Part shown: positions 1 through 64,000 of the stretch, piece by piece
Position numbering within the stretch: position 1 is the first letter of the stretch
Layout of the letters: the number at the start of each line of letters is the position of its first letter
Source of the DNA: Candidatus Chlorohelix allophototropha
GTDB taxonomy: Bacteria; Chloroflexota; Chloroflexia; Chloroheliales; Chloroheliaceae
Length of the DNA: 64,000 nucleotides
NCBI RefSeq assembly: GCF_030389965.1
Contig: NZ_CP128399.1
Location: forward strand, 558,001 to 622,000
Reading direction: 5' to 3'
Notes under the pieces: model-generated
What the model was told of the DNA's origin: nothing
The model's input: the letters and a program-made list of their open reading frames with translations, nothing else
Databases searched by the model: none
Made by a program: the position numbers and the translations under genes

Positions 1-2100
1 GTTAAAAACATCCGGGTGTGCCTTCTCAATTTCATCCAGTAGCACTACACTATAAGGTCTGCGCCGTACCGCTTCGGTAATTTGACCCCCTTCATCGTAA
101 CCGACATAGCCGGGTGGCGCGCCGATAAGTCGTGAGACGCTGTGCTTTTCCATATACTCGCTCATATCAATGCGTATCATTGCCTTTTCATCATCGAAGA
201 GATATTCGGCAAGTGCGCGGGCTAGTTCGGTTTTACCCACTCCGGTAGGTCCGAGGAAAATAAAGCTGCCTAACGGACGATTGGGGTCTTGCAATCCGGC
301 GCGGGCGCGGCGAATTGAATTTGAGATAGCCCGTACTGCTTCGCGCTGTCCTATTACTCGGTCATGCAAGCGTTCTTCCATGTGTACCAGCTTTTGCATC
401 TCGCTTTCCATCAAGCGGCTTACCGGTACTCCCGTCCAACGCGAAACCACTTCGGCAATATCTTCCTCATCCACCTCTTCTTTTAGAAGCATGCCTTGTT
501 TTTGCAGTTCTTCCAGTTTTTCCTCTTTGCCTTTAAGCTCATTTTCTAACTGTACCAATTGCCCGTATCTAAGCTGTGCCGCTCGTTCATAATCCGCGCT
601 ACGTTCGGCTTTCTCTGCTTCGAGCCGGATGCTTTCTAGTCGTTCTTTAAGGCTGCTTACCGCTACAATTTGTTCTTTCTCTTGTTGCCAGCGCGCCCGC
701 ATACCTCCGGCGGTTTCTTTCTGGTCGGCAAGCTCTCTTTCGATGTTTTCAAGACGTTCTTTGCTGGCAGCATCCTTTTCTTTGCGTAGGGCTTCCCGCT
801 CAATTTCAAGTTGGGTGATACGCCGTTCGATTTCATCAAGCTCAACTGGCATACTGTCAATCTCGATGCGTATTTTAGAGGCGGCTTCGTCCACCAGATC
901 GATTGCTTTGTCTGGCAGGAAGCGGTCGGTTATATAGCGATTGCTTAACATAGCTGCTGCTACCAATGCCGAATCCTTTATTCGCACCTTGTGATGCACC
1001 TCGTAACGTTCTTTCAAGCCTCGCAAGATGCTTATGGTATCCTCTACGCCCGGTTCGCCTACCAACACAGGCTGGAAGCGTCTTTCCAAAGCAGCATCTT
1101 TTTCAATATGCTTGCGGTATTCATCCAGTGTGGTTGCCCCAATGCAATGCAATTCACCTCTTGCCAGCATCGGTTTGAGCATGTTTCCGGCATCCATCGC
1201 GCCTTCGGCTTTTCCTGCGCCCACCACTGTATGCAGTTCATCAATGAACGCAATGATGCGTCCATCCGCTTCTTGAATTTCTTTTAGCACCGCTTTTAGA
1301 CGCTCTTCAAATTCGCCCCGGTATTTTGCGCCTGCCAGCATTGAGCTTAAATCAAGGGAAACAATACGTTTGTTTTTCAGTCCTTCCGGCACATCGCCCC
1401 GCACAATCCGCAACGCCATGCCTTCTACAATCGCGGTTTTACCGACTCCCGGTTCACCGATTAGCACGGGGTTATTTTTGCTTCGGCGGGATAGCACTTG
1501 TATTACACGCCTAATCTCAACATCACGTCCGATTACCGGGTCGAGTTTTCCGCGCCGTGCCAATTCGGTAAGATCGCGCCCGTATTTTTCAAGCGATTGA
1601 TATTTCCCTTCAGGATTGGCATCTGTCACTCTTTGATTCCCCCTTATCGCTGCCAGCACTCCATAAATGCGTTCACTCGTTACATTAAAAGATTTTAGAA
1701 TCTGATAGGCGGTGCACCCTGAATTATAGAAACCCTTGTCAGATTGTTGGTTAACCAACGCTAAAAGCAAATGTTCAGTGCTGGTGTAGTCATCTTTCAT
1801 TCTTCTGGCTTCATCAGCCGCTATCTCAAGAACTTTTCTAAGGTGTGCGGATGCGAAAATCTGGTTGTTAGCATTATAAACCTTTGGTAATCGCTCCAAA
1901 ATGGCGTTTATTTCATTTGTTAAAGCATTAATATCAACCCCAAGTTGACGCATTATTTCTGGCACTACGCCATCCGGTTGTTGCAAAAGCGCCAGCAAAA
2001 GATGTTCAGGTTGGATTTCGCTGTTATGGTAATTTTGCGCTATGCTCTGCGCCTCTATAACCGCATCTTTAGATTTCTGAGTAAATTTATCTGTATCCAT
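1..2100 (-). CDS. clpB: ATP-dependent chaperone ClpB (3'-truncated by the window edge)
   Basis: AAA+ disaggregase that works with DnaK/DnaJ to pull polypeptides out of cytoplasmic aggregates. The start is the ATG whose complement ends at 2100 (protein begins [10 protein letters not shown]), and the frame stays open to base 1, giving about 700 of roughly 860 residues. In order I see two Clp N repeats (about residues 5-145), NBD1 with Walker [10 protein letters not shown] and Walker B-like AFIDELHT, a long charged coiled-coil middle domain (about 400-530, rich in E, K, R), which separates ClpB from ClpA/ClpC, and the start of NBD2 with GPTGVGKTE and [13 protein letters not shown]. The C-terminal small domain lies outside the window. 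Family assignment is firm. Regulation is not visible; the 5' region carries no clear CIRCE element. Confidence 0.96.
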
Positions 2101-2172
2101 TCTACATTTCTTTCTGTTTGAATTAGGGAATAATATTGTAGATGATACTACGGCTATTTTAGGATTGCCAAT

Positions 2173-2204
2173 CTAAAAGCATGGGCGACAACTTAAGGAT
2201 TTGA
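2173..2204. repeat. Dispersed 32-bp repeat, copy 1
   Basis: These 32 bases match 40565-40596 at about 27 positions, with an 18-base identical core ending in ...AAGGATTTGA. Both copies lie in non-coding DNA in the same orientation. A solitary insertion-sequence end is one explanation; no transposase is adjacent. Confidence 0.5.
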
Positions 2205-2284
2205 CTGAATTGTGAAGCTCCAAAGTGAGAATTTATAGCCGAATTTAACACCAAATTTGTTGGGATTTGTATAGAATCGCAATT

Positions 2285-2409
2285 CTGGTGATTACACACA
2301 TCTCCTAGAGCCTATTATTTAGAACCTGAAGAAACGCATGCTTGAGATTGCTTACCCGCGCTTCTTGTCTTCAATTAGGTTCAAAAGCAGCGATGTGTAA
2401 AATCACCAG
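2285..2409. repeat. Long imperfect inverted repeat in the clpB-aconitase gap
   Basis: The 432-base gap between clpB and the aconitase gene holds no credible gene. Bases 2285-2302 (CTGGTGATT...) and 2392-2409 (...AATCACCAG) are near-perfect reverse complements with one indel. Inside them, GAACCT at 2322-2327 pairs with AGGTTC at 2377-2382. The whole could fold into a stem of about 125 bases, compatible with a small MITE-like element or a structured transcript. Upstream of the aconitase start no promoter was identified with confidence. Confidence 0.5.
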
Positions 2410-2532
2410 CCATAATTTGCTCGACAAACTTAGTTGGAGCTTAAGCTGTCACCGTTGGACTTTTATATACTGGTTTGAACAAAAGAGCTACGAAGAAGTT
2501 ATTAAATGCTGATTAGGTTTCTTACGAAATCT

Positions 2533-4497
2533 TTACGCCTGCGCTTTTTGAGTACTTTTGATTTGTTCCTGTATAAGTTGCTCGAAACCGCCTGTTATTA
2601 CCAGCCTTTGGGCGACTGCGCCAAGTGGAGAAAAGCCAAACTTGCGCTCCCCGCAATGAATTTCAGAATTTACAAAATCAAGACGGGTGTTGATTCCGGT
2701 ACGAATAGTTAACAGGTTGGAAGAATTGAATTTTTCTTTGAGCCAGTTTATCAGTTCGGGACATTCCAGCGCAATATAGCCGTTGTTGAAGGCATTGCGT
2801 TTGTAGGTTTGCGAGTATGACCCGGCAATTACCAGTTGCAAGCCTCGGTACTTCAGCGTTGTGGCGGCTTGTTCCCGTGATGAACCGCTTCCAAAGTTCC
2901 ACCCACCTGCCAGAATATCGCCTTCGCGGGTTATTTGCTGGAACTCCGGGTCATAGTTAAGGAAGGCTTTCGTAGCCATTTCGGCGGGAAGCAGATTATC
3001 GTTATAGGTATATTCCTTGCCGTAAATCGCATCGGTATTCATGTTATCTTTAGGCACAAAAAGCAACTCCCCTTCGATAACGGTAGGAAAGCCCGGTAAA
3101 ATATCCTGTGCAGCAGCGGCGGCTTGATTTTGTCGTGGGCGATTCTCAAGTCGTGCAACCACAGGTCTGGAAGGCAGCGTTTGTGTGCCGCAAATATATC
3201 CTTCCAGCGCGGAAGCGGCTACCACAGCCGGACTTGCCAGATAAACGTTTGCGCCCGGCGAACCCATGCGCCCCTTGTAATTCCGGTTGGTGGCAGAAAT
3301 CGCTACTTCGCCCGGTTCTAATACGCCCTCACCTAGCCCGATACACGGTCCGCAACCGGCTGTCAGCGTTTGTGCCCCTGCTTCAACCAGCGTTTGCCAG
3401 TAGCCCAGTTCTTTTGCTTGTTGTTCAATTTGGGCTGATGCTGCCGCCAGATAGAATTTCACACCTGTTGCAAATTTGCGATTCTTTACCACTGCTGCGG
3501 CTTCTTCAATATCATCCAGACGACTATTTACACAGCTTAACAGATAGGCTTTATCAATTTTGATGCGTTGTTGCTCAAGCTCAGGTAGGAAAACCATTGC
3601 CTTTACTTCGTTCGGTCCTGCCACTGTGGGCGTAACCGAACCAAGATCAAAGATTATTTCTTTGGCGTAGTATGCATCAAGGTCGGGCTTCAAATCCATG
3701 CAGTCGGTTTCATCAATCATAGCGCGGGTGATTCGCGGGTTTTGGTCGCCGCGTTTTTCAAAGAACTCAACCCGGTTGAGCAGGTAATCCCGTACTCGGC
3801 TATCGTAAGGGAAAACACCTGCTAATGCGCCCCATTCGGTAGTCATATTCGCAATAGTTTTGCGCTGGCTCATGGTCAGGCTGGCAATACCCTCTCCGGT
3901 AAACTCAAGGCAAGCGTTTAGCACTTCATCATTGGCGAAAGTACCGATTAGGGCAAGGATTACATCTTTGCCGGTTACTCCCAAACCAAGTTTCCCGGTG
4001 ATTTCAACCTTGATAATTTCGGGAATTTGCCACCAAGTTTGACCAGTCGCCCAGATAGCGGCAGCATCGGTTCGTACCACAGGTGTCCCAACACAGGCAA
4101 GCGCACCGTACAGATTCGAGTGAGAGTCACTTCCCACTACCACTGTACCGGGTAAAACAAACCCTTCTTCTGTTATAACCTGATGGGCAATCCCGGTTCC
4201 GGCGGGAAAGAAGGCAATCTCCTGTTTTCTGGCAAATGTCTCAATTTTGGTATATTTGCCGAGATTTTCCTTACTCTTGTTTTGCACATCGTGGTCGAGT
4301 GCGAACACAGGTTGCTTTGAATCAAAAACACCGGATGCGCCCATACTTTCAAATTTTGGGATTACTGCGCCGGTGTTATCGTGAGTCATTACGTGCTGAG
4401 GCTTCAACAATACGAAGTCATTAGCGTAAACCTTTTGTCCGGGTTTCAAGCCTACGGCATAGCGTTGCACAATTTTTTCGATTAGGGTCTGACCCAT
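2533..4497 (-). CDS. Aconitate hydratase, short (Aquifex-type) form
   Basis: Predicted [4Fe-4S] dehydratase of the aconitase superfamily, interconverting citrate and isocitrate in the TCA cycle (cytoplasm). Length is 654 residues, typical of the short Aquifex-type class rather than the roughly 900-residue AcnA. Cluster ligands are visible: a single Cys in LLSCVNSRLDD (about 320) and the CxxC of AGCGPCIGLGEG (about 385-390). Domain 4 carries GSGSSREQAATTL (about 540), the substrate-binding swivel motif. HYDRO-LYASE relatives (homoaconitase, isopropylmalate isomerase) are close, so homoaconitate is an alternative substrate. A full AcnA is encoded at 27242-29941, so one of the two may have a specialised role. 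It lies downstream of the sensor kinase at 4582 with an 84-base gap, and has no recognised terminator. Confidence 0.85.
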   Translation of the reverse strand: MGQTLIEKIVQRYAVGLKPGQKVYANDFVLLKPQHVMTHDNTGAVIPKFESMGASGVFDSKQPVFALDHDVQNKSKENLGKYTKIETFARKQEIAFFPAGTGIAHQVITEEGFVLPGTVVVGSDSHSNLYGALACVGTPVVRTDAAAIWATGQTWWQIPEIIKVEITGKLGLGVTGKDVILALIGTFANDEVLNACLEFTGEGIASLTMSQRKTIANMTTEWGALAGVFPYDSRVRDYLLNRVEFFEKRGDQNPRITRAMIDETDCMDLKPDLDAYYAKEIIFDLGSVTPTVAGPNEVKAMVFLPELEQQRIKIDKAYLLSCVNSRLDDIEEAAAVVKNRKFATGVKFYLAAASAQIEQQAKELGYWQTLVEAGAQTLTAGCGPCIGLGEGVLEPGEVAISATNRNYKGRMGSPGANVYLASPAVVAASALEGYICGTQTLPSRPVVARLENRPRQNQAAAAAQDILPGFPTVIEGELLFVPKDNMNTDAIYGKEYTYNDNLLPAEMATKAFLNYDPEFQQITREGDILAGGWNFGSGSSREQAATTLKYRGLQLVIAGSYSQTYKRNAFNNGYIALECPELINWLKEKFNSSNLLTIRTGINTRLDFVNSEIHCGERKFGFSPLGAVAQRLVITGGFEQLIQEQIKSTQKAQA

Positions 4498-4581
4498 TGA
4501 TTAGTTTACCTACCTTGTGAGAATTTAAAATGGAATTAAGTTTTGCCTAGCGAAAACAGTCAGTAATTATAGCATAACCAC

Positions 4582-6159
4582 TTATTTTTTGTGGGCGGAC
4601 GTTGTTTCAGAAGGGGACGAGTCCTCGCTTTGCCCTTCTGCCTCGAGTTCATCTGCATCAGGCGATTGCTCAGAAATTTGAGGTAGCCACAAGGTAAAGG
4701 TGCTGCCTTTGCCTTCTTCACTGTCTAGGCTGATGCGCCCACCATGCGATTCGACTATATACTTTACAATCGGTAAACCAAGCCCTGTGCCACCTCCGGC
4801 TCGCGAACGGGCTTTTTCTACCCGATAGAAGCGGGAGAAAATCTGAGATTGGTCTGTGGTATCAATTCCTACGCCGGTATCGGTAACTGCTACTTGCGCC
4901 CAACGATTGCCGCTATGCAAGCTAATAGTGACGATTCCTTCTTCGGGGGTATATTTAATGGCGTTATCTACTAGGTTTAGAATTGCCCGTTTCAATTGGT
5001 CAGCGTCTCCCACCACCTTGATAATTTCAAAATTGCCTAGTTTGAGAGTCTGGTGACGCGCTTGCGCCAACACTTGCGCCTGTTTGTACACTTCTAGCAC
5101 TATTTCATCCAGATTGGTGGATGAAAACTCGATAGTCTGGTTGGCATCGGCTTTAGCCAATAGTAATAAATCCTCAACCAATTTTTGCATACGCTTTACT
5201 TCGCGTTCGATTGCTTGGAGTGATTCACTCTGGTTTACGGGGTCAGGATTTCGCCTTAACAGATCAAGATTACCTCTAATCACCGTTAGAGGAGTGCGTA
5301 ATTCGTGCGAAGAATCGGCGATAAAGTGACGCTGTAACTTAAATTCTTTTTCAAGGCGATCCAACATTCCGTCAAAAGCGCGTCCCAAACGGCTCACTTC
5401 ATCGTTAGAGAATTGATCAACCTGAATACGCTCGGTCAGATCGTTGGTTGCGCCGATGCGAAATGCCGCCCTAGTTATGTTTTCAATTGGACTGAAAGCG
5501 CGGCGTGTTATCCACCAACCGAAAATAACTAAGGCGACTACTGCCGCTATTCCACCGATTCCGAACGGATAAATGAGGCTGTTACTAACTGCCAGAGATT
5601 GCTTCATCGAGTTAATTGTCTGTACATAGCCGACAGTCGAGCCACGCAATGTGATACGCTCAGTATAACCTTTGACCGGTTCATCGGTATCAGGCATTCG
5701 GAATGTGAAATACTCCCCGGGAAAGTTTATATTATCTCGCAATATTTGTTGCGTCACTGGCTGAGTCATAAGCCGAATATCTGGCACAGCTTGCAAGAGA
5801 TTACCTTTGGGGTCAGAGATTTGTACATAGGTAAGGGAAGCATCCAAATCGCGGCGGCTGGCAAGAAAATTATTACTTAATTGCCTATCGATTGAGGGAG
5901 ATTTATTATCAGGTTCTATCCCTCCCAAGAGGGCGCTTAATTCCAGCAAATCCTGCTCAGTAAAGCTATTGCGTGAGGCAACATATTGACTGATTTCGAC
6001 GGCACGGTTTTTGAGGTCGTGCTCCACTTCATAATTCAAGGTGTTCACTACCGAACGATAAACGGACACGCTTAAAATGACGAGGGTTACACAAACCACC
6101 GCTGAAAAGACTAGGGTTAATCTTAGCCGTATCGAAAAATTTTGAATGAACTTGCCCAA
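4582..6159 (-). CDS. OmpR-class sensor histidine kinase
   Basis: Membrane sensor kinase of 525 residues. The layout is a first membrane helix (about 13-35), an extracytoplasmic sensor of about 160 residues, a second helix (about 197-218, ending GWWITRRAF), HAMP, a HisKA helix with the phospho-accepting His in SSHELRTPL (about 290), and a HATPase_c domain with N box (LVDNAIKY), G1 (DTGVGID) and G2 (GGGTGLGLPIV). The last 30 residues are acidic and Ser-rich. It lies 29 bases downstream of its response regulator (6189-6878), so the pair is a two-component operon. The external domain resembles no family I can name; the architecture is like MprB/BaeS envelope-stress kinases, but the signal is unknown. 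Confidence 0.93.
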   Translation of the reverse strand: MGKFIQNFSIRLRLTLVFSAVVCVTLVILSVSVYRSVVNTLNYEVEHDLKNRAVEISQYVASRNSFTEQDLLELSALLGGIEPDNKSPSIDRQLSNNFLASRRDLDASLTYVQISDPKGNLLQAVPDIRLMTQPVTQQILRDNINFPGEYFTFRMPDTDEPVKGYTERITLRGSTVGYVQTINSMKQSLAVSNSLIYPFGIGGIAAVVALVIFGWWITRRAFSPIENITRAAFRIGATNDLTERIQVDQFSNDEVSRLGRAFDGMLDRLEKEFKLQRHFIADSSHELRTPLTVIRGNLDLLRRNPDPVNQSESLQAIEREVKRMQKLVEDLLLLAKADANQTIEFSSTNLDEIVLEVYKQAQVLAQARHQTLKLGNFEIIKVVGDADQLKRAILNLVDNAIKYTPEEGIVTISLHSGNRWAQVAVTDTGVGIDTTDQSQIFSRFYRVEKARSRAGGGTGLGLPIVKYIVESHGGRISLDSEEGKGSTFTLWLPQISEQSPDADELEAEGQSEDSSPSETTSAHKK

Positions 6160-6188
6160 GGGTAATCCATTAAGGGTTAAGAACCGAA

Positions 6189-6878
6189 TTACTCTTCGTG
6201 CGAGTTATCCGATTCTTTCATTACATAGCCAACACCGCGTACTGTGCGTATCAACTTAGGGCTATTGCCTGTATCCAGTTTACTACGCAAATAACGGATG
6301 TAAACCTCGATTATATTCGACTCTCCGCCAAAATCGTAGCCCCACACTTTATCATAGATTACTTCGCGCGATAGGACTTTGCGTGGGTTTAGCATAAAAA
6401 GCTGGAGCAGCTCGAATTCTTTGCTGGTAAGTTCAATTAGTTGACCGCTTCGATGCACTTCGTGGGTAACAGTGTTAAGAATCAGGTCAGAAAATTGGAT
6501 AACCTGTTGGCTATCTCCGGGGGCAGTGCGCCGTAGGTGCGCCCTGACTCGCGCCAGCAACTCATCAAAGGCAAAAGGTTTGACGATATAATCATCCGCG
6601 CCGCTATCTAATCCCGCTACGCGATCAGTTACTGCATCTTTAGCGGTAAGCATTACCACCGGAGTGTCGCGGATTTTGCGCATTTCGCGGCAAACTTCTA
6701 GACCATTTTTACCCGGCATCATCACATCGAGCAGCACCAGATCGGGTGCGGACTCCCTGAAAATCGTAAGCGCGGTATCCCCATCGAGGGCAGTACGTAC
6801 ATCGTAACCTTCGAAGCGCAAGCCGCGTGCCAGCATATCGATGATCTCATTATCGTCATCCACAACTAGAATTTGCAT
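6189..6878 (-). CDS. OmpR/PhoB-family response regulator
   Basis: A 229-residue regulator. The receiver domain (1-115) has the acidic pair VVDDDNE, the phospho-acceptor Asp in [11 protein letters not shown] (about 51) and the Lys of IVKPF (about 100). The C-terminal winged helix (about 130-225) has the family signatures [19 protein letters not shown] and [11 protein letters not shown]. It is probably phosphorylated by the kinase encoded 29 bases downstream. The surface-protein cluster at 6999-10953 lies just upstream on the same strand, separated by about 120 bases, so it may be a target or a functional partner; that is inference. Confidence 0.95.
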
Positions 6879-6998
6879 TTCTTACTCCAGAATTTCTAGT
6901 AAAATTTCAGGCTAATCACTCTGTAAGGTGCTGTTTGTTGATATTAGTACGATAAAAAACCTTAATTGTTTCAGCAAAATGGGACTAATCGGCGAGCT

Positions 6999-7397
6999 TT
7001 ATTGTGGGGGCCAAATGACCCGCCAGCCGTTATCTTGTTGTAATAATACCATTGCTTCAAATAGGCTGAGTTTTTGACCACTTTGCAGCGTAATTTCAAG
7101 CTGGTAGGTAACGCTGGCACGCTTGCCAACAATTGTTGAATCGCGATTTACCTTCAGAATTTCGGTACGTACAATTCCGGTGTCTTGCTTGGCGCGGGCA
7201 AGCCGATCCCCAAAATCGCTTCGACTGATTTTCAACTGAGAGTCGGCGGTTAGCACCTCATAGGCATTACCGTAATTCCCGTCCCGCACCGCTTCGAGAT
7301 AGTGTTGGCTAACCTCACTGGGTGTCAGGTTGTCTGAGCAGGCGGTCAAGAGTAAGAGCAAAAGCGGTAAAAGCCAGATAGTTTGACGAGATTTCAT
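6999..7397 (-). CDS. Small lipoprotein, DUF4878-like
   Basis: A 132-residue predicted lipoprotein. I start it at the ATG at 7397 (MKSRQTIWLLPLL...), because a longer in-frame start would run deep into the upstream gene and lose the signal peptide. A lipobox LLTACSD places the lipidated Cys near residue 20. The mature part (TPSEVSQHYLEAVRDGNYGNAYEVL...) resembles the NTF2-like DUF4878 fold, a helix followed by a curved sheet. Its start ATG overlaps the upstream stop codon as ATGA (7394-7397), implying translational coupling. Function is unknown; it is probably an exported partner of the two genes upstream. Confidence 0.75.
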   Translation of the reverse strand: MKSRQTIWLLPLLLLLLTACSDNLTPSEVSQHYLEAVRDGNYGNAYEVLTADSQLKISRSDFGDRLARAKQDTGIVRTEILKVNRDSTIVGKRASVTYQLEITLQSGQKLSLFEAMVLLQQDNGWRVIWPPQ

Positions 7398-8233
7398 TTC
7401 AGCTTTCTTCCTAGCACCCAACCCGGCGCGCCGATTACTATGTCTTCGGGTTTGAACCCAACCCAACCATCCCCGTTATAATCTTTTTCGCTCAAAGTTT
7501 CGGCTACTCTTCCAATAAAATCCGCTTCGATCATTCGCCGATTGTAGCCGTTCTCGCCTAGATAATCCACAATCAAGCCGAGCGCAGTTTGTCCGGCATT
7601 TGGGAAGGTCGGAGTTGCGACAATCGCCGCCATATCGCCCTGCGCGTCCAGCTTTGCCACAATTTGTCGGTATAATCCGAATATCCGCTCTGAACTGCTA
7701 CTCACCACCGGTGCAGGCGTTCCAACCAATAGTTGCACCGAATAATCAAAAATAGCCCCGTTCAAGACAAGGCGCATACGTCCCCAATTAGTTTGTCCCG
7801 GCAGAATACCTGCTCCTTGCGCCGCATCTCGCTTAACGCTGATTGCCACCTTAAGCTCACCATTTCCCGAAAGATTTACAAAGCGATCGGGAATAGGCGA
7901 TAGCCATGGAGGGTTTGAAAAGATGCGCCCTTTAATCCCGCCGTTCAGCTGTAAGGTTAAGGTTTTGGTTAGCGGCGTGCCGGTTGCAGCATCGGGCGAA
8001 GGAATTGTGCCCATAGAAATCAGGTCAAATGCAGGTGCGCTTCCGTCAAAATTGGGCGGCAAAACCTCTTCCGTTGAAAAAGAAGCAGGCAACGAAGGGA
8101 ATAATAACTGAAGGGGTTGCGGCAAATAATCGCTGGTAGCAGGGTCAGTTTGAGTCTCCTCAGAATTAGCAAGGATAGGTGGTACAAATAATACAAGTAA
8201 TATCAGTATCACCCATCCGGCGTATCTCGACAT
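7394..8233 (-). CDS. Secreted protein of unknown function with an EF-hand-like loop
   Basis: A 279-residue protein with an N-terminal signal peptide (hydrophobic residues 7-22, then NSEET). The middle (about 90-170) is predicted beta-rich and resembles the BACON/Ig-like style, with TKTLTLQLNGG and PPWLSP. The C-terminal third is helical and includes DYNGDGWVGFKPEDI, an EF-hand or dockerin-like calcium loop with Asp, Asn, Asp and Gly in the usual positions. I do not recognise the family. It begins 2 bases after the upstream gene ends and overlaps the downstream lipoprotein gene by four bases. The three are therefore almost certainly co-translated and may act together at the outer face of the membrane. 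Confidence 0.75.
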   Translation of the reverse strand: MSRYAGWVILILLVLFVPPILANSEETQTDPATSDYLPQPLQLLFPSLPASFSTEEVLPPNFDGSAPAFDLISMGTIPSPDAATGTPLTKTLTLQLNGGIKGRIFSNPPWLSPIPDRFVNLSGNGELKVAISVKRDAAQGAGILPGQTNWGRMRLVLNGAIFDYSVQLLVGTPAPVVSSSSERIFGLYRQIVAKLDAQGDMAAIVATPTFPNAGQTALGLIVDYLGENGYNRRMIEADFIGRVAETLSEKDYNGDGWVGFKPEDIVIGAPGWVLGRKLK

Positions 8234-8235
8234 CC

Positions 8236-10953
8236 CTATCTGCTTGTGGTTGGAGTTGTAGATGGTGTTGTACTGATTACCGGCACGTTACCGGACACAG
8301 CCGCAGATGGTACCCGAAAAATATAAATTTTCTGGTCGGTTACTACATAAATTTTCTGATTAGCTTCGTCCACCAACAAGTCTTTGATGCTATCAAACTC
8401 CTTGTTTTCAGCCCGAATTTGCTGTACGAACGCTCCGTTTGATTTTTGGTATTGTAGGATGCGCTTTTCCGCATCTATCACGAAAAGATAAGGATAATCA
8501 AAACTTCCGATTTGCATCAGGTAAGGGCTATTCAAAGCGGGGCTAACCAATCCACCACTATTTAAATCAATCTGATTGGTAATTTCACCCTTATTCTTGC
8601 CGTTTGGTCGTTCCATCTGGTAAAGTACACCCTCTGAGCTTAACCCGAAGATGCGTCCATCCACTTCCAGCGTAACAGCGCGATCTAGGTTAGCGGTTTG
8701 CACCGCCTGTTCCGAAAGCCACTCATCCGGGGTGTTACTATACGAGCCCGATAAATATCGCAATATCTGTCCGCTTCCTGGTCCAACCAAATACAGGTTG
8801 CCCTGATAGGTATCGGCTAATCGCACCGATTTCACCCAACCGCTTGTGCCGCCAAGTGCAACCGCGCTCCATGAATTGTGAGAGCGGTCATAAATCCAGA
8901 CGTTATTTGCGTCATCTAATATCAGGACGCTATCAAGGCGGGGTGTCATCAGTACGGGCTTGGTTAGAGTCTTACCGCTGGCAGTATCTCCTTGTTTCAG
9001 TATAGTCTTAATTTGACCTTGCATATCAAGTTGTAAAACCATACCTCGTCCGCTATCAAGGATAAAAACCACGTCATTTGTACTTGAAAAGATAGCGCGA
9101 CTCATTTTAATGCCGGTCTGGTTGGTCAAATCAAGGGTAACCCGAATGTCTGCCGGAATCACAACTCGGTTGATGTTGTCCGATGTAACTTTCAGGGCGT
9201 TGGAGGTAATAGTAATATCTTTTAATTCTGGCTTTTCCTTGCGCGCTTTATCGAGGTCAGCCTGAGCATCGCTTATTAATTGCCGTGCTTTGGCTGGGTC
9301 GATTACCGCAAAGGTTTGCGCTTGTATTCGTTTGGCTTCAGCTGAACGTACAAATCCCATCGCTTTATCATTGCTACCGCCCACTAGGTTAACTGCGGCA
9401 GAGACTAGAAATAAAGCTGCTACGCCCAGTAATAATATCAGCCCACCGATTATCAGGAAACGACCACCGCGGAACCCACCCTTTCGTTCATCCTTGATAC
9501 TTTCAAGGGGTGGTCCGTAACCGCCGGATACATCCACAAATTCAGCCGCTTGTGGTGGGCTGTCGGGCTGTTTGCCTCTTTTCTTTTTGCCTGTTTCCCC
9601 AATCGGTGGTATAGCTGCGGCTTCCTCAGAGAAGGCAAAATGAGGTTTCGGCGCTTCCGGCGATTGGTAATTACGCGGGCTAAAGGTAGCCTTTTGTTCT
9701 GGCGATCCTGAACCGGGCGCAGGGAATACGCCTGCTTGTTGTTTCTTGAACCGATCGGTTTCAGTTGGGTCGGGGCGATTTTGGAGATAGGGGGGTTTTT
9801 CCAGCCCGTCCTTCTCACGCCGAATCCAAGGGTCAGCAGCAGGGTTATCGTTAATCAAATTAACCAACTCGGTTATGCTACCCGGATGTTGTTGGATAGG
9901 TGGTTGTGCTTGACGTGGCTCATTATCCACAAACTCGAAATCTTGATTCCAACGCACTGGAACGGCTTCGGTCGGTGGTAGGCTTGCTTCAAAAATATAT
10001 TCTTCCTTATCGGGTTCATTTTTATCAGGGTTGAAGCGAGAAGCAAAGGCGCTCATCGAAACCGCCATGTTGTTCATTGCGCCTTTAAACCCGCCTTCTT
10101 CGCTACGTTTAGTGGCGGTGTGGGCTTCAATTCTTTCTTGTGCTGCTCGTTCCAGACTCCTGGCGCTGTAATCGCCCTTCATTGAAACTGCTAGAGCGTA
10201 GCCGTTCTCTATATAATGAACTCGCGCAAATTCCGAAAGATTATAAAGCGCTTCGCGACTAGTGGAGTTCATAAAATAGTGTTCTAGCTGGTCTTCTTCT
10301 AATGCCTGTGCCAACGAGGAGGAACAAAGTACCAGTAGGTCGCCATCGTCAAAGTAGGTGCGGTTAAAAATAGGATCAATAGTTGCGTAGCGACCAAGTG
10401 CAGGGGTATAGGAAGAATGCTTACCACCTGTGGCGATAGGCAAAGGCTGAGTGGCGCGCGGGTTGAGCGGGCGCGGACCTTTACGATAATTATCTGGCAT
10501 CGGATAATAACTCATTTGCCCTTGATGTACTACATAACTCTGAGTGGGAGGTAGTTGTGCCAGAAATAGTTCGTTATTTCGCACCAAAGCCAAGGTAATA
10601 CCCACTCCGCGCCGTTCCGGCGGAAGTAAGGCGCTATTGCGGTTAAATAATAGTTGGTTCGCCACTTCCAGCGCGTGTTTTAAGGCGCTAGTTACAGTGG
10701 CGTTCTGATTGAATTCGTAAAATTCCTTGATGATTGCCATTTGCGTATCGCGAATTAACTCGTAATTGCCTGCACGCAAGGCTTGAGAGGAGTCTCGGAT
10801 TGCCTCAACTTCGGTCATTATGTAGAGCGCCCCTCGTTTTTGGATTATCGGGGGCGGCATCATAAGCTCAGCATCGAGGAGACCTTCTGCTCGGTCTCGT
10901 CTGATTCCACCGCTGATTTCGAGTTGAGTCGCTATTAACTGAAGATCACTCAT
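8236..10953 (-). CDS. PP2C-like pseudophosphatase with membrane segment and external propeller
   Basis: A 905-residue protein. Residues 1-270 follow a PP2C-type phosphatase layout: RGALYIMTE stands where the family has xxLFxVADGMGG, GVGITLALVRNNELFLAQL where it has GTTxxxAxxxxxxLxxANVGDSR, and FDDGDLLVLCSSSL where it has xxGDxxLLCSDGL. The metal-binding DGMGG and GDSR residues are missing, so it is probably catalytically dead. Residues 290-490 are proline-rich and charged, likely a disordered cytoplasmic linker. One strong membrane helix follows (about 503-530, LIIGGLILLLGVAALFLV). The C-terminal 370 residues contain repeated strands such as VFILDSGRGMVLQLD, a likely six-bladed propeller outside the cell. 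It heads a three-gene operon ending at 6999 and has a good promoter at 11043-11071. Confidence 0.7.
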   Translation of the reverse strand: MSDLQLIATQLEISGGIRRDRAEGLLDAELMMPPPIIQKRGALYIMTEVEAIRDSSQALRAGNYELIRDTQMAIIKEFYEFNQNATVTSALKHALEVANQLLFNRNSALLPPERRGVGITLALVRNNELFLAQLPPTQSYVVHQGQMSYYPMPDNYRKGPRPLNPRATQPLPIATGGKHSSYTPALGRYATIDPIFNRTYFDDGDLLVLCSSSLAQALEEDQLEHYFMNSTSREALYNLSEFARVHYIENGYALAVSMKGDYSARSLERAAQERIEAHTATKRSEEGGFKGAMNNMAVSMSAFASRFNPDKNEPDKEEYIFEASLPPTEAVPVRWNQDFEFVDNEPRQAQPPIQQHPGSITELVNLINDNPAADPWIRREKDGLEKPPYLQNRPDPTETDRFKKQQAGVFPAPGSGSPEQKATFSPRNYQSPEAPKPHFAFSEEAAAIPPIGETGKKKRGKQPDSPPQAAEFVDVSGGYGPPLESIKDERKGGFRGGRFLIIGGLILLLGVAALFLVSAAVNLVGGSNDKAMGFVRSAEAKRIQAQTFAVIDPAKARQLISDAQADLDKARKEKPELKDITITSNALKVTSDNINRVVIPADIRVTLDLTNQTGIKMSRAIFSSTNDVVFILDSGRGMVLQLDMQGQIKTILKQGDTASGKTLTKPVLMTPRLDSVLILDDANNVWIYDRSHNSWSAVALGGTSGWVKSVRLADTYQGNLYLVGPGSGQILRYLSGSYSNTPDEWLSEQAVQTANLDRAVTLEVDGRIFGLSSEGVLYQMERPNGKNKGEITNQIDLNSGGLVSPALNSPYLMQIGSFDYPYLFVIDAEKRILQYQKSNGAFVQQIRAENKEFDSIKDLLVDEANQKIYVVTDQKIYIFRVPSAAVSGNVPVISTTPSTTPTTSR

Positions 10954-11042
10954 TCGCCACCTACCGCAAAAACTATGTGACCGTAAAAACAGGAAATAGA
11001 AAGACCCGACCCCAGCAGTACTTATGTCATGTTATTGGATGA

Positions 11043-11071
11043 ATTATAATCAAATTCGCTAAACTTGACAA
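11043..11071 (-). promoter_or_regulatory. Sigma-70-type promoter for the pseudo-PP2C operon
   Basis: On the minus strand TTGTCA (complement of 11066-11071) and TATAAT (complement of 11043-11048) are separated by 17 bases. The predicted start lies about 80 bases upstream of the ATG at 10953. Confidence 0.65.
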
Positions 11072-11155
11072 TACATAAATGGGATAAATCGCGCTTTGTT
11101 CGTAGATTCGATCCAATTACCTACATTTTAGGTAAGGGCTTAGCAGGATTAATCT

Positions 11156-12046
11156 TTAAATCTGCTTGATTGATTCGCGAACTACTTCGAGCAGACGCTT
11201 TTCGGCACGGGTAAGTTCTTTGTCACGGCGATATATGGCAGTAAATTTGCGACAGCACACCAATCCTTCAACCGTGATTACTTTCACCATTTGGGCTTTT
11301 ATTTCGGGGGTAAGCGAAAAGACAGAAAGCATACCAACACCAAGTCCGCTACAAACTGCCCGTTTTACAGCCTCATTACCGCCCAGTTCGATTGCTATTT
11401 TCGGTTTGATACCGAGGTCTAGAAGCGCTCTTTCAGAATTCAGACGAGTGGCAGAGCCTCGCTCACGTGCTACGAAGGGTTGTTGTGCTAATTCTTCTGG
11501 GGTAATGCTTTTGCGGCTTGCCAATGGGTGATTGGTTGCTACAAACACTCCGATTTCATCCTCACATAAAGGTTCTATTACCAAATCGTTTGACTCAATC
11601 TCATCTCCTATGAAACCGAGGTCAAAATGTCGTTCGCAAACCCATTCTACCACCTTGGTGGAGTTGGAAATTTGCATTTCTAACTGGATAGTCGGATAAG
11701 CTGTTTTGAATAGCCCTAATGCATGCGGTAAGATACATTCCGCCACAGTAGTGCTGGCAGCAATGGTGAGCCGCCCAATCGACAACCCTTTTAAATCTTC
11801 AATGGCATGTTCAAGCTCATTGGCTTGTGCAAAAATCTGGTGTGCGTAGCGTTGGAGGAGCTTACCAGCTTCGGTAAGATGCATGACTTTGCTGCCCCGC
11901 TCAAAAAGTTGGAGATCAAGCTCCTTTTCAAATTCCCTGACTTGGGCTGAAACAGCAGGCTGGCTGATTGATAGCTTTTCGGCTGCTCTGGAGAAGCTTC
12001 CGCATTGTGCTACCTCAAAAAATAGATGAAGCTGGTGAAAGTTCAA
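11156..12046 (-). CDS. LysR-family transcriptional regulator (CysB/CbbR/CmpR-like)
   Basis: A 296-residue LysR-type regulator. The winged helix-turn-helix is at residues 1-60 (FHQLHLFFEVAQCGSFSRAAEKL, then SISQPAVSAQVREFEKEL). A linker helix runs to about 88. The effector domain (about 90-295) starts LTIAASTTVAECILP. The PHALGLF and GNEAVKRAVCSGLGVGMLS motifs place it near the CbbR/CmpR/CysL branch, whose effectors include metabolic intermediates. No divergent target gene adjoins it: upstream is 367 bases of non-coding DNA and then the converging ROK operon. Its regulon therefore cannot be read from context. Autoregulation through the 12047-12200 region is likely on family grounds. Confidence 0.9.
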   Translation of the reverse strand: MNFHQLHLFFEVAQCGSFSRAAEKLSISQPAVSAQVREFEKELDLQLFERGSKVMHLTEAGKLLQRYAHQIFAQANELEHAIEDLKGLSIGRLTIAASTTVAECILPHALGLFKTAYPTIQLEMQISNSTKVVEWVCERHFDLGFIGDEIESNDLVIEPLCEDEIGVFVATNHPLASRKSITPEELAQQPFVARERGSATRLNSERALLDLGIKPKIAIELGGNEAVKRAVCSGLGVGMLSVFSLTPEIKAQMVKVITVEGLVCCRKFTAIYRRDKELTRAEKRLLEVVRESIKQI

Positions 12047-12335
12047 GATTCAATCTCCCAATGCGTATTTTTGACGGTGAATAACTACAAGTATAAACCC
12101 TAGTTATAGCACATGCAAACTAATCTTATGCATCTTATGAATCTATTTTTTACTTGGTGGTTTGTTCATTTCTGTTTATTCCTAGCAAGCAAGAGTTGAT
12201 CTTTTTCTTTTCCATACCGTTGCTCCTTGGCTAAGAATCTGCGCTGTATATTCGATAATGGTAAAGCGAGCTTTGGGTAATAAGCAGCTCAAAATATATT
12301 TAGTGGACTAACTTGTGCAAGGTATTATCGTTGAT

Positions 12336-12388
12336 ACAAAAAAGGCGAGGGCTTGATTTAAAATTTCTGTTATCCTGCCTCCCGCCTT
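12336..12388 (-). terminator. Candidate terminator of the polA-GT-ROK operon
   Basis: On the minus strand AAGGCG (complement of 12383-12388) pairs with CGCCTT (complement of 12342-12347), followed by a T tract. The loop of about 35 bases is long, so efficiency is uncertain. The remaining 12047-12335 stretch holds only AT-rich DNA with short repeats of the type CTTATG; no gene was seen there. Confidence 0.45.
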
Positions 12389-12413
12389 CTCATAAAAGCC
12401 TCAATGCGTGGTT

Positions 12414-13418
12414 TTAGATTCCATCGCGCCGCAAGTGCGCCAATTGCTGTTTACGCCTCTGTGCGTCCTCGTAATTTTGCAGAACTAGCGCAATCGTACC
12501 GTACAAACCGACATCATCTCCTAAATCGGTGGGTACTATCGGTACGTTTTCGCGGAAAGCGGGCATTGCTCGTCTGTTTACTTCAGCGCGTAATGGCTCG
12601 AATATAAGGTCGCCCACCTGCGAAACGCCCCCTCCTATTACCACAATTTCAGGATTAAACAGATGTAATATGTTGGTGATACCCACTCCTAGATATATTG
12701 CTGTGTCGTACAAGAGTTCAAGTGCGGCTTCATCGCCCAGCTTGGCAGCTTTTTCCACCATTACGGCATTTACCGAGTCCAGATTGTTATTGGATAACTC
12801 TCGTAACAGAGTCGGGCGATTGGTGTTAAGTAGGTCAAGTGCGCGCTTGCGAATCGCTGTACCGCTGGCAAGTGCTTCAAAACAGCCAATATTCCCGCAA
12901 TTGCAAACAGGCCCATCGAGCTTGATGGTCATATGCCCGATTTCTCCGGCAGCGCCCCTTGACCCATGAATAATATTGCCATCTTCGATTATTCCACCGC
13001 CAATTCCGGTGCTGACGGTGATATATACCAGATAGCGGTATTCTTTACCTGCGCCAAAGGTATATTCGCCCAATGCCGCTAGATTTGCGTCATTGCCGAG
13101 ATAAACTGGCAAACCTAGTTTGGCTTCGATTAAATCGCGTAAAGGCACATCTGTCCAGCCTGGTAGGTTTGGAGGTGAAAATACTACCCCGGTGCGCGGG
13201 TTTAGCGGTCCCGGTGCGCCGATTCCAATTGCTAGCACTTCTCCGGGGGTGGATTTGCTCATAACTTTATTTATTACTGAGACGATATTATCAATAACGG
13301 AATCCAGACCTCTATCTGCTTGTGTTGGACGGTCAGTTCTAGCCAATAGTTTTCCGGTTCCATCTGCCAGAACTGCTCTTACTTTAGTTCCACCTAAGTC
13401 CACACCAACTATATTCAT
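12414..13418 (-). CDS. ROK-family sugar kinase (probable glucokinase)
   Basis: A 334-residue ROK kinase, phosphorylating glucose or a related hexose with ATP in the cytoplasm. The N-terminal phosphate-binding loop is GVDLGGTKVRAVLAD (4-18). The catalytic Asp lies in YLGNDANLAALGEY (about 102-115). The ROK zinc motif is complete, CNCGNIGCFEA, preceded by GEIGHMT, whose His is the other ligand. There is no N-terminal helix-turn-helix, so it is an enzyme rather than a NagC/XylR repressor. It is third in a run behind polA and a GT39-like gene, with a 24-base gap. Exact sugar specificity cannot be read from sequence. Confidence 0.9.
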   Translation of the reverse strand: MNIVGVDLGGTKVRAVLADGTGKLLARTDRPTQADRGLDSVIDNIVSVINKVMSKSTPGEVLAIGIGAPGPLNPRTGVVFSPPNLPGWTDVPLRDLIEAKLGLPVYLGNDANLAALGEYTFGAGKEYRYLVYITVSTGIGGGIIEDGNIIHGSRGAAGEIGHMTIKLDGPVCNCGNIGCFEALASGTAIRKRALDLLNTNRPTLLRELSNNNLDSVNAVMVEKAAKLGDEAALELLYDTAIYLGVGITNILHLFNPEIVVIGGGVSQVGDLIFEPLRAEVNRRAMPAFRENVPIVPTDLGDDVGLYGTIALVLQNYEDAQRRKQQLAHLRRDGI

Positions 13419-13442
13419 CGTTTATACACCACTTTTATGCAA

Positions 13443-14987
13443 CTAATGAGAACTTTCGCTACCTGCTTCAACTTGCGAGGTGTTTACAGCTATATTATTT
13501 ATTCGCGGGCTACTTTCACGTTTATTTGTGCGTAAGTAGGCATAGCATACCATAAACAGGCTTATCAGAAAACATAATATTGCCCCATAGCCGAAGACTT
13601 TTGCCATGCGCGTTGTTAAGCCTAATTGATCTAATGAGAGTGAGCGAATAACGTTGTTATCAGGATTCCAGAATAGCTCAAAATGTGCTCGTATAGGCGA
13701 GTAAGCCGGAATAAAAATATAATTGGCATCCCAACCGGGAAGATAGTGAGTTATATTGCCCAGATGTGTATTGAAATTTACCGTAACACCCAACATTTGC
13801 ACAAATATCGCTAGCGGAAACAAACCTACAAAGAGAACAGCTACCCATTTACGGCTGTTTTCGAGCAGCGCACCCAGAAAGATTATAGCAAAGGGCAGTA
13901 CCGGCACCATGAAGCGGGGTCCCCAGCTAAAGCCGCCATACCACGCCCACCATGCTGCATAATATACCAGCGTTATCAGGATTATTGCGCCGAAGAAGTA
14001 AGCTTCCGGGCGAAAACGTTTTGAAAACGGACGCATCGCAAAAGGTACGGCTACTAATACCGGAGAATAGAGGAACACGCTTTTTCCGGTGCTAAATAAT
14101 AACCCCCATAACCCTTCCCAAATGGGCGTAGTAAAGCCTTCGCCCTCGTAGCCGCTGCTAAGAGGGTTGCCAAAACGCATCTGGTTAAAAATGGCAGTAA
14201 GCGCAAAGGAAGGAAATACTGCTGCTCCGAATACCAGACCGTACTTTATAAAATCGCGTGGGCGGTTTTTGCAAATAAGCCATAGGTATAAAGCAAAAGC
14301 GGGCAGTAGCGCAATTCCCGAAACTCTGGTCAAAATGGCGTAACCAAAAGCCAGTCCGGCTGCTATTAGCCACAGGTATCTTTGCCAGCTATGGCTGGCT
14401 TCTTTGAACTGTAATAAAGCATATGCGGCTAACACAGTACATAAGCAGAAAAGCGGCTCACTGAAAAAGAAATGTGCATAAGGCCACGCGCTCGTACCAA
14501 GTGCGTATAATAACGCCAAACCTATGCTAATTTTGACCGAACGATACAGCTTTCGGGCGATAAGATAAACCAACCATGCCGTTAATGCTGTAGCCAGTAG
14601 CGGCAGCAATGTGACTGCAAAATGCGCGATTGGTTCATCCCATTTTTCGCGCATAAAGTTGAACCAGAGCCATTTGCCGAAGCGGAAAAAGAGTGAAGCT
14701 AGCAGCGGTTGTCCCAACCCATATTTACTATAAAATAGACCATCGTTTCCCTGAATGATTTGAGTAAGACCGGGCGTAGCGGGTTGATCTATGCGATTTC
14801 GCAGGACTATTTCACGGGCGGTCTGGTACATCACCTCGCCATCGCTGATGAAAAAGTCAAACGCGCTGGTCAGAAAATAAATCGCGGAAATGCCGATTAA
14901 TAACCACAAACCGGGGGTACTTACCCACTCCCAGAGCTTCAGCGCTAGTTTTATAAATTTTGAGTTTGGTGGGGTAATGGTTATCAT
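13443..14987 (-). CDS. GT39-like membrane glycosyltransferase
   Basis: A 514-residue polytopic membrane protein with about 11 hydrophobic segments. The first extracytoplasmic loop after membrane helix 1 contains a short acidic motif (FFISDGEVMYQTAR), as in the ArnT/PMT GT-C clan, where an acidic residue in this loop is catalytic. Other GT-C signs are YSKYGLGQPLL and FSWGPRFMVPVLPF. Such enzymes transfer sugars from polyprenyl-phosphate donors to lipids or proteins on the outer face of the membrane. The donor and acceptor are not inferable. It sits 18 bases downstream of polA and 24 bases upstream of the ROK kinase, an operon that looks organisational rather than functional. Confidence 0.75.
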   Translation of the reverse strand: MITITPPNSKFIKLALKLWEWVSTPGLWLLIGISAIYFLTSAFDFFISDGEVMYQTAREIVLRNRIDQPATPGLTQIIQGNDGLFYSKYGLGQPLLASLFFRFGKWLWFNFMREKWDEPIAHFAVTLLPLLATALTAWLVYLIARKLYRSVKISIGLALLYALGTSAWPYAHFFFSEPLFCLCTVLAAYALLQFKEASHSWQRYLWLIAAGLAFGYAILTRVSGIALLPAFALYLWLICKNRPRDFIKYGLVFGAAVFPSFALTAIFNQMRFGNPLSSGYEGEGFTTPIWEGLWGLLFSTGKSVFLYSPVLVAVPFAMRPFSKRFRPEAYFFGAIILITLVYYAAWWAWYGGFSWGPRFMVPVLPFAIIFLGALLENSRKWVAVLFVGLFPLAIFVQMLGVTVNFNTHLGNITHYLPGWDANYIFIPAYSPIRAHFELFWNPDNNVIRSLSLDQLGLTTRMAKVFGYGAILCFLISLFMVCYAYLRTNKRESSPRINNIAVNTSQVEAGSESSH

Positions 14988-15005
14988 TCCAACCGGAGAA
15001 TCGCT

Positions 15006-17882
15006 TTACAGGGCATATTTTTCCATCTCTCCCCAGTTCAAGCCATATTTTAGATCGGCTTTGAGCGGTACACTCAGTTGCACATCTTTCTCAACCGCTT
15101 CCATGTGCGTGTGAACCAATGCCGCCAACTCTGGTAATTCACTTTCGGGCGCTTCAAATACCAATTCGTCATGCACTTGAAGTAATAATTTAGCTCGCAG
15201 CTTTTGGCTGTTCAGCGCGTCCCAGACACGCCGCATCGCAATTTTAACAATGTCGGCAGCAGTACCCTGCACCGGCATATTAATCGCGGCGCGTTCGGCT
15301 TCTTTTCTCAAAATGGGGTTTCCGGCGTTTAATTCGGGCATATAGCGCCGCCGCCCGAACAGGGTTTGCACAAAGCCGGTTTTACGTGCCTCTTCGGGGG
15401 TACTTTCCAGATAATGCCACACGCTTGGATATTTCGCTTTGTAATTCTCGATAAATGCGGCAGCTTCTTGGTAAGTGATATTAATTTGCTGAGTGAGTCC
15501 GAACGCGCTCAAGCCGTAGATTATGCCAAAGTTGACGGTTTTTGCCACCCGTCGCATATCATCGGTAACCTGTTCTTCCGGTATTCCAAAAACATCGGCG
15601 GCAGTAGCGCGATGAATATCCTTGTTGGCAAGGAAGGCGCTGGTCAAACGCTCATCTCCGGTCAGATGCGCCAATAAACGCAATTCGATTTGGCTGTAAT
15701 CGGCAGAAACCAAAATAGCTTTGTCGTTGCCGAACAGTCGCTTATTGCTGATGTTATCGGCAATGAAGGCGCGGCGCACCTCTCGCCCAATTTCGGTACG
15801 AATCGGGATATTTTGCAGGTTGGGGTTGTTGCTACTCATGCGTCCACTACTCGCCCCAATTTGCTGGAAAGAGGTATGCACCCGCCCGGTTTCCAAATTT
15901 AGCAGTAAAGGCAGGCTGTCCACGTAGGTTGATTTTAGCTTGCCGAATTGCCGATACTCTAGCACCAAATCCACGACAGCATGCGCGCCTCGCAGCGTAT
16001 CCAACGTTTTTTTATCGGTTGAGAACTTTTTAGTAGCGGTTTTCTTGCCACCTTGCAAGCCCAATTCTTCAAATAAAACCTTGCCAAGTTGGTCAGGCGA
16101 ATTGATATTGAACTGGTGACCTACTTCGTTGAATATATTCTTTTCCAATTCGCTAATTTTCTGGTAAAGGCTGGTGGAGAGCGTACCAAGACGAGCGGTA
16201 TCCAGCGCAACTCCCACCAATTCCATTCCGGTCAGCACCGGAATCAGCGGCATCTCGATCTCGTGAAAGACTTTTTCCAGCTTGTTTAGGCTCAAATCCT
16301 TTTCAAAAACAGATACCAATTTCAGGGTGTTATCGGCATCTGCGGCGGCGTATTGCCCCGCTGTCTCAATCGGTACTCGATCCATTGTAGTCTGGTTCTT
16401 GCCACTGCCGATTAGGGCATCAATGCGGGTCATTTCCACGCCTAACTCTTCAAACGCTAGGTCTTTGAGTCGCGAGGAGGTTTTTCCGGCTATCTGCGCT
16501 GCCAGCATCGTGTCGAAACTTATATCGAGTCTTTCCAGCGCCATGCCATGTCGTTGCAAAATAGCCAAATCATACTTGGCATGATGGGCAATCTTGCGGA
16601 TGTGGCTATCGTTGAAAAGCTCTTCTAGAACAGGGCGCACTTCCTCCCATTCAAGTTGATCGGGCAACAATTCAAATACCGCGCTAGAAACCGCTTTTAC
16701 ATGTCCTATCGGTATGTAATAGCTTTCGTCAGGTGTAGGCGCGATAGATACGCCTACTAGATTCGCCCGCATAGGGTCTTCGCTGGTGGTTTCGGTATCA
16801 AAGGAAAGTACACTGGTTTGCCTAACCCGCTCTACCAACTTTGCCAGTGCGGAGCTATCCCTGATTAGTTTGTACTTGCTTTCTGTTTCGGGTTTAGTTT
16901 CCGGCGCTTCAGGCGCAACCTCAGGCATATCCCAGAGATTTAGCTGCTCATTCTTATTTGAAACCTTCGTGCTGGCTTTTACAATAGCCGGAGCATCAGG
17001 TAGGTGGTTTAGCAGACTGCGAAACTCGACTTCACGGAAAATGTTAACTACCCGGTCGCGATCCATCTGATGCGCTCGCGCCATGTCAAGGTCAAGTTTT
17101 ATCGGTACTTCGGTAACAATGGTCGCTAAATACTTGCTCTTTAGCGCCTGTTCTCGAAATGTCTCCAACGCAGTTTGTACTTTAGGCGGCTTTATCTCAG
17201 CCAAGTGTGCATAGATATTATCAAGATGCCCGTATAGGTTAATCAGCTTACGAGCGGTTACTTCACCCAAACCGGGGATACCCGGAATATTATCGCTTTT
17301 ATCTCCGGTGATGGCTTTATAGTCCGGTATATATTCCGGGCTAAAAGTGTATTTTTCCTTAACCTTATCTACGTCAAAGTAGCGCACCTCACTGAAACGG
17401 GCTTTCGGTCCTGCTCCCGGCAAAGCAGCGTGCGTATGTTTGTTGACCAGTTGCAACAGGTCGTTATCTCCGGTGATAATTAGAACTTCCAACCCCATCA
17501 TTTCAGCCTGACGCGCCAAAGTACCAATGACATCGTCCGCTTCAAAGCCTACTGCTTCGTGGATTGAAATACCTAACGCTTCGACAATCTCACGGATACG
17601 GGCGAGTTGACCGCGCAAATCTTCCGGCATTTCGCTTCGGTTTGCTTTATATTCCACATAATCGTCGTGGCGGAAAGTGCGTCCGGTATCGAAAGCCATC
17701 ACTATATACTGAGGCATTTCGCGTCTCAGCACTTCCAGTAACATCGAAGTGAAACCGAAGGTAGCATTGGTTAGTTCACCGCGCGAAGTTACCAATCCGG
17801 GTGGTACAGCGTGATATGCTCTGAATATCAAGCCGAAGCCATCAATCAGCATCAAGCGGGGTTTATTACTCTGGCTGCTCAT
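15006..17882 (-). CDS. polA: DNA polymerase I
   Basis: A 958-residue repair and Okazaki-fragment-processing polymerase. The 5'-nuclease domain is at about 8-300 (LIDGFGLIFRAYHA, AVGFEADDVIGTLA, ITGDNDLLQLV, ITGDKSDNIPGIPGLGEVTA). The proofreading domain appears intact: Exo I SFDTETTSEDP, Exo II HHAKYDLAIL and Exo III QYAAADADNT provide the expected acidic residues and the YxxxD pattern. Polymerase motifs are A (VSADYSQIELRLLAHL), B (RRVAKTVNFGIIYGLS) and C (LLQVHDELVFE). The length is slightly above the roughly 930 residues of E. coli PolA, explained by a low-complexity linker (about 310-345, rich in P, E and K). It is the first gene of a three-gene run. Confidence 0.98.
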   Translation of the reverse strand: MSSQSNKPRLMLIDGFGLIFRAYHAVPPGLVTSRGELTNATFGFTSMLLEVLRREMPQYIVMAFDTGRTFRHDDYVEYKANRSEMPEDLRGQLARIREIVEALGISIHEAVGFEADDVIGTLARQAEMMGLEVLIITGDNDLLQLVNKHTHAALPGAGPKARFSEVRYFDVDKVKEKYTFSPEYIPDYKAITGDKSDNIPGIPGLGEVTARKLINLYGHLDNIYAHLAEIKPPKVQTALETFREQALKSKYLATIVTEVPIKLDLDMARAHQMDRDRVVNIFREVEFRSLLNHLPDAPAIVKASTKVSNKNEQLNLWDMPEVAPEAPETKPETESKYKLIRDSSALAKLVERVRQTSVLSFDTETTSEDPMRANLVGVSIAPTPDESYYIPIGHVKAVSSAVFELLPDQLEWEEVRPVLEELFNDSHIRKIAHHAKYDLAILQRHGMALERLDISFDTMLAAQIAGKTSSRLKDLAFEELGVEMTRIDALIGSGKNQTTMDRVPIETAGQYAAADADNTLKLVSVFEKDLSLNKLEKVFHEIEMPLIPVLTGMELVGVALDTARLGTLSTSLYQKISELEKNIFNEVGHQFNINSPDQLGKVLFEELGLQGGKKTATKKFSTDKKTLDTLRGAHAVVDLVLEYRQFGKLKSTYVDSLPLLLNLETGRVHTSFQQIGASSGRMSSNNPNLQNIPIRTEIGREVRRAFIADNISNKRLFGNDKAILVSADYSQIELRLLAHLTGDERLTSAFLANKDIHRATAADVFGIPEEQVTDDMRRVAKTVNFGIIYGLSAFGLTQQINITYQEAAAFIENYKAKYPSVWHYLESTPEEARKTGFVQTLFGRRRYMPELNAGNPILRKEAERAAINMPVQGTAADIVKIAMRRVWDALNSQKLRAKLLLQVHDELVFEAPESELPELAALVHTHMEAVEKDVQLSVPLKADLKYGLNWGEMEKYAL

Positions 17883-18185
17883 ATATCTTTTTTGCTTTCT
17901 TAGAAAGAATAAAGGAGCTTTTCAGGAAGCCTGATTATACCAGAAAACCCGGTATTTCTGTTCAGGCTTACTTGAATTAGGTAATCTGGCTACACCTAAA
18001 TAGGTCTTTAGTCCAATAACAGATAATATATCTGCTGGTAAAATAAAAAAGGTAGCGAAATAAAAAATATTTGCAACCAAAATTGAGATAAGTTAAGAGT
18101 TTGCGCGGTTCCAACCGCCATCTTTTTCTTAATTAGTTATCCTCTCAAATCTCCTACTACTACTAACACTAACGAAACCAACCAT

Positions 18186-18215
18186 CGAGCCGCTGCTGGC
18201 GAGCATAGCGGCTCG
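18186..18215. other. Perfect 9-bp hairpin in the polA-glycosidase gap
   Basis: CGAGCCGCT (18186-18194) and AGCGGCTCG (18207-18215) form a perfect stem around a 12-base loop. No T tract follows on either strand. The gap 17883-18301 also holds GCGGTTCCAACCGC near 18115 and the terminator at 18251-18277; no gene was seen in it. Confidence 0.5.
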
Positions 18216-18250
18216 AAACATTTCATACAACTTTTCCTGCATAAAAACTA

Positions 18251-18277
18251 AAACGGGGTGTCAGATTCACCCCGTTT
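18251..18277 (-). terminator. Terminator of the secreted glycosidase gene
   Basis: AAACGGGGTG (18251-18260) pairs perfectly with CACCCCGTTT (18268-18277) around a 7-base loop, and on the minus strand a T-rich tail (TTTTAGTTTTT) follows. It lies about 25 bases after the stop codon at 18302. Confidence 0.85.
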
Positions 18278-18301
18278 GTACAAACTATTAAAAGTTTGGC
18301 A

Positions 18302-20764
18302 TTATTTGGTCAGAATTATTGCAGTGGTTGTGTAAGCCGGGAAAACATAGTTGAAGGCTGAACCGGATACCGCCAATGGCACAGGTTTTATGCTAGCCAA
18401 ACTGCCTGCCACATTCATCGCATCTACAGATACATCGTTAATAGTAGCGGTCGCATCTAGGCTGGCTTTGGTTATTTCGGTTGGATTCGCGCTCTTCATT
18501 TGGTAAACGCTGCCTGAACTTGCGTTGAACCCGGCTAGATTAATCGGTGCAGTAATATCCGAACCGGAGAGGTTGGTAACCATCAGTTTCAACTTGGAAG
18601 GGTCAGACGTATCACGCGAAGCCCAAATAGAGATATTTGCATTGTCGAAACTGCTCGATTCTACTATCTTATCTCCGAAATAGTTGGCGTACATCAGATA
18701 AGCGTAGTAAGCGGGGCTTACATTGATAATCGTAGTGCCATTCACTTTGTCTGGATATATTATCGAATAAGATTGGGTAGCATATCCCTCCCAACGAGTG
18801 GCAAAATTAACGCCGTTATAGTTCATTCGCCCTAACACATCGGCTGTCCACAAAGCGTTGAGGAAATTCCCATTCATTGGATTATCGAAATTACAAGCAT
18901 CAAAGTTATATTCAGTTACTCCCTGTGGGATTGTGCCTTTGGTTAACTCTTTTGTAATACGTGGCGGGAAAATATCTGCTTGCTTTCTGGAGTATGTATT
19001 GCGCCAAGAGTTATCGGCTATATTCGACCAAGTGTAACGTGTTAAGTCTGCAGGGTCATTGCTGTTGCATGCCTGATACCAATGGTATGACACTGCTTGT
19101 ATTTTCGCCCCTTTGGGGCTGGTTACCGCAAAAGGTTTGGTCAAATATTCAGATAGACTTGTTATAGTGTCACTGTAGTTCTGGCGAGTAGCTTCATACG
19201 GCGAGGCTACGCCGGAAGCAATTACTTGGATAGAAGGGTCTACCGCCAGCATCGCGTCTAAGTAAGCGCTGACATCATTTGCGTATTCGTCAGGAGTCGG
19301 TCCATTCTTTGCTGCATCAAGCTCATTGCCCAATTCCCAGTATTTAAATCCGTAGTTGTGTTCCACATTGGTGTACTTAACCATGTCAGCCCACATAGCC
19401 GGATTGCTGGTAAAAATGTTTACTTCAATCATAACATCTGCGCCCACAGCCTTTGCCAGTGTGGCAACACTATCGATTTCTTCGGGGTTGTACTGGAAAT
19501 AGTATGGTCCGGTTTTTCCATCGGGCCAACCTATGTTGGGGTCTCGCACTTGGTTGCGATCCCAGCCTACGGAATTACTCCAGTTACCACCAGCGTAGCG
19601 GATAAGCCCAACATTGGCAGCTTTAAGCGCTTGCACTAGCCCCGGCACTTCACTGGGATAGGGTTTGCCCCAGCTATGTTCCCAGTTTACGAAGTTTACG
19701 CCCAACATCTTGTTGGAAAAGGTGTTTTTATCTACCCCGAAATTAACGTTTAACGCTTTACCCGCCGGGACTGCCCGCGTTGGCTGGGGTGTGGCAGCCG
19801 CAGTAGTGGTTGGAACGGTAGTAGCAGGAGGAGTGATAATGGGGCTGTTGTTGAGAGTGTAGCGCCATTTATAATAGTGTTGTCCTACGTTCCCCATCTC
19901 CACTTTAAACCCTACCGGATTGCTGGGAGTGTAGGTCAATACCCTGCGCTCAAATAATTGCACCAATACCATTCTGTCACTACCTGCTACCTGTGTCGAA
20001 ATCCAAAAAGGTTCGCTTATCGGGCGACCTAGCACGTAAGTTGGATTCCCATAGAAAATAGAACTGTTCAGATATGAGTTACCGTTCCACACTTTTCCGG
20101 TGTTTTTGCCGTAATCCACAAAAACATCGGCAATATTATGCTGTGTAACGTCATCATAGCCGCTGCTACTGTGGGTTTCCGGTGGATTAATGCTGCTAAT
20201 ATTTCCGGCTTTATCAATACTGGCAGTTATGATACTACTGTTTGAAGAGGGCTTGCCGTTTTGGTTTCCAAAAATAGTTACTACATTTCTAAAACTGGCG
20301 TAAGTCGGCGCATTAGGGTTAGCGTTACCATCGTTGGGATCACCCGCAACCTGCACGGTGCTAGGGGGGAGTTGGGTAAAGGTTTCATCCCCATCTTGGC
20401 GCAACCCGGTAACCAATTCTTTGACCAGCAACCCGGTAGTTACATAGAATAGGTCGTTCTTGTTACCTGCCGGATTATTGATTTCCATGCGGGCTTTTTC
20501 GAAATAAGCCACTTTACGGACGGTGCCATTATATGACTCGCCTGAAATAGATTCGGCACCTACAACTACTGGTCCCCAAGTATAGCCGCGCCCTGCTGCG
20601 GCTTGTTCAAATACGGCTTTATCCAAACCGTTCCAAGTTTTTTCAAAAGCGGGATCGGTGAAAGATAGAGTAGCTGAAGCAGGTTTCCACAAAATCAAGC
20701 CCACTCCTAGCGCAATAACCACAAATCCTAGCCCAAATACCCCCGGTATTATCAGTTTTTTCAT
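18302..20764 (-). CDS. Secreted GH-A-clan glycosidase with N-terminal Chloroflexota module
   Basis: I start at the ATG at 20764 (MKKLIIPGVFGLG...), which has AGGAG four bases upstream; an in-frame ATG 45 bases further up lacks one. The protein is 820 residues with an N-terminal signal/anchor helix. About residues 40-302 form a module ending VEMGNVGQHYYKWRY that recurs at the C-terminus of the M28 peptidase at 59630. A Thr/Pro linker follows (about 305-335). The catalytic TIM barrel (about 340-700) carries the acid/base Glu in YWELGNELD and the nucleophile Glu in VTEYNFDACN, the clan GH-A pattern closest to GH44/GH51/GH39-type enzymes. A C-terminal beta domain of about 120 residues ends the protein. 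The likely substrate is a beta-glucan, xylan or arabinan; this cannot be settled here. Confidence 0.78.
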   Translation of the reverse strand: MKKLIIPGVFGLGFVVIALGVGLILWKPASATLSFTDPAFEKTWNGLDKAVFEQAAAGRGYTWGPVVVGAESISGESYNGTVRKVAYFEKARMEINNPAGNKNDLFYVTTGLLVKELVTGLRQDGDETFTQLPPSTVQVAGDPNDGNANPNAPTYASFRNVVTIFGNQNGKPSSNSSIITASIDKAGNISSINPPETHSSSGYDDVTQHNIADVFVDYGKNTGKVWNGNSYLNSSIFYGNPTYVLGRPISEPFWISTQVAGSDRMVLVQLFERRVLTYTPSNPVGFKVEMGNVGQHYYKWRYTLNNSPIITPPATTVPTTTAAATPQPTRAVPAGKALNVNFGVDKNTFSNKMLGVNFVNWEHSWGKPYPSEVPGLVQALKAANVGLIRYAGGNWSNSVGWDRNQVRDPNIGWPDGKTGPYYFQYNPEEIDSVATLAKAVGADVMIEVNIFTSNPAMWADMVKYTNVEHNYGFKYWELGNELDAAKNGPTPDEYANDVSAYLDAMLAVDPSIQVIASGVASPYEATRQNYSDTITSLSEYLTKPFAVTSPKGAKIQAVSYHWYQACNSNDPADLTRYTWSNIADNSWRNTYSRKQADIFPPRITKELTKGTIPQGVTEYNFDACNFDNPMNGNFLNALWTADVLGRMNYNGVNFATRWEGYATQSYSIIYPDKVNGTTIINVSPAYYAYLMYANYFGDKIVESSSFDNANISIWASRDTSDPSKLKLMVTNLSGSDITAPINLAGFNASSGSVYQMKSANPTEITKASLDATATINDVSVDAMNVAGSLASIKPVPLAVSGSAFNYVFPAYTTTAIILTK

Positions 20765-20890
20765 TTTGCTCCTGTAGTATTCCAAAGTTAAATACTCATT
20801 TCTATTCAAGTATTTCCCGCACTAGACATGGTAATAAACGCAGGTTACAAATGAATTAATGCCGGGCGGTTTAGACCTGTTACTATCTTC

Positions 20891-21592
20891 CTATTTTTTC
20901 CTATTTGAAATATGCTCACTGAAAAATGCAAGGGTACGTTGCCAAGCATCTTTGGCGGCTTCCGGGTTGTAATTGCTCCATGTGTCGTTAAAGAAAGCGT
21001 GATTGGCATCCTCATATACCTTCACATCATGCGGTATGCCAAACTCTTTCAATTTTTTTTCAAGTTTCAAGCCCTGTTTGGCGAAAAACTGATCTTTGCT
21101 ACCATAACTTGCCATCACCGGGCAAGCTTGTGCTACCGAATCCAACGGACGTGGGTTCATACCGTAGAAGGCGCTTACCGCCTTTAGTTGCTTGCTACTA
21201 ACGGCGAAAGCTAGCGCATAGCCCCCACCCATGCAAAAACCGATAACTCCTAATTTTTCGGGGCTAACACCGGGTAGGTTTTTGAGCCAATTTGCTGCTT
21301 CATCCAGTGCACCCATATGGGCAGTTTTACGCGCGCTAATAATCATCCCTGCTACCGTTTTGAAAATGCAGAGTTGCCGTACATTCTCTTTAGAGTACAA
21401 ATCAACTGCCAGCGCAACATATCCCTCACGGGCAAAGCGCCGGGCAATATCACGAATGTTTTCATTCAAGCCGAAAATCTCATGAATAATCAAAACACTG
21501 GGTAGGTTTTCGCCGCTTTTTGGGTGCGCCAGATAAGCCGCATAAACTCCAGCTTTTACCTCTTCAGTAATCAGTTCTTCCTGTTCGTGCAT
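20891..21592 (-). CDS. Dienelactone hydrolase family protein
   Basis: A 233-residue alpha/beta hydrolase of the DLH family. The nucleophile elbow is GFCMGGGYALAF (Cys near 121), the acid is the Asp of YGSKDQFF (near 170) and the His is in EDANHAFFND (near 201), giving the Cys-Asp-His triad typical of DLH rather than Ser-Asp-His. HEIFGLNENIRDIARRFA near residue 36 is the usual N-terminal family block. True dienelactone hydrolase activity belongs to chlorocatechol degradation, but most genomic homologues are uncharacterised carboxylesterases, and no catechol-pathway gene is near. It is transcribed divergently from the ABC-F gene across 157 bases. Confidence 0.85.
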   Translation of the reverse strand: MHEQEELITEEVKAGVYAAYLAHPKSGENLPSVLIIHEIFGLNENIRDIARRFAREGYVALAVDLYSKENVRQLCIFKTVAGMIISARKTAHMGALDEAANWLKNLPGVSPEKLGVIGFCMGGGYALAFAVSSKQLKAVSAFYGMNPRPLDSVAQACPVMASYGSKDQFFAKQGLKLEKKLKEFGIPHDVKVYEDANHAFFNDTWSNYNPEAAKDAWQRTLAFFSEHISNRKK

Positions 21593-21749
21593 ACAGTTTG
21601 CCTCTATATTGAACTAAAATTGTCAAAAGTTAGTTGTTGATTATTGTACCAGAGATAAGAAGTAGTGTTGAAATAGTATGAGCTAAATATAACCAGCCTC
21701 AATTGTGCTATACTTATGGTCGGTTGAAGAATAAAACAGAATTCAGAAT

Positions 21750-23660
21750 ATGTCAGTATTAAACGCATACAAACTTAGCAAATCCTACAATATTTATCCT
21801 GTCTTTAAAGACGTCACCTTTCAGGTTAACGAGGGCGAGAAAGTCGCGCTGGTTGGGGTGAACGGCGCAGGAAAAAGCACCCTTCTGCATATCATTGCCG
21901 GGCAGGAAAGTGCGGATTCCGGGGAGATCGTGACCCGGCGCGGGTTTCGCATTGCCTATCTTCCCCAAGAGGCCACCTTTGAAAGCGAAAAGACTCTATA
22001 TGCCGAAATGCTGGAGTCTTTTGACTCTTTGCGTGCCGATCAGTTAGAGATAGCCAGCCTCGAAGAGCAGATGACTGCCAGTACCGAACATAGCGGAGAG
22101 CAATGGGAAGTTCTGCTGGAGCGCTATGGTGAATTGACGCATCGCTTTGAAATGGGCGGTGGTTACGATTATGAGGTACAGATTGAGCAGGTGCTAACCG
22201 GGCTGAATTTCCCGCGTCCGATGTGGCAACAAGCTGCCACTCGTTTCAGCGGTGGACAAAAAACCCGGGCAGCGTTGGCAAAAGCGCTACTCTCTACCCC
22301 CGATTTACTACTGCTGGATGAGCCTACTAACCATCTCGACCTTAAAACGTTGGAATGGCTGGAAAACTTCCTTTCTAGCTGGAACGGCACGCTCATTGTA
22401 ATCAGCCACGACCGCTATTTTCTGGATAGGGTAGTCACGCGGGTATTAGACCTAAGCTTCGGAGTGGTTGAAGATTATCCCGGTAATTATAGCAAGTACC
22501 TTTCCTTGCGCGCCGACCGCATAGAACGGCGAGTGGCGGAATACGAGGCGCAGCAAGAGCATATTGCTAAAACCGAAGATTTTATCCGGCGCTACAAAGC
22601 CGGGCAGCGTTACCGACAAGCACGTGGGCGGCAAAAGCAATTGGATCGTTTGGCTCGATTAGCGCGTCCCAAAGAGCGAGACAAGTTGCATATTGCCTTG
22701 CAAACCGAGTTGCGCAGTGGACGTTTGGTGATGGCAACCGAAGAGCTTGAAATCGGTTATCGAGATAAGCAAGGCGCACATTCGCTGTTCAAAGCTCCAG
22801 ACCTTGAGGTGCAAAGAGCGGAACGCATCGCTATTATCGGTTCTAACGGTAGCGGAAAAACCACTTTTCTGAAGAATATTATGGGTGAGACAACCCCGCT
22901 TAACGGGTTGGTGGAACTGGGAACTAACGTGCGGGTGGGCTATTACGCCCAATCGCACGAAGGCTTGAATTTCAAAAATACGGTGCTGGAAGAAATACTT
23001 TGGGCAGCGCCGATGAGTGAAGGCGAAGCACGAAATTATCTAGGGCGCTTTCTGTTCAGCGGTGATGACGTATTCAAGAAGGTTTCTTCTCTGTCGGGCG
23101 GTGAGCGCAGTCGGGTATCGTTGGCAAAATTAACGCTGACCAAAGCTAATTTCCTGATTCTTGATGAGCCAACCAACCATTTGGACATTAATGCGCGTGA
23201 GGCTCTAGAAGAGCTTTTGAGCGAATACAATGGCACGATCTTATTTGTTTCTCACGACCGTTACTTTATTGATGCGTTGGCAACTCAGGTTTGGGCTATT
23301 GAGGAAGGTGAACTCAACTCGTATCTGGGCAATTACAGCGATTTCCAAGAATGGAAAGCTCGCAAACGCGCGGAACTAGAAAATAAACGAGAGCAGCCAA
23401 AAGTGGTAAAAACCGTAACTCCTGCTCAAAACGGCAAATCTTCTAGTGATAAAGAAGAGCGGCAACGCCTACGCAAAGTCACAGAATTAGAAGAGTCGAT
23501 AGCAAAACTGGAAAAACGGCTTAATGAAATCAGCGAGGAATTGACCACTGCCAGTTCTCGCCAAGATTTAGAGGCAATTTCGCGGCTGAGTAAGGAATAC
23601 GAAACTGCCAGCGCGGAGCTTGATCGTCTTTTCAAAGAATGGGGCGTATTGGCAGGCTGA
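21750..23660 (+). CDS. ABC-F family ATPase
   Basis: A soluble 636-residue protein with two ABC ATPase domains and no membrane segments. Domain 1 has Walker A GVNGAGKST (about 36), signature FSGGQKTRAALAKALL and Walker B LLLDEPTNHLD. Domain 2 has GSNGSGKTT (about 366), LSGGERSRVSLAKL and LILDEPTNHLD. The linker between them (about 240-320) is Arg/Lys-rich, and a C-terminal coiled coil (about 565-630) completes the Uup/YdiF-like layout. ABC-F proteins bind the ribosomal E site and relieve stalled translation; some confer antibiotic resistance. Nothing here marks a resistance subtype. The next gene follows after 37 bases, so co-transcription is likely. Confidence 0.93.
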   Translation: MSVLNAYKLSKSYNIYPVFKDVTFQVNEGEKVALVGVNGAGKSTLLHIIAGQESADSGEIVTRRGFRIAYLPQEATFESEKTLYAEMLESFDSLRADQLEIASLEEQMTASTEHSGEQWEVLLERYGELTHRFEMGGGYDYEVQIEQVLTGLNFPRPMWQQAATRFSGGQKTRAALAKALLSTPDLLLLDEPTNHLDLKTLEWLENFLSSWNGTLIVISHDRYFLDRVVTRVLDLSFGVVEDYPGNYSKYLSLRADRIERRVAEYEAQQEHIAKTEDFIRRYKAGQRYRQARGRQKQLDRLARLARPKERDKLHIALQTELRSGRLVMATEELEIGYRDKQGAHSLFKAPDLEVQRAERIAIIGSNGSGKTTFLKNIMGETTPLNGLVELGTNVRVGYYAQSHEGLNFKNTVLEEILWAAPMSEGEARNYLGRFLFSGDDVFKKVSSLSGGERSRVSLAKLTLTKANFLILDEPTNHLDINAREALEELLSEYNGTILFVSHDRYFIDALATQVWAIEEGELNSYLGNYSDFQEWKARKRAELENKREQPKVVKTVTPAQNGKSSSDKEERQRLRKVTELEESIAKLEKRLNEISEELTTASSRQDLEAISRLSKEYETASAELDRLFKEWGVLAG

Positions 23661-23697
23661 ATTACAAATAAACTGAATAAGGGGGAACCTATTAAAA

Positions 23698-24702
23698 ATG
23701 GCTTACCAGTTTGTATTATTCGATCGCAGCGAGGGTGTCGGGTTAGTGACTTTGAATCGCCCCGAACAGCTTAACGCCTTTACGCTCCAGATGCTGGAAG
23801 AGCTACTTAATGTGTTCAAAGGAATGGAACGCGACCCGGAAGTGCGCGCGATTATCCTCACAGGTGCAGGCAAGGCTTTTTGCGGCGGCGAGGATTTCAA
23901 GGCACGCGCCCAACAAGAAACGCAAGCGTTTGAATCTGCTCCTGCCCCTGTAGCTCCTCCCGCTTATTCCTATAATCCCCAACCAATAGTGCCTCCTTTG
24001 CCGGTAACGAATCCCGATTACACGCCGCTAAATCCGGGACCTCCACCGTCTTTTCAGCGCAGTGAGCCGCAAGACCCCTTTGCTCCTGTTTACAGCCAGA
24101 ATCCTGCTCCAAAAGCTCCTGAAACTGCGGTTTCAACCCGTCCGAATTCAATGCATGATTTGATTCGCCGTTCTTATTCGCCGCTTTTACTACAAATCCG
24201 GCGCATCCGTAAGCCTGTAATCGCGGCGATTAATGGTGTGGCAGCCGGAACCGGTTTTGGTTTGGCATTAGCTTGCGATGTGCGCTATGCCAGCGATAAC
24301 GCCCGTTTTCTGGAGGTTTCCACGCGCGTGGGTTTAATGCCCGGTGGGGGGTTAGCCTATCTCTTGCCGCGTCTTATCGGTACTAGTCGCGCGATGGAAC
24401 TAGCTTTTGCAGGGGAAGAAATGACCGCAGGAGAGGCGCGCGATTTGGGATTAGTCAGTAAAGTAGTTACGCCCGAATCCTTGCTGGATGAAGCCCGTAA
24501 GTTGGCTTTGCGCCTTGCCAAAGGCCCGACTCGTTCGATTGGGCTGACAAAAGCCCTTATGAATGAGTCCTCACAACTGAGCTTTGAACAGGCGCTTAAC
24601 ATGGAAGCGCAATTGATGGAAGAATCATCTCGAACGCAGGATTACAGGGAAGGTTTAAAAGCATTTTTGGAAAAACGTGCGCCCAACTTCAAAGGAAGCT
24701 AA
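23698..24702 (+). CDS. Enoyl-CoA hydratase/isomerase with a proline-rich insertion
   Basis: A 334-residue crotonase-family protein. The N-terminal part (VGLVTLNRPEQLNAFT, then ILTGAGKAFCGGEDFK) supplies the first oxyanion-hole strand, and the second is INGVAAGTGFGLALACDVRYAS. GLMPGGGLAYLLPRLIG and LTGxxxTAxEA-like AGEEMTAGEARDLGLV follow as usual. Between them, residues about 76-150 form an extra stretch of some 75 residues very rich in Pro, Ala, Ser and Gln, predicted disordered. Ordinary crotonases are about 260 residues, so this insert accounts for the extra length. The reaction could be hydration, isomerisation or another crotonase reaction; PaaG-like relatives are closest by eye. A good terminator follows at 24726. 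Confidence 0.85.
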   Translation: MAYQFVLFDRSEGVGLVTLNRPEQLNAFTLQMLEELLNVFKGMERDPEVRAIILTGAGKAFCGGEDFKARAQQETQAFESAPAPVAPPAYSYNPQPIVPPLPVTNPDYTPLNPGPPPSFQRSEPQDPFAPVYSQNPAPKAPETAVSTRPNSMHDLIRRSYSPLLLQIRRIRKPVIAAINGVAAGTGFGLALACDVRYASDNARFLEVSTRVGLMPGGGLAYLLPRLIGTSRAMELAFAGEEMTAGEARDLGLVSKVVTPESLLDEARKLALRLAKGPTRSIGLTKALMNESSQLSFEQALNMEAQLMEESSRTQDYREGLKAFLEKRAPNFKGS

Positions 24703-24725
24703 CCTGCCCAAATAGAAACAACACG

Positions 24726-24761
24726 CCCCTTCTGCCGTATATTCTGGTAGTAGGGGTTTTT
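24726..24761 (+). terminator. Terminator after the crotonase gene
   Basis: CCCCTTCTGCC (24726-24736) pairs with GGTAGTAGGGG (24746-24756) with one mismatch, followed by T5. The rest of the gap to 24945 is AT-rich and holds the undefined promoter of the next operon. Confidence 0.75.
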
Positions 24762-24945
24762 AAATTATTGTAGTTGTTACAAACATTTTATGTGTAAAAG
24801 TTAATATCACTACAGTTATACCTATAATTTATACGTCAAATACCTTAATATGGTTAAATAACTATAGGTAATTGTGCGCTGTTAGGTGTTATAATTTGAG
24901 CTATAATTTTATTAATGTGCTGGTTATCCAGAAACGTGCGAAAGA

Positions 24946-25659
24946 ATGTCAAATATCAATCAAGATACAAGAATAAAGGTACTGCTGGTGGAAGACCATG
25001 CGGTGGTACGTGAAGGTACTGCCGAATTGCTCAACCGCCAACCAGACATGACCGTTGTAGGTGAAGCAGGTGACGGACAAACAGCCGTCGAAATGGCGTT
25101 ACGGCTGTTACCCAATGTGGTATTGATGGATGTAGGTTTACCTGTGCTGGATGGAATTGCCGCTACTCGCCAGATCAAGGCGCAACGTCCTACAATTGCT
25201 ATCCTAGCTCTTACCGCACATGATGAAGACCAGTATGTATTTGCTCTTCTGGAAGCGGGTGCGGCAGGTTACTTGCTCAAGACCGTACGAAGCCATGAGT
25301 TGGTGGAAGCAGTTAGGGCGGTGAATCGGGGCGAGGCGGTTTTACACCCTACGGTGGCGAAAAAAGTATTAGGACGCTTTGCAATCAAAAACCAACCGGG
25401 GTCACTAGGCAAATCCGAACCCAACCAACCAACCGAGCATTTGACCGAACGTGAACTGGAAGTTTTAAAGCTGGCGGGGCGAGGCTTGTCCAATAAAGAA
25501 ATAGCCGATAGATTGGTTTTAAGCCCGCGTACAGTCCAAGCGCATTTTGCCAATATTTTCGACAAACTGGAAGTTGGCTCACGTACCGAAGCAGTTTTAC
25601 AAGGTTTGAAAAGGCGTATATTAAGTCTGTCCGACCTTGATTTGGAAGAGGGAGAGTAG
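24946..25659 (+). CDS. NarL/FixJ-family response regulator
   Basis: A 237-residue regulator. The receiver domain has VEDHAVVREG, the phospho-acceptor Asp in VLMDVGLPVLDG (about 62) and the conserved Lys of LLKTVRSHELVEAV (about 112). A linker rich in Pro and Asn leads to a LuxR-type helix-turn-helix (about 165-225) with LTERELEVLKLAGRGLSNKEIA and LSPRTVQAHFANIFDKL. The sensor kinase starts 5 bases after its stop, so both are translated from one message. Targets are not apparent: the next features are a tRNA and acnA, and regulation of acnA would only be a guess. Confidence 0.94.
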   Translation: MSNINQDTRIKVLLVEDHAVVREGTAELLNRQPDMTVVGEAGDGQTAVEMALRLLPNVVLMDVGLPVLDGIAATRQIKAQRPTIAILALTAHDEDQYVFALLEAGAAGYLLKTVRSHELVEAVRAVNRGEAVLHPTVAKKVLGRFAIKNQPGSLGKSEPNQPTEHLTERELEVLKLAGRGLSNKEIADRLVLSPRTVQAHFANIFDKLEVGSRTEAVLQGLKRRILSLSDLDLEEGE

Positions 25660-25664
25660 TACCT

Positions 25665-26894
25665 ATGTTGAGTATAGATCGGGATAATCGAGATCGCAAA
25701 GCAGCCCAATTGCGAGCGGTTATGCAAGTCAGCCGGAAAATTAATACCACCCTCGATCTCGAACAACTGCTGATAGAAACGGTTGATTTAATAAAAAAGA
25801 CCTTTGATTTCGATGTAGTGTCAGTATATTTGCTAGATCAGTACGACCGCAATTACATTTTTCATACTGCTTGTTCTGAGGCAGATCGGGCTAATAATAA
25901 TATCTGCCTACATGCCAAGCGTATGCATATCAGCCAAGGTATGGTCGGCTGGGTGGTGCGCAATGAGCAGACCCGTCTGGCGAACGATGTGAGCCGCGAC
26001 CCCTATTATATTCATTGCATTGATACTCAGGCTGAACTGGATATGCCCCTTAAAGTCAACGATCGCTGTATCGGGGTTTTGAATATCGAACAACCTCATA
26101 TTGATGCGTTTGACCCAGAAGATGTGCCTGTGCTGGAAATTCTGGCAGAGCAGATTGCTACCGCCATTGATAACGCCCGTTTGCACGCCCGCGCTCGCGA
26201 AGCAGCAGTGGCAGAGGAACGTAATCGCCTCGCTCGTGAACTGCACGATGATACGGTACAGGGCTTGATAGGGCTTGGGCGGCAGATTGACCTGTTACGG
26301 TGTGATCTGACCGATACCCTGAAGCCTTTATCAAGTAGCAATGAAATGGGTGATGAGAACCCGCTACCTCCTAATATTGAGAAACGACTTAATCGTTTAC
26401 AGGATAGTTTAGAAGCCACTATCAGCAATCTGCGCTTATTGAGCCGCGACTTACAACCGAAGATTTTGAGCGATTTGGGTTTGATTGCAGCGTTAGAGGG
26501 TTTGGCGGGGGACATTTCACGCCATTCCGGGGTAAAGGTAAAAACTACTCTTAACGAGGATGTTGCTGGTATACTTAATCCACCCCAAGAATTAAATCTT
26601 TACCGAGTAGCCCAAGAAGCGCTATACAATATTGTGAAGCATTCAAAAGCGCAAAACGCATGCATCAAACTTACTCTGTTGGAAGATTCTATCCGGTTGG
26701 TAATTTCGGATGATGGCTGTGGTTTCGCAATTCCAGAAGATATAAACCGATTGGCAATTGGTGGTGGTTTAGGGGTTATCAACATGCGACAACGCGCCCG
26801 TGAATCCGGTGGTCATCTCAAGATTGAGAGCAAACCGGGACAGGGTACGGTACTTGATTTACAAATTTCACTGAGCAATCCCCAAAATAAATAG
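25665..26894 (+). CDS. Soluble GAF-domain NarX/DegS-type histidine kinase
   Basis: A 409-residue kinase without membrane helices. A GAF domain spans about 25-170 (ending AEQIATAIDNARLHA). The HisKA_3 dimerisation helix has the phospho-accepting His194 in RLARELHDDTVQGL. The HATPase_c domain has LYRVAQEALYNIVKHSKA (N box), SDDGCGF (G1) and GGGLGVINMRQRA (G2). The GAF domain has four Cys residues (70, 81, 118, 135), which could bind a metal or respond to redox, but their spacing matches no motif I can name. It is paired with the NarL-type regulator directly upstream. The signal is presumably cytoplasmic. Confidence 0.93.
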   Translation: MLSIDRDNRDRKAAQLRAVMQVSRKINTTLDLEQLLIETVDLIKKTFDFDVVSVYLLDQYDRNYIFHTACSEADRANNNICLHAKRMHISQGMVGWVVRNEQTRLANDVSRDPYYIHCIDTQAELDMPLKVNDRCIGVLNIEQPHIDAFDPEDVPVLEILAEQIATAIDNARLHARAREAAVAEERNRLARELHDDTVQGLIGLGRQIDLLRCDLTDTLKPLSSSNEMGDENPLPPNIEKRLNRLQDSLEATISNLRLLSRDLQPKILSDLGLIAALEGLAGDISRHSGVKVKTTLNEDVAGILNPPQELNLYRVAQEALYNIVKHSKAQNACIKLTLLEDSIRLVISDDGCGFAIPEDINRLAIGGGLGVINMRQRARESGGHLKIESKPGQGTVLDLQISLSNPQNK

Positions 26895-26898
26895 CAAC

Positions 26899-26927
26899 TT
26901 GAGATTATCGCCTAGATATGCTAATAT
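26899..26927 (+). promoter_or_regulatory. Promoter of tRNA-Leu
   Basis: TTGAGA (26899-26904) and TAATAT (26922-26927) are 17 bases apart, placing the start about 5 bases before the mature tRNA. Confidence 0.6.
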
Positions 26928-26938
26928 TTAGCGGTCTT

Positions 26939-27020
26939 GGGGAAATGTTGGAATTGGCAGACAAGCATGACTTAGGATCATGTGCCGAAAGGCGTGAGGG
27001 TTCGAGTCCCTCTTTCCCCA
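26939..27020 (+). tRNA. tRNA-Leu (anticodon UAG)
   Basis: A class II tRNA of 82 bases. Acceptor GGGGAAA (26939-26945) pairs with TTTCCCC (27013-27019), with discriminator A at 27020. The anticodon stem CATGA/TCATG encloses CTTAGGA, giving UAG, which reads CUN leucine codons. A long variable arm (GCC GAAA GGC) and a T arm (GAGGG, TTCGAGT, CCCTC) are present. The 3' CCA is not encoded. It stands alone between a promoter and a strong terminator. Confidence 0.96.
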
Positions 27021-27033
27021 TAATAGATAAGTT

Positions 27034-27058
27034 AAGGGCGTTCCGAACGTCCTTTTTT
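27034..27058 (+). terminator. Terminator of the tRNA-Leu transcript
   Basis: AAGGGCGTT (27034-27042) pairs with AACGTCCTT (27046-27054) around a 3-base loop, and a T tract follows. The remaining 180 bases before acnA are AT-rich and hold its promoter, which I could not place firmly. Confidence 0.88.
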
Positions 27059-27241
27059 TATTTTATGGTTTCCCTTTGAACTCAAAATGACCTACCAAAA
27101 CCTCACTATATCATCATCATATTATATTTCAATGATTTAACGGACTGAAATGGCTACAAGTCCGAGGCAATTATTGTAATATGTACTTGTACGAGTATAG
27201 TTCAATGATGAAACAATATATGACCGAGAGAGACAAGGAAA

Positions 27242-29941
27242 ATGGCACATAATCTTTTTGATACTCTTCAAACCTTTGAAATCGACGGCGGGCGCGCCGG
27301 ACAGTATTATTCACTGCCACAATTAGAGAAGGCAGGCGTAGGCTCTATTTCTCGCCTTCCGGTCAGTATCCGCATCGTACTTGAATCGGTGCTGCGAAAT
27401 TATGACGGTCAGAAAATACTTGAAAAAGACATTTATAACCTTGCTGGCTGGAAACCCAACGCATCCCGCACCGATGAAATCCCCTTTGTAGTAGCCCGCA
27501 TTGTTTTGCAGGATTTTACGGGCGTACCTTTGTTGGCTGACCTTGCTGCCATGCGGTCTGCCATACAGAAATTAAACAAAAATCCCGGCGTTATCGAACC
27601 GCTTGTGCCGGTTGATTTGGTGGTTGACCACTCAGTACAGGTTGATTTTTCTGGGGACAATGATGCGCTACGCAAGAATATGGAACTGGAATTTGAGCGC
27701 AACGCGCCACGCTATCAGTTTATGAAGTGGGGCATGCAAGCCTTTAAGAGCGTTCGTGTAGTACCGCCCGGCACGGGTATTGTGCATCAGGTAAACCTTG
27801 AATATTTGGCGCAAGGCGTTCTGGAAAATGAGGGCGTTTATTATCCTGATACGGTGGTCGGTACCGACTCACACACTACTATGATTAACGGTCTCGGTAT
27901 TGTAGGTTGGGGCGTGGGTGGCATCGAAGCGGAAGCCGGGATGCTAGGGCAGCCCGTGTATTTCCTGACTCCCGATGTAGTGGGCGTAAATCTGACTGGC
28001 GCATTACGCGAAGGTATAACTGCTACTGACATGGTTTTGACCATCACCGAGACTTTGCGCAAGCACAAAGTGGTCGGCAAGTTCTGCGAATTTTTCGGCG
28101 ATGGCGCATCCAGCCTGTCCCTAACCGACCGCGCTACTATCGCCAATATGGCTCCTGAATACGGCGCGACTATGGGCTTCTTCCCGGTAGATGATGAAAC
28201 CATCGCCTATCTGCGAGCAACCGGGCGCAGTGATGAGCAAGTAGAAACGGTAAAGGCTTATTGCAAAGCGCAGGGTATTTACGGTTTCCCCATTAAGGGC
28301 GATATTGATTATAGCTCGGTGGTGGAAATTGATTTGGCTTCAATCGAGCCGAGCGTAGCAGGTCCCAAACGCCCGCAAGATCGGGTGCGCTTGGTCGCCC
28401 TGAAAGAGACTTTCAACAGCCTATTGGCGAAGCCTGTAGCCGAAAACGGTTATGGCAAAGCCCCTTCCGAACTTACTGCTGCCTCAGTACAAGTCAAAGA
28501 ACATGATTATAGCCTCAATAATGGGGACGTGCTGATTGCGGCTATCACTTCCTGTACCAACACCTCAAATCCTGGTGTGTTACTGGCGGCGGGACTGGTA
28601 GCGAAAAAGGCGGTTGAACGCGGTTTGAGCGTTTCTCCCAAAGTCAAAACCTCAATCGCACCCGGTTCGAGGGTAGTTACCGAATATCTTAAAGCTGCCG
28701 GATTGCAGCCATACCTCGATACACTCGGCTTTAACATTGTTGCTTACGGTTGTACTACCTGTATCGGTAACTCTGGACCACTTGACCAGAATATCGAGGA
28801 AGCGGTGTTGAAGGGCGATTTGGTAACTGCCAGCGTGTTGAGCGGCAACCGCAACTTTGAAGCACGGATACATCCCAACATTAAAGCCAACTTCCTAATG
28901 AGTCCCCCGTTGGTGGTGGCTTTTGCGTTGGCAGGGCGGATAGATATCGACCTCACTACCCAGCCTGTCGGCAAGGATAAAGAGGGTAACGCGGTTTATC
29001 TGAAAGATATTTGGCCCACCAATGCCGAAGTAAAAGCTTTACTAGGCGTGGCGCGTGACCCCAAAGTTTATCGCCGACTTTACGGCAATTTTGTGGAAGA
29101 GAACGACCTGTGGATGCAAATCCCTAGCAACTCCGGCGATGTGTACGAGTGGGATCGCGAATCCACCTATATTCAAGAACCACCTTTCTTCCTGGATTTG
29201 AGCGCGGAACCGAGCGCCATAACTAATGTTACGGGTGGAAAGTCGCTGGCTATTTTCGGCGACTCAATTACTACCGACCACATCAGCCCTGCCGCCTCAA
29301 TCAAAAAGAACTCACCTGCCGGTAAATATTTGCTGGAAAAGGGAGTTGCTTTTGAAGATTTCAATACCTACGGGACGCGGCGCGGTAACGACCGGGTGAT
29401 GTTGCGCGGTACTTTCGCCAATGTGCGCATTAAGAACCAGATGGTTCCGGGCGTGGAAGGTGGCGTGACCATCTACCAACCGACCGGTGAGCAACTACCC
29501 ATCTTCGATGCGGCGATGAAATATCTCGAAGCAGGTACTCCGCTCTTCATCTTTGCCGGGCAAGAATACGGCACAGGTAGTTCACGCGACTGGGCGGCGA
29601 AAGGCACAAGCTTACTGGGCGTGAAGGTGGTAGTAGCGGAGAGTTTCGAGCGCATCCATCGCAACAACTTGGTAGGTATGGGCGTGCTGCCTTGCCAGTT
29701 CAAGGAGGGCGTGAACGCACGTACCTTGCAACTGGACGGCACCGAATCTTACGAACTGTTGGGCTTGGAAGACCCGAATCTAAAACCACAGCAGGATGTT
29801 ACGCTGGTTATTAAGCGGGCGAACGGCGAAACGTTGCAAGTGCCGGTTATTTCGCGTATTGATACCCCAATTGAACTCGAATACTACCGTCACGGTGGTA
29901 TCCTGTCCTATGTATTCCGCCAGCTGGTGGCAAAAGCTTAA
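27242..29941 (+). CDS. acnA: Aconitate hydratase A
   Basis: An 899-residue aconitase of the AcnA/IRP class, the monomeric [4Fe-4S] enzyme converting citrate to isocitrate in the cytoplasm. Cluster ligands are the Cys of [17 protein letters not shown] (about 436) and the CxxC of [13 protein letters not shown] (about 502-505). The N-terminal signature [28 protein letters not shown] and the swivel-domain motifs [13 protein letters not shown] and [13 protein letters not shown] are intact. The ATG follows a GA-rich ribosome site (GACAAGGAAA). It is a single-gene unit with its own terminator at 29964. It coexists with the short aconitase at 2533. Confidence 0.98.
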
Positions 29942-29963
29942 TCTAAAAACTTTTGACGTAATA

Positions 29964-29998
29964 GAATGGCTCGGTTTGTGCCGAGCTATTCTCTTTTT
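29964..29998 (+). terminator. Terminator of acnA
   Basis: GAATGGCTCGG (29964-29974) pairs over 11 positions, including one G-U, with CCGAGCTATTC (29981-29991); T5 follows. Confidence 0.88.
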
Positions 29999-30050
29999 AT
30001 ATGGACTATTGCACCCTTTTTAAGGGTAGAATTTAAGCAAGGGGGTCAAG

Positions 30051-30521
30051 GTGAGCGAACTGATTATCCGGCGCTACCGTCAAGAAGATCAGAGCGCGGT
30101 ATGGGAACTGCACGTGCAAGGGTTGCAACAAATGGGGGCTTACGGCGGGGATGGTCCTTGGGATGATGATATGCGCCACATTGAGGAGCACTATTATCAA
30201 AATGAAGGTGAATTTCTGATCGGTGAATATCAAGGTAAAGTAGCAGCGATGGGGGCGTTTCGCAAAACAGGCGAGCATGAAGCCGAAATTAAGCGGATGC
30301 GTACCCATCCTGATTTTCAAGGCAAAGGCTTTGCACAGCGAATTTACGAACTGTTGGAAACAAAAGCCCGCGCGCTGGGCTACCTCCGTTTGCACTTAGA
30401 TACCGGAGTGAATTTAATTCCCGCTCAGAAGCTTTACCTTAAAAACGGCTTTGTTGAAATCAAACGAGACTATGTTCACATGGGCATCCTCGCAATATTC
30501 TATGAGAAGAAACTGGGATAA
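30051..30521 (+). CDS. GNAT-family N-acetyltransferase
   Basis: A 156-residue GNAT enzyme that would acetylate an amine using acetyl-CoA. It starts with GTG (protein MSELIIRRYRQEDQSAVWEL) after a G-rich stretch. The acetyl-CoA loop is in MRTHPDFQGKGFAQRIYELL (about 85-105), the V/R-x-x-Q/R-G-x-G/A pattern, preceded by the strand AAMGAFRKTG and followed by LRLHLDTGVNLIPAQKLYLKNGFVE, the usual motif B. The substrate is unknown. It is 18 bases upstream of the queuosine-salvage gene and probably cotranscribed. Confidence 0.9.
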   Translation: MSELIIRRYRQEDQSAVWELHVQGLQQMGAYGGDGPWDDDMRHIEEHYYQNEGEFLIGEYQGKVAAMGAFRKTGEHEAEIKRMRTHPDFQGKGFAQRIYELLETKARALGYLRLHLDTGVNLIPAQKLYLKNGFVEIKRDYVHMGILAIFYEKKLG

Positions 30522-30539
30522 GGGCAAAAAGGTGTAATT

Positions 30540-31499
30540 ATGTATGAATTGGTAAGAGAATCGGCGGGTCGAGTACTGGAAAAAGCACGCTATATATGCT
30601 TAAATCGCCAAAAACTGGCAGATTTTGCCGCTACTATAGACCCGCGAGAGATTCAGAAGCGCTACACTTATGAGGACGACTTTCATCTACTGGAAACCGC
30701 GCACAATCCTGAACTTCAGCTTGATTATGTGATGACGGTGGACGCGATTAACTTCGGGTCGGGCTTCTCGCCACTATGGAAAGCACAATTCCCCCGCCAG
30801 CAATCGCTGTATATGACCGTAGCAAGTGGGTTGAAACGCTATGTTGAGCAAGGTGGAAAGCTGGATGCTTCCTTTGCTGCCTCAGTTACTCCTACACGTC
30901 TTGCAGAATTGTTCGGGGTTAGCGTCGATTTTCCGCTGATGGCTATGTTCGCGGAGAGCCTGAATCAGCTTGGCAATTGGGTTATGGCTGAATATGGCGG
31001 AAGCTATGCCGGATTGTTAAACAGGCTGACAGGGGAAAAACCCGCCGCCGAATTAATCGGTTTACTGGCACAAAAGCTGTCCTGTTTTGATGATAGCGCT
31101 CTTTACCACGGCGAAAAGGTTTATTTTCTGAAGCGCGCGCAGATTCTGGCAAACGACTTGTATCTGGCATTTGAAGGCAAGGGTTACGGGCGTTTCCCAG
31201 ATATAGCGCACCTCACGATGTTTGCGGACAATTTAGTGCCGCATGTATTCAGAATAGAGGGCGCGTTGGAATATGACCATGATCTGCTGGCGCGTATAGA
31301 AAAAGGCGAGGCATTGGAGGCTGGTAGTCTAGAAGAAATCGAGATTCGAGCGGCAGGAATCGTTTGCGTAGAAGAGGTAACCAACTTACTTGGTAACGGG
31401 CTATTTCCGGCGATGGTGGACGTGTACCTCTGGCATTTGGGTCAAGCAGCACGTTATAAGAGTTATCTGCGCCACCTGACCCGTACCTATTTTTACTGA
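30540..31499 (+). CDS. Queuosine 5'-phosphate N-glycosylase/hydrolase (DUF2419 family)
   Basis: A 319-residue queuosine-salvage protein (DUF2419, Qng1/DUF2419 family), which releases queuine from queuosine 5'-phosphate for reuse in tRNA. Characteristic blocks are LQLDYVMTVDAINFGSGF (about 60-77), PLWKAQFP, VYFLKRAQILANDLYLAF (about 200-217), IAHLTMFADNLVPHVFR (about 227-243) and AAGIVCVEEVT. A bacterial member from the Chloroflexota species Sphaerobacter thermophilus has been studied structurally, in line with the lineage seen here. The gene overlaps the convergent HSL-hydrolase gene by 7 bases at its 3' end. Other queuosine genes are not in the window. Confidence 0.88.
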   Translation: MYELVRESAGRVLEKARYICLNRQKLADFAATIDPREIQKRYTYEDDFHLLETAHNPELQLDYVMTVDAINFGSGFSPLWKAQFPRQQSLYMTVASGLKRYVEQGGKLDASFAASVTPTRLAELFGVSVDFPLMAMFAESLNQLGNWVMAEYGGSYAGLLNRLTGEKPAAELIGLLAQKLSCFDDSALYHGEKVYFLKRAQILANDLYLAFEGKGYGRFPDIAHLTMFADNLVPHVFRIEGALEYDHDLLARIEKGEALEAGSLEEIEIRAAGIVCVEEVTNLLGNGLFPAMVDVYLWHLGQAARYKSYLRHLTRTYFY

Positions 31500-32434
31500 G
31501 CGAAAGCTTTTCGCAGTTCCGCGGCAACATCGGCATGGGCTTTGCGCGCCAAATCAATTTTGGCAGCCATACCCCAGAAACCGTGCATCACCCCTTCATA
31601 GGTTAACACTTTTGCGGGAATACCTTCCACTTTTAGTTTCTCGGCATATTTGACCCCTTCATCGTAAAGCGGGTCGTATTGTGCCAACACTATTAGTGCT
31701 GGCGGCATATCCTCAAAACCGGCAGCCGACAAAGGCGCAGCGTAAGCATTCTGCGAGTCTTCGGTGCGTCCTAGATAACTATCCCAATAAATTTTCATTG
31801 CCTCGGCAGTAAGAAAATATCCTGTTCCATGTTCTTTGTATGAAGCTGTACCGGGATAATAAAAATCCACTACCGGATAAATTAGCACTTGGTAAAAAAT
31901 CGGAGGGAGGTTTCCCCGGTCGCGCGCCGCTACACAGGTGGAAGCCGCCAAGTTTCCGCCCGCACTATCGCCGCCCACCGCAATTTTGTCCGGGTCTATT
32001 CCCAAACTGGCAGCATTATCATAAACCCATTTGGTAGCATTATAGCTTTGCTCCATCGCTACCGGGAAAGGATATTCCGGTGACAAGCTATAGTCCACCG
32101 AAATGACCTTGCAGCCTGCCAAATTAGCCAAAGTGCGGCAAGGGGCTTCGTGAGTTTCAATACTGCCGAAGCGCCAGCCTCCCCCGTGGAAATAAACCAG
32201 TGCGGGCATTTTGGGTTTGTCGGCAGGGGTATATATCCGTACCTTTACATTACCACTATGGGTTGTAATGGTGCGATCCTCGATTTTGTAAATCGGCTCA
32301 GGGGGTCCTGCCATTTCAACAAAGGCGCTCAACGCATATTTACGCCCCTCTTCAGGGGTCATAAGGTAGCGCGGTGTTATACCTGAAGCGATTAACTCGT
32401 CCATCAGGGCTTTAGATTGTGGCTCCAACGGCAT
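31493..32434 (-). CDS. Alpha/beta hydrolase, hormone-sensitive-lipase family
   Basis: A 313-residue carboxylesterase of the HSL (bacterial family IV) type. The oxyanion-hole motif is YFHGGGWRFGS (about 82-92), the nucleophile Ser lies in VGGDSAGGNLAA (about 155), the acid is in LAQYDPLYDEGVKYA (about 252) and the His in YEGVMHGFWGMA (about 283). There is no signal peptide, so it acts in the cytoplasm on acyl esters. It begins 18 bases after the stop of the giant YYY protein, suggesting one transcript, and its 3' end overlaps the convergent Qng1 gene by 7 bases. Confidence 0.92.
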   Translation of the reverse strand: MPLEPQSKALMDELIASGITPRYLMTPEEGRKYALSAFVEMAGPPEPIYKIEDRTITTHSGNVKVRIYTPADKPKMPALVYFHGGGWRFGSIETHEAPCRTLANLAGCKVISVDYSLSPEYPFPVAMEQSYNATKWVYDNAASLGIDPDKIAVGGDSAGGNLAASTCVAARDRGNLPPIFYQVLIYPVVDFYYPGTASYKEHGTGYFLTAEAMKIYWDSYLGRTEDSQNAYAAPLSAAGFEDMPPALIVLAQYDPLYDEGVKYAEKLKVEGIPAKVLTYEGVMHGFWGMAAKIDLARKAHADVAAELRKAFAQ

Positions 32435-32452
32435 TCTTCTGTCTCCTCTTTT

Positions 32453-35400
32453 TTAGCGACCGCCTAAAACATTGATGCGGTCGGCGGAACTATTTGCCCA
32501 AAAATCATTGGTACCCGGCGCATTTTTAATAACGTAATTATAAGCGTCTATTGCTTCTTGGCGTTTATTCAATTTCTCATAAAGTTCGCCAAGATGATAA
32601 GCTGCTTCAACAAATTTCGGATTCAGTTGTAGGGCTATATTATATTCTTTTATTGCTTCGTCGGTTTGTCCTGCTGCTGCCAAACCCAGCGCATATTTAT
32701 TGTGTGCCGCAACATTTTGGGGAGCGACTATTGTTGGTTCTTTCCAAGCAGATAATGCTTTTTCATTCTCGCCCATTGCCGAGAAAATATCACCCAGCAC
32801 ATGATACGGATTGACTTCTTTCGGCACAATCCTTATCACTTCTATCAGTTGTAGCGCGGCATCCTGCAAATCGCCCCTTTTGAAATAATAAACCCCCAAA
32901 TCATAGTGGGATTGATAATCCTGCGGGTTGCGTTTTACTGCGTCGAGTAATCTGCCCAGTTTAGGGTCGGTGGTAATGGTCTGACCCGGATTGGCAGCGG
33001 CTAATGTGGGGTCAACTATGCCAGAGCGCCCTCGTGGCGTTACCTTCAGCACAGTGACACCCGGATTCTGATAGGCTACTTCTAGCAAGCCCATGTTCAC
33101 CATCTTGTCGAACTTTGCGAGTCCTCCATCACTTACCAGCGGGTCGTAACAAGCCGGAACAGTGGAACGGCTTGTATCACCCGGTTCACCGGGATAACAG
33201 GCGCGGAATACTTCCGACTCGTGTTCGATAATGCCAAGATGAATATAGGTGATGTGATAATAATTCAGCAAGCCTAACGCTGTTTCAATATCTTCCGTAT
33301 TGTATATCTCGTGGATGTCGCCGTCTCCACCGCCATTGCTGCTTCGTTTCCAAACCTGCGCATCATAATGCTGCTGCGATTCATGGTGGTCGTAGCCTAG
33401 CACAATTGGCAAGCCTGTATTTATTGCAATCCAGCTACCATTACCCCGATAGGGCCATATACTCGCCTGTAGCACCACCGGAGTGCCCTGTATTTTATCG
33501 TAGAACTCGTGGAGGGATTGAGCCTCGTATAACATATCAAAGGATTTGCCAAGCGTCATATTGGGCATACCCATTACTTCGCGCAACGTATCAAAATAAG
33601 CGCGTCCGTCTAGGGTCGGGTTGGGTAATGGCTTTTCCATGCGTTCGGCGATGCGGGTTGGCGTTACCAAAATTGCATAAAGCGAGCAACCGATAGCCAG
33701 CATTGTGGCTGCGCCGATCCACAGGAAGCGCATAGATAGGCGCAACTTGCCGATACGCCGCTCCACATCCGACCAGCGTGGCGCAATCCAGTTCGTCCAT
33801 AACACATATATAGTGAAAGCAGAAGCCAACGCCAGCATTGTCCAAGCTTGATAATAGAACTTGAAAATTGAGTTAGCGCGTTCGCGATAGCTGTTAGCGA
33901 AATCGTCTGCTACATATACTACTTCCAATCCAGCGATTATACAAAATGCTGCCAGAATCATCAGCTTCGCGAAAAGGGTGGCAGGATTGCGGGCTTGCGC
34001 CGACTGTTCAGGGTCGGGGTCATAGGCGCGTCCGAAAATCAAGAATAAGAACGCCAAAGCCAAAAATCCCATAGTGGCAAAGCTCGCCCAGCGCGGTCCG
34101 GTGTGGGTTATGCCCGGTCCAGCAGTTTGGCAGAAAACAGACTCAAATTTGCATTCCATTGTAACCGGGAAAACCCAGGCGATAACCATTATTATGCCCG
34201 CTATCCCCAATATTATTAACCATGGCACACTATAGCGGTTATAGCTGTTTGTTTTGGTTGGAGGTTGCCTATCCGGTGAACTTCCCCCTCCCATTCCTGC
34301 TTCAAGGCTACTCCCAGAGCCAGCCATTGCAAAGGCTAGCTCGGCTCGTTGCGTTCTTAAAGTCGAGGGTTGCGATACAAAGGGGTCGTCCAGTTCTTCA
34401 TCCAATTTGTAATTAGTTTTAATGTCTTTAGGTGGTTCAGACAGACGCGGATTTCCACCCCTTCTCCAACTGAGCCAGCGCCAATAGCTCCATATCGCGT
34501 AGGAAATAACGAAAAAGAAGGGCATTAACCAGAAAAAGATAATTTGTCCGAAATCGGTATAGAGGCTGGTTAGTTTAACTTCGCTGTACAACGCCTGATA
34601 TTTGTTAAAGAAGTTGCTATACATCAGGAAAGCGGAATATACAATCAAGCCGGTGGTTATCCCTGCTGCTGCCAGTTCTACCAGCAGGCTCAAGGGGCGG
34701 AATCTTGGGGTTTGCTCTTCCGCCTCATTCTCGCTTACTGTTGGTTTTTGAGGTCGCCGGAAAAAGGCAAAGAACAGCGACATAAAGATAATCATAATAT
34801 AGGTGGGCAAATCCCAGATATTGGTAGCCCCGATCAAGCCGATTACTACCGCAAACAGTAAAGGTATCAGCAGTGTCCCATCCAACGCATACCAGAGCCG
34901 TTTTATGAGCCGTATAGGCGGAGGATAGCCGGTATCGTCGTAGCCTGCCCAATTAGCCGAAATTAGGTTCAAAGCCAAAGCCAACAGCAATAGGGTAAAG
35001 GGCAGCGCAATAAGGTGTGCGTGTAAGTCAGCATATAAGAAGCTGAAATAGGGGAACTCGTTGATGGTATCTGGAATAACCCTCGTGCTGCGGAAATAAT
35101 CATAAGCGCGTAATTGCTCTGCTCGTACCGGGTAAATATTGAGGGCATTGATAAGTTCGGCAAAGGCGCGATTATGCTGTAAAAGCTGCACCAGCCCATC
35201 AATATTTGCCGCAATTGCCAGCGCAAATGCCCCGAATATACCAGCCCACATCGGTCCGGCTTTGCTTAAATCATCCGGAGAAATTTCTCGTGGGTGGATT
35301 TCAGCCTTTCCACGTAACTTTGAATCGCTTGCCCAGTTATCGCCCAAATACCGCGCTCGCCGCGCTCGCCATTGCTGGTAGATACGCGCAAGGTTAAAGG

Positions 35401-38287
35401 AGATGGAGAAGCCACCTGATAGTACAAAAGCGTATAACAGAGGGATTGCCAAATTAAAGGCGATGGCGGTTTGGATTCCGGTGAGCTTGACCCATGTGGA
35501 AACTACATATTGCCCGTAATAGTAATAATTCATGTAGCCGTCGCTAAACCACGGGTCGTAGGGTGGCAGATACGCGCTGCGCACTATTGCGTTGAGTTGC
35601 GCAAACTCCATCGGCTTCTCACCCCCAAAATAGGGATGCCACAAGTCGGGGTTGCCTAGCCTTATCAGCACAAAGGCTACGAACCCAAGCAGGAAAATAC
35701 CTTCCTCAATTATTATCAGGGTGCGATTGTGTTTCCAAAAGTAGGCTAACTCTTCGCGATAACGCCACCATAGCCACCCACTGATTACCACTGCCACTGC
35801 TAGGCACATGTAAACGGTGGCGATGGTGTATTGGTACAGGCGTGTTGCTACTACTAGGAAAATAATCAGCGCCACTAACGCCGCCCCGATAGGTTTCGCC
35901 AGAATGTAACCCTTGTCGGGCAAGCGACGGAAAGAGCGTAACGCTAACGGTAACCCTATTAGACCCAACACTTGTGCCATTACGAACCAGATAATTACCG
36001 CTAGCCATTGCTGCTCGTTGGCAAGCTGATTCCAGCCGTTATCATTGACTTCAGGTTGGCGATCTACAGGTTTATCCAGCAACAGGCTTTTGCCGCTATC
36101 TACTCGCTGCGCTTCACCCGTACTCTGCAAAACGCCATCGTTCTGCTTCGCCGGAATAACCGGCAAGTCACCCTTGGCGGGATAACGTTTGGGAACCCAC
36201 GGCGCATTAATAGAAGGAGCAAAAAGGTTGCGATATTCTACTTCGGATAACTGATCTTTTTTCTTGAAAATATATACTTTTGGATGATCATAGACTGAAA
36301 AGCTCTCATCGGCGGTATCGTCATTAATTTGCCATCCGACCAGTGGTACGGTGGGATAGTTAGAAACCTTTTTAACCAGTTGAAAACCCAAATCCCCCTT
36401 GAAAAGCATTTCGTAAAGTTGGGTAGTAACGGGATAACGCCACGGCAATTTTGGGATGGTGGCATATAGGCGGTTGCTGGATAAGACGATATAATCGGTG
36501 TTGCTTAATTTGTCTGACCAATATTGCGTCATTTCATCGTTAGGACGATCTTCGTAGCTATTCCAGTCGGTGTACTGGTATTGCTCTCGGTATTTTGCTT
36601 GATCGGGCAGTGTAACCGGCAATGATTCATCCCACGCTTCACTGCTTAACCGCGCGTCTGCCGGTATATTTTGATAAATCCATTCGCTGGCAGTTACTCG
36701 GCTGTGCTCTTGCCCGTAAATCTGAGAAAAGCTTATCGCCCACACCAAGCCCCAACCCATTATAAATACGCCCAGCCCTACCACCAAAAATTTCCGCAGC
36801 TTGTAGAGCGTAGCCGTGTTGCTGTTGTGCGCCAGAAGATACAGGGAAACCAGCAGACGGGCTGCTAACACTAGCGCAATTGGCGTAATCGGTAGCAAAT
36901 AGCGATTGAATTTGGCTTCGCCCGTAAAAGTGATTAGCATGTAGGGTACGAGCCAGCAATAAAGCAGGATTTCCGCTTTGAGCCTGTACCATACCGCGTG
37001 ATAAAGCCCGTAAGCCAACGCCGCTACCGCCAGCACCCCAAGCGGGATACTCAAGCCCCATTGTATCCAATTACCGAACTGGTATAAGAATGGAATAGTG
37101 CCGACATATTGGCGGGTATAGGGATAATCTGAAATGCCTCGCGCCATTCCGTTTTCCGCCATTACCCGATCAAACCAAGCGGTGAAATCGAGGAAAGCGT
37201 AGGGCATGGCGACAAACCAAACTATGAGCGTAGCTAAGCCGCTCAGGATTAGGTTTACCAGTGTTCTGAGAACAAGGCGCGGACCTAACCCAACTTTCCC
37301 AAAACGTTCTTCTCCGGGTTGCCCGCTTAACTTGGGTTTTCCGGCAAATTCGCCGCTGTGTTGCGCTTTTCCGTAAAGTCCATAGAGCAATGCCGCCCCT
37401 ACCAGCACCAAGCCCAGTGGTAGCGCACTAACCTTGCACGCTAGAGCCAAACCGAAAGCCGCTCCCATTCTTATCGCGCTCCAGCGTGAACCGCTGCGCA
37501 TGTGTCCGATAGCGACGAAAACAGCCAGCGTTACAAAAAAGGTAAGGGCTACATCAAAGGTTAGGTAGTGAGCAAGCTGTATATCCAGTACCGAAACCGC
37601 CAGAAAAGCGGACGCGCTCAAGCCGATTGCTGTACCAGCCTTGCGCCCCAAGCTAGGCGAAAAGGCGCGTCTGCCTAGGAAGAAAGCCAGTAACACTGTT
37701 CCCAAGCTGAACACGACAGAGAGAAACCGCCCTACCAGATACAAATTGGCGTATGCGTTCCATTGTGAACCAAAAATAGAAGCGGCTACCCAGCTTGAAA
37801 ACTTGATGAGGTACATCGGGAACGAACCGTAGGCGAAAAAGTGCGGGTTTAAGGGGCTAAAAGCGGCGTTCCAGAAATTAATTGCTTTGTCGGGAACTGG
37901 TTGATCCGGTGGTACTACGTTAGTAGGTAGCGCATATTGCTTGCCTTGTATTTTGGCTGCCGTGAAAAGTTTTGTTTCTTCCTCGGTAGCGGGGCGTAGG
38001 TTTGCTGCATCATTGGGGATAAAAAATTGCAAACCCCCGGGCGGGAAACTCACCGAAGCGCGGGTCTGTCCCAGATTGTCAAAGCCGCCGCTGGTTTGAA
38101 CCGTCATCAGGTTCATTACGCCCTGACCGTTCGATTGCCAAATTATTGCCCGTTCATCGGGATGGAAATACTGTCCTTGATCCCAATCTAGACTCTGTAA
38201 GCGGAAACCACCCGCTACCAGCAAGATTATGAGCAGAAGACCCCAGACCAGTATATCGCCGCGTTTGTTTTGCCAGAAGTTGTTCAT
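32453..38287 (-). CDS. Giant membrane protein: GT39-like half, DUF2298 (YYY) half and TPR tail
   Basis: A 1944-residue polytopic protein. Residues about 1-770 are a GT-C/PMT-like membrane half, with the acidic first loop YFHPDERAIIW, followed by an external segment of about 200 residues. Residues about 770-1700 match the 'Chlor_Arch_YYY' / DUF2298 family, with GYMNYYYYGQYVVSTW (about 915) and the conserved block PYFSFLYADLHAHLIALPF after it. After a soluble region come about four TPR repeats (about 1785-1930, e.g. DYQSHYDLGVYYFKRGDLQDA). The family is known from Chloroflexi and some archaea, sometimes with this two-half layout, but no member has an assigned activity that I know. A role in glycan or glycolipid assembly is likely from the GT-C fold. 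It shares an operon with the HSL hydrolase. Confidence 0.82.
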   Translation of the reverse strand: MNNFWQNKRGDILVWGLLLIILLVAGGFRLQSLDWDQGQYFHPDERAIIWQSNGQGVMNLMTVQTSGGFDNLGQTRASVSFPPGGLQFFIPNDAANLRPATEEETKLFTAAKIQGKQYALPTNVVPPDQPVPDKAINFWNAAFSPLNPHFFAYGSFPMYLIKFSSWVAASIFGSQWNAYANLYLVGRFLSVVFSLGTVLLAFFLGRRAFSPSLGRKAGTAIGLSASAFLAVSVLDIQLAHYLTFDVALTFFVTLAVFVAIGHMRSGSRWSAIRMGAAFGLALACKVSALPLGLVLVGAALLYGLYGKAQHSGEFAGKPKLSGQPGEERFGKVGLGPRLVLRTLVNLILSGLATLIVWFVAMPYAFLDFTAWFDRVMAENGMARGISDYPYTRQYVGTIPFLYQFGNWIQWGLSIPLGVLAVAALAYGLYHAVWYRLKAEILLYCWLVPYMLITFTGEAKFNRYLLPITPIALVLAARLLVSLYLLAHNSNTATLYKLRKFLVVGLGVFIMGWGLVWAISFSQIYGQEHSRVTASEWIYQNIPADARLSSEAWDESLPVTLPDQAKYREQYQYTDWNSYEDRPNDEMTQYWSDKLSNTDYIVLSSNRLYATIPKLPWRYPVTTQLYEMLFKGDLGFQLVKKVSNYPTVPLVGWQINDDTADESFSVYDHPKVYIFKKKDQLSEVEYRNLFAPSINAPWVPKRYPAKGDLPVIPAKQNDGVLQSTGEAQRVDSGKSLLLDKPVDRQPEVNDNGWNQLANEQQWLAVIIWFVMAQVLGLIGLPLALRSFRRLPDKGYILAKPIGAALVALIIFLVVATRLYQYTIATVYMCLAVAVVISGWLWWRYREELAYFWKHNRTLIIIEEGIFLLGFVAFVLIRLGNPDLWHPYFGGEKPMEFAQLNAIVRSAYLPPYDPWFSDGYMNYYYYGQYVVSTWVKLTGIQTAIAFNLAIPLLYAFVLSGGFSISFNLARIYQQWRARRARYLGDNWASDSKLRGKAEIHPREISPDDLSKAGPMWAGIFGAFALAIAANIDGLVQLLQHNRAFAELINALNIYPVRAEQLRAYDYFRSTRVIPDTINEFPYFSFLYADLHAHLIALPFTLLLLALALNLISANWAGYDDTGYPPPIRLIKRLWYALDGTLLIPLLFAVVIGLIGATNIWDLPTYIMIIFMSLFFAFFRRPQKPTVSENEAEEQTPRFRPLSLLVELAAAGITTGLIVYSAFLMYSNFFNKYQALYSEVKLTSLYTDFGQIIFFWLMPFFFVISYAIWSYWRWLSWRRGGNPRLSEPPKDIKTNYKLDEELDDPFVSQPSTLRTQRAELAFAMAGSGSSLEAGMGGGSSPDRQPPTKTNSYNRYSVPWLIILGIAGIIMVIAWVFPVTMECKFESVFCQTAGPGITHTGPRWASFATMGFLALAFLFLIFGRAYDPDPEQSAQARNPATLFAKLMILAAFCIIAGLEVVYVADDFANSYRERANSIFKFYYQAWTMLALASAFTIYVLWTNWIAPRWSDVERRIGKLRLSMRFLWIGAATMLAIGCSLYAILVTPTRIAERMEKPLPNPTLDGRAYFDTLREVMGMPNMTLGKSFDMLYEAQSLHEFYDKIQGTPVVLQASIWPYRGNGSWIAINTGLPIVLGYDHHESQQHYDAQVWKRSSNGGGDGDIHEIYNTEDIETALGLLNYYHITYIHLGIIEHESEVFRACYPGEPGDTSRSTVPACYDPLVSDGGLAKFDKMVNMGLLEVAYQNPGVTVLKVTPRGRSGIVDPTLAAANPGQTITTDPKLGRLLDAVKRNPQDYQSHYDLGVYYFKRGDLQDAALQLIEVIRIVPKEVNPYHVLGDIFSAMGENEKALSAWKEPTIVAPQNVAAHNKYALGLAAAGQTDEAIKEYNIALQLNPKFVEAAYHLGELYEKLNKRQEAIDAYNYVIKNAPGTNDFWANSSADRINVLGGR

Positions 38288-38504
38288 TTAATAGAGGTGT
38301 AGAGTTAATATTTGAATTGGTAGTGAGGCACGCGCCTCTAACTATATATTGAGAACGACATGCCAGCGATTAATGTTTCTTGATATTCTATACTACAACG
38401 GTGCACTCGGCAATTAAGGCTAAACAAAATAGGTTGCTGGGGAGAAGAGCAAGTCCGAATAGGGCTATAATCAAATTTACTGGTTTGTTTTGACTTAATT
38501 AAAA

Positions 38505-38525
38505 GTCTAAATACATTATTTAGAC
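38505..38525. promoter_or_regulatory. Perfect dyad abutting the -35 box of the lipoprotein promoter
   Basis: GTCTAAAT (38505-38512) and ATTTAGAC (38518-38525) are exact reverse complements with a 5-base spacer, ending one base before the -35 hexamer. The position suits an activator or repressor operator. The remainder of the gap 38288-38636 is AT-rich without a gene. Confidence 0.55.
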
Positions 38526-38526
38526 G

Positions 38527-38556
38527 TTGACTTTACTTGACAATAACATGTATAAT
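38527..38556 (+). promoter_or_regulatory. Sigma-70-type promoter
   Basis: TTGACT (38527-38532) and TATAAT (38551-38556) are 18 bases apart, about 95 bases upstream of the lipoprotein start at 38658. Confidence 0.65.
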
Positions 38557-38657
38557 AGTACAGAACTTGTCATAACAAAAATTAGCTCTAGACTATTTGT
38601 GCGTCTCTTCCTGTGGGGCGGTATATACCGCGTTGAATGCCAAAACCGGGAGTGGCT

Positions 38658-39890
38658 ATGAAACCTGAAACACTTGCCTATCGCGTGCTAGTGATTTTCA
38701 CATTATTTGTCGTATTGTTGAGCACTGGCGCATGCAGTGATAATACCCCAAGTCAAACTCAAAATGACTCTGCTTATATACAGGCTCAAGTAACACCAAC
38801 CAGTGCGGTTAGGTTGATTGGTACTGCCGGTATAACCACTACGGTGGGTCGTATCAATCCTACCCCAACCGAAATACCGTTAATATTGCCTACGCCCACA
38901 GAAGTAGGGGCGGGTACTCCTGTTGCAACCAATGTTTTGGTCGCGCCGGCAACTAGCACACCTTTCCCGACTCCTACGCCGACTCCTGCCCCGCCTCCGC
39001 CCACGCCCACGCCCGCGCCAACACCAACACCTGCACCATTAATAAATGTAGTGGGTTTGGTACAACAAGAATTCCCCGGTTTTACCGATATAAGACGCGG
39101 CTTTGAGTATCCTATAACCAACCAGTGCATCCGTAACGCTTTCCTGAATCCGGCAGCGGTTGCTAAAACTGCGGTGCCCTATGACTTTGGTGCTCAGGCA
39201 ACCCGCGCCGAGGAGAAGGCTTGGTTTGATGCGACGGTAAGTCAATACATTCGCACCCCTACTAATACTTACATCCAGCTAACCATTAATATCACCGGGG
39301 CTAATGCCTATGCTACTTCTCAGGTTGAGTTTCAGCCTGATCTAGTGTTGTTTTGGAGCGTAACGAATAATCTAACCATTCAAATGCTCGATCCTAATAC
39401 CGACCCGGCAATTTATCAGCGCGCTTATGAAGAATCGCTTAACCTTTACGTGAACCGCATGCTGAAAGATACCAGAGCGCGGATTATCATCGGTAATGCA
39501 CCGGATGTAACCTCGATGTGGTACTTCAAGCCTTGCTTCACTTCCGAAGTATTACGCAAGGTTCAGCAAGACTACAATAATATCATTGCCAATGTGGCAA
39601 AGAAAAACCCGACCCGTGTATTTGTAGCTGACCTTTCCAATATTGAACTTGGGAAGTATGCACAATATATTTCTGACGAAGACGGTTTCTGGTTTACCGT
39701 AGCAGGGCATCGCGAGGTAGCCAAAGTGTTTGGTGATATCATCAATAAAAAGTTGGGAATAACCACTCCGGTTAAACCACCTTCGCTTTATTATCCCGGT
39801 AGCCCGGTAGCAGGTACAACCGCTGCTGGTGGTACCTCGGGTACAGTCGCCCCTACTACGGGCGCTACTACTCCTGCTGCGCCTCGCTAA
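38658..39890 (+). CDS. SGNH-hydrolase-like secreted lipoprotein with a Pro/Thr linker
   Basis: I start at the ATG at 38658 (MKPETLAYRVLVI...), because CCGGGAG lies 5 bases upstream and the earlier in-frame ATG at 38637 has no ribosome site. The protein is 410 residues. A signal peptide with a loose lipobox (STGAC) is followed by a Pro/Thr spacer (about 80-125, PTPTPAP repeats) that should carry the rest across the cell wall. The C-terminal domain (about 130-385) has RARIIIGNAPDVTS, resembling the block with the oxyanion Asn of SGNH hydrolases, and WFTVAGHREVAKVFGD, resembling their C-terminal His block. The N-terminal GDSL Ser block is not evident, so hydrolase activity is uncertain. Confidence 0.65.
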   Translation: MKPETLAYRVLVIFTLFVVLLSTGACSDNTPSQTQNDSAYIQAQVTPTSAVRLIGTAGITTTVGRINPTPTEIPLILPTPTEVGAGTPVATNVLVAPATSTPFPTPTPTPAPPPPTPTPAPTPTPAPLINVVGLVQQEFPGFTDIRRGFEYPITNQCIRNAFLNPAAVAKTAVPYDFGAQATRAEEKAWFDATVSQYIRTPTNTYIQLTINITGANAYATSQVEFQPDLVLFWSVTNNLTIQMLDPNTDPAIYQRAYEESLNLYVNRMLKDTRARIIIGNAPDVTSMWYFKPCFTSEVLRKVQQDYNNIIANVAKKNPTRVFVADLSNIELGKYAQYISDEDGFWFTVAGHREVAKVFGDIINKKLGITTPVKPPSLYYPGSPVAGTTAAGGTSGTVAPTTGATTPAAPR

Positions 39891-39985
39891 ACGGCGCATC
39901 GGTTATTGAAAATATGTTAACATGGAACGGTGTGAGCGTAATTCTCTCATCGTTCTTTGTTTTTTTAGCCTAAAGAGGTGTCCTG

Positions 39986-40537
39986 ATGAATATGGAAGGT
40001 TTCTTTTTAAACGACGAACCCCCCAACCCCGGCGAAACTCTGGGTAAGTTGCATGAGAAAATCGACCCATTTTTCGAAACTCTGGCTGAAAATGTAAAAG
40101 GTTCACATATCGGTGGGCGTGCGTTGGTGTTGGATGTGTTGCTTAAGCCAAAGCCAGCCCTGATTAAAGACGGTTTTGCGGATATAGTAGTTGGTGTAAC
40201 TTTCCGCGACCCGCTTTATGGCGCGGGGGCAGCCCGTGACTTGCCGCGCAAAGGTAAAGAATTGATTGACTACGCCCATACCCGTTTCGGACAATATGGC
40301 GCGTTGCCGCTCCTGCTAGTCTATCCCGGTTTCTTTTCACATATGCGCAATGAGCAAAAGCAACGACTTGGCGAAGCCACCGGATTTTTCGAGCGATTAA
40401 TGGCTCAGTTCAATGTAGGGGAACTCAAACCCGAAGCTAAGAATCTGGTGCTAACTTTCGGAGGTACGCGCTATTGGGATTCGGTGTTTGGTGTTAATTC
40501 CGAGCGCAGTTATCATTTTACACCCTTGATATTCTGA
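39986..40537 (+). CDS. Conserved-looking protein of unknown function
   Basis: A 183-residue soluble protein, preceded by AGAGGTG at a good distance from the ATG. It has no signal peptide or membrane helix. Alternating strand and helix patterns (GGRALVLDVLL, DIVVGVTFRDP, LPLLLVYPGFF, EAKNLVLTFGGTRYW) suggest a compact alpha/beta fold. I do not recognise the family and see no catalytic motif. It follows the SGNH-like gene by 95 bases on the same strand without an obvious terminator between them, so cotranscription is possible. Confidence 0.6.
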   Translation: MNMEGFFLNDEPPNPGETLGKLHEKIDPFFETLAENVKGSHIGGRALVLDVLLKPKPALIKDGFADIVVGVTFRDPLYGAGAARDLPRKGKELIDYAHTRFGQYGALPLLLVYPGFFSHMRNEQKQRLGEATGFFERLMAQFNVGELKPEAKNLVLTFGGTRYWDSVFGVNSERSYHFTPLIF

Positions 40538-40564
40538 GTAATAGCCTCGAAAAGTAGTATTCGG

Positions 40565-40596
40565 CTAAAGTCATAGTTGACAACTTAAGGATTTGA
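40565..40596. repeat. Dispersed 32-bp repeat, copy 2
   Basis: Matches 2173-2204 at about 27 of 32 positions in the same orientation. Downstream, 40600-40730 is purine-rich and could encode Lys/Arg-rich fragments only if a frameshift is allowed, which would fit a decayed transposase; nothing intact is present between 40538 and 40783. Confidence 0.5.
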
Positions 40597-40783
40597 GAGA
40601 GGTCAAGAAAAAAAGAGAGGAACGGAAGCAAAAAGAGTCGATAGCGGTTAAAATACCGCAATGAGTTAATCAACAAAATGAAAAAGGCTAAAAATAGTGA
40701 GGTGCGGCTATCGCATTGGATCCAACCAACCGAGTGTTAAATGAGGTAATACAGCCGCTTATCTTAACTGCCTTTCGTTCTTA

Positions 40784-41572
40784 TCAAACACCGATGAGCG
40801 AGCGCAGCAATTTTACCCGTGATCGGCTGACAGGCAAGATGGTATGCTTCTTGTCGTCAATAATCAGGTTGTAGGTTCCATTGAAATAAGGTTGCAATTC
40901 TAGAATATGTTGCAAGTTGGCAATATAGCTGCGATGAATACGTACAAAGCCCTGCGTATTTAAGCGTTGCTCTAGCTCTGCCAACGAGAAGCGACACAGA
41001 TATTGCTCGTTCATAGTATTCACGAAAACTCGGTCATTATAGGCTACGATGTAGCGCACATCTGAGAGGTTTATCAGCAAAACCCCGTCGCCTTTTTCTA
41101 CCGGAATCTTCTTGAAATGTGCTTCATTGGTTGGTTCTTCCTGTTTAAGATTAATTGTCCCGCTTTTGCTGCGTTCCGGTTCAGGCTGCTTGCCCATATT
41201 GCTTTGCGCTTTCTGGATTTTGGCAATTGCCTGTGCCAATCGCTTTTCGCTGTAGGGCTTTACCAGATAATCCACCGCGTTCAGTTCAAAAGCTTTAGCG
41301 GCATGCTCATCATAGGCGGTTACGAAAACAATCAGCGGTGGGTTCTGAAGTTTGTTAATAATTTTAACGGCTTTTAGCCCGTTCAATCCGGGCATCTCAA
41401 TGTCCAGAAAGAGCGCGTCAAAAACATCTTCATGCAATAATGCCAGCGCTTCGGTTGCGTTAGTACACTCTGAAACTGACTCCACCTCTGGCAGTTTCTT
41501 TAACATATACTGAAGGTCTATTCGCGCCAGTTGTTCATCATCTACAATTAGAACTTTTAGTCGGTTTGGCAT
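40784..41572 (-). CDS. LytTR-family response regulator
   Basis: A 262-residue regulator. The receiver domain (1-120) has IVDDEQLARID, the phospho-acceptor Asp in ALFLDIEMPGLNG (about 56) and Lys in YLVKPYSEKRL (about 106). A charged linker of about 45 residues leads to a LytTR DNA-binding domain (about 165-260) with VRYIVAYNDRVFVNT, FVRIHRSYIANLQHI and LPVSRSRVKLLRSLIG. LytTR domains bind direct repeats, mostly to control cell-envelope genes. It starts 5 bases after the stop of its sensor kinase and is surely co-expressed with it. Confidence 0.94.
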   Translation of the reverse strand: MPNRLKVLIVDDEQLARIDLQYMLKKLPEVESVSECTNATEALALLHEDVFDALFLDIEMPGLNGLKAVKIINKLQNPPLIVFVTAYDEHAAKAFELNAVDYLVKPYSEKRLAQAIAKIQKAQSNMGKQPEPERSKSGTINLKQEEPTNEAHFKKIPVEKGDGVLLINLSDVRYIVAYNDRVFVNTMNEQYLCRFSLAELEQRLNTQGFVRIHRSYIANLQHILELQPYFNGTYNLIIDDKKHTILPVSRSRVKLLRSLIGV

Positions 41573-41577
41573 AATAG

Positions 41578-42786
41578 CTAAACTCTTTTTACACGTGGCA
41601 CTCTAAAAACTACTTTTGTGCCTTTACCTAGCTCGCTCTCAATCTTCAGGCTGTATTGTGAGCCGAATAGTTTGTGCAACCGCTCGTTAATATTGCTGAG
41701 AGCCATGCCCAGTCCTTCGCTATGTTCCGGCTTCAGCGCCTTCGCCAGCGTGGCTTCGTCCATACCCACCCCATTATCGTTCACCTCAATAACTATGTCA
41801 CCGTCATCTATGGTACGAGTTTGGATTACGATAGTACCTCCGCCGATCTGGGGGGCAAGCCCGTGATTTACAGCGTTTTCCACCAGCGGTTGAACCGTTA
41901 GCACCGGAACCACCACTTGCTCGGTGCCTGTTCCAATATCGTAACTAACGCGGATATTTGTGCCAAAGCGCACTTGTTCCAGCCTTAGATAGTGTTTTAC
42001 ATAATCCAATTCTTCAGAAAGTAATACAAATTCGCCATGCTGCTTCAGGGTGCGTCTAAAGAAGCTGGCGAAATCGACAATCAACTCTCGGGCACGTTCG
42101 GCATCCAAGCGCACCAACGCTGCGATTGTATTCAGCGTATTGAAAAGAAAGTGCGGCGAAATCTGGGCACGCAACGCTTTTAACTCGGCTTCGGCTAATT
42201 GCCCCGCCGAACCACGCAAACGGCACATTTCAAGATTGAGGCTTACCTCTTGGGCTGCCCATCGCGCCAGTTCGAGATTAGAAGACTCAATAGGGGAAAG
42301 TTCGCTGCCAAAGATTAAGAGTGTGCCGCATACTTCCAATTCATTCTCAAGGGGAATTGCCACTAACCAGTGTGGATTTTGCGAATCCCGCTCTTTTTCA
42401 GGCTGGACGCTACTCCAGCAATTGCTCAACAGGTGGTCTTCGGTGTTGTGGCGGCAGGTCTGGTTTTTTCCAATTTCGAGGCAAAGGCGCACCGCCGGGC
42501 AGAAACGTTCTAGGTGAGGAGCTTCACTTTCATACAAAGGTCCGACATAAGCCAAGGTAGTCTGTCGCTCGGTTACTGCCACGGCGGCAAAGTTAGCGGC
42601 ATTATAAAGCTCGTGCGCCAGCGCTGTCGCCGTATTCAGATTCACACCGCTTTTGAAAAGACTCGCTGTAACGCTTATTCGCCGGAAAAGCTCGATGGAC
42701 TCTAGTTTCCAGGATGGTCGGGATGGGCTATCAATGCCGGAGAAACCGGAGTCGTGCGACCACTCTTGAGGTTGCTCAATTATCAT
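41578..42786 (-). CDS. LytS/YehU-type sensor kinase with a Cys-rich GAF-like sensor
   Basis: A 402-residue kinase. The N-terminal 190 residues form a GAF-like cytoplasmic sensor, not the 5TM LytS domain. Residues about 205-290 are the His_kinase domain of LytS/YehU proteins, with the phospho-accepting His212 in AQISPHFLFNTLNTIAAL. The ATPase domain has VQPLVENAVNHGLAP (N box), VNDNGVGMDE (G1) and GLGMALSNINERL (G2). The sensor holds Cys96, 102, 111, 123 and 153, an unusual density that suggests a bound metal, Fe-S cluster or redox switch. It forms an operon with the LytTR regulator, and a CRP/FNR-like palindrome lies about 125 bases upstream of its start. Confidence 0.92.
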   Translation of the reverse strand: MIIEQPQEWSHDSGFSGIDSPSRPSWKLESIELFRRISVTASLFKSGVNLNTATALAHELYNAANFAAVAVTERQTTLAYVGPLYESEAPHLERFCPAVRLCLEIGKNQTCRHNTEDHLLSNCWSSVQPEKERDSQNPHWLVAIPLENELEVCGTLLIFGSELSPIESSNLELARWAAQEVSLNLEMCRLRGSAGQLAEAELKALRAQISPHFLFNTLNTIAALVRLDAERARELIVDFASFFRRTLKQHGEFVLLSEELDYVKHYLRLEQVRFGTNIRVSYDIGTGTEQVVVPVLTVQPLVENAVNHGLAPQIGGGTIVIQTRTIDDGDIVIEVNDNGVGMDEATLAKALKPEHSEGLGMALSNINERLHKLFGSQYSLKIESELGKGTKVVFRVPRVKRV

Positions 42787-42908
42787 TACCAGTGATTAAC
42801 TCCCTTTAGCATTGATTATAATCTTTTAATCTGGCAGGTTCAATATAGGGTACTAAATGGTTATTGAATTATTACATTATTGTTAATATATTGTCTTAGA
42901 ACCAAATA

Positions 42909-42924
42909 TGTGATATATATCACT
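42909..42924. promoter_or_regulatory. CRP/FNR-family-like operator
   Basis: TGTGA-TATATA-TCACT, whose central 14 bases (42910-42923) form a perfect palindrome. It lies in the 331-base divergent gap between the LytS gene (minus) and the CxxC membrane protein gene (plus). The layout equals the CRP consensus except for the last base. Confidence 0.6.
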
Positions 42925-42961
42925 TGTTGGCATTAAAAAAGTATTAAAATAGCAAAATAGC

Positions 42962-42985
42962 TAACTATGCTTTTAACTATGCTTT
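42962..42985. repeat. Tandem 12-bp direct repeat in a divergent promoter region
   Basis: TAACTATGCTTT occurs twice without a gap at 42962-42973 and 42974-42985. Tandem AAAATAGC units lie just before it. Its position, about 130 bases upstream of the gene at 43118, fits a binding site for a direct-repeat-reading regulator such as the adjacent LytTR protein; the spacing differs from the usual LytTR layout. Confidence 0.55.
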
Positions 42986-43117
42986 AAGGGTTACAATTAA
43001 TTCGTTACAATAGCTGGGCTTTTGCTAACATAAATATGTTACATCAAACAAGAGGTTATACTGTTTGTCTGTTAACTTATTTTAAGCTACTGCCCTAAAA
43101 ACAATGATGAGTGTTGC

Positions 43118-44077
43118 ATGAATAACGTTTCACCCCAACGCTTTGTATCATCTCAGTTATGGGTAGCGCCGCAGCATTATACCTCCAAACCTGTTCGCGC
43201 TGGATATTTAGGCGTTAAAATTCTACCATTATTTCTGATGACTCTGTCAGCTTTAGCAGGTGGTGCGGCAATAGGCGCAATTGCAGGTTCTATTTCCTAC
43301 AAGTTTTTCTCCTTGTTATTCATTTTCACAGTAGGCATGGGTTTGTTGGGCGGCGCTATAATCTACGCTGTTTACCGGGCTGCTCAGTTTCGCAATCCTC
43401 ACATAGCGTTAATATTCGGAATTTTAATAAGTTTTATCGCTTCCATCTCTTGTCAGGGCACAGAATACCTGCTTTTCAAAGAAGATTTTAAAGCTCAGGT
43501 ACAGAGCCGCACTGTTAGTATGTACTCATCTGATTCTGACCTACTCTTCGACCGCTCTTTGCTAGAGCAAACCGGTTCAGACGGGCTTTTGGGGTACATG
43601 AAATTACAGGCACAGCAAGGAATCAACATCACCGACGCTTCCTCCGGCGAGGGTTTGGTATTGAAAGATGCGTTTGCTTGGTTCTACTGGTTGGCTGAAC
43701 TGCTATTTGCATTACTGGCGAGCGCTTATGTTGCGTGGGTTAGCTCAATTAAGGCTTACTGTAACAATTGTCGTCATCCTTTTAGTGTGCCAAATTCCAT
43801 CGGTTCGGTGAAAGCAGGGTTAGAACATCAATTTGTCACTTTGCTGCGAAATCAGCAATATCATATAGCTTCCCAATTGTTAGAACCACTCACCAACCGA
43901 GCAAATCGGCTTGAGGTTAAGCTGGAACGTTGCGCAACCTGCCAGTTTAGTCACAGTATTGTAACTACTGGTAATGTTAAACGCTTTTGGGGTAGCAATT
44001 CCCCTAAAGAAGTGGCAAGGCAGGAAATTTCTACCGCTCAATATCAAGAATTGGTTTATTCGATACACCAACTTTAA
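43118..44077 (+). CDS. Membrane protein with two CxxC pairs, unknown function
   Basis: A 319-residue protein with about four hydrophobic helices (34-58, 62-86, 96-113 and 188-208). A roughly 75-residue hydrophilic loop lies between the third and fourth. After the last helix come CNNC (215-218) and CATC (272-275), enough for a split zinc-ribbon or rubredoxin-like metal site in the C-terminal tail. I do not recognise the family. It is divergent from the LytS/LytTR operon across the CRP/FNR-like palindrome, so shared control is plausible. A strong terminator at 44156 ends the transcript. Confidence 0.65.
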   Translation: MNNVSPQRFVSSQLWVAPQHYTSKPVRAGYLGVKILPLFLMTLSALAGGAAIGAIAGSISYKFFSLLFIFTVGMGLLGGAIIYAVYRAAQFRNPHIALIFGILISFIASISCQGTEYLLFKEDFKAQVQSRTVSMYSSDSDLLFDRSLLEQTGSDGLLGYMKLQAQQGINITDASSGEGLVLKDAFAWFYWLAELLFALLASAYVAWVSSIKAYCNNCRHPFSVPNSIGSVKAGLEHQFVTLLRNQQYHIASQLLEPLTNRANRLEVKLERCATCQFSHSIVTTGNVKRFWGSNSPKEVARQEISTAQYQELVYSIHQL

Positions 44078-44155
44078 CCTGTAATAAGCAACGCATTAAA
44101 AATTCTTAATTCTTAATTGATATTTTCTCTTGTAACAGTTCTTAATTAATGCAAA

Positions 44156-44195
44156 AAAAGAAGCCTTCTGTTTTTAGGCAGAAGGCTTTTCTTTT
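44156..44195. terminator. Bidirectional terminator between the CxxC protein and gltB
   Basis: AAGCCTTCTG (44161-44170) pairs perfectly with CAGAAGGCTT (44179-44188). A T-rich tail follows on the plus strand and an A-rich stretch precedes on the other side, so it serves both converging genes. Confidence 0.9.
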
Positions 44196-44210
44196 CTTCG
44201 AAAGATTGTA

Positions 44211-47200
44211 TCACTCGGTGGAGATCGAAGGATCGACCTGCATGTTTACAGGTTGTACCTTGAGGAAGTGCTGTTCAGGCGCTTCTACAAGGAAGGCGAG
44301 TCGCTCTACATCCTCCCGCTGTCCGCTGCTTTCCAGTTCGTTGAAGTAATACTGCAACAACTGACGGACACTCACTTTGTCTCGGTCGTTGAGGCGACTC
44401 AAGCCGACCTTTGCACCTTTAGCAATGCGCCGTTTGAGAGCTGCGAGGTCGAGACCCATATCGGGTTGTAGGCGCAGATAAACCGTACCGCCGGTCATAC
44501 CGCTACAAATCCACGGACCGGGATCACCTAGTACCAATGCACGCCCGTTGGTCATATATTCGAAGGCAAAGCCCTTCAAATTGCTGCGTGCGCCGATGTA
44601 GCCGAGGTTGTCGTCCACCGTCTCGTACAGTTCGCCACCGATAATCACGTCCGCACCGGAGAGGCGGATACCGAAACGACTGTCAGCGTTGCCCTGTACA
44701 ATGAATAGCCCACGTTGTGCCCCGTAGGCAAAGCTCTTGCCCACGCCGCCGTCCACGCGCTTGCCCCAGCGATTTTTGCCCTTCATGATTACAATCGAAC
44801 CGCCAAGTGAGCTTTTGCCGACACCGTCCTGCGCGCCACCTTGTACTACTACTTTCACGGCGCGACTGTTAAAGGCGGCTAACCCATTGCCGGGTATAGA
44901 GCCACTATTGAGCATCAGGTTGACTTTTTCATCTTTGCCGATGCGTGGCTCTTCAATATCGCTTACCCCGACAAGGTTGTGGAGTCCACGAGAGCTGATG
45001 TTGTGGGCGAAACTTGGACCGGCGCCAAAACCGTCACGGATCAACGCTCCGGCGAGGTGTGTACCTACCGAACGATCTATCGAACCTAGATGCTCTTCCT
45101 CATGGAAGAATTCGGTTTTCGAGTGACCGTTATTACTAGTTCCGGCAGCTATCATATCGTGTACGTGGGTGGTGATTCGGCGGGTGGTATCGCCACTGTA
45201 AGCTGCAACCGGTACAGCGGCGCAAGGCATACAGATACGGGGTTGCCGCGCCCGCTCTTCGGCTTCGGATTTCTGCCGTTCAACCCATGCCGAAATTGGC
45301 TTGAGCATTTCCGTCCAGTCCACTAGGGTTTGTGCCCGCTCCTGTACCAACAAATCGCTGCGCCCTACCAAGTCTTGTAAACGGTAATAACCTAACCGAG
45401 CCACTTGAGTCTTAAGCTCCTCGCCCATTGCGGTGAAGAAGGTAACGAGTTGTTGTACTGCGCGCTCTTCCATTTGTGGCACAAATCGTTTCAAGCCGCG
45501 TTGCTTGGCTTCTTCTTCCGACTCAATTTGAGTGGCGATACCTACGTGGCAGGTATCTTTCTGGCAAGCACGACAGATTGTACAACCGATTGCGACCATC
45601 GCTAGTGTAGCGAAGCCAACCCGGTTTGCGCCTAACAACACCATTTTTAGCACGTCACTGGCGGTTTTCATGCCACCGTCTACCCATACTTCTACCTGAT
45701 CGCGCAAGCCTGACGCTACTAGTGCGCGGTGGGTTTCAACCACACCCACATCAGAGGGCAAGCCTACATACTTGAGGGCGTGGGTGCGTGCTGCGCCGGT
45801 GCCACCGTCGAATCCGCTCAACGTAATGATGTCCGCTCCGGCTTTGGCAATACCAACCGCAATAGTGCCGATGTTAGCCACTACCGGCACTTTAACCGCA
45901 ACTCTGGCATCAGGGTTGGCGGTTTTAAGCTCGCTGATGAATTGCGCCAAGTCTTCGATGCTGTAAATATCATGGTTGTTGGAGGGCGAAATTAGGTCAA
46001 CCCCTTTGGAAGCGTTGCGGGCAGCCGCTACCTTTTCGGTTACTTTTGAACCGGGTAGGTGACCGCCTTCACCGGGTTTTGCCCCCTGCCCGATTTTGAT
46101 TTCGAGCAAGTGCGCCGAGTTGAGCAACTCAATGTTCACACCAAAGCGCCCACTGGCTATCTGTACGCCGCGCGTATTATAATAGCAGCCGAGTATCTCT
46201 TTCATCTCGCCGCCCTCACCGTTGAGTGTTACCATGTTAAGCACTTCACCGGCTTTGGCATAGGCTTTGTATGGAATTTCACCTTGTGAGCCGAAAGACA
46301 TTGAACTGATGGCAAACGGCAGGTTATGCCGCTCGATGGTTATATCTACTTCTTTAGGGTCAACCGGTGTCAGTTCGTTTGCGGCAGCGTTCCTGAAATC
46401 AATGTCCAGCACATGCCGCATACTGATAGGGTCCTCCGCCTCAAGCGCCTGTACTTGTTGCTCGTATTTGCTAAAAGATGCCTGCCCGATGGCGACTTGT
46501 CCGGCTGTCTTCCAGACTTTCGGATAGAGATGGAAGTCGCGCACCATTTTGGATTCTTTATCGCCACGCAAGATTTGCCGACGTTCTTCCGAGTCCGCTT
46601 TCATCGCTGCCCAACCAAAGCCGCCCTTGTTGGAGCCGCCAAAGTTGCGAGTGTTGAAGTAGCGGGCAATTTCGGGGGCAAGCCCGATGCTTGGGAAGAG
46701 GCGACCATAGCCGCGCAACTCATGGATACCCATTGTGCTGATGACTTTCTCAAGACCTTTCTTGAGACCTTCCACCAGATTTTCTATGCGCTTGCGGATT
46801 AACTTCTGACGAGTTTCTGGTTCGGCGCTCTCCATTTTTGCTTTGGAGGCGGCAACTTCGATCATCAGGTAAGGGCTAACTGCATCTGCGCCCATCCCGT
46901 AAGCTAGGATAATGTCGTGCAGGTTGCGGAGACTACCGCTACGCATAATGATGCTGGTTTCGCGTCTCAAGTTGCGGAAGCTTTCGCCTTCACGTAGGGG
47001 CGCTTTGGAATTGCGCAACCCCTCGTCCAGCGCTGCCACCACCAGATGCGGGTCGAGCCAGAAAACTTCGCCATTCAGGGCTTCCGTATCATCCACAACT
47101 ACTATTTTCGCGCCTTTGCGCACCCCGTTTATAGCTTCATTAAGCATACGTAGTATTGCGTCAGCAGGCTCTTCATCTTCCTGATAAACGCTACTGATGA

Positions 47201-49238
47201 TACAAATAGCTTCCTGACGGAAACCGTTTTGGCTAACAAATTCGACCAGTTCTTCCAGTAGATAGGTTTCAGTGGCGCGGGCTGACTCCCAGTAAAGGTC
47301 AGGCGAAAGCGGTGCGCCATCCCCGGCATGTCCACCTAGTAAAATGGGGCAGCTTAATTCAACCATGCGACTTGGGCGTGGTTTGAATTTGGTATTGATA
47401 CCCAACCGAAGCGGCCCGCTGCCGGGTCGTGGTAGTCCGGTGCTACCATAAAGGGAAGGACGCGCTCCTAACGCTACACGGGTTGAGAAATGTTCAATCT
47501 CACGTTCGCGGTCGATTGCCGGGTTGGTAACTACCGCCACGTTTTCCTTGAAAAAGTCGGCGATATTGCGTTGTTCCTTGTTAAGCGCGGCTAAGGGGCC
47601 ATCGTAACCTAGCGAGCCAATCGGCTCGTTTGCGGTATCGGCTAAGAATTCAAGATAATGCAAGTCATCACCACTCCAGCCCAACGCCGACATTAAAATC
47701 TCGGTGCGAACTTCGTCTGGATGCTCAATCTTGCTTTCGGGTAAGAGCCGTACTGCTGTATCATCGTCCGGCAAAATGGCGGGTGGTTGCGAGAACTGAA
47801 TCAATTTGGCGGTATCTTTAGGGATTACCAACCGGGCGCTGAAGCGTTTTAGAGCTTCTTGTTGCACACGTGGATAAGACCAGATCACGTTTTCCTCGCC
47901 GTGAGCGCGCACCTGCACGTAAATTTTCTCTCCGGGAGCCAGCGGCTTGGGGTCATAAACCATTTCTTCAATGGAAAATACGCCTTTTTCGCTGGAGAAA
48001 AAGTAGGTTTCATCTACTTGACCGAACCACAGTGGGCGCAATCCCAAGGCATCCACTGCGAAGATCAGTTCATCCTTGTGGCGGCTGAGAATACCGGCAG
48101 GTCCTTGCGCAAACGGTCCGTAAGCTTGTCGCAAGAAGACGTAAAGGTTTTGCAAATCTGGCTCAAGTTGCTTGATTTCGTTCACGATAGGCGGGAAAGC
48201 GATTTCCATCGCTTCAAGCAGCTTGTAATCGTAATCGTGAATGAGGGTAGCAATGGTGCGATCGAGGTCTTGCGAGTCGCTGCCATCAATGGGAAGTTGC
48301 GCGCCGAGCATGCGGGCTTCCTGCTGCAAACGTCCCACCGTGTTAATTTCGCCGTTATGGGCTAGCACAGGGAAAGGTTGTACCCGGAAGAAACTGGTTT
48401 GGGTATTGGTGCAATAGCGGCTATGCCCTACTACCGAGATTGAGGTGACTTTGGGATTTACGATTTCAGGGAAGTAACGTTCAAGGGCATCACCGGAGCC
48501 GCGGATTTTGTAAACTACTGAGTGTTTACTGAGAGAAGAGAAGCAAACGGCGGGATTTAGCTCTGTCTGTAGTTGCACCTTGAACAAGGTTCGCTCTAGA
48601 TCAGAGAGGTTGCCTCCAAACTGAGAGATGCCTGCAAGTTGCCATTGGTAAGGCTCTTCCTCTCGCCCTAACTTACCAAGCGCCTCACTATTTACCTCTG
48701 TGTGTCGGGTATAGAGTACTCGTAACCCTGCGTTTTCAAAGTGCCGTAGCACCTCTCGAATAGTTTGATCTTCATCGGCTTTGCGGGCGATCATCAAATG
48801 ACCTACCCAAAAATCTTCACGGTAGGCAATTACAGGGTCTTGTCCAGATTCAACCAGCTTTTGTTCCCAGAGTTGGTGCGGCAGGTCGATCATGATGCCA
48901 CAACCATCGCCCTCGCCGTTTACCATACCGGCACGATGGCTCATTTTGATTAGCCCATCGAGGGTTTGTCGGATGGTGTTATGCGTGGGATGCGCGGATT
49001 TATTGACTACCGCGAGCAGGGCGCAGGCATCATGTTCACGTTCGAAATTGTTAAAGGGTGAAAAGGGATCAATATCCGAGACCAGTTCAACAGGTTTTTC
49101 CTCGCGTCCGGCAAAAGCAATTGGTATAACCGAGCGAGTGGGGGAGTGCATAGGTTCTAGAGCAGCTAAATCCGAAGAGTCGTGTTCAAAATTAAGGTCA
49201 GACTGAGGCTTACAATCCCCCTCATCTCGTTTGTTCAT
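44211..49238 (-). CDS. gltB: Glutamate synthase, large subunit
   Basis: I start at the ATG at 49238 (MNKRDEGDCK...), which has AGGAGG nine bases upstream; a TTG 18 bases earlier would overlap that site. The protein is 1675 residues. GltB transfers the glutamine amide to 2-oxoglutarate. The Ntn amidotransferase nucleophile is Cys72 in EHDACALLAVV, so the removed propeptide would be about 71 residues, longer than usual. The central and FMN-binding domains follow (SSMSFGSQGEIPYKAYAKAG, LSGFDGGTGAARTHALKYVGLP). The 3Fe-4S cluster ligands are in IGCTICRACQKDTCHVG, and the C-terminal GxGxG beta-helix ends the protein. No gltD is adjacent, so the small subunit or a ferredoxin must come from elsewhere. 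Confidence 0.97.
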   Translation of the reverse strand: MNKRDEGDCKPQSDLNFEHDSSDLAALEPMHSPTRSVIPIAFAGREEKPVELVSDIDPFSPFNNFEREHDACALLAVVNKSAHPTHNTIRQTLDGLIKMSHRAGMVNGEGDGCGIMIDLPHQLWEQKLVESGQDPVIAYREDFWVGHLMIARKADEDQTIREVLRHFENAGLRVLYTRHTEVNSEALGKLGREEEPYQWQLAGISQFGGNLSDLERTLFKVQLQTELNPAVCFSSLSKHSVVYKIRGSGDALERYFPEIVNPKVTSISVVGHSRYCTNTQTSFFRVQPFPVLAHNGEINTVGRLQQEARMLGAQLPIDGSDSQDLDRTIATLIHDYDYKLLEAMEIAFPPIVNEIKQLEPDLQNLYVFLRQAYGPFAQGPAGILSRHKDELIFAVDALGLRPLWFGQVDETYFFSSEKGVFSIEEMVYDPKPLAPGEKIYVQVRAHGEENVIWSYPRVQQEALKRFSARLVIPKDTAKLIQFSQPPAILPDDDTAVRLLPESKIEHPDEVRTEILMSALGWSGDDLHYLEFLADTANEPIGSLGYDGPLAALNKEQRNIADFFKENVAVVTNPAIDREREIEHFSTRVALGARPSLYGSTGLPRPGSGPLRLGINTKFKPRPSRMVELSCPILLGGHAGDGAPLSPDLYWESARATETYLLEELVEFVSQNGFRQEAICIISSVYQEDEEPADAILRMLNEAINGVRKGAKIVVVDDTEALNGEVFWLDPHLVVAALDEGLRNSKAPLREGESFRNLRRETSIIMRSGSLRNLHDIILAYGMGADAVSPYLMIEVAASKAKMESAEPETRQKLIRKRIENLVEGLKKGLEKVISTMGIHELRGYGRLFPSIGLAPEIARYFNTRNFGGSNKGGFGWAAMKADSEERRQILRGDKESKMVRDFHLYPKVWKTAGQVAIGQASFSKYEQQVQALEAEDPISMRHVLDIDFRNAAANELTPVDPKEVDITIERHNLPFAISSMSFGSQGEIPYKAYAKAGEVLNMVTLNGEGGEMKEILGCYYNTRGVQIASGRFGVNIELLNSAHLLEIKIGQGAKPGEGGHLPGSKVTEKVAAARNASKGVDLISPSNNHDIYSIEDLAQFISELKTANPDARVAVKVPVVANIGTIAVGIAKAGADIITLSGFDGGTGAARTHALKYVGLPSDVGVVETHRALVASGLRDQVEVWVDGGMKTASDVLKMVLLGANRVGFATLAMVAIGCTICRACQKDTCHVGIATQIESEEEAKQRGLKRFVPQMEERAVQQLVTFFTAMGEELKTQVARLGYYRLQDLVGRSDLLVQERAQTLVDWTEMLKPISAWVERQKSEAEERARQPRICMPCAAVPVAAYSGDTTRRITTHVHDMIAAGTSNNGHSKTEFFHEEEHLGSIDRSVGTHLAGALIRDGFGAGPSFAHNISSRGLHNLVGVSDIEEPRIGKDEKVNLMLNSGSIPGNGLAAFNSRAVKVVVQGGAQDGVGKSSLGGSIVIMKGKNRWGKRVDGGVGKSFAYGAQRGLFIVQGNADSRFGIRLSGADVIIGGELYETVDDNLGYIGARSNLKGFAFEYMTNGRALVLGDPGPWICSGMTGGTVYLRLQPDMGLDLAALKRRIAKGAKVGLSRLNDRDKVSVRQLLQYYFNELESSGQREDVERLAFLVEAPEQHFLKVQPVNMQVDPSISTE

Positions 49239-49613
49239 ACCTAAAATCCTCCTCAATGCAATGCAGGTAAGACGAACATAGCGCGCAGCGCTTCAGGTTC
49301 TTTAATTTAGTCCCCGGCAAAAGGGACTGGGTTTAAATAAATAACTCTTAAAGCCACAGTTGCTAAAATTTCCGTACTGACTTTGTACGCTTGCGCGGGC
49401 GGGGGTATTGCTGAAATTCCTTGCCCAGGTTCGACATCAACACTGAGGTCGAGGAAGTGCGGCTTTGCGGTGCAGATTTTTATAGAATGCCGGGTTTTGA
49501 ATAGTGTAACTTCTTAAAATTAATGAGTTTCGCTGCCCCTAAGCAACGATGTGGTTCAACCATAAGCAGTTCAGGATAAAATATTCTCTTCCTAACTACC
49601 ATCAATTATATTG
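49239..49613 (-). ncRNA. Long structured 5' leader of gltB
   Basis: The promoter at 49620-49647 implies a leader of about 375 bases. Within it, on the minus strand, TTCC-TCGAC pairs with GTCGA-GGAA across a 10-base asymmetric bulge (complement of about 49410-49458), flanked by GC-rich segments. It matches no riboswitch class I know. Control of glutamate synthesis by metabolite-sensing or attenuation is a possibility only. Confidence 0.4.
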
Positions 49614-49619
49614 TGATAG

Positions 49620-49647
49620 ATTATACAGGTAATCAGGAGTGAGTCAA
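49620..49647 (-). promoter_or_regulatory. Promoter of gltB
   Basis: On the minus strand TTGACT (complement of 49642-49647) and TATAAT (complement of 49620-49625) are 16 bases apart. Upstream is a very AT-rich stretch with the palindrome ATCATATGAT (49681-49690), a possible operator. Confidence 0.75.
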
Positions 49648-49726
49648 GCGTTTTATGGCATTATTATTATAAGATATTATATCATATGATAGATTATAAC
49701 GAATCAATAAATCCTCTGATTTTGCC

Positions 49727-49756
49727 TTGACATAAGTAATAACGAACCCGTAATAA
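49727..49756 (+). promoter_or_regulatory. Promoter of a possible small RNA
   Basis: TTGACA (49727-49732) and TAATAA (49751-49756) are separated by 18 bases, directed away from gltB. Confidence 0.5.
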
Positions 49757-49762
49757 GGCTGA

Positions 49763-49959
49763 CTACAAAGGGCTTGAGCAGTTGCCTTTCTACTGTTTTG
49801 CGCAAAGTCTCGCCCTTATTTGCGCAAGATAAGAGTTTACCTGAAATCGCTTCTCTTGCATGAACATCTACACCGTACGAATTTATCAATACCGCACATC
49901 GGTTTATGAAGTACTAGTACCAAGCGCTCCTAAAGTTCCATTTGGGACCTATTTTTTTG
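49763..49959 (+). ncRNA. Candidate intergenic small RNA
   Basis: A stretch of about 195 bases between the promoter at 49727 and a weak terminator-like hairpin (GTTCC ATTT GGGAC, then T7 near 49950-49958). AAGGGC/GCCCTT and repeated TTGCGCAA-type segments near 49770-49835 could form internal stems. It has no credible coding frame. The size would fit 6S RNA, but I could not confirm the 6S bubble structure. Confidence 0.35.
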
Positions 49960-49968
49960 TTAATTCAC

Positions 49969-49996
49969 TTGATATTTAATGCCCTTCCCTTATATA
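49969..49996 (+). promoter_or_regulatory. Probable promoter of the D,D-carboxypeptidase gene
   Basis: TTGATA (49969-49974) and TATATA (49991-49996) are 16 bases apart; a TATAAT overlaps at 49995-50000. Confidence 0.45.
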
Positions 49997-50020
49997 TAAT
50001 AGATATTAAAATATAGGGAT

Positions 50021-50118
50021 AACCGCATTTTGCTGAGGCGGTTGATGCCAGTAGTTATTGCGAAGTAACAGACCTGTTAAACTTAATGCCCCTTTCCCTC
50101 CTTTTTGCAGGAAAGGGG
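50021..50118 (+). other. Three hairpins in the carboxypeptidase leader
   Basis: AACCGC (50021-50026) pairs with GCGGTT (50038-50043). GTTATT (50054-50059) pairs with AGTAAC (50064-50069) around a GCGA tetraloop of the GNRA type. CCCCTTTCC (50089-50097) pairs with GGAAAGGGG (50110-50118). None is followed by a T tract, so they are not simple terminators. Confidence 0.5.
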
Positions 50119-50224
50119 AAACTACGCCTCCCTTCTTTCCTTCCCAAGTTGGACATAGCCCCTTCGGCATGGTAATATCCGTTTATCAGTGGGAAAAATT
50201 TTCAGGAGGATAGTTTTTATTATA

Positions 50225-51277
50225 TTGGGCAAGTTCATCATTAAAACGCTTTACTGCTTTGTGCTGGCGCTTTTGGTTTCCGGCTACTTGTTACAAAACG
50301 TTTCTGCTCAGACTCCAAACGTGTCTCGCATTTCTTCTCAACCCGAAACTCCCCTTCATAGTGTCAATGTTGCTCCCGCCCTTACTGCTCGTGCTGCTAT
50401 CGCGATTGATGCCGATACCGGGAGAATCCTGTATGCCAAAAATCCGCACCAGTCGTTACCGATGGCAAGCACTACCAAAATTATGACCGTTTTGACCCTT
50501 TTTGCTATTCCCGGCACTAGCCTAAACGATTATACGGTAGTGACAAAGGATGATTTGGTGGGGGAAGCCAATATGGGTCTGGTAGAAGGGCAGCGCATTC
50601 GAGTGCTGTTTTTGCTCTACGGCGCATTGATGGACAGCGCAAATGATGCTGCCACCGCTATTGCTCATTATGCTGGTTCAAAATTGCCCGGCAGCGGCGA
50701 TTCGATGGCTAAATTTGTGCAGGAGATGAACCGTCAAGCTACATTAATGGGGATGGAAGATTCGAATTTTGCTAACCCGCATGGGCTGGACAATCCCTCT
50801 CATTATAGCAGTGCGCAGGATTTAGCGATTGCAGGTTGGTACGCTATGAAGAATCCGACAATAGCCAATGTTGTTAAGTTGAGCGAAACAACGGTGGAAG
50901 GCAACTATTTCTTTAATATCTCAAACTTTATCAGGCGTTACCCCGGCGCAAATGGAGTCAAACCGGGTGAAACCGATGAAGCGGGGCTTTGTCTTGTCGC
51001 TTCCGCCAGCCGTTTTGGGCATAATGCCATTGTGGTTGAGCTTAACAACCCCAACTTGCGTACTGAGAGCGATCTGCTTATGGATTACGCTTTTAACCAA
51101 ATTCTTGATTATGAAAAACCCGGCGTGAATCGCCAACTCCTGCTTGGTTACATCGGTTTGCCAGATGCGGGCAAGTTACGCCCTTATCGCGCTCTAGTAA
51201 CCGACTTTCAGCGCAATTTCAGCGAAGCAGCGCGTTACTTGCTGGCATTGCAGGGGTTATTTGCTAAAGTCGCTTGA
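50225..51277 (+). CDS. D-alanyl-D-alanine carboxypeptidase (PBP5/DacA-like, S11)
   Basis: A peptidoglycan-trimming penicillin-binding protein, exported. SxxK is STTK in MASTTKIMT, SxN is SAN in MDSANDAAT, and the third motif reads KPG in NGVKPGETDEAGLC, where KTG is standard. A signal peptide (FIIKTLYCFVLALLVSG, then VSAQ) is present. The start is uncertain: the frame is open from a GTG at 50189, but AGGAGG lies inside it at 50204-50209, so initiation should be downstream. A TTG at 50225 (15 bases away) is annotated; an ATT at 50219 has ideal spacing but is a rare start. The protein has about 350 residues with a short C-terminal tail and no obvious amphipathic anchor. Confidence 0.85.
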   Translation: MGKFIIKTLYCFVLALLVSGYLLQNVSAQTPNVSRISSQPETPLHSVNVAPALTARAAIAIDADTGRILYAKNPHQSLPMASTTKIMTVLTLFAIPGTSLNDYTVVTKDDLVGEANMGLVEGQRIRVLFLLYGALMDSANDAATAIAHYAGSKLPGSGDSMAKFVQEMNRQATLMGMEDSNFANPHGLDNPSHYSSAQDLAIAGWYAMKNPTIANVVKLSETTVEGNYFFNISNFIRRYPGANGVKPGETDEAGLCLVASASRFGHNAIVVELNNPNLRTESDLLMDYAFNQILDYEKPGVNRQLLLGYIGLPDAGKLRPYRALVTDFQRNFSEAARYLLALQGLFAKVA

Positions 51278-51368
51278 TAGGTGTCTCCTTAACACTATGT
51301 TAAAGACTCCTTAAAAGGGTATTAATCGGGTTACTTTATAATGAAATGCACGTTTCTGATATTTCTGC

Positions 51369-51398
51369 TTGAATAAGTTCTCGCAGAATGGGTATAAT
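51369..51398 (+). promoter_or_regulatory. Promoter of the sugar ABC transporter operon
   Basis: TTGAAT (51369-51374) and TATAAT (51393-51398) are 18 bases apart; a second TATAAT sits at 51402-51407. The leader to the ATG at 51530 is about 120 bases. Confidence 0.55.
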
Positions 51399-51529
51399 CT
51401 GTATAATATGAAGCGTGCGGGTTGCGGAGAAATGTCTCGCTTTTAATCTGTAGCCTGTAATCTGTTTTGCAGAAGCATTGATTTAAGTCCTGTAACAAGG
51501 CTAGGTTTCCGCGAATAAATTGAGGTTGT

Positions 51530-52813
51530 ATGGCAACAGTACAGGAAAAGCTTGTCACTGCTAATAAGATTGAGTTGCCCGGCGAAAACTCTGCAGAGGT
51601 AAAGCGTCGCAAATTCAGGAAAATGTTGCGAAGCTCCTTAAAGGCTTACCTTTTTATCGCCCCTGCGTTAATCATCCTCTTTTTCTTCCACTTCATGCCG
51701 ATAATCTATGCTTTCTTTCTCAGTCTCTATAAAAGAATCTCAGCCGTAAAAGGTATTGTTCCTCCTGCCGAGAATTTCGCAGGTTTTGATAATTACAGTA
51801 AATTGCTGTTTGATGACCCTGATTGGTGGAATGCTTTCTGGAATACGCTTGGGTATGTAGCGCTTTCGGTGTTTCTCGGTATCGCGGCAGCGCTTGGGGT
51901 GGCGTTGATGCTAGATAAGGTAACCAAAGGTAAAAACCTCTACCGTACACTTTTCTTCCTACCCTATGTTACTTCATTGATAGCTATTGCCGCAGTCTGG
52001 AATATCATTTTCGCCCCCTTTTCTTCCAATGCGCTGACCCGCGCTAACCCCGATCGTCCCGGCGGTCTGGCAAATTGGGTTTTTGCGGCGATAGGCATTC
52101 CGATGCAACGCTGGAGACTGGATGATCGGGGTATCCTGAAGTTGATATTCGACAATGGCGGACGTGGTCCCGATGTTGGAACGCTAGCGATAAAGTTGGT
52201 ATTGTTGGCAGGGCTGATGAGCTTTATCGTGTGGCTATACCGCCATTTTGAGGGTGGAATCTGGAACTGGCTTACAGGTTTGCTGACGACCTTTGCCGCG
52301 CTTGTGGGTTGGTCTGTAATTGTAGAACTTGCTCATTTCTTCACTTGGGATAGCTTCTGGGGCGGTCCTAGCATGGCAATGTTCACGATGGTCATAATCT
52401 CGACATGGCATATTTTGGGCTTCAATACGGTGCTACTACTGGCAGGTCTTACCAATATTTCGCGGGAACTTTACGATGCGGCAAAAATTGACGGGGCGCG
52501 TGGCTGGCAAATGTTTACCAAAATGACCATACCATTGCTTTCGCCTACACTTTTCTTTATGGTGGTGGTAGGTACTATCGGCGCGTTCCAGTCTTTTACC
52601 CTGTTCTTCGCAATTTACAACGGTTCTAGCACTAACCGCAGCACTACGGTGCTTTCCATCTTCTATTATGATGTAACCTTTGGGCGCGGTTCCGGTTCGG
52701 ACACCTCCGGTTTCGGTTATTCCTCTACTATTGTAATGATGATGCTGGTAATAATAATGGGTATCAGCTTTGTACAGCAGCGGATACTGGGCAAGCGAGT
52801 GAACTATGATTAA
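51530..52813 (+). CDS. Sugar ABC transporter permease, MalF-like, with insertion
   Basis: A 427-residue permease of the CUT1 carbohydrate uptake class. The EAA loop that contacts the ATPase is ISRELYDAAKIDGARGWQMF (about 305-325). About eight hydrophobic segments are present, where typical CUT1 permeases of this type have six in about 300 residues. The excess lies between about 160 and 265, a stretch with an extra-cytoplasmic part and two extra helices (LAIKLVLLAGLMSFIVWLY and LTTFAALVGWSVIVELAH), loosely like the long MalF. Its last codons overlap the next gene by 8 bases (ATGATTAA). Substrate is probably an oligosaccharide. Confidence 0.88.
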   Translation: MATVQEKLVTANKIELPGENSAEVKRRKFRKMLRSSLKAYLFIAPALIILFFFHFMPIIYAFFLSLYKRISAVKGIVPPAENFAGFDNYSKLLFDDPDWWNAFWNTLGYVALSVFLGIAAALGVALMLDKVTKGKNLYRTLFFLPYVTSLIAIAAVWNIIFAPFSSNALTRANPDRPGGLANWVFAAIGIPMQRWRLDDRGILKLIFDNGGRGPDVGTLAIKLVLLAGLMSFIVWLYRHFEGGIWNWLTGLLTTFAALVGWSVIVELAHFFTWDSFWGGPSMAMFTMVIISTWHILGFNTVLLLAGLTNISRELYDAAKIDGARGWQMFTKMTIPLLSPTLFFMVVVGTIGAFQSFTLFFAIYNGSSTNRSTTVLSIFYYDVTFGRGSGSDTSGFGYSSTIVMMMLVIIMGISFVQQRILGKRVNYD

Positions 52814-53780
52814 AACTGCCGGAACTCCGCAAAAGGTTAAAGCCGGGTCTTTGTTATCTAGCCGTGCATCTAACAGGCTTGGGCAGCTATTTCTACATAT
52901 ACTCATTATCATGCTTCTGTTGTTGATGTTAATGCCCTTTTTCTGGATGGTTGCAACTTCGTTAAAACCGGCAGCCGATGCTACCCCACAAAGCCTGAAC
53001 GGTGAAGATAAAAGCATCTCCCGTTTTCTAGGATTTTTCTTGCCCAATGGACTTCATTTCGAAAATTACGGCGATGCTTGGAATGGGAATTATGGCTCGA
53101 GCGCAAAAGTTCCAAAAGACTTTTTCGATGCTCCTTTCACCCGTTATTTTACCAACTCAATTATCGTTGGGGTAGCGCAAACTATTGGCGTATTGATTAC
53201 GTCCACACTGGCAGCATATGCTTTTGCCCGTTTGAAATTCTGGGGTTCCGGTATTCTCTTTGGTTTTATTCTGGCGACAATGGCAATTCCCCATGAAGCT
53301 AGCTATATTCCCAATCTGGTAATTGTGACCCAATTGGGGAATGTAGCGGGTGCTTTGGGAACGAATACCTATACTGCCCTGTTTTTGCCTTGGATTTCAT
53401 CGGCTTTTTATATCTTCTTGCTACGACAGTTTTTTATGAGTTTGCCGCAAGAACTATACGAAGCAGGACAACTGGACGGTCTTACCGATATAGGCTACCT
53501 TTGGAGAATTGCGGTTCCTTTGTCTATGCCCGCGATTCTAACCGTAGCCCTCTTTGCTTTCCAGGGAAGCTGGAACGCTTTCCTGTGGCCTTTAATCGCA
53601 GCCCCTACTATTCCGGTTATCCAAACCGGGTTGCGTACCTTCCTCGGCAACTCCGAGGTTGGCACCGAGTGGGATCTATTGATGGCTGCCGCTACTATTG
53701 GTATTGTACCGATGATGTTTTTGTACTTTCTGGTGCAACGCCGTTTTATCGAAGGCGTTTCTCGTACCGGAATCAAATAG
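52806..53780 (+). CDS. Sugar ABC transporter permease, MalG-like
   Basis: A 324-residue CUT1 permease with six membrane helices. The EAA loop is LPQELYEAGQLDGLTDIGYLWRI (about 218-240). The N-terminal region (LMPFFWMVATSLKPAAD) and PWISSAFYIFLLRQFF are family hallmarks. The ATG overlaps the stop of the preceding permease gene by 8 bases, so the two are translationally coupled and should form the membrane heterodimer. No ATPase gene accompanies the operon, so a shared MsmK/MalK-type ATPase encoded elsewhere is expected. Confidence 0.93.
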   Translation: MIKTAGTPQKVKAGSLLSSRASNRLGQLFLHILIIMLLLLMLMPFFWMVATSLKPAADATPQSLNGEDKSISRFLGFFLPNGLHFENYGDAWNGNYGSSAKVPKDFFDAPFTRYFTNSIIVGVAQTIGVLITSTLAAYAFARLKFWGSGILFGFILATMAIPHEASYIPNLVIVTQLGNVAGALGTNTYTALFLPWISSAFYIFLLRQFFMSLPQELYEAGQLDGLTDIGYLWRIAVPLSMPAILTVALFAFQGSWNAFLWPLIAAPTIPVIQTGLRTFLGNSEVGTEWDLLMAAATIGIVPMMFLYFLVQRRFIEGVSRTGIK

Positions 53781-53854
53781 GTTTTTCTGGCAGACGTATT
53801 TTACGTTTGCTTCGCTTATTGTGTTATCGAGTCTCTTAAAGGAGGAGATTCTGA

Positions 53855-55423
53855 ATGAAAACAATTAACCGGAAGTTTTCGGTGCTGGTGGGTTTGTTGG
53901 TTTTATTGGCGACTTTGCTGGTTGCCTGTGGGGATAATACCGCCACTCCAGTGCCTGCCACTACGACTGCGGCAGCCACCACTGCCTCTGCTACCACCGT
54001 TGCTGCTACCACTGCCTCTGCTACTACAGCAGCAGCTACGACTGCGGCAGCCACCACCACTGTTACCACTGCCTCTGCCACTACCGCAGCAGCAACTGGC
54101 GTGGGTGTGACCGTTGATGTGGATGGCACCAAAGTTACTATTAAGCCGGGCGGTGGTCAGAAATTCGAACCTAAGAGTGAAGTCACCGTTACTATCTGGA
54201 GTAGCCAGGTCAAAGGTAACGGCGAACGCCTCGCCACTATAATGAAGGATTTTGAAGCAGCCAATCCTAAAATTAAGGTAAAGATTGACACTCGCAACGA
54301 TACCTTTACCTATAACGACATCCTGAAAGCTCTTACCCAGTCCGCCACTGCCGGTGGTATGCCCAATATCGCGACCGGCTACGAAAACTGGGTTCCCGCT
54401 TTTGTGGATGCCAAACTCGCTCTCGGTTTGAACAAGTTTATCAGCGGTCAATACGGGTTGAGCCAGAAAGACCTCGAAGATTATCGCCCCAATATGTTGG
54501 CGCGTGGTATCTTCCCCCAATACAATAACGAAACCTATACTTGGCTATTCAGCAATAGCGGTCCCGTTATGTACTACAATCAAGACCTTTTTACCCAATA
54601 TGGTCTTAAGACCCCAGATGAAAACTATACTTGGGATCAATTCGTATCCGACTCCAAGACCGTCACCGAGAAAAGCGGCGGCAAGGCAGTTGGTTATGTT
54701 TTTCCCACCAAATCCGTTTCTGAATTAATAGCCATGCCGATTTACGCCAGAGGTGGTCAGATTTATGACTATCAAAACGGTAAGTTCCTGTTTGACCAGA
54801 AGCCCGCGCTTGACCAACTTAACATGCTGTACGATGGGGTTAAAGCTGGTTACTTTGCTACTGCCGACCCCGGTGTAGCATTTGATAACCAAATACGATT
54901 TGAGCAGCAGAAGTCTTTGTTCTATATCGCCAGCACTTCCAGCCGCTCCTTCCTTGCTGATGATATTTCTAAAGGTAATAACAGTGCCAAGCCTTTCAAC
55001 TGGAGTGCAACCGTGCCGCCTCACGCTGCCGGAGTAAAACCAGTAACTACTCTCTACGGTGGCGCTATTCTTGGGTTCAAGGGCAAGAGCGATGATGAAG
55101 ATTTGGCGACTTGGGAAGTGATGAAGTTTATGGGTTCTGCCGGATTCCAGGCAAAGTGGGCTTCCGCCAGCGGTTACGTACCGGCTACCAAGAGCACCGT
55201 TGACGACCCGACCTATAAAACCTTCCTTGCCGCTGCTCCTCAGAACAAAATCCCGTTAGTAGTTTACGATTATGCCAGCGCTGCCGAGCCAAAACTAGGT
55301 CAGTGGCAGCAGGTGCGCGACCTCGTGGACAGCAATGTGGACGCGCTTTTCCAGGGCAAGGGTACTCCTGCCGATACCGTCAAAGCTATAAATGATCAGG
55401 CAAATGCTACCCTCAAAAAGTAA
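53855..55423 (+). CDS. Extracellular sugar-binding lipoprotein of the ABC transporter
   Basis: A 522-residue CUT1 substrate-binding protein. A lipoprotein signal peptide ends in the lipobox LLVACGD (Cys near 25). Residues about 30-75 are an almost pure Ala/Thr spacer encoded by repeated GCNACN triplets (about 53945-54095), linking the domain to the membrane. The binding domain starts at TVTIWSSQVKGNGERLATIMKDFEAANPKI and contains GPVMYYNQDLFTQYGLKTPD and EQQKSLFYIASTSS, the usual family blocks. It follows the two permease genes by 74 bases behind a good ribosome site (GGAGGAG). The operon ends at the terminator at 55453. Confidence 0.92.
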   Translation: MKTINRKFSVLVGLLVLLATLLVACGDNTATPVPATTTAAATTASATTVAATTASATTAAATTAAATTTVTTASATTAAATGVGVTVDVDGTKVTIKPGGGQKFEPKSEVTVTIWSSQVKGNGERLATIMKDFEAANPKIKVKIDTRNDTFTYNDILKALTQSATAGGMPNIATGYENWVPAFVDAKLALGLNKFISGQYGLSQKDLEDYRPNMLARGIFPQYNNETYTWLFSNSGPVMYYNQDLFTQYGLKTPDENYTWDQFVSDSKTVTEKSGGKAVGYVFPTKSVSELIAMPIYARGGQIYDYQNGKFLFDQKPALDQLNMLYDGVKAGYFATADPGVAFDNQIRFEQQKSLFYIASTSSRSFLADDISKGNNSAKPFNWSATVPPHAAGVKPVTTLYGGAILGFKGKSDDEDLATWEVMKFMGSAGFQAKWASASGYVPATKSTVDDPTYKTFLAAAPQNKIPLVVYDYASAAEPKLGQWQQVRDLVDSNVDALFQGKGTPADTVKAINDQANATLKK

Positions 55424-55452
55424 CTAAAAGCTGGTTAGATATTACCAAAAAG

Positions 55453-55485
55453 AACTCCCCGGTGCTTTTTGCCGGGGAGTTTTTC
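55453..55485 (+). terminator. Terminator of the sugar transporter operon
   Basis: AACTCCCCGG (55453-55462) pairs perfectly with CCGGGGAGTT (55472-55481), followed by a T tract. Confidence 0.93.
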
Positions 55486-55584
55486 TATACCTTTGTTTTT
55501 TCTGGAATACACATTATACTGCCCTTAGAAGTAGCTAGAATCGATTCTCTAATACAAATCAAATATGCAGAGTATTGTATCTGT

Positions 55585-55620
55585 ACATATATGTTAGTAA
55601 TATATGACCATGACATATAT
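55585..55620. promoter_or_regulatory. Possible PadR operator
   Basis: ACATATATGT (55585-55594) is a perfect palindrome, and ACATATAT recurs at 55613-55620. PadR regulators often bind ATGT/ACAT dyads in their own promoters; the spacing here is not canonical. Confidence 0.4.
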
Positions 55621-55658
55621 AGCAGGCATACGAAGCTCTGCTTGGGGGAGACAAGAAA

Positions 55659-56105
55659 GTGCCTCACGGATTTGGTGGTCCTCCGTGGCACGGGGGAAAA
55701 CGCGGTGGTTGGTTTATGCAACCGCCGGTATGGGGGTTCTTGCAACCCAACCTGCTATTGATACTGGCGCAGGGACCGCAACATGGTTATAGCTTGATGG
55801 ATGCATTGGATAAAAGCCAATTCCTCGGCAGCGCTGTGGATGTGGGCAACCTGTATCGAACGTTGCGCCGAATGGAAGCGGAAGGACTGGTTGTTTCTAC
55901 CTGGAGTGAGGACGGTCCCGGTCCAAACAAACGGGTGTACAAAATTACCGAAGCAGGCGAACAACTGTTGCGGTTTTGGGCGAGTTCGTTGGAGCAACGT
56001 GTACGGGTAATTAACCGCTTCATTGATGAATTTCACCGAGTTTTCGGCGAAGAGGAAGGCGCTTCTGCCGGAACTACAGGCGAAGGCTCGGATGAGACAA
56101 TATAA
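55659..56105 (+). CDS. PadR-family transcriptional regulator
   Basis: A 148-residue regulator starting at GTG 55659, with GGGGGAG eight bases upstream. A glycine- and Trp-rich N-terminal leader (about 1-25, GFGGPPWHGG) precedes the winged helix: LLLILAQGPQHGYSLMDALDK, VGNLYRTLRRMEAEGLVVSTW and GPNKRVYKITEAGEQLLR. The leader is like those in PadR proteins of the YqjI type, where related segments bind metal. The C-terminal helix for dimerisation is short. It is followed after 30 bases by a His/Gly-rich small protein, likely part of the same transcript. The ligand is unknown; metal is a reasonable guess from its neighbour. Confidence 0.9.
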   Translation: MPHGFGGPPWHGGKRGGWFMQPPVWGFLQPNLLLILAQGPQHGYSLMDALDKSQFLGSAVDVGNLYRTLRRMEAEGLVVSTWSEDGPGPNKRVYKITEAGEQLLRFWASSLEQRVRVINRFIDEFHRVFGEEEGASAGTTGEGSDETI

Positions 56106-56135
56106 GTAGTTTGTATTTAGAGAAAGGTTTTAACT

Positions 56136-56549
56136 ATGAGCAGATTTAACTGCGACCCTGCCACTCGGCAGGCAAACTTTGATAATTATGATGAAGGCGC
56201 AAATTCGCGCCCGTTTGGCGGTGCCGGTTTTGGGCCGCGCTTTGGTTTTGGAATGCACGGGTGGGGTGCGCCGAAGTTCTCCGGTCGTCCGTCTGGATTT
56301 GGTCAATTTGGGGGACATCGCCACCGACATGGTGGACATGGACACGGTCACAGTCACGGACAAGAGGACTGGAATCAATTGGATAATATGATTGTGGGTC
56401 TCGAAAAGGTTCAGGAATTTCTAGGAGAGAAGCAAGCCCGGATTAGCGCAAAACTTCAGGAATTGCGCGCTGAACAAGCTCGCCGCAATGAAAGCCGTCC
56501 GACTGAGAGCAAACCTCAAAGCGGTAATGTCGATTCCGACTTGCTATAA
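56136..56549 (+). CDS. Small Gly/His-rich protein, possible metal binder
   Basis: A 137-residue protein. The first half is rich in Gly, Phe and Arg, with FGGAGFGPRFGFG. A His cluster follows (about 81-95, GHRHRHGGHGHGHSHG), which could chelate Ni, Zn, Co or Cu. The second half is a charged helix (about 98-125, LDNMIVGLEKVQEFLGEKQ), probably a coiled coil. There is no signal peptide or membrane segment. I do not recognise the family. It sits 30 bases downstream of the PadR gene, with a strong terminator behind, so the pair looks like a metal-responsive unit; that is inference. Confidence 0.75.
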   Translation: MSRFNCDPATRQANFDNYDEGANSRPFGGAGFGPRFGFGMHGWGAPKFSGRPSGFGQFGGHRHRHGGHGHGHSHGQEDWNQLDNMIVGLEKVQEFLGEKQARISAKLQELRAEQARRNESRPTESKPQSGNVDSDLL

Positions 56550-56609
56550 CTCGTAAAACCTTACTATGCCAAAAGCCTTGGCAGTTGAAAGTTGAGTCTA
56601 TAAACCGCC

Positions 56610-56640
56610 GGGAGGGTCTTTGACCCTCCCTTTTATTTTG
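56610..56640 (+). terminator. Terminator of the PadR/His-rich unit
   Basis: GGGAGGGTC pairs with a perfect partner ending in ACCCTCCC around a short loop (56610-56630), followed by TTTTATTTT. It sits three bases before the convergent VOC gene. Confidence 0.88.
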
Positions 56641-56642
56641 TA

Positions 56643-57002
56643 TTACTTTAACGAAAAATTAGGGTTTTTGATAAAACTTAATTGATTGCCGAAGGGGTCA
56701 ATTACCGAGGCAACCTGAATACCCTCGCCTACATCCCGGACTCCACCGTTGGCGATTGCTCCTAGTTCTAGCAAGCGTTGGTGGGTAGCTTCGGCATCTT
56801 CCACTCCCCAATAGACCGTAGAACCGGTAGCCGAACCCGGGTTAGCATTTGGGTCTAAGCCCAACTCGTAGCCTCCTACATTAAAACCCACATAATAGGG
56901 TTGGTCAAAATAGGGCGAGAATCCCAAAACCTGAGTGTACCATTCTTTAGCCTTTTTAATATCTGGTACACCATAAATCGCAGTTCGTAGTCCTTGAAAC
57001 AT
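56643..57002 (-). CDS. VOC (glyoxalase/bleomycin resistance) family protein
   Basis: A 119-residue single-repeat VOC protein. The betaalphabetabetabeta halves begin with LRTAIYGVPDIKKAKEWYTQVLGFSP and GGVRDVGEGIQVASVIDPFGNQL. Metal-ligand positions typical of glyoxalase I, His/Glu at the start of each half, are not all obvious; the Glu of GYELGLD is a candidate. It most likely acts as a dimer. Function may be in aldehyde detoxification, fosfomycin- or bleomycin-like resistance or dioxygenase chemistry; the sequence does not choose. It is a single-gene unit, convergent with the His-rich protein gene. Confidence 0.88.
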   Translation of the reverse strand: MFQGLRTAIYGVPDIKKAKEWYTQVLGFSPYFDQPYYVGFNVGGYELGLDPNANPGSATGSTVYWGVEDAEATHQRLLELGAIANGGVRDVGEGIQVASVIDPFGNQLSFIKNPNFSLK

Positions 57003-57250
57003 TCAAGTTCTCCTTATTTAAAATCTCAAATTTAGAGTTAGCTATCAAAAGTCGAAAGCTGATGGAATCAATTTCTTATGGTCAGTATCCTGACATGCTA
57101 ATATTTGTGCCGAACAACAAGGAAAAGGAGCTATTCTTGTACATTGCTCATATATATAATCTACTATAGTACAAATGAATCCTATTTACAGATAAATGCT
57201 AGAATATGCGGAACAAAGCGCACATGCCAAAATAGAATCAAGGAAAACTG

Positions 57251-58960
57251 ATGCGAAAAACCTATTATAGAGCAGCACTTTTGTTAGTAATTCTTCTACT
57301 GTTACAATTGGCTTTCAACCCTCTTATCACTCAAGGAACTCTTCTACAGGATTCTTCAAATTCTGCTATCCCCGGAACCCCGCTAATTTTGGTAACTGAC
57401 GGACAGCCAAACCCGGTTAAGGTGGCACCACCGCTTAACTTTTCGCGTAGGATGGCAAAATCCAACAGTGTGCTGGCTACTCCTACCGCTACTTTTTCGG
57501 TAACCTATAATGGCTTCTCGGCTCAGGCACAAGCTGCTTTCCAATATGCGCTTGACATTTGGGCGACACAAATTACTTCTCCGGTGCCGATCACAATCAA
57601 TGCTTACTGGACAAATTTGCAGACCTGTTCTTCGGGGCAAGCTTGTATTCTTGGCGCAGCCGGACCCTACGAAGAGTTCCAGGATTTCTCCGGCGCAACA
57701 TTAAACAATACCTTGTACGCTGCCGCACTGGCGAATAAGTTACACCGTTCTGATATTGATCCAGTTCTGTCCGACATAATTGCACAGTTTAACAGCGGAT
57801 ATCCTGACTGGTATTACGGAACCGATGGCAATACCCCCTTAAATAAGATTGATTTTGTCAGCGTGGTTTTGCATGAAATCGGGCATGGGCTGGGTTTCTT
57901 TGGAGATATTAGTTACAATACCACCACTTTCAAGGGCAGCTATGGTTATCCCGCCATTTACGATCGGTTCGCGGTGAATGGTTCTGGGCAATCCCTGCTT
58001 AATACTACGTTGTTCCCTAACCCCTCTACTGCGCTTGGTTCTCAACTGGTAAGCAACAATCTTTATTTCGACTCGCCTACCGTCAGAGAAATAAATGGGA
58101 GCAATACTGCCAAACTTTACGCACCATCTCCTTGGGAGCAAGGTTCAAGTTATTCGCATCTGGACAATATATATAACGGTACACCGAACGCTCTAATGAC
58201 TTATTCAATTGGAACAGGTGAAGTACAACATAACCCCGGTTCGCTAATACTGGCGATGTTCAGGGATATGGGTTGGACAGTCGCCCTTACGCCCAACGAT
58301 CCAACCTTATTGGTTGCCACTCCTTTTTCTAGCACTCGGATTGATCTAACTTGGCACGATAATTCCAGCTACGAGACTAATTACCGAATAGAGCGCAGTC
58401 CCAACGGCAGTTCTAATTGGTCATCAATCGCCATGCTTCCCGCTAGCAGTACTAGTTATAGTGATACCGGGCTTTTCTCTGCAACACTTTATTACTACCG
58501 GGTGCTGGCTTCTAATTTGGGAGTTGATTCTGGTTATTCCAATACGGCAAATGCCACTACCAACACCGGAACTATCTGGACAGTCACAAGTACTGAGGAT
58601 TCAGGTGATACAGCAAGTAAGGGTACAGATGGTACTCTGTCCTACGCTCTCAATCAAGCTACCAACGGGCATACTATTAAATTCTTATTGAACGGTGGTG
58701 CAACCACTATCAATGTTAGTGGGGCGTTAAGAGCAGTTCAGGCAGGTGTGATTATTGACGGAGGAGCTTGCACCAGCGGGACTGGTATTACCATAATGGC
58801 TAAGCCTGATATGGCTGCTGCTACTGATATAACAATCAACGGTCTGGTGTTGGGTGGTGCAACCATCCGCAATATAACAGTCTCAGGCTTTGGTGGTAGG
58901 CAGATTGTAGCGAATCCCGGACGAGATATCCTATATTGCTCCAAAGGTAGCAAAAAATAA
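57251..58960 (+). CDS. Secreted zinc metallopeptidase-like protein with FN3 domain
   Basis: A 569-residue secreted protein. A signal peptide (about 1-27) is followed by a metzincin-like domain with the zinc motif HEIGHGLGFFGD (about 212), preceded by DFVSVVL. A fibronectin type III domain follows (about 355-440, IDLTWHDNSSYETNYRIERS, LYYYRVLASN). The C-terminal 120 residues (TSTEDSGDTASKGTDGTLSYALNQA, ITINGLVLGGATIRNITVSG) look like the start of a right-handed beta-helix. The TAA at 58958 is followed in the same frame by 25 more protein-like codons ending at a second TAA (59036-59038), so the stop may be a mutation that shortened the protein. Catalysis is likely but unproven. Confidence 0.8.
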   Translation: MRKTYYRAALLLVILLLLQLAFNPLITQGTLLQDSSNSAIPGTPLILVTDGQPNPVKVAPPLNFSRRMAKSNSVLATPTATFSVTYNGFSAQAQAAFQYALDIWATQITSPVPITINAYWTNLQTCSSGQACILGAAGPYEEFQDFSGATLNNTLYAAALANKLHRSDIDPVLSDIIAQFNSGYPDWYYGTDGNTPLNKIDFVSVVLHEIGHGLGFFGDISYNTTTFKGSYGYPAIYDRFAVNGSGQSLLNTTLFPNPSTALGSQLVSNNLYFDSPTVREINGSNTAKLYAPSPWEQGSSYSHLDNIYNGTPNALMTYSIGTGEVQHNPGSLILAMFRDMGWTVALTPNDPTLLVATPFSSTRIDLTWHDNSSYETNYRIERSPNGSSNWSSIAMLPASSTSYSDTGLFSATLYYYRVLASNLGVDSGYSNTANATTNTGTIWTVTSTEDSGDTASKGTDGTLSYALNQATNGHTIKFLLNGGATTINVSGALRAVQAGVIIDGGACTSGTGITIMAKPDMAAATDITINGLVLGGATIRNITVSGFGGRQIVANPGRDILYCSKGSKK

Positions 58961-59075
58961 GAGAATACCTATGCCTCAAAAGTTGTAGTTTCTGTCACCG
59001 ACACCTATAATGGTTGGGGCTATGATGCTCTTACCTAAGAGCGGGTAATATTCATTTAATTTGGAGCAAAATAAC

Positions 59076-59567
59076 ATGCTAAAAATAGAATTGTTTTCGA
59101 TAGTGCTGGCAGGTGAACCGTTGGCAAGTTCACAAGAAGGGAATACCGCCACTGTTTTGCGGATGATGCTGTTTATGCTGGCGCTGGTAATGTTTGTGCT
59201 ATTGGCGGGGTTGGCATGGAGAACCTTGCCTTTTTTGCGTAAGATTATACCCACTCCGCAGGAAGTAGAGGAGCGTGAGCGCCTTGAGGCTGAGAAAAAT
59301 GCCGCTACCGCCCGTCCGAAACGCACTATCAACCTTACTCAGCTAGAACCGCTACAGGTAACGCCAACTATTGCCGAATCAACTACCGAATCGACAGCGG
59401 ATGATGCTGCGTTGGGTGAGGCGGGCGCAGTAGTTAACAATTTGGAAGTGGCACTTGCCGATGCCCGCCCCGGTGCAGTGATAAACGCTGCCAGCGATTT
59501 GAGCGGGGTAGGCACCAATTTGCCGATAGTTATCGTAAATCGCGAGGATAGCTCCCCGCAGAACTAG
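59076..59567 (+). CDS. Small membrane protein of unknown function
   Basis: A 163-residue protein starting at ATG 59076, which has GGAG nine bases upstream; an earlier TTG at 59061 overlaps that site. A short external N-terminus of about 25 residues is followed by one membrane helix (about 28-50, MMLFMLALVMFVLLAGLAW). The cytoplasmic tail has a charged stretch (PTPQEVEERERLEAEKNAA) and then an Ala/Thr/Glu-rich segment, probably disordered. I do not recognise the family and see no catalytic motif. It ends before the terminator at 59584. It may be an accessory of the exoprotein genes on either side, but nothing shows this. Confidence 0.55.
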   Translation: MLKIELFSIVLAGEPLASSQEGNTATVLRMMLFMLALVMFVLLAGLAWRTLPFLRKIIPTPQEVEERERLEAEKNAATARPKRTINLTQLEPLQVTPTIAESTTESTADDAALGEAGAVVNNLEVALADARPGAVINAASDLSGVGTNLPIVIVNREDSSPQN

Positions 59568-59583
59568 CGTAATTTTCCAGAAG

Positions 59584-59618
59584 TACCCGGCAGCTTTGAT
59601 GTTTTGCCGGGTATTTTT
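59584..59618 (+). terminator. Terminator of the small membrane protein gene
   Basis: TACCCGGCA (59584-59592) pairs perfectly with TGCCGGGTA (59605-59613), followed by T5. Confidence 0.88.
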
Positions 59619-59629
59619 ATTTGCCGGAA

Positions 59630-61444
59630 TTAGCTGTAGCGCCACTTGTAATAATGTAATCCCACGTTACCCATCTCCACGTTAAAGCCGCTAGGGTTGC
59701 CGGGAGTATAAGTCAGGGTGCGCCGCTCAAATAGCTGAACCAATACGTCTTGTTCTAATCCCCCTACTTTGGCGCGTACCCAATAAGCTTCGCTGATGGG
59801 GAAGCCAATCGCGCTCACCCAATCGAAAACGCCTCCGTCCGTGTAGGTATCCGCGCTGCTGTCGTAGATTCGCCCTTGCGTTTGAAACCAGTTAAAGAAC
59901 ACGTCCGGTATATTATGTCCGGTTTCAGGAACATAAAACACATTGCGGGCAAGCGGTGAAAGCGCGTAGTTATAACTTTCTCGCCCCTTTACGTCTAGCG
60001 TGGCTGCTACCGCTCCGCTATCCGGCGCAACTTTACCCCGCGCTACAATCTCTTTGAAACTGGCGTAGGTTGGGGCAGTATCGTTCAGACCGGGGGTATC
60101 ATTGGGGTCGCCTGCAACCGCTACCCGACTCGGCTCTCGCGGGATAAAGCTGCTATCGCCCATTTGCTGCCGTCCGCTGGTCATTTCCACTACCAGCAAC
60201 CCGTTGGTCACAACCCCGCTCGTTCCTTTGGTCAGTTCCATTCGCGCTTTGTCAAAATAAGCCACTTGTCGGCTTCCCCCTGTGGCTTCGGCATAAGCCT
60301 CACTAATGCTATGGTTTGGCGCTGGTCCCCATAACCAACTTCGTCCGGTTGCTGTTCCGGTGAGAAGCGGTCGGTCGGCTCTGCTCCAATTATCCTCAAA
60401 AGGCTGTGCCAGAGTCGGGAAGAAACGCTGTGACAATGGGGTTGCTTTATACCCGCTTATGAGCAACGCTGCACGAGTCACCTCTGCCATAAGCGAAGCA
60501 TCTAGGCGTAAACTGCCATCTGATTGGTACAGTTTGTCACCGGGCGAGTGGTAGCGCGGGTCGCCGCTGATGATGTCTCGTGCATCCTCGTTAAAAAAAA
60601 TCGCGCTACCCACCTGAGTCTCCCAGAAACTGCGCTGGTCGCTGTATTGGTTCGGGTCGCGTGCCAGCGGAAAAAGGTCGCCAATGGTATAAACCTGATA
60701 TTTCAAAGTGGGTAGATAGCTTTTCACCAGATTACTGCCTTCGTTGGCAAGCGCATAACTGCTGCCCGGCACTGAAATAGCGTAGAGCGTTTGGTTGGTT
60801 GTGCCGTCGCGAGGATAGCCGATCATATCAAGGTTGATTACCGAAGCGATAGGGCGTTGGGTGCTCTGGTTTTGGAGATATTGGCTCACATAGTAGTGAC
60901 TGCCCAAATAACCGAACTCCTCGCCATCGAAAAATACCAAATCAATATCGTCTTTAAACTGCGCGTTTTTCAGTAATCGCCCGATTTCAATTAACGCTGC
61001 AATTCCGCTGCCGTTATCATTTGCGCCATACGCCAGTTCGTTGCAAGTAGGGGGAAACAGGCGCGTTGGGCTACTGTCCAAATGAGCAGTGATGAGGTGG
61101 CGTTGCGCCGGGTTTGCGCCGGGTTTGTGGACAATAATATTTTGCAAGCGGGTTTCTCGTAACCCATCCACATAACCGCTAAAGGGTTGTATTTCTACCG
61201 TTAGCCCTAATTGTTGCAAACGATTCTTGATATAGGTGATGGCAAGGTCGTGTCCTGTGTCGCTGACACAGCGCGAGAAACGGCTTACTGCTTGCACTTC
61301 TGCCACCAGCCTTTCAGGAGAAACCTGTGAGATTAAGTCTTGTAATGTGGCGTTAGTGATCGGGGCAGCAACGCTGGTAACAGGCAAATAGCATAGCCAC
61401 TGTAGAGACAGGTAAACCACCAGAATTAATGTATATTTTTTCAC
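59630..61444 (-). CDS. Secreted M28-family aminopeptidase with C-terminal Chloroflexota module
   Basis: A 604-residue exopeptidase. A signal peptide (about 1-27, ending SVAAP) precedes an M28 Zn-peptidase domain (about 30-340). Visible ligands or catalytic residues are His/Asp in ITAHLDSSPT, Asp in GANDNGSGIAALIE, Glu-Glu in FFDGEEFGYLGS, Asp in INLDMIGYP and His in RYHSPGDKLYQ. Residues 345-604 are a beta-rich module ending VEMGNVGLHYYKWRY that is clearly homologous to the N-terminal module of the glycosidase at 18302. The two share AGDPND, APTYASF, PISE and LVQLFERRxLTYTP. It may bind the cell surface or substrate. The gap behind its start (61445-61700) is AT-rich with no gene. Confidence 0.88.
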   Translation of the reverse strand: MKKYTLILVVYLSLQWLCYLPVTSVAAPITNATLQDLISQVSPERLVAEVQAVSRFSRCVSDTGHDLAITYIKNRLQQLGLTVEIQPFSGYVDGLRETRLQNIIVHKPGANPAQRHLITAHLDSSPTRLFPPTCNELAYGANDNGSGIAALIEIGRLLKNAQFKDDIDLVFFDGEEFGYLGSHYYVSQYLQNQSTQRPIASVINLDMIGYPRDGTTNQTLYAISVPGSSYALANEGSNLVKSYLPTLKYQVYTIGDLFPLARDPNQYSDQRSFWETQVGSAIFFNEDARDIISGDPRYHSPGDKLYQSDGSLRLDASLMAEVTRAALLISGYKATPLSQRFFPTLAQPFEDNWSRADRPLLTGTATGRSWLWGPAPNHSISEAYAEATGGSRQVAYFDKARMELTKGTSGVVTNGLLVVEMTSGRQQMGDSSFIPREPSRVAVAGDPNDTPGLNDTAPTYASFKEIVARGKVAPDSGAVAATLDVKGRESYNYALSPLARNVFYVPETGHNIPDVFFNWFQTQGRIYDSSADTYTDGGVFDWVSAIGFPISEAYWVRAKVGGLEQDVLVQLFERRTLTYTPGNPSGFNVEMGNVGLHYYKWRYS

Positions 61445-61700
61445 ATTATATTTCTTTCATTATCTAACAATGATATTTCAATATTTTAATATTACCATTT
61501 TGATATACTAAAAATTAGTGTTATACCTCTATAATCAATATATGTAATACTTCGTCTACCTTTTTATTATTAATTGGTACTGTATAGTGTTGAACACAGC
61601 TTAGTATTATAGCTAAATCGTAATATATATTGTAAAATCAAAATATAGTGTGCAGAATCAACCATCTTGATACGGGATAACGCTGCATTTGAGGAATCCT

Positions 61701-62510
61701 ATGCTGGACAAAGATGATATTAGCGGAATATTCGCAAATGGCAATTACCAAAATGGTAATGGCAAGCATAGTAATGGGGTGAACAAAGCCGATTCCAGCC
61801 AAACGGCTTCTGAAATTCTATCACCACCCTCACAGATTAATCGCGGGCAACGCAGCGCCTTGACCCAACCCTTATCCACCTTGCCGCTACATCGTGCCCG
61901 TTATGTCCCCAAAAATTCGGTACCCGCTCAAGTGCATAGCCCTCAAGTTGTAATGTCGGGCAGCATGGTCGCTTTTTCCACCAGTGCATTGCTGTCTCTT
62001 CTCAATATCCAGAAGCAAACCGGGATGTTACATCTCTATAACGGGGATACTTCTGGCTTCATTTACATTGAACGGGGAGAAGTTTACGATTCTAAACTGG
62101 ATACTATGACCGGGGCGCTGGCGTTGTTCCAGCTTTTTGGTTGGAAAACCGGAGACTTTGCTTTTGAGGTAAACGTACCGCCTCCCGGTCGTCGCACCAT
62201 TCAGGCATCTTTGCCGGTATTGCAAGTGCGGGCTACTCTCTGGTTGGATAACTGGAACAAGCTGAATCCGATTATACCCACAACTTCGCATCGCATTGGG
62301 ATTGCCTCTGACCCGGGTACTAACGTGGTTATTGAACCTTATCACTGGTCAATTCTAACCAAAATTGTCAATTCCCCGATTAGTATGTCACAACTCGCTT
62401 CTGAGTTGAATCAGGATGTAATGACCGTAACCCGCATCGCTGCCGACTTGGTGAAAATGAAGATCGCGGTAGTTTACCCGCCCACTTCCGAGCCATCATC
62501 CGAGAACTAA
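61701..62510 (+). CDS. DUF4388 (PATAN-like) domain protein
   Basis: A 269-residue soluble protein starting at ATG 61701 with GAGGA five bases upstream; a TTG at 61689 overlaps that site. The first 80 residues are Asn/Ser/Pro-rich and likely disordered. Residues about 85-190 form a DUF4388 domain: GSMVAFSTSALLSLLNIQKQ, GMLHLYNGDTSGFIYIERGE and the rest of its strand-helix pattern. Its C-terminal third looks like a winged-helix segment (MSQLASELNQDVMTVTRIAADLVKM). DUF4388 proteins occur with two-component and gliding-type systems in Chloroflexota, Deinococcus and myxobacteria, with unknown biochemical role. A terminator separates it from the kinase gene downstream. Confidence 0.82.
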   Translation: MLDKDDISGIFANGNYQNGNGKHSNGVNKADSSQTASEILSPPSQINRGQRSALTQPLSTLPLHRARYVPKNSVPAQVHSPQVVMSGSMVAFSTSALLSLLNIQKQTGMLHLYNGDTSGFIYIERGEVYDSKLDTMTGALALFQLFGWKTGDFAFEVNVPPPGRRTIQASLPVLQVRATLWLDNWNKLNPIIPTTSHRIGIASDPGTNVVIEPYHWSILTKIVNSPISMSQLASELNQDVMTVTRIAADLVKMKIAVVYPPTSEPSSEN

Positions 62511-62540
62511 TGTCGGTATAACTTCAGAAAAGTGCAAAGA

Positions 62541-62571
62541 CAAGGGGCGTAAAACCCCTTGTTTTGCTTTT
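62541..62571 (+). terminator. Terminator of the DUF4388 gene
   Basis: CAAGGGG (62541-62547) pairs perfectly with CCCCTTG (62555-62561), followed by a T-rich tail. Confidence 0.9.
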
Positions 62572-62764
62572 ATAATTTTAAGATTCGATTCATTTCATAT
62601 AATGTAGCGAAGACTTGCTCTGTTGGGTATAATTAAACCGTAGTCGCGTTACAGATAAACTTTAGTCTTTCGGAATCCACTGTACTATCTTATCAAGTCA
62701 AACGGCAAGAACTTGCTTCCGATAGCAATGACAAAACCATCACACACTACACTAATGGAAAAGT

Positions 62765-64000
62765 ATGAATGACACTATTCTTGTTGTAAAAGAACTCCAA
62801 GCGGGCTATCAGGTTGATAGATACCTCCTAGAAGAACCTTTGGGTAGAGGCGGATGTGGTGAGGTGTGGTTGGCATGCCACCAAAACAAGAATCTGCATA
62901 CCAAGAAATACGCCATCAAGTTTCTGACTAACCCCGGGCCTAGAGAACAGAACCGCTTTGAGCGGGAAATGCAAATTCTGGCACAGCTTGACGACAATCC
63001 GCACATTATTAAAGCGCTTGATTGCGGAGAAATCATTGGAACTCTTCAGGCGTTAGATTTGGTCAACCGGAAAGTAACGGGCGAACAGAAGGGTCAAACA
63101 ATCCCTTTTCTGGTGATGGAATATGCCACAAAAGGGGATATTTCAAAGCAAATCGGGAAAGTATCCCCGCAGGAAATAGCCGAACATCTGGAGCAAATAG
63201 CCGATGGGTTGGATTATGCCCACAAGTTGGGGATTATTCACCGAGACTTAAAACCGGGCAATTTGTTGCTGGATAGCCGAAACGAGATTAAAATAGCCGA
63301 TTTTGGAATAGCTCATACTGAGGATAGCCACCTTACAAGCGCTGGTAGCAGTTTTGGTACTCCCGCTTATATGGCTCCAGAACAGTTTAGCGATGCCGGG
63401 AATGTAGGCAACGCCGCTGATGTTTACAGTCTAGGCGTGGTGATATTTCAGCTACTTACAGGTAGCTTGCCTTTTGAGAGTACAGATTTTGCCCAGTTGA
63501 TAATAGCTCACTACCAGAAACCGCTACCAAAGCTGAGAAATTACGGGGCGAATTTGCCAGAACAACTTCAGGAAGTGTTGGAGAGGGCGACGGCGAAAGA
63601 ACCAAGCAGTCGGTATCTATCGGTGGGGGCATTTGCGACAGCTTTCAAGCAAGCACTTGTGCCGAAAGTAGCCGCGCCAAAAATAGACGGTTATTCCGCT
63701 AACATTAAACCTATGCAAAAGGCTCAGTTTGCACCAGCGCCTGTTATAAACCCGAATCTTGTCACACCAACCGAAGCACCGCGGTTACTCAGGGAAATTG
63801 CCGACCCGCGCACCACTCACAAACGCCGCATGGAAATCGGTGACCGCCTGAACGAAATCGGTGACCCTCGTTCGGGTGTGGGATTACGCTCGGATGATAT
63901 CCCCGATATAGCGTGGTTGCTGGTAGCACCGGGGGGCTATCTGCAAATAAAGGGAACACCTTTTGATGTGCAACCCTTCTATATTGCCCAATACCAGATA
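62765..64000 (+). CDS. Hanks-type Ser/Thr kinase fused to an FGE/sulfatase-modifying-factor-like domain (3'-truncated)
   Basis: The frame opens at ATG 62765 and runs off the window after 412 residues. Kinase features are the Gly loop LGRGGCGEVW (26-35), catalytic Lys in KKYAIKFL, His159/Asp161 in IIHRDLKPGN, Asp179 in IADFGIAH and MAPEQF, so the kinase looks active. A Pro/Ala-rich linker of about 60 residues is followed by ADPRTTHKRR, EIGDRLNEIGDPR and DIAWLLVAPGGYLQIKGTPFDVQ (about 345-410), the usual N-terminal approach and first strands of an FGE-sulfatase (SUMF1/CLec-like) domain. No membrane helix is seen in the visible part. The missing end should hold the rest of that domain. Confidence 0.85.
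   Translation, partial: MNDTILVVKELQAGYQVDRYLLEEPLGRGGCGEVWLACHQNKNLHTKKYAIKFLTNPGPREQNRFEREMQILAQLDDNPHIIKALDCGEIIGTLQALDLVNRKVTGEQKGQTIPFLVMEYATKGDISKQIGKVSPQEIAEHLEQIADGLDYAHKLGIIHRDLKPGNLLLDSRNEIKIADFGIAHTEDSHLTSAGSSFGTPAYMAPEQFSDAGNVGNAADVYSLGVVIFQLLTGSLPFESTDFAQLIIAHYQKPLPKLRNYGANLPEQLQEVLERATAKEPSSRYLSVGAFATAFKQALVPKVAAPKIDGYSANIKPMQKAQFAPAPVINPNLVTPTEAPRLLREIADPRTTHKRRMEIGDRLNEIGDPRSGVGLRSDDIPDIAWLLVAPGGYLQIKGTPFDVQPFYIAQYQI

Follow-up and report, generated by a model that had tools for sequence, protein, structure and literature searches.

The window, a stretch of 64,000 nucleotides (C1:558001-622000) from the 6.09-Mb genome of the photosynthetic bacterium 'Ca. Chlorohelix allophototropha', encodes two exported proteins that share a module of about 260 residues. 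Strain L227-S17 has replicons of 2.96 Mb, 2.45 Mb, 375 kb, 241 kb, and 55 kb (PMC10972752). The first protein is a peptidase (Pfam Peptidase_M28, E = 6.6e-31), in which an earlier note on this DNA had placed the module correctly; translation of that interval gives the C-terminal 260 residues of the 604-amino-acid open reading frame. In the second protein, which more likely starts at the ATG of residue 16, the remainder had been called a glycosidase, a label that proved weaker than stated. The NCBIfam match to arabinosylfuranosidase ArfA (residues 396 to 541, E = 3.8e-4) is below threshold, and no significant Pfam match was found for the putative glycosidase domain.

Features of the two module-bearing proteins in the window (positions are those of the window).
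Feature	Position	Strand	Remarks
Exported M28-family peptidase, 604 aa	59630..61444	-	N-terminal hydrophobic signal; M28 residues 102-309; module residues 345-604 at the C terminus
Module copy 1 (M01), 260 aa	59633..60412	-	Residues 345-604 of the M28 peptidase
C-terminal LGFP-like unit, copy 1	59633..59935	-	Module residues 160-260; GFPISE, VLVQLFERR, VEMGNVG; unit-profile domain E 1e-10
Middle segment, copy 1	59936..60190	-	Module residues 75-159; without detectable similarity to unit or LGFP
N-terminal LGFP-like unit, copy 1	60191..60412	-	Module residues ~1-74; core QVAYFDKARMEL..VTNGLLV; single-sequence domain E 8e-4
Exported protein, 835 aa	18302..20809	-	N-terminal module and C-terminal putative glycosidase domain
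Module copy 2 (M19)	19856..20650	-	Directly behind the signal segment of the 835-aa protein

The two copies align over their whole length, as had been claimed, with 113 of 270 columns identical (42%), 20 gap columns, and a BLASTP E value of 4e-64. All of the shared sequence blocks named in the earlier note were found, and because the alignment runs from FEDNW to the closing YYKWRY, the similarity is not restricted to the last 40 residues. Chance similarity is excluded by 28 further full-length or nearly full-length copies in the same genome, with E values of 1e-66 to 3e-34.

In total, a search with the window copy recovered 30 full-length or nearly full-length copies in this genome (E = 1e-179 to 3e-34), and the five genomes sampled from the family, this one included, contained 30, 39, 33, 35, and 40. 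The module was detected in 46 of the 301 sampled genomes of the phylum; of these, 34 belong to the same class, from which 37 genomes were sampled, and 12 are among the remaining 264, in which the matches were mostly partial or weak. When 84,980 species genomes were screened with restrictive peptide patterns, eleven loci were recovered, all with Chloroflexi-group titles.

Domain scans of the 30 module proteins of this genome identified about 15 named partner families, and about 9 of the 30 proteins had no confident partner name. The partners included peptidases (Peptidase M28, S8 subtilase, and C39), glycosidase-type domains (GH99, GH114, GH5-like, two Melibiase-like, GH10/39-like, and DUF2961), and a sortase and a YkuD L,D-transpeptidase, both of which have wall-associated functions. 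An esterase, CAP (in two proteins), PQQ and NHL propellers, TPR, PPC, Big_5, and TIR domains were also found; CAP and PPC recurred in other genomes, where SNase and PD40 propellers were additional partners. P/T-rich linkers often lie between the module and its cargo. A signal-like hydrophobic segment opens 28 of the 30 proteins, and one of these has a Tat-like RR-x-F-L motif. The CAP protein with copy M28 has neither a signal-like segment nor a membrane helix before the module. The TIR protein (G000:C2:1964330-1966033; L049:3331-5031:+) consists of a TIR domain (residues 12 to 132), one membrane helix (167 to 199), a linker rich in Ser, Thr, and Pro, and a C-terminal module (301 to 562) beyond the helix, which is a Toll-like-receptor topology in a bacterium.

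The module is N-terminal in 21 proteins and C-terminal in 9. On a maximum-likelihood tree of the 30 copies this distribution required seven to eight changes of side, and clustering by position was no stronger than chance (352 of 500 shuffles were as low). Resolution is poor over much of the tree; when only well-supported branches are counted, no more than two changes are required, and two is therefore the conservative minimum. One example is the TIR protein, whose C-terminal module is nested in a supported clade of N-terminal modules. The module is C-terminal on an S8 peptidase of Thermomicrobium roseum and N-terminal on one of this genome. The module is thus mobile and widespread across this lineage, as the earlier note had proposed: there are many copies, in this genome as in its family and class, at either protein end and next to unrelated catalytic domains.

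The same proposal had left a choice between surface attachment and substrate binding. The glycosidases among the partners (GH99, GH114, Melibiase, GH5-like, and DUF2961), together with the high conservation across copies of the aromatic residues W9, W28, W211, W257, Y52, and Y254, would suit a module resembling a carbohydrate-binding module (CBM) that targets enzymes to external polysaccharide substrates and not to the envelope of the cell itself. However, peptidases, sortase, L,D-transpeptidase, CAP, SNase, propellers, TPR, and a membrane TIR protein have no common external polysaccharide, no CBM family matched the module at the Pfam cutoff, and a sister unit described below is present on a YkuD-like protein and a PP2C membrane protein. 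Targeting of this kind is therefore considered unlikely. As the partners act on unrelated substrates, substrate binding is disfavored, and surface attachment is the likely function.

The module had no match in Pfam, NCBIfam, or PHROGs, which rules out an already named domain as an explanation of the whole module, and it carries no annotation in the versions of Pfam and NCBIfam used here. Neither the module nor the module region of the full proteins had an SLH, LysM, CWB2, or CBM match above the cutoff in Pfam-A or NCBIfam, and PF08310 (LGFP) did not match either module protein of the window (P0001 and P0002) at E values up to 10. Sequence searches of the PDB with a single module sequence gave only chance hits, and those with a 30-row module profile gave myoglobins at E values above 0.6, which were likewise attributed to chance.

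A six-frame search of the genome with PF08310 yielded two sub-threshold places (L102 and L103) that led to a family of shorter units; the remaining sub-threshold places were rejected as chance. The Chloroflexia unit is ~75 residues long, with the consensus YFxETGHNL..F..YW..NGGL..FGYPISEEF.EVNP.DGK.Y.VQYFER.RFEYHPEN.GT.YEVLLGLLG, and occurs mostly as tandem pairs ~95 residues apart. Of 41 genomes sampled from the class, 35 contain it, and this genome has about 45 such places, module copies not counted. The L102 protein of this genome scored 23.6 bits with PF08310, over the Pfam gathering threshold of 22 bits, mainly on the segment joining its two units and not on the FGYPISEE core. An iterated profile seeded with only two units recruited the C-terminal parts of the module unprompted. 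Examples of the unit (e.g., G000:C2:2161708-2162244 and L031:2593-3090:-) are homologous to both module ends and occur in the same genomes on similar exported proteins, but they are unfused and mostly tandem, do not end in MGNVG.HYY.WRY, and have no enlarged loop ahead of GFPISE.

The C-terminal part of the module has an LGFP-like consensus (GHN..F......G.PISE.YW....G....VLVQ.FERR.LTYTP.NP..F.VEMGNVG). A unit profile built from units alone, with the modules left out, detected this part in each of the 30 copies (domain E values from 3e-6 to 3e-14, most of them between 1e-8 and 3e-14), as well as many N-terminal module parts, down to an E value of 5e-6. In hhalign comparisons with the unit profile, the module alignment matched through its C-terminal ~95 residues (probability, 98.9%; P = 1.4e-17) and the N-terminal half through its first ~75 residues (96.5%; P = 8.6e-10). 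The scores of the module, N-terminal half, and C-terminal half against the unit profile were 102.7, 51.9, and 96.3, compared to maxima of 21.3, 18.0, and 16.5 among 100 column-shuffled profiles, and they were also far above the score of the reversed profile. The middle third gave no signal with either the unit or the LGFP profile, and it was accordingly rejected as a further repeat.

The unit in turn matched the LGFP repeats of phage lysins and PS1 (hhalign probability, 94.1%; P = 1.3e-7; score, 38.8; shuffle maximum, 19.9), as did the C-terminal half of the module (81%; P = 1.2e-5; score, 31.2; shuffle maximum, 16.8), so that significant profile similarity to LGFP was found for both. Direct comparison of the profile of the N-terminal half with LGFP gave no match (P = 0.08), and this half is linked to LGFP only via the unit. 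The full-length module matched a multirepeat LGFP profile weakly (P = 0.036), and the comparison with single units is the informative one. A direct internal duplication was also considered and rejected, as the N- and C-terminal halves matched each other no better than shuffles did (P = 0.08); the duplication of the module ends is visible only through the unit profile. Judged by profile similarity, the ends of the module are remote LGFP-type repeats, the N-terminal end only through the unit. The statement in the earlier note that the module has no known name thus stands for the module as a whole, but it overlooked what the ends are related to. No link between LGFP repeats and surface proteins of Chloroflexi was found in the literature searched.

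AlphaFold2 models of the tandem unit and the module were built from 13 alignment rows each, taken from the window and related loci. In the tandem-unit model (pLDDT, 80.9), each unit has one helix and then four strands (H10-18, E33-36, E43-49, E53-56, and E67-70). In a Foldseek comparison with 350,542 PDB chains, the first match of this model was 6swz, the LGFP domain of Corynebacterium glutamicum MytA (E = 3e-3; probability, 0.96), and its next match had an E value of 0.96. For the module model (pLDDT, 71.7; pTM, 0.75), 6swz was at rank 3 with a nonsignificant E value of 0.34. The TM-scores to 6swz were low (0.30 and 0.24). The LGFP repeat has been described as a helix with a three- to four-stranded antiparallel sheet (PMC11299179), and this fold is seen in the model of the sister unit.

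LGFP repeats (PF08310; MytA/PS1, 6swz, and 6sx4) and the module appear to have the same order of elements: a helix, a G-[FYL]-P-[IT]-[ST]-E turn, a VQ.FE strand, a further strand, and a terminal strand at V..G..G. Both occur at the ends of exported and of wall-acting proteins, and actinophage lysins carry LGFP repeats. In contrast to the 54-residue tandem repeats of LGFP, typically five in MytA, the module is a fixed block of 260 residues in which two enlarged units of ~75 to 95 residues are fused, with ~85 residues between them; it has no Pfam LGFP match, and its N-terminal unit has no LGFP tetrapeptide. We know of no mycolate-arabinogalactan envelope in Chloroflexota. SLH, LysM, CWB2, and CBM domains resemble the module, as it is interpreted here, in general logic, in that they are noncatalytic, are repeated across the secretome, and hold cargos at the surface; they differ from it in sequence, with no match above the cutoff in Pfam or NCBIfam.

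Because both ends and the unit are related to LGFP-type repeats, we regard the module as a fused and enlarged LGFP-type repeat pair, and we consider it probable that this pair has been copied onto exported proteins as a noncovalent tether to the cell's own envelope polymer. Two divergent repeats, separated by ~85 residues and with the loop region of the C-terminal one enlarged, would have been fused into a single evolutionary and structural module, and this module would then have been copied to either end of exported proteins. As its ends derive from a wall-binding type of repeat, the module is probably a common envelope clip. In passages of PMC11299179 that cite Dietrich et al. 2020 (doi 10.1111/mmi.14492), the LGFP domain of MytA is described as binding peptidoglycan-arabinogalactan, and by analogy the module most probably clips its proteins to an envelope polymer, so that one layer would hold cargos as different as propellers, a sortase, an L,D-transpeptidase, a membrane TIR protein, and many other unrelated enzymes. 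The comparisons above establish the homology, number, and placement of the copies, the export signals and breadth of their cargos, and the relationship of both ends to LGFP; that the module binds, what polymer it binds, and that it retains its cargos there are inferred. The cargos share a place outside the membrane, not a substrate, which makes such a tether the simplest mechanism. Rather than a new fold class, the module is a fused derivative of a wall-binding repeat that has expanded in this lineage and has no name.

The partner of the module might instead be a protein, if it docked its cargos into a surface lattice or complex of an S-layer-like or cellulosome-like kind. Dozens of module and unit copies per genome on diverse cargos would fit a scaffold as well as a polymer, and an S-layer has been reported in one species of Chloroflexales (PMC7332563). 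Such docking is nevertheless improbable: scans of the module proteins with Pfam and NCBIfam gave no cohesin, dockerin, or SLH match, and the only characterized relatives, the LGFP repeats, are present on phage lysins and are described in the passages cited above as binding wall polymers. A ligand-free spacer or stalk that exposes catalytic domains past the wall would be consistent with the P/T-rich linkers and with the stalk-like extension formed by the LGFP repeats of MytA (PMC11299179), yet 9 of the 30 modules are at the very C terminus, with 0 to 12 residues after them, and thus lie beyond the cargo, where a spacer would be useless. Moreover, the invariant residues are concentrated in the Q-x-F-x-R-R and MGNVG..Y..WR motifs, more than a scaffold requires, and a spacer is thus very improbable.

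An envelope tether would be of some consequence for this part of Chloroflexota, in which the envelope architecture is unsettled (PMC7332563). With the module on 30 to 40 proteins per genome, and a similar number of unit-bearing proteins, it would allow the surface proteome of the class to be predicted from sequence, and for many enzymes that otherwise lack annotation it offers an anchor that can be tested. The module also brings the cell wall-binding LGFP repeat, known chiefly in mycolic-acid actinobacteria and their phages, into a second phylum. We know of no annotated anchoring rule for exported proteins in this group. A more speculative, rather doubtful extension is that Chloroflexia have a general code for noncovalent surface display, in which one envelope polymer docks ~75 proteins per genome via two related LGFP-derived modules, and that the TIR protein with its membrane helix and module senses this polymer outside and signals inside, for example, upon wall damage or phage attack.

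Several other loci were observed along with the unit and the module. A PP2C phosphatase (G000:C2:851069-854578; L053:4573-8079:-) has weak TPR similarity, a membrane helix (residues 821 to 852), and two LGFP-like units at its end, and it is possible that it is an envelope-sensing signaling protein. The L103 place (G000:C2:435.9 kb) is a 390-amino-acid frame of an L,D-transpeptidase-like protein with two LGFP-like units ahead of the catalytic part, a second wall-remodeling enzyme that is predicted to be anchored, in this case by the sister unit. Unit arrays on the 375-kb replicon are dense, with four places in 6 kb (G000:C3:4982-11185) and seven in 24 kb (G000:C3:333183-356940), which suggests local gene amplification. 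Outside the class, two Chloroflexota loci (L099 and L100) have a shorter, distant version of the module, ~200 residues long and behind a P/T-rich linker, that may be a stage on the way from tandem units to the fixed block of 260 residues. Among IMG/VR contigs (L115, L116, and L147 to L161), two contain the module and ~15 loci contain the unit, representing either phage proteins or host contamination. Two near-identical 345-amino-acid tyrosine recombinases, one per chromosome (L104, G000:C1:993676; L105, G000:C2:1665952), represent a recent duplication or a mobile element.
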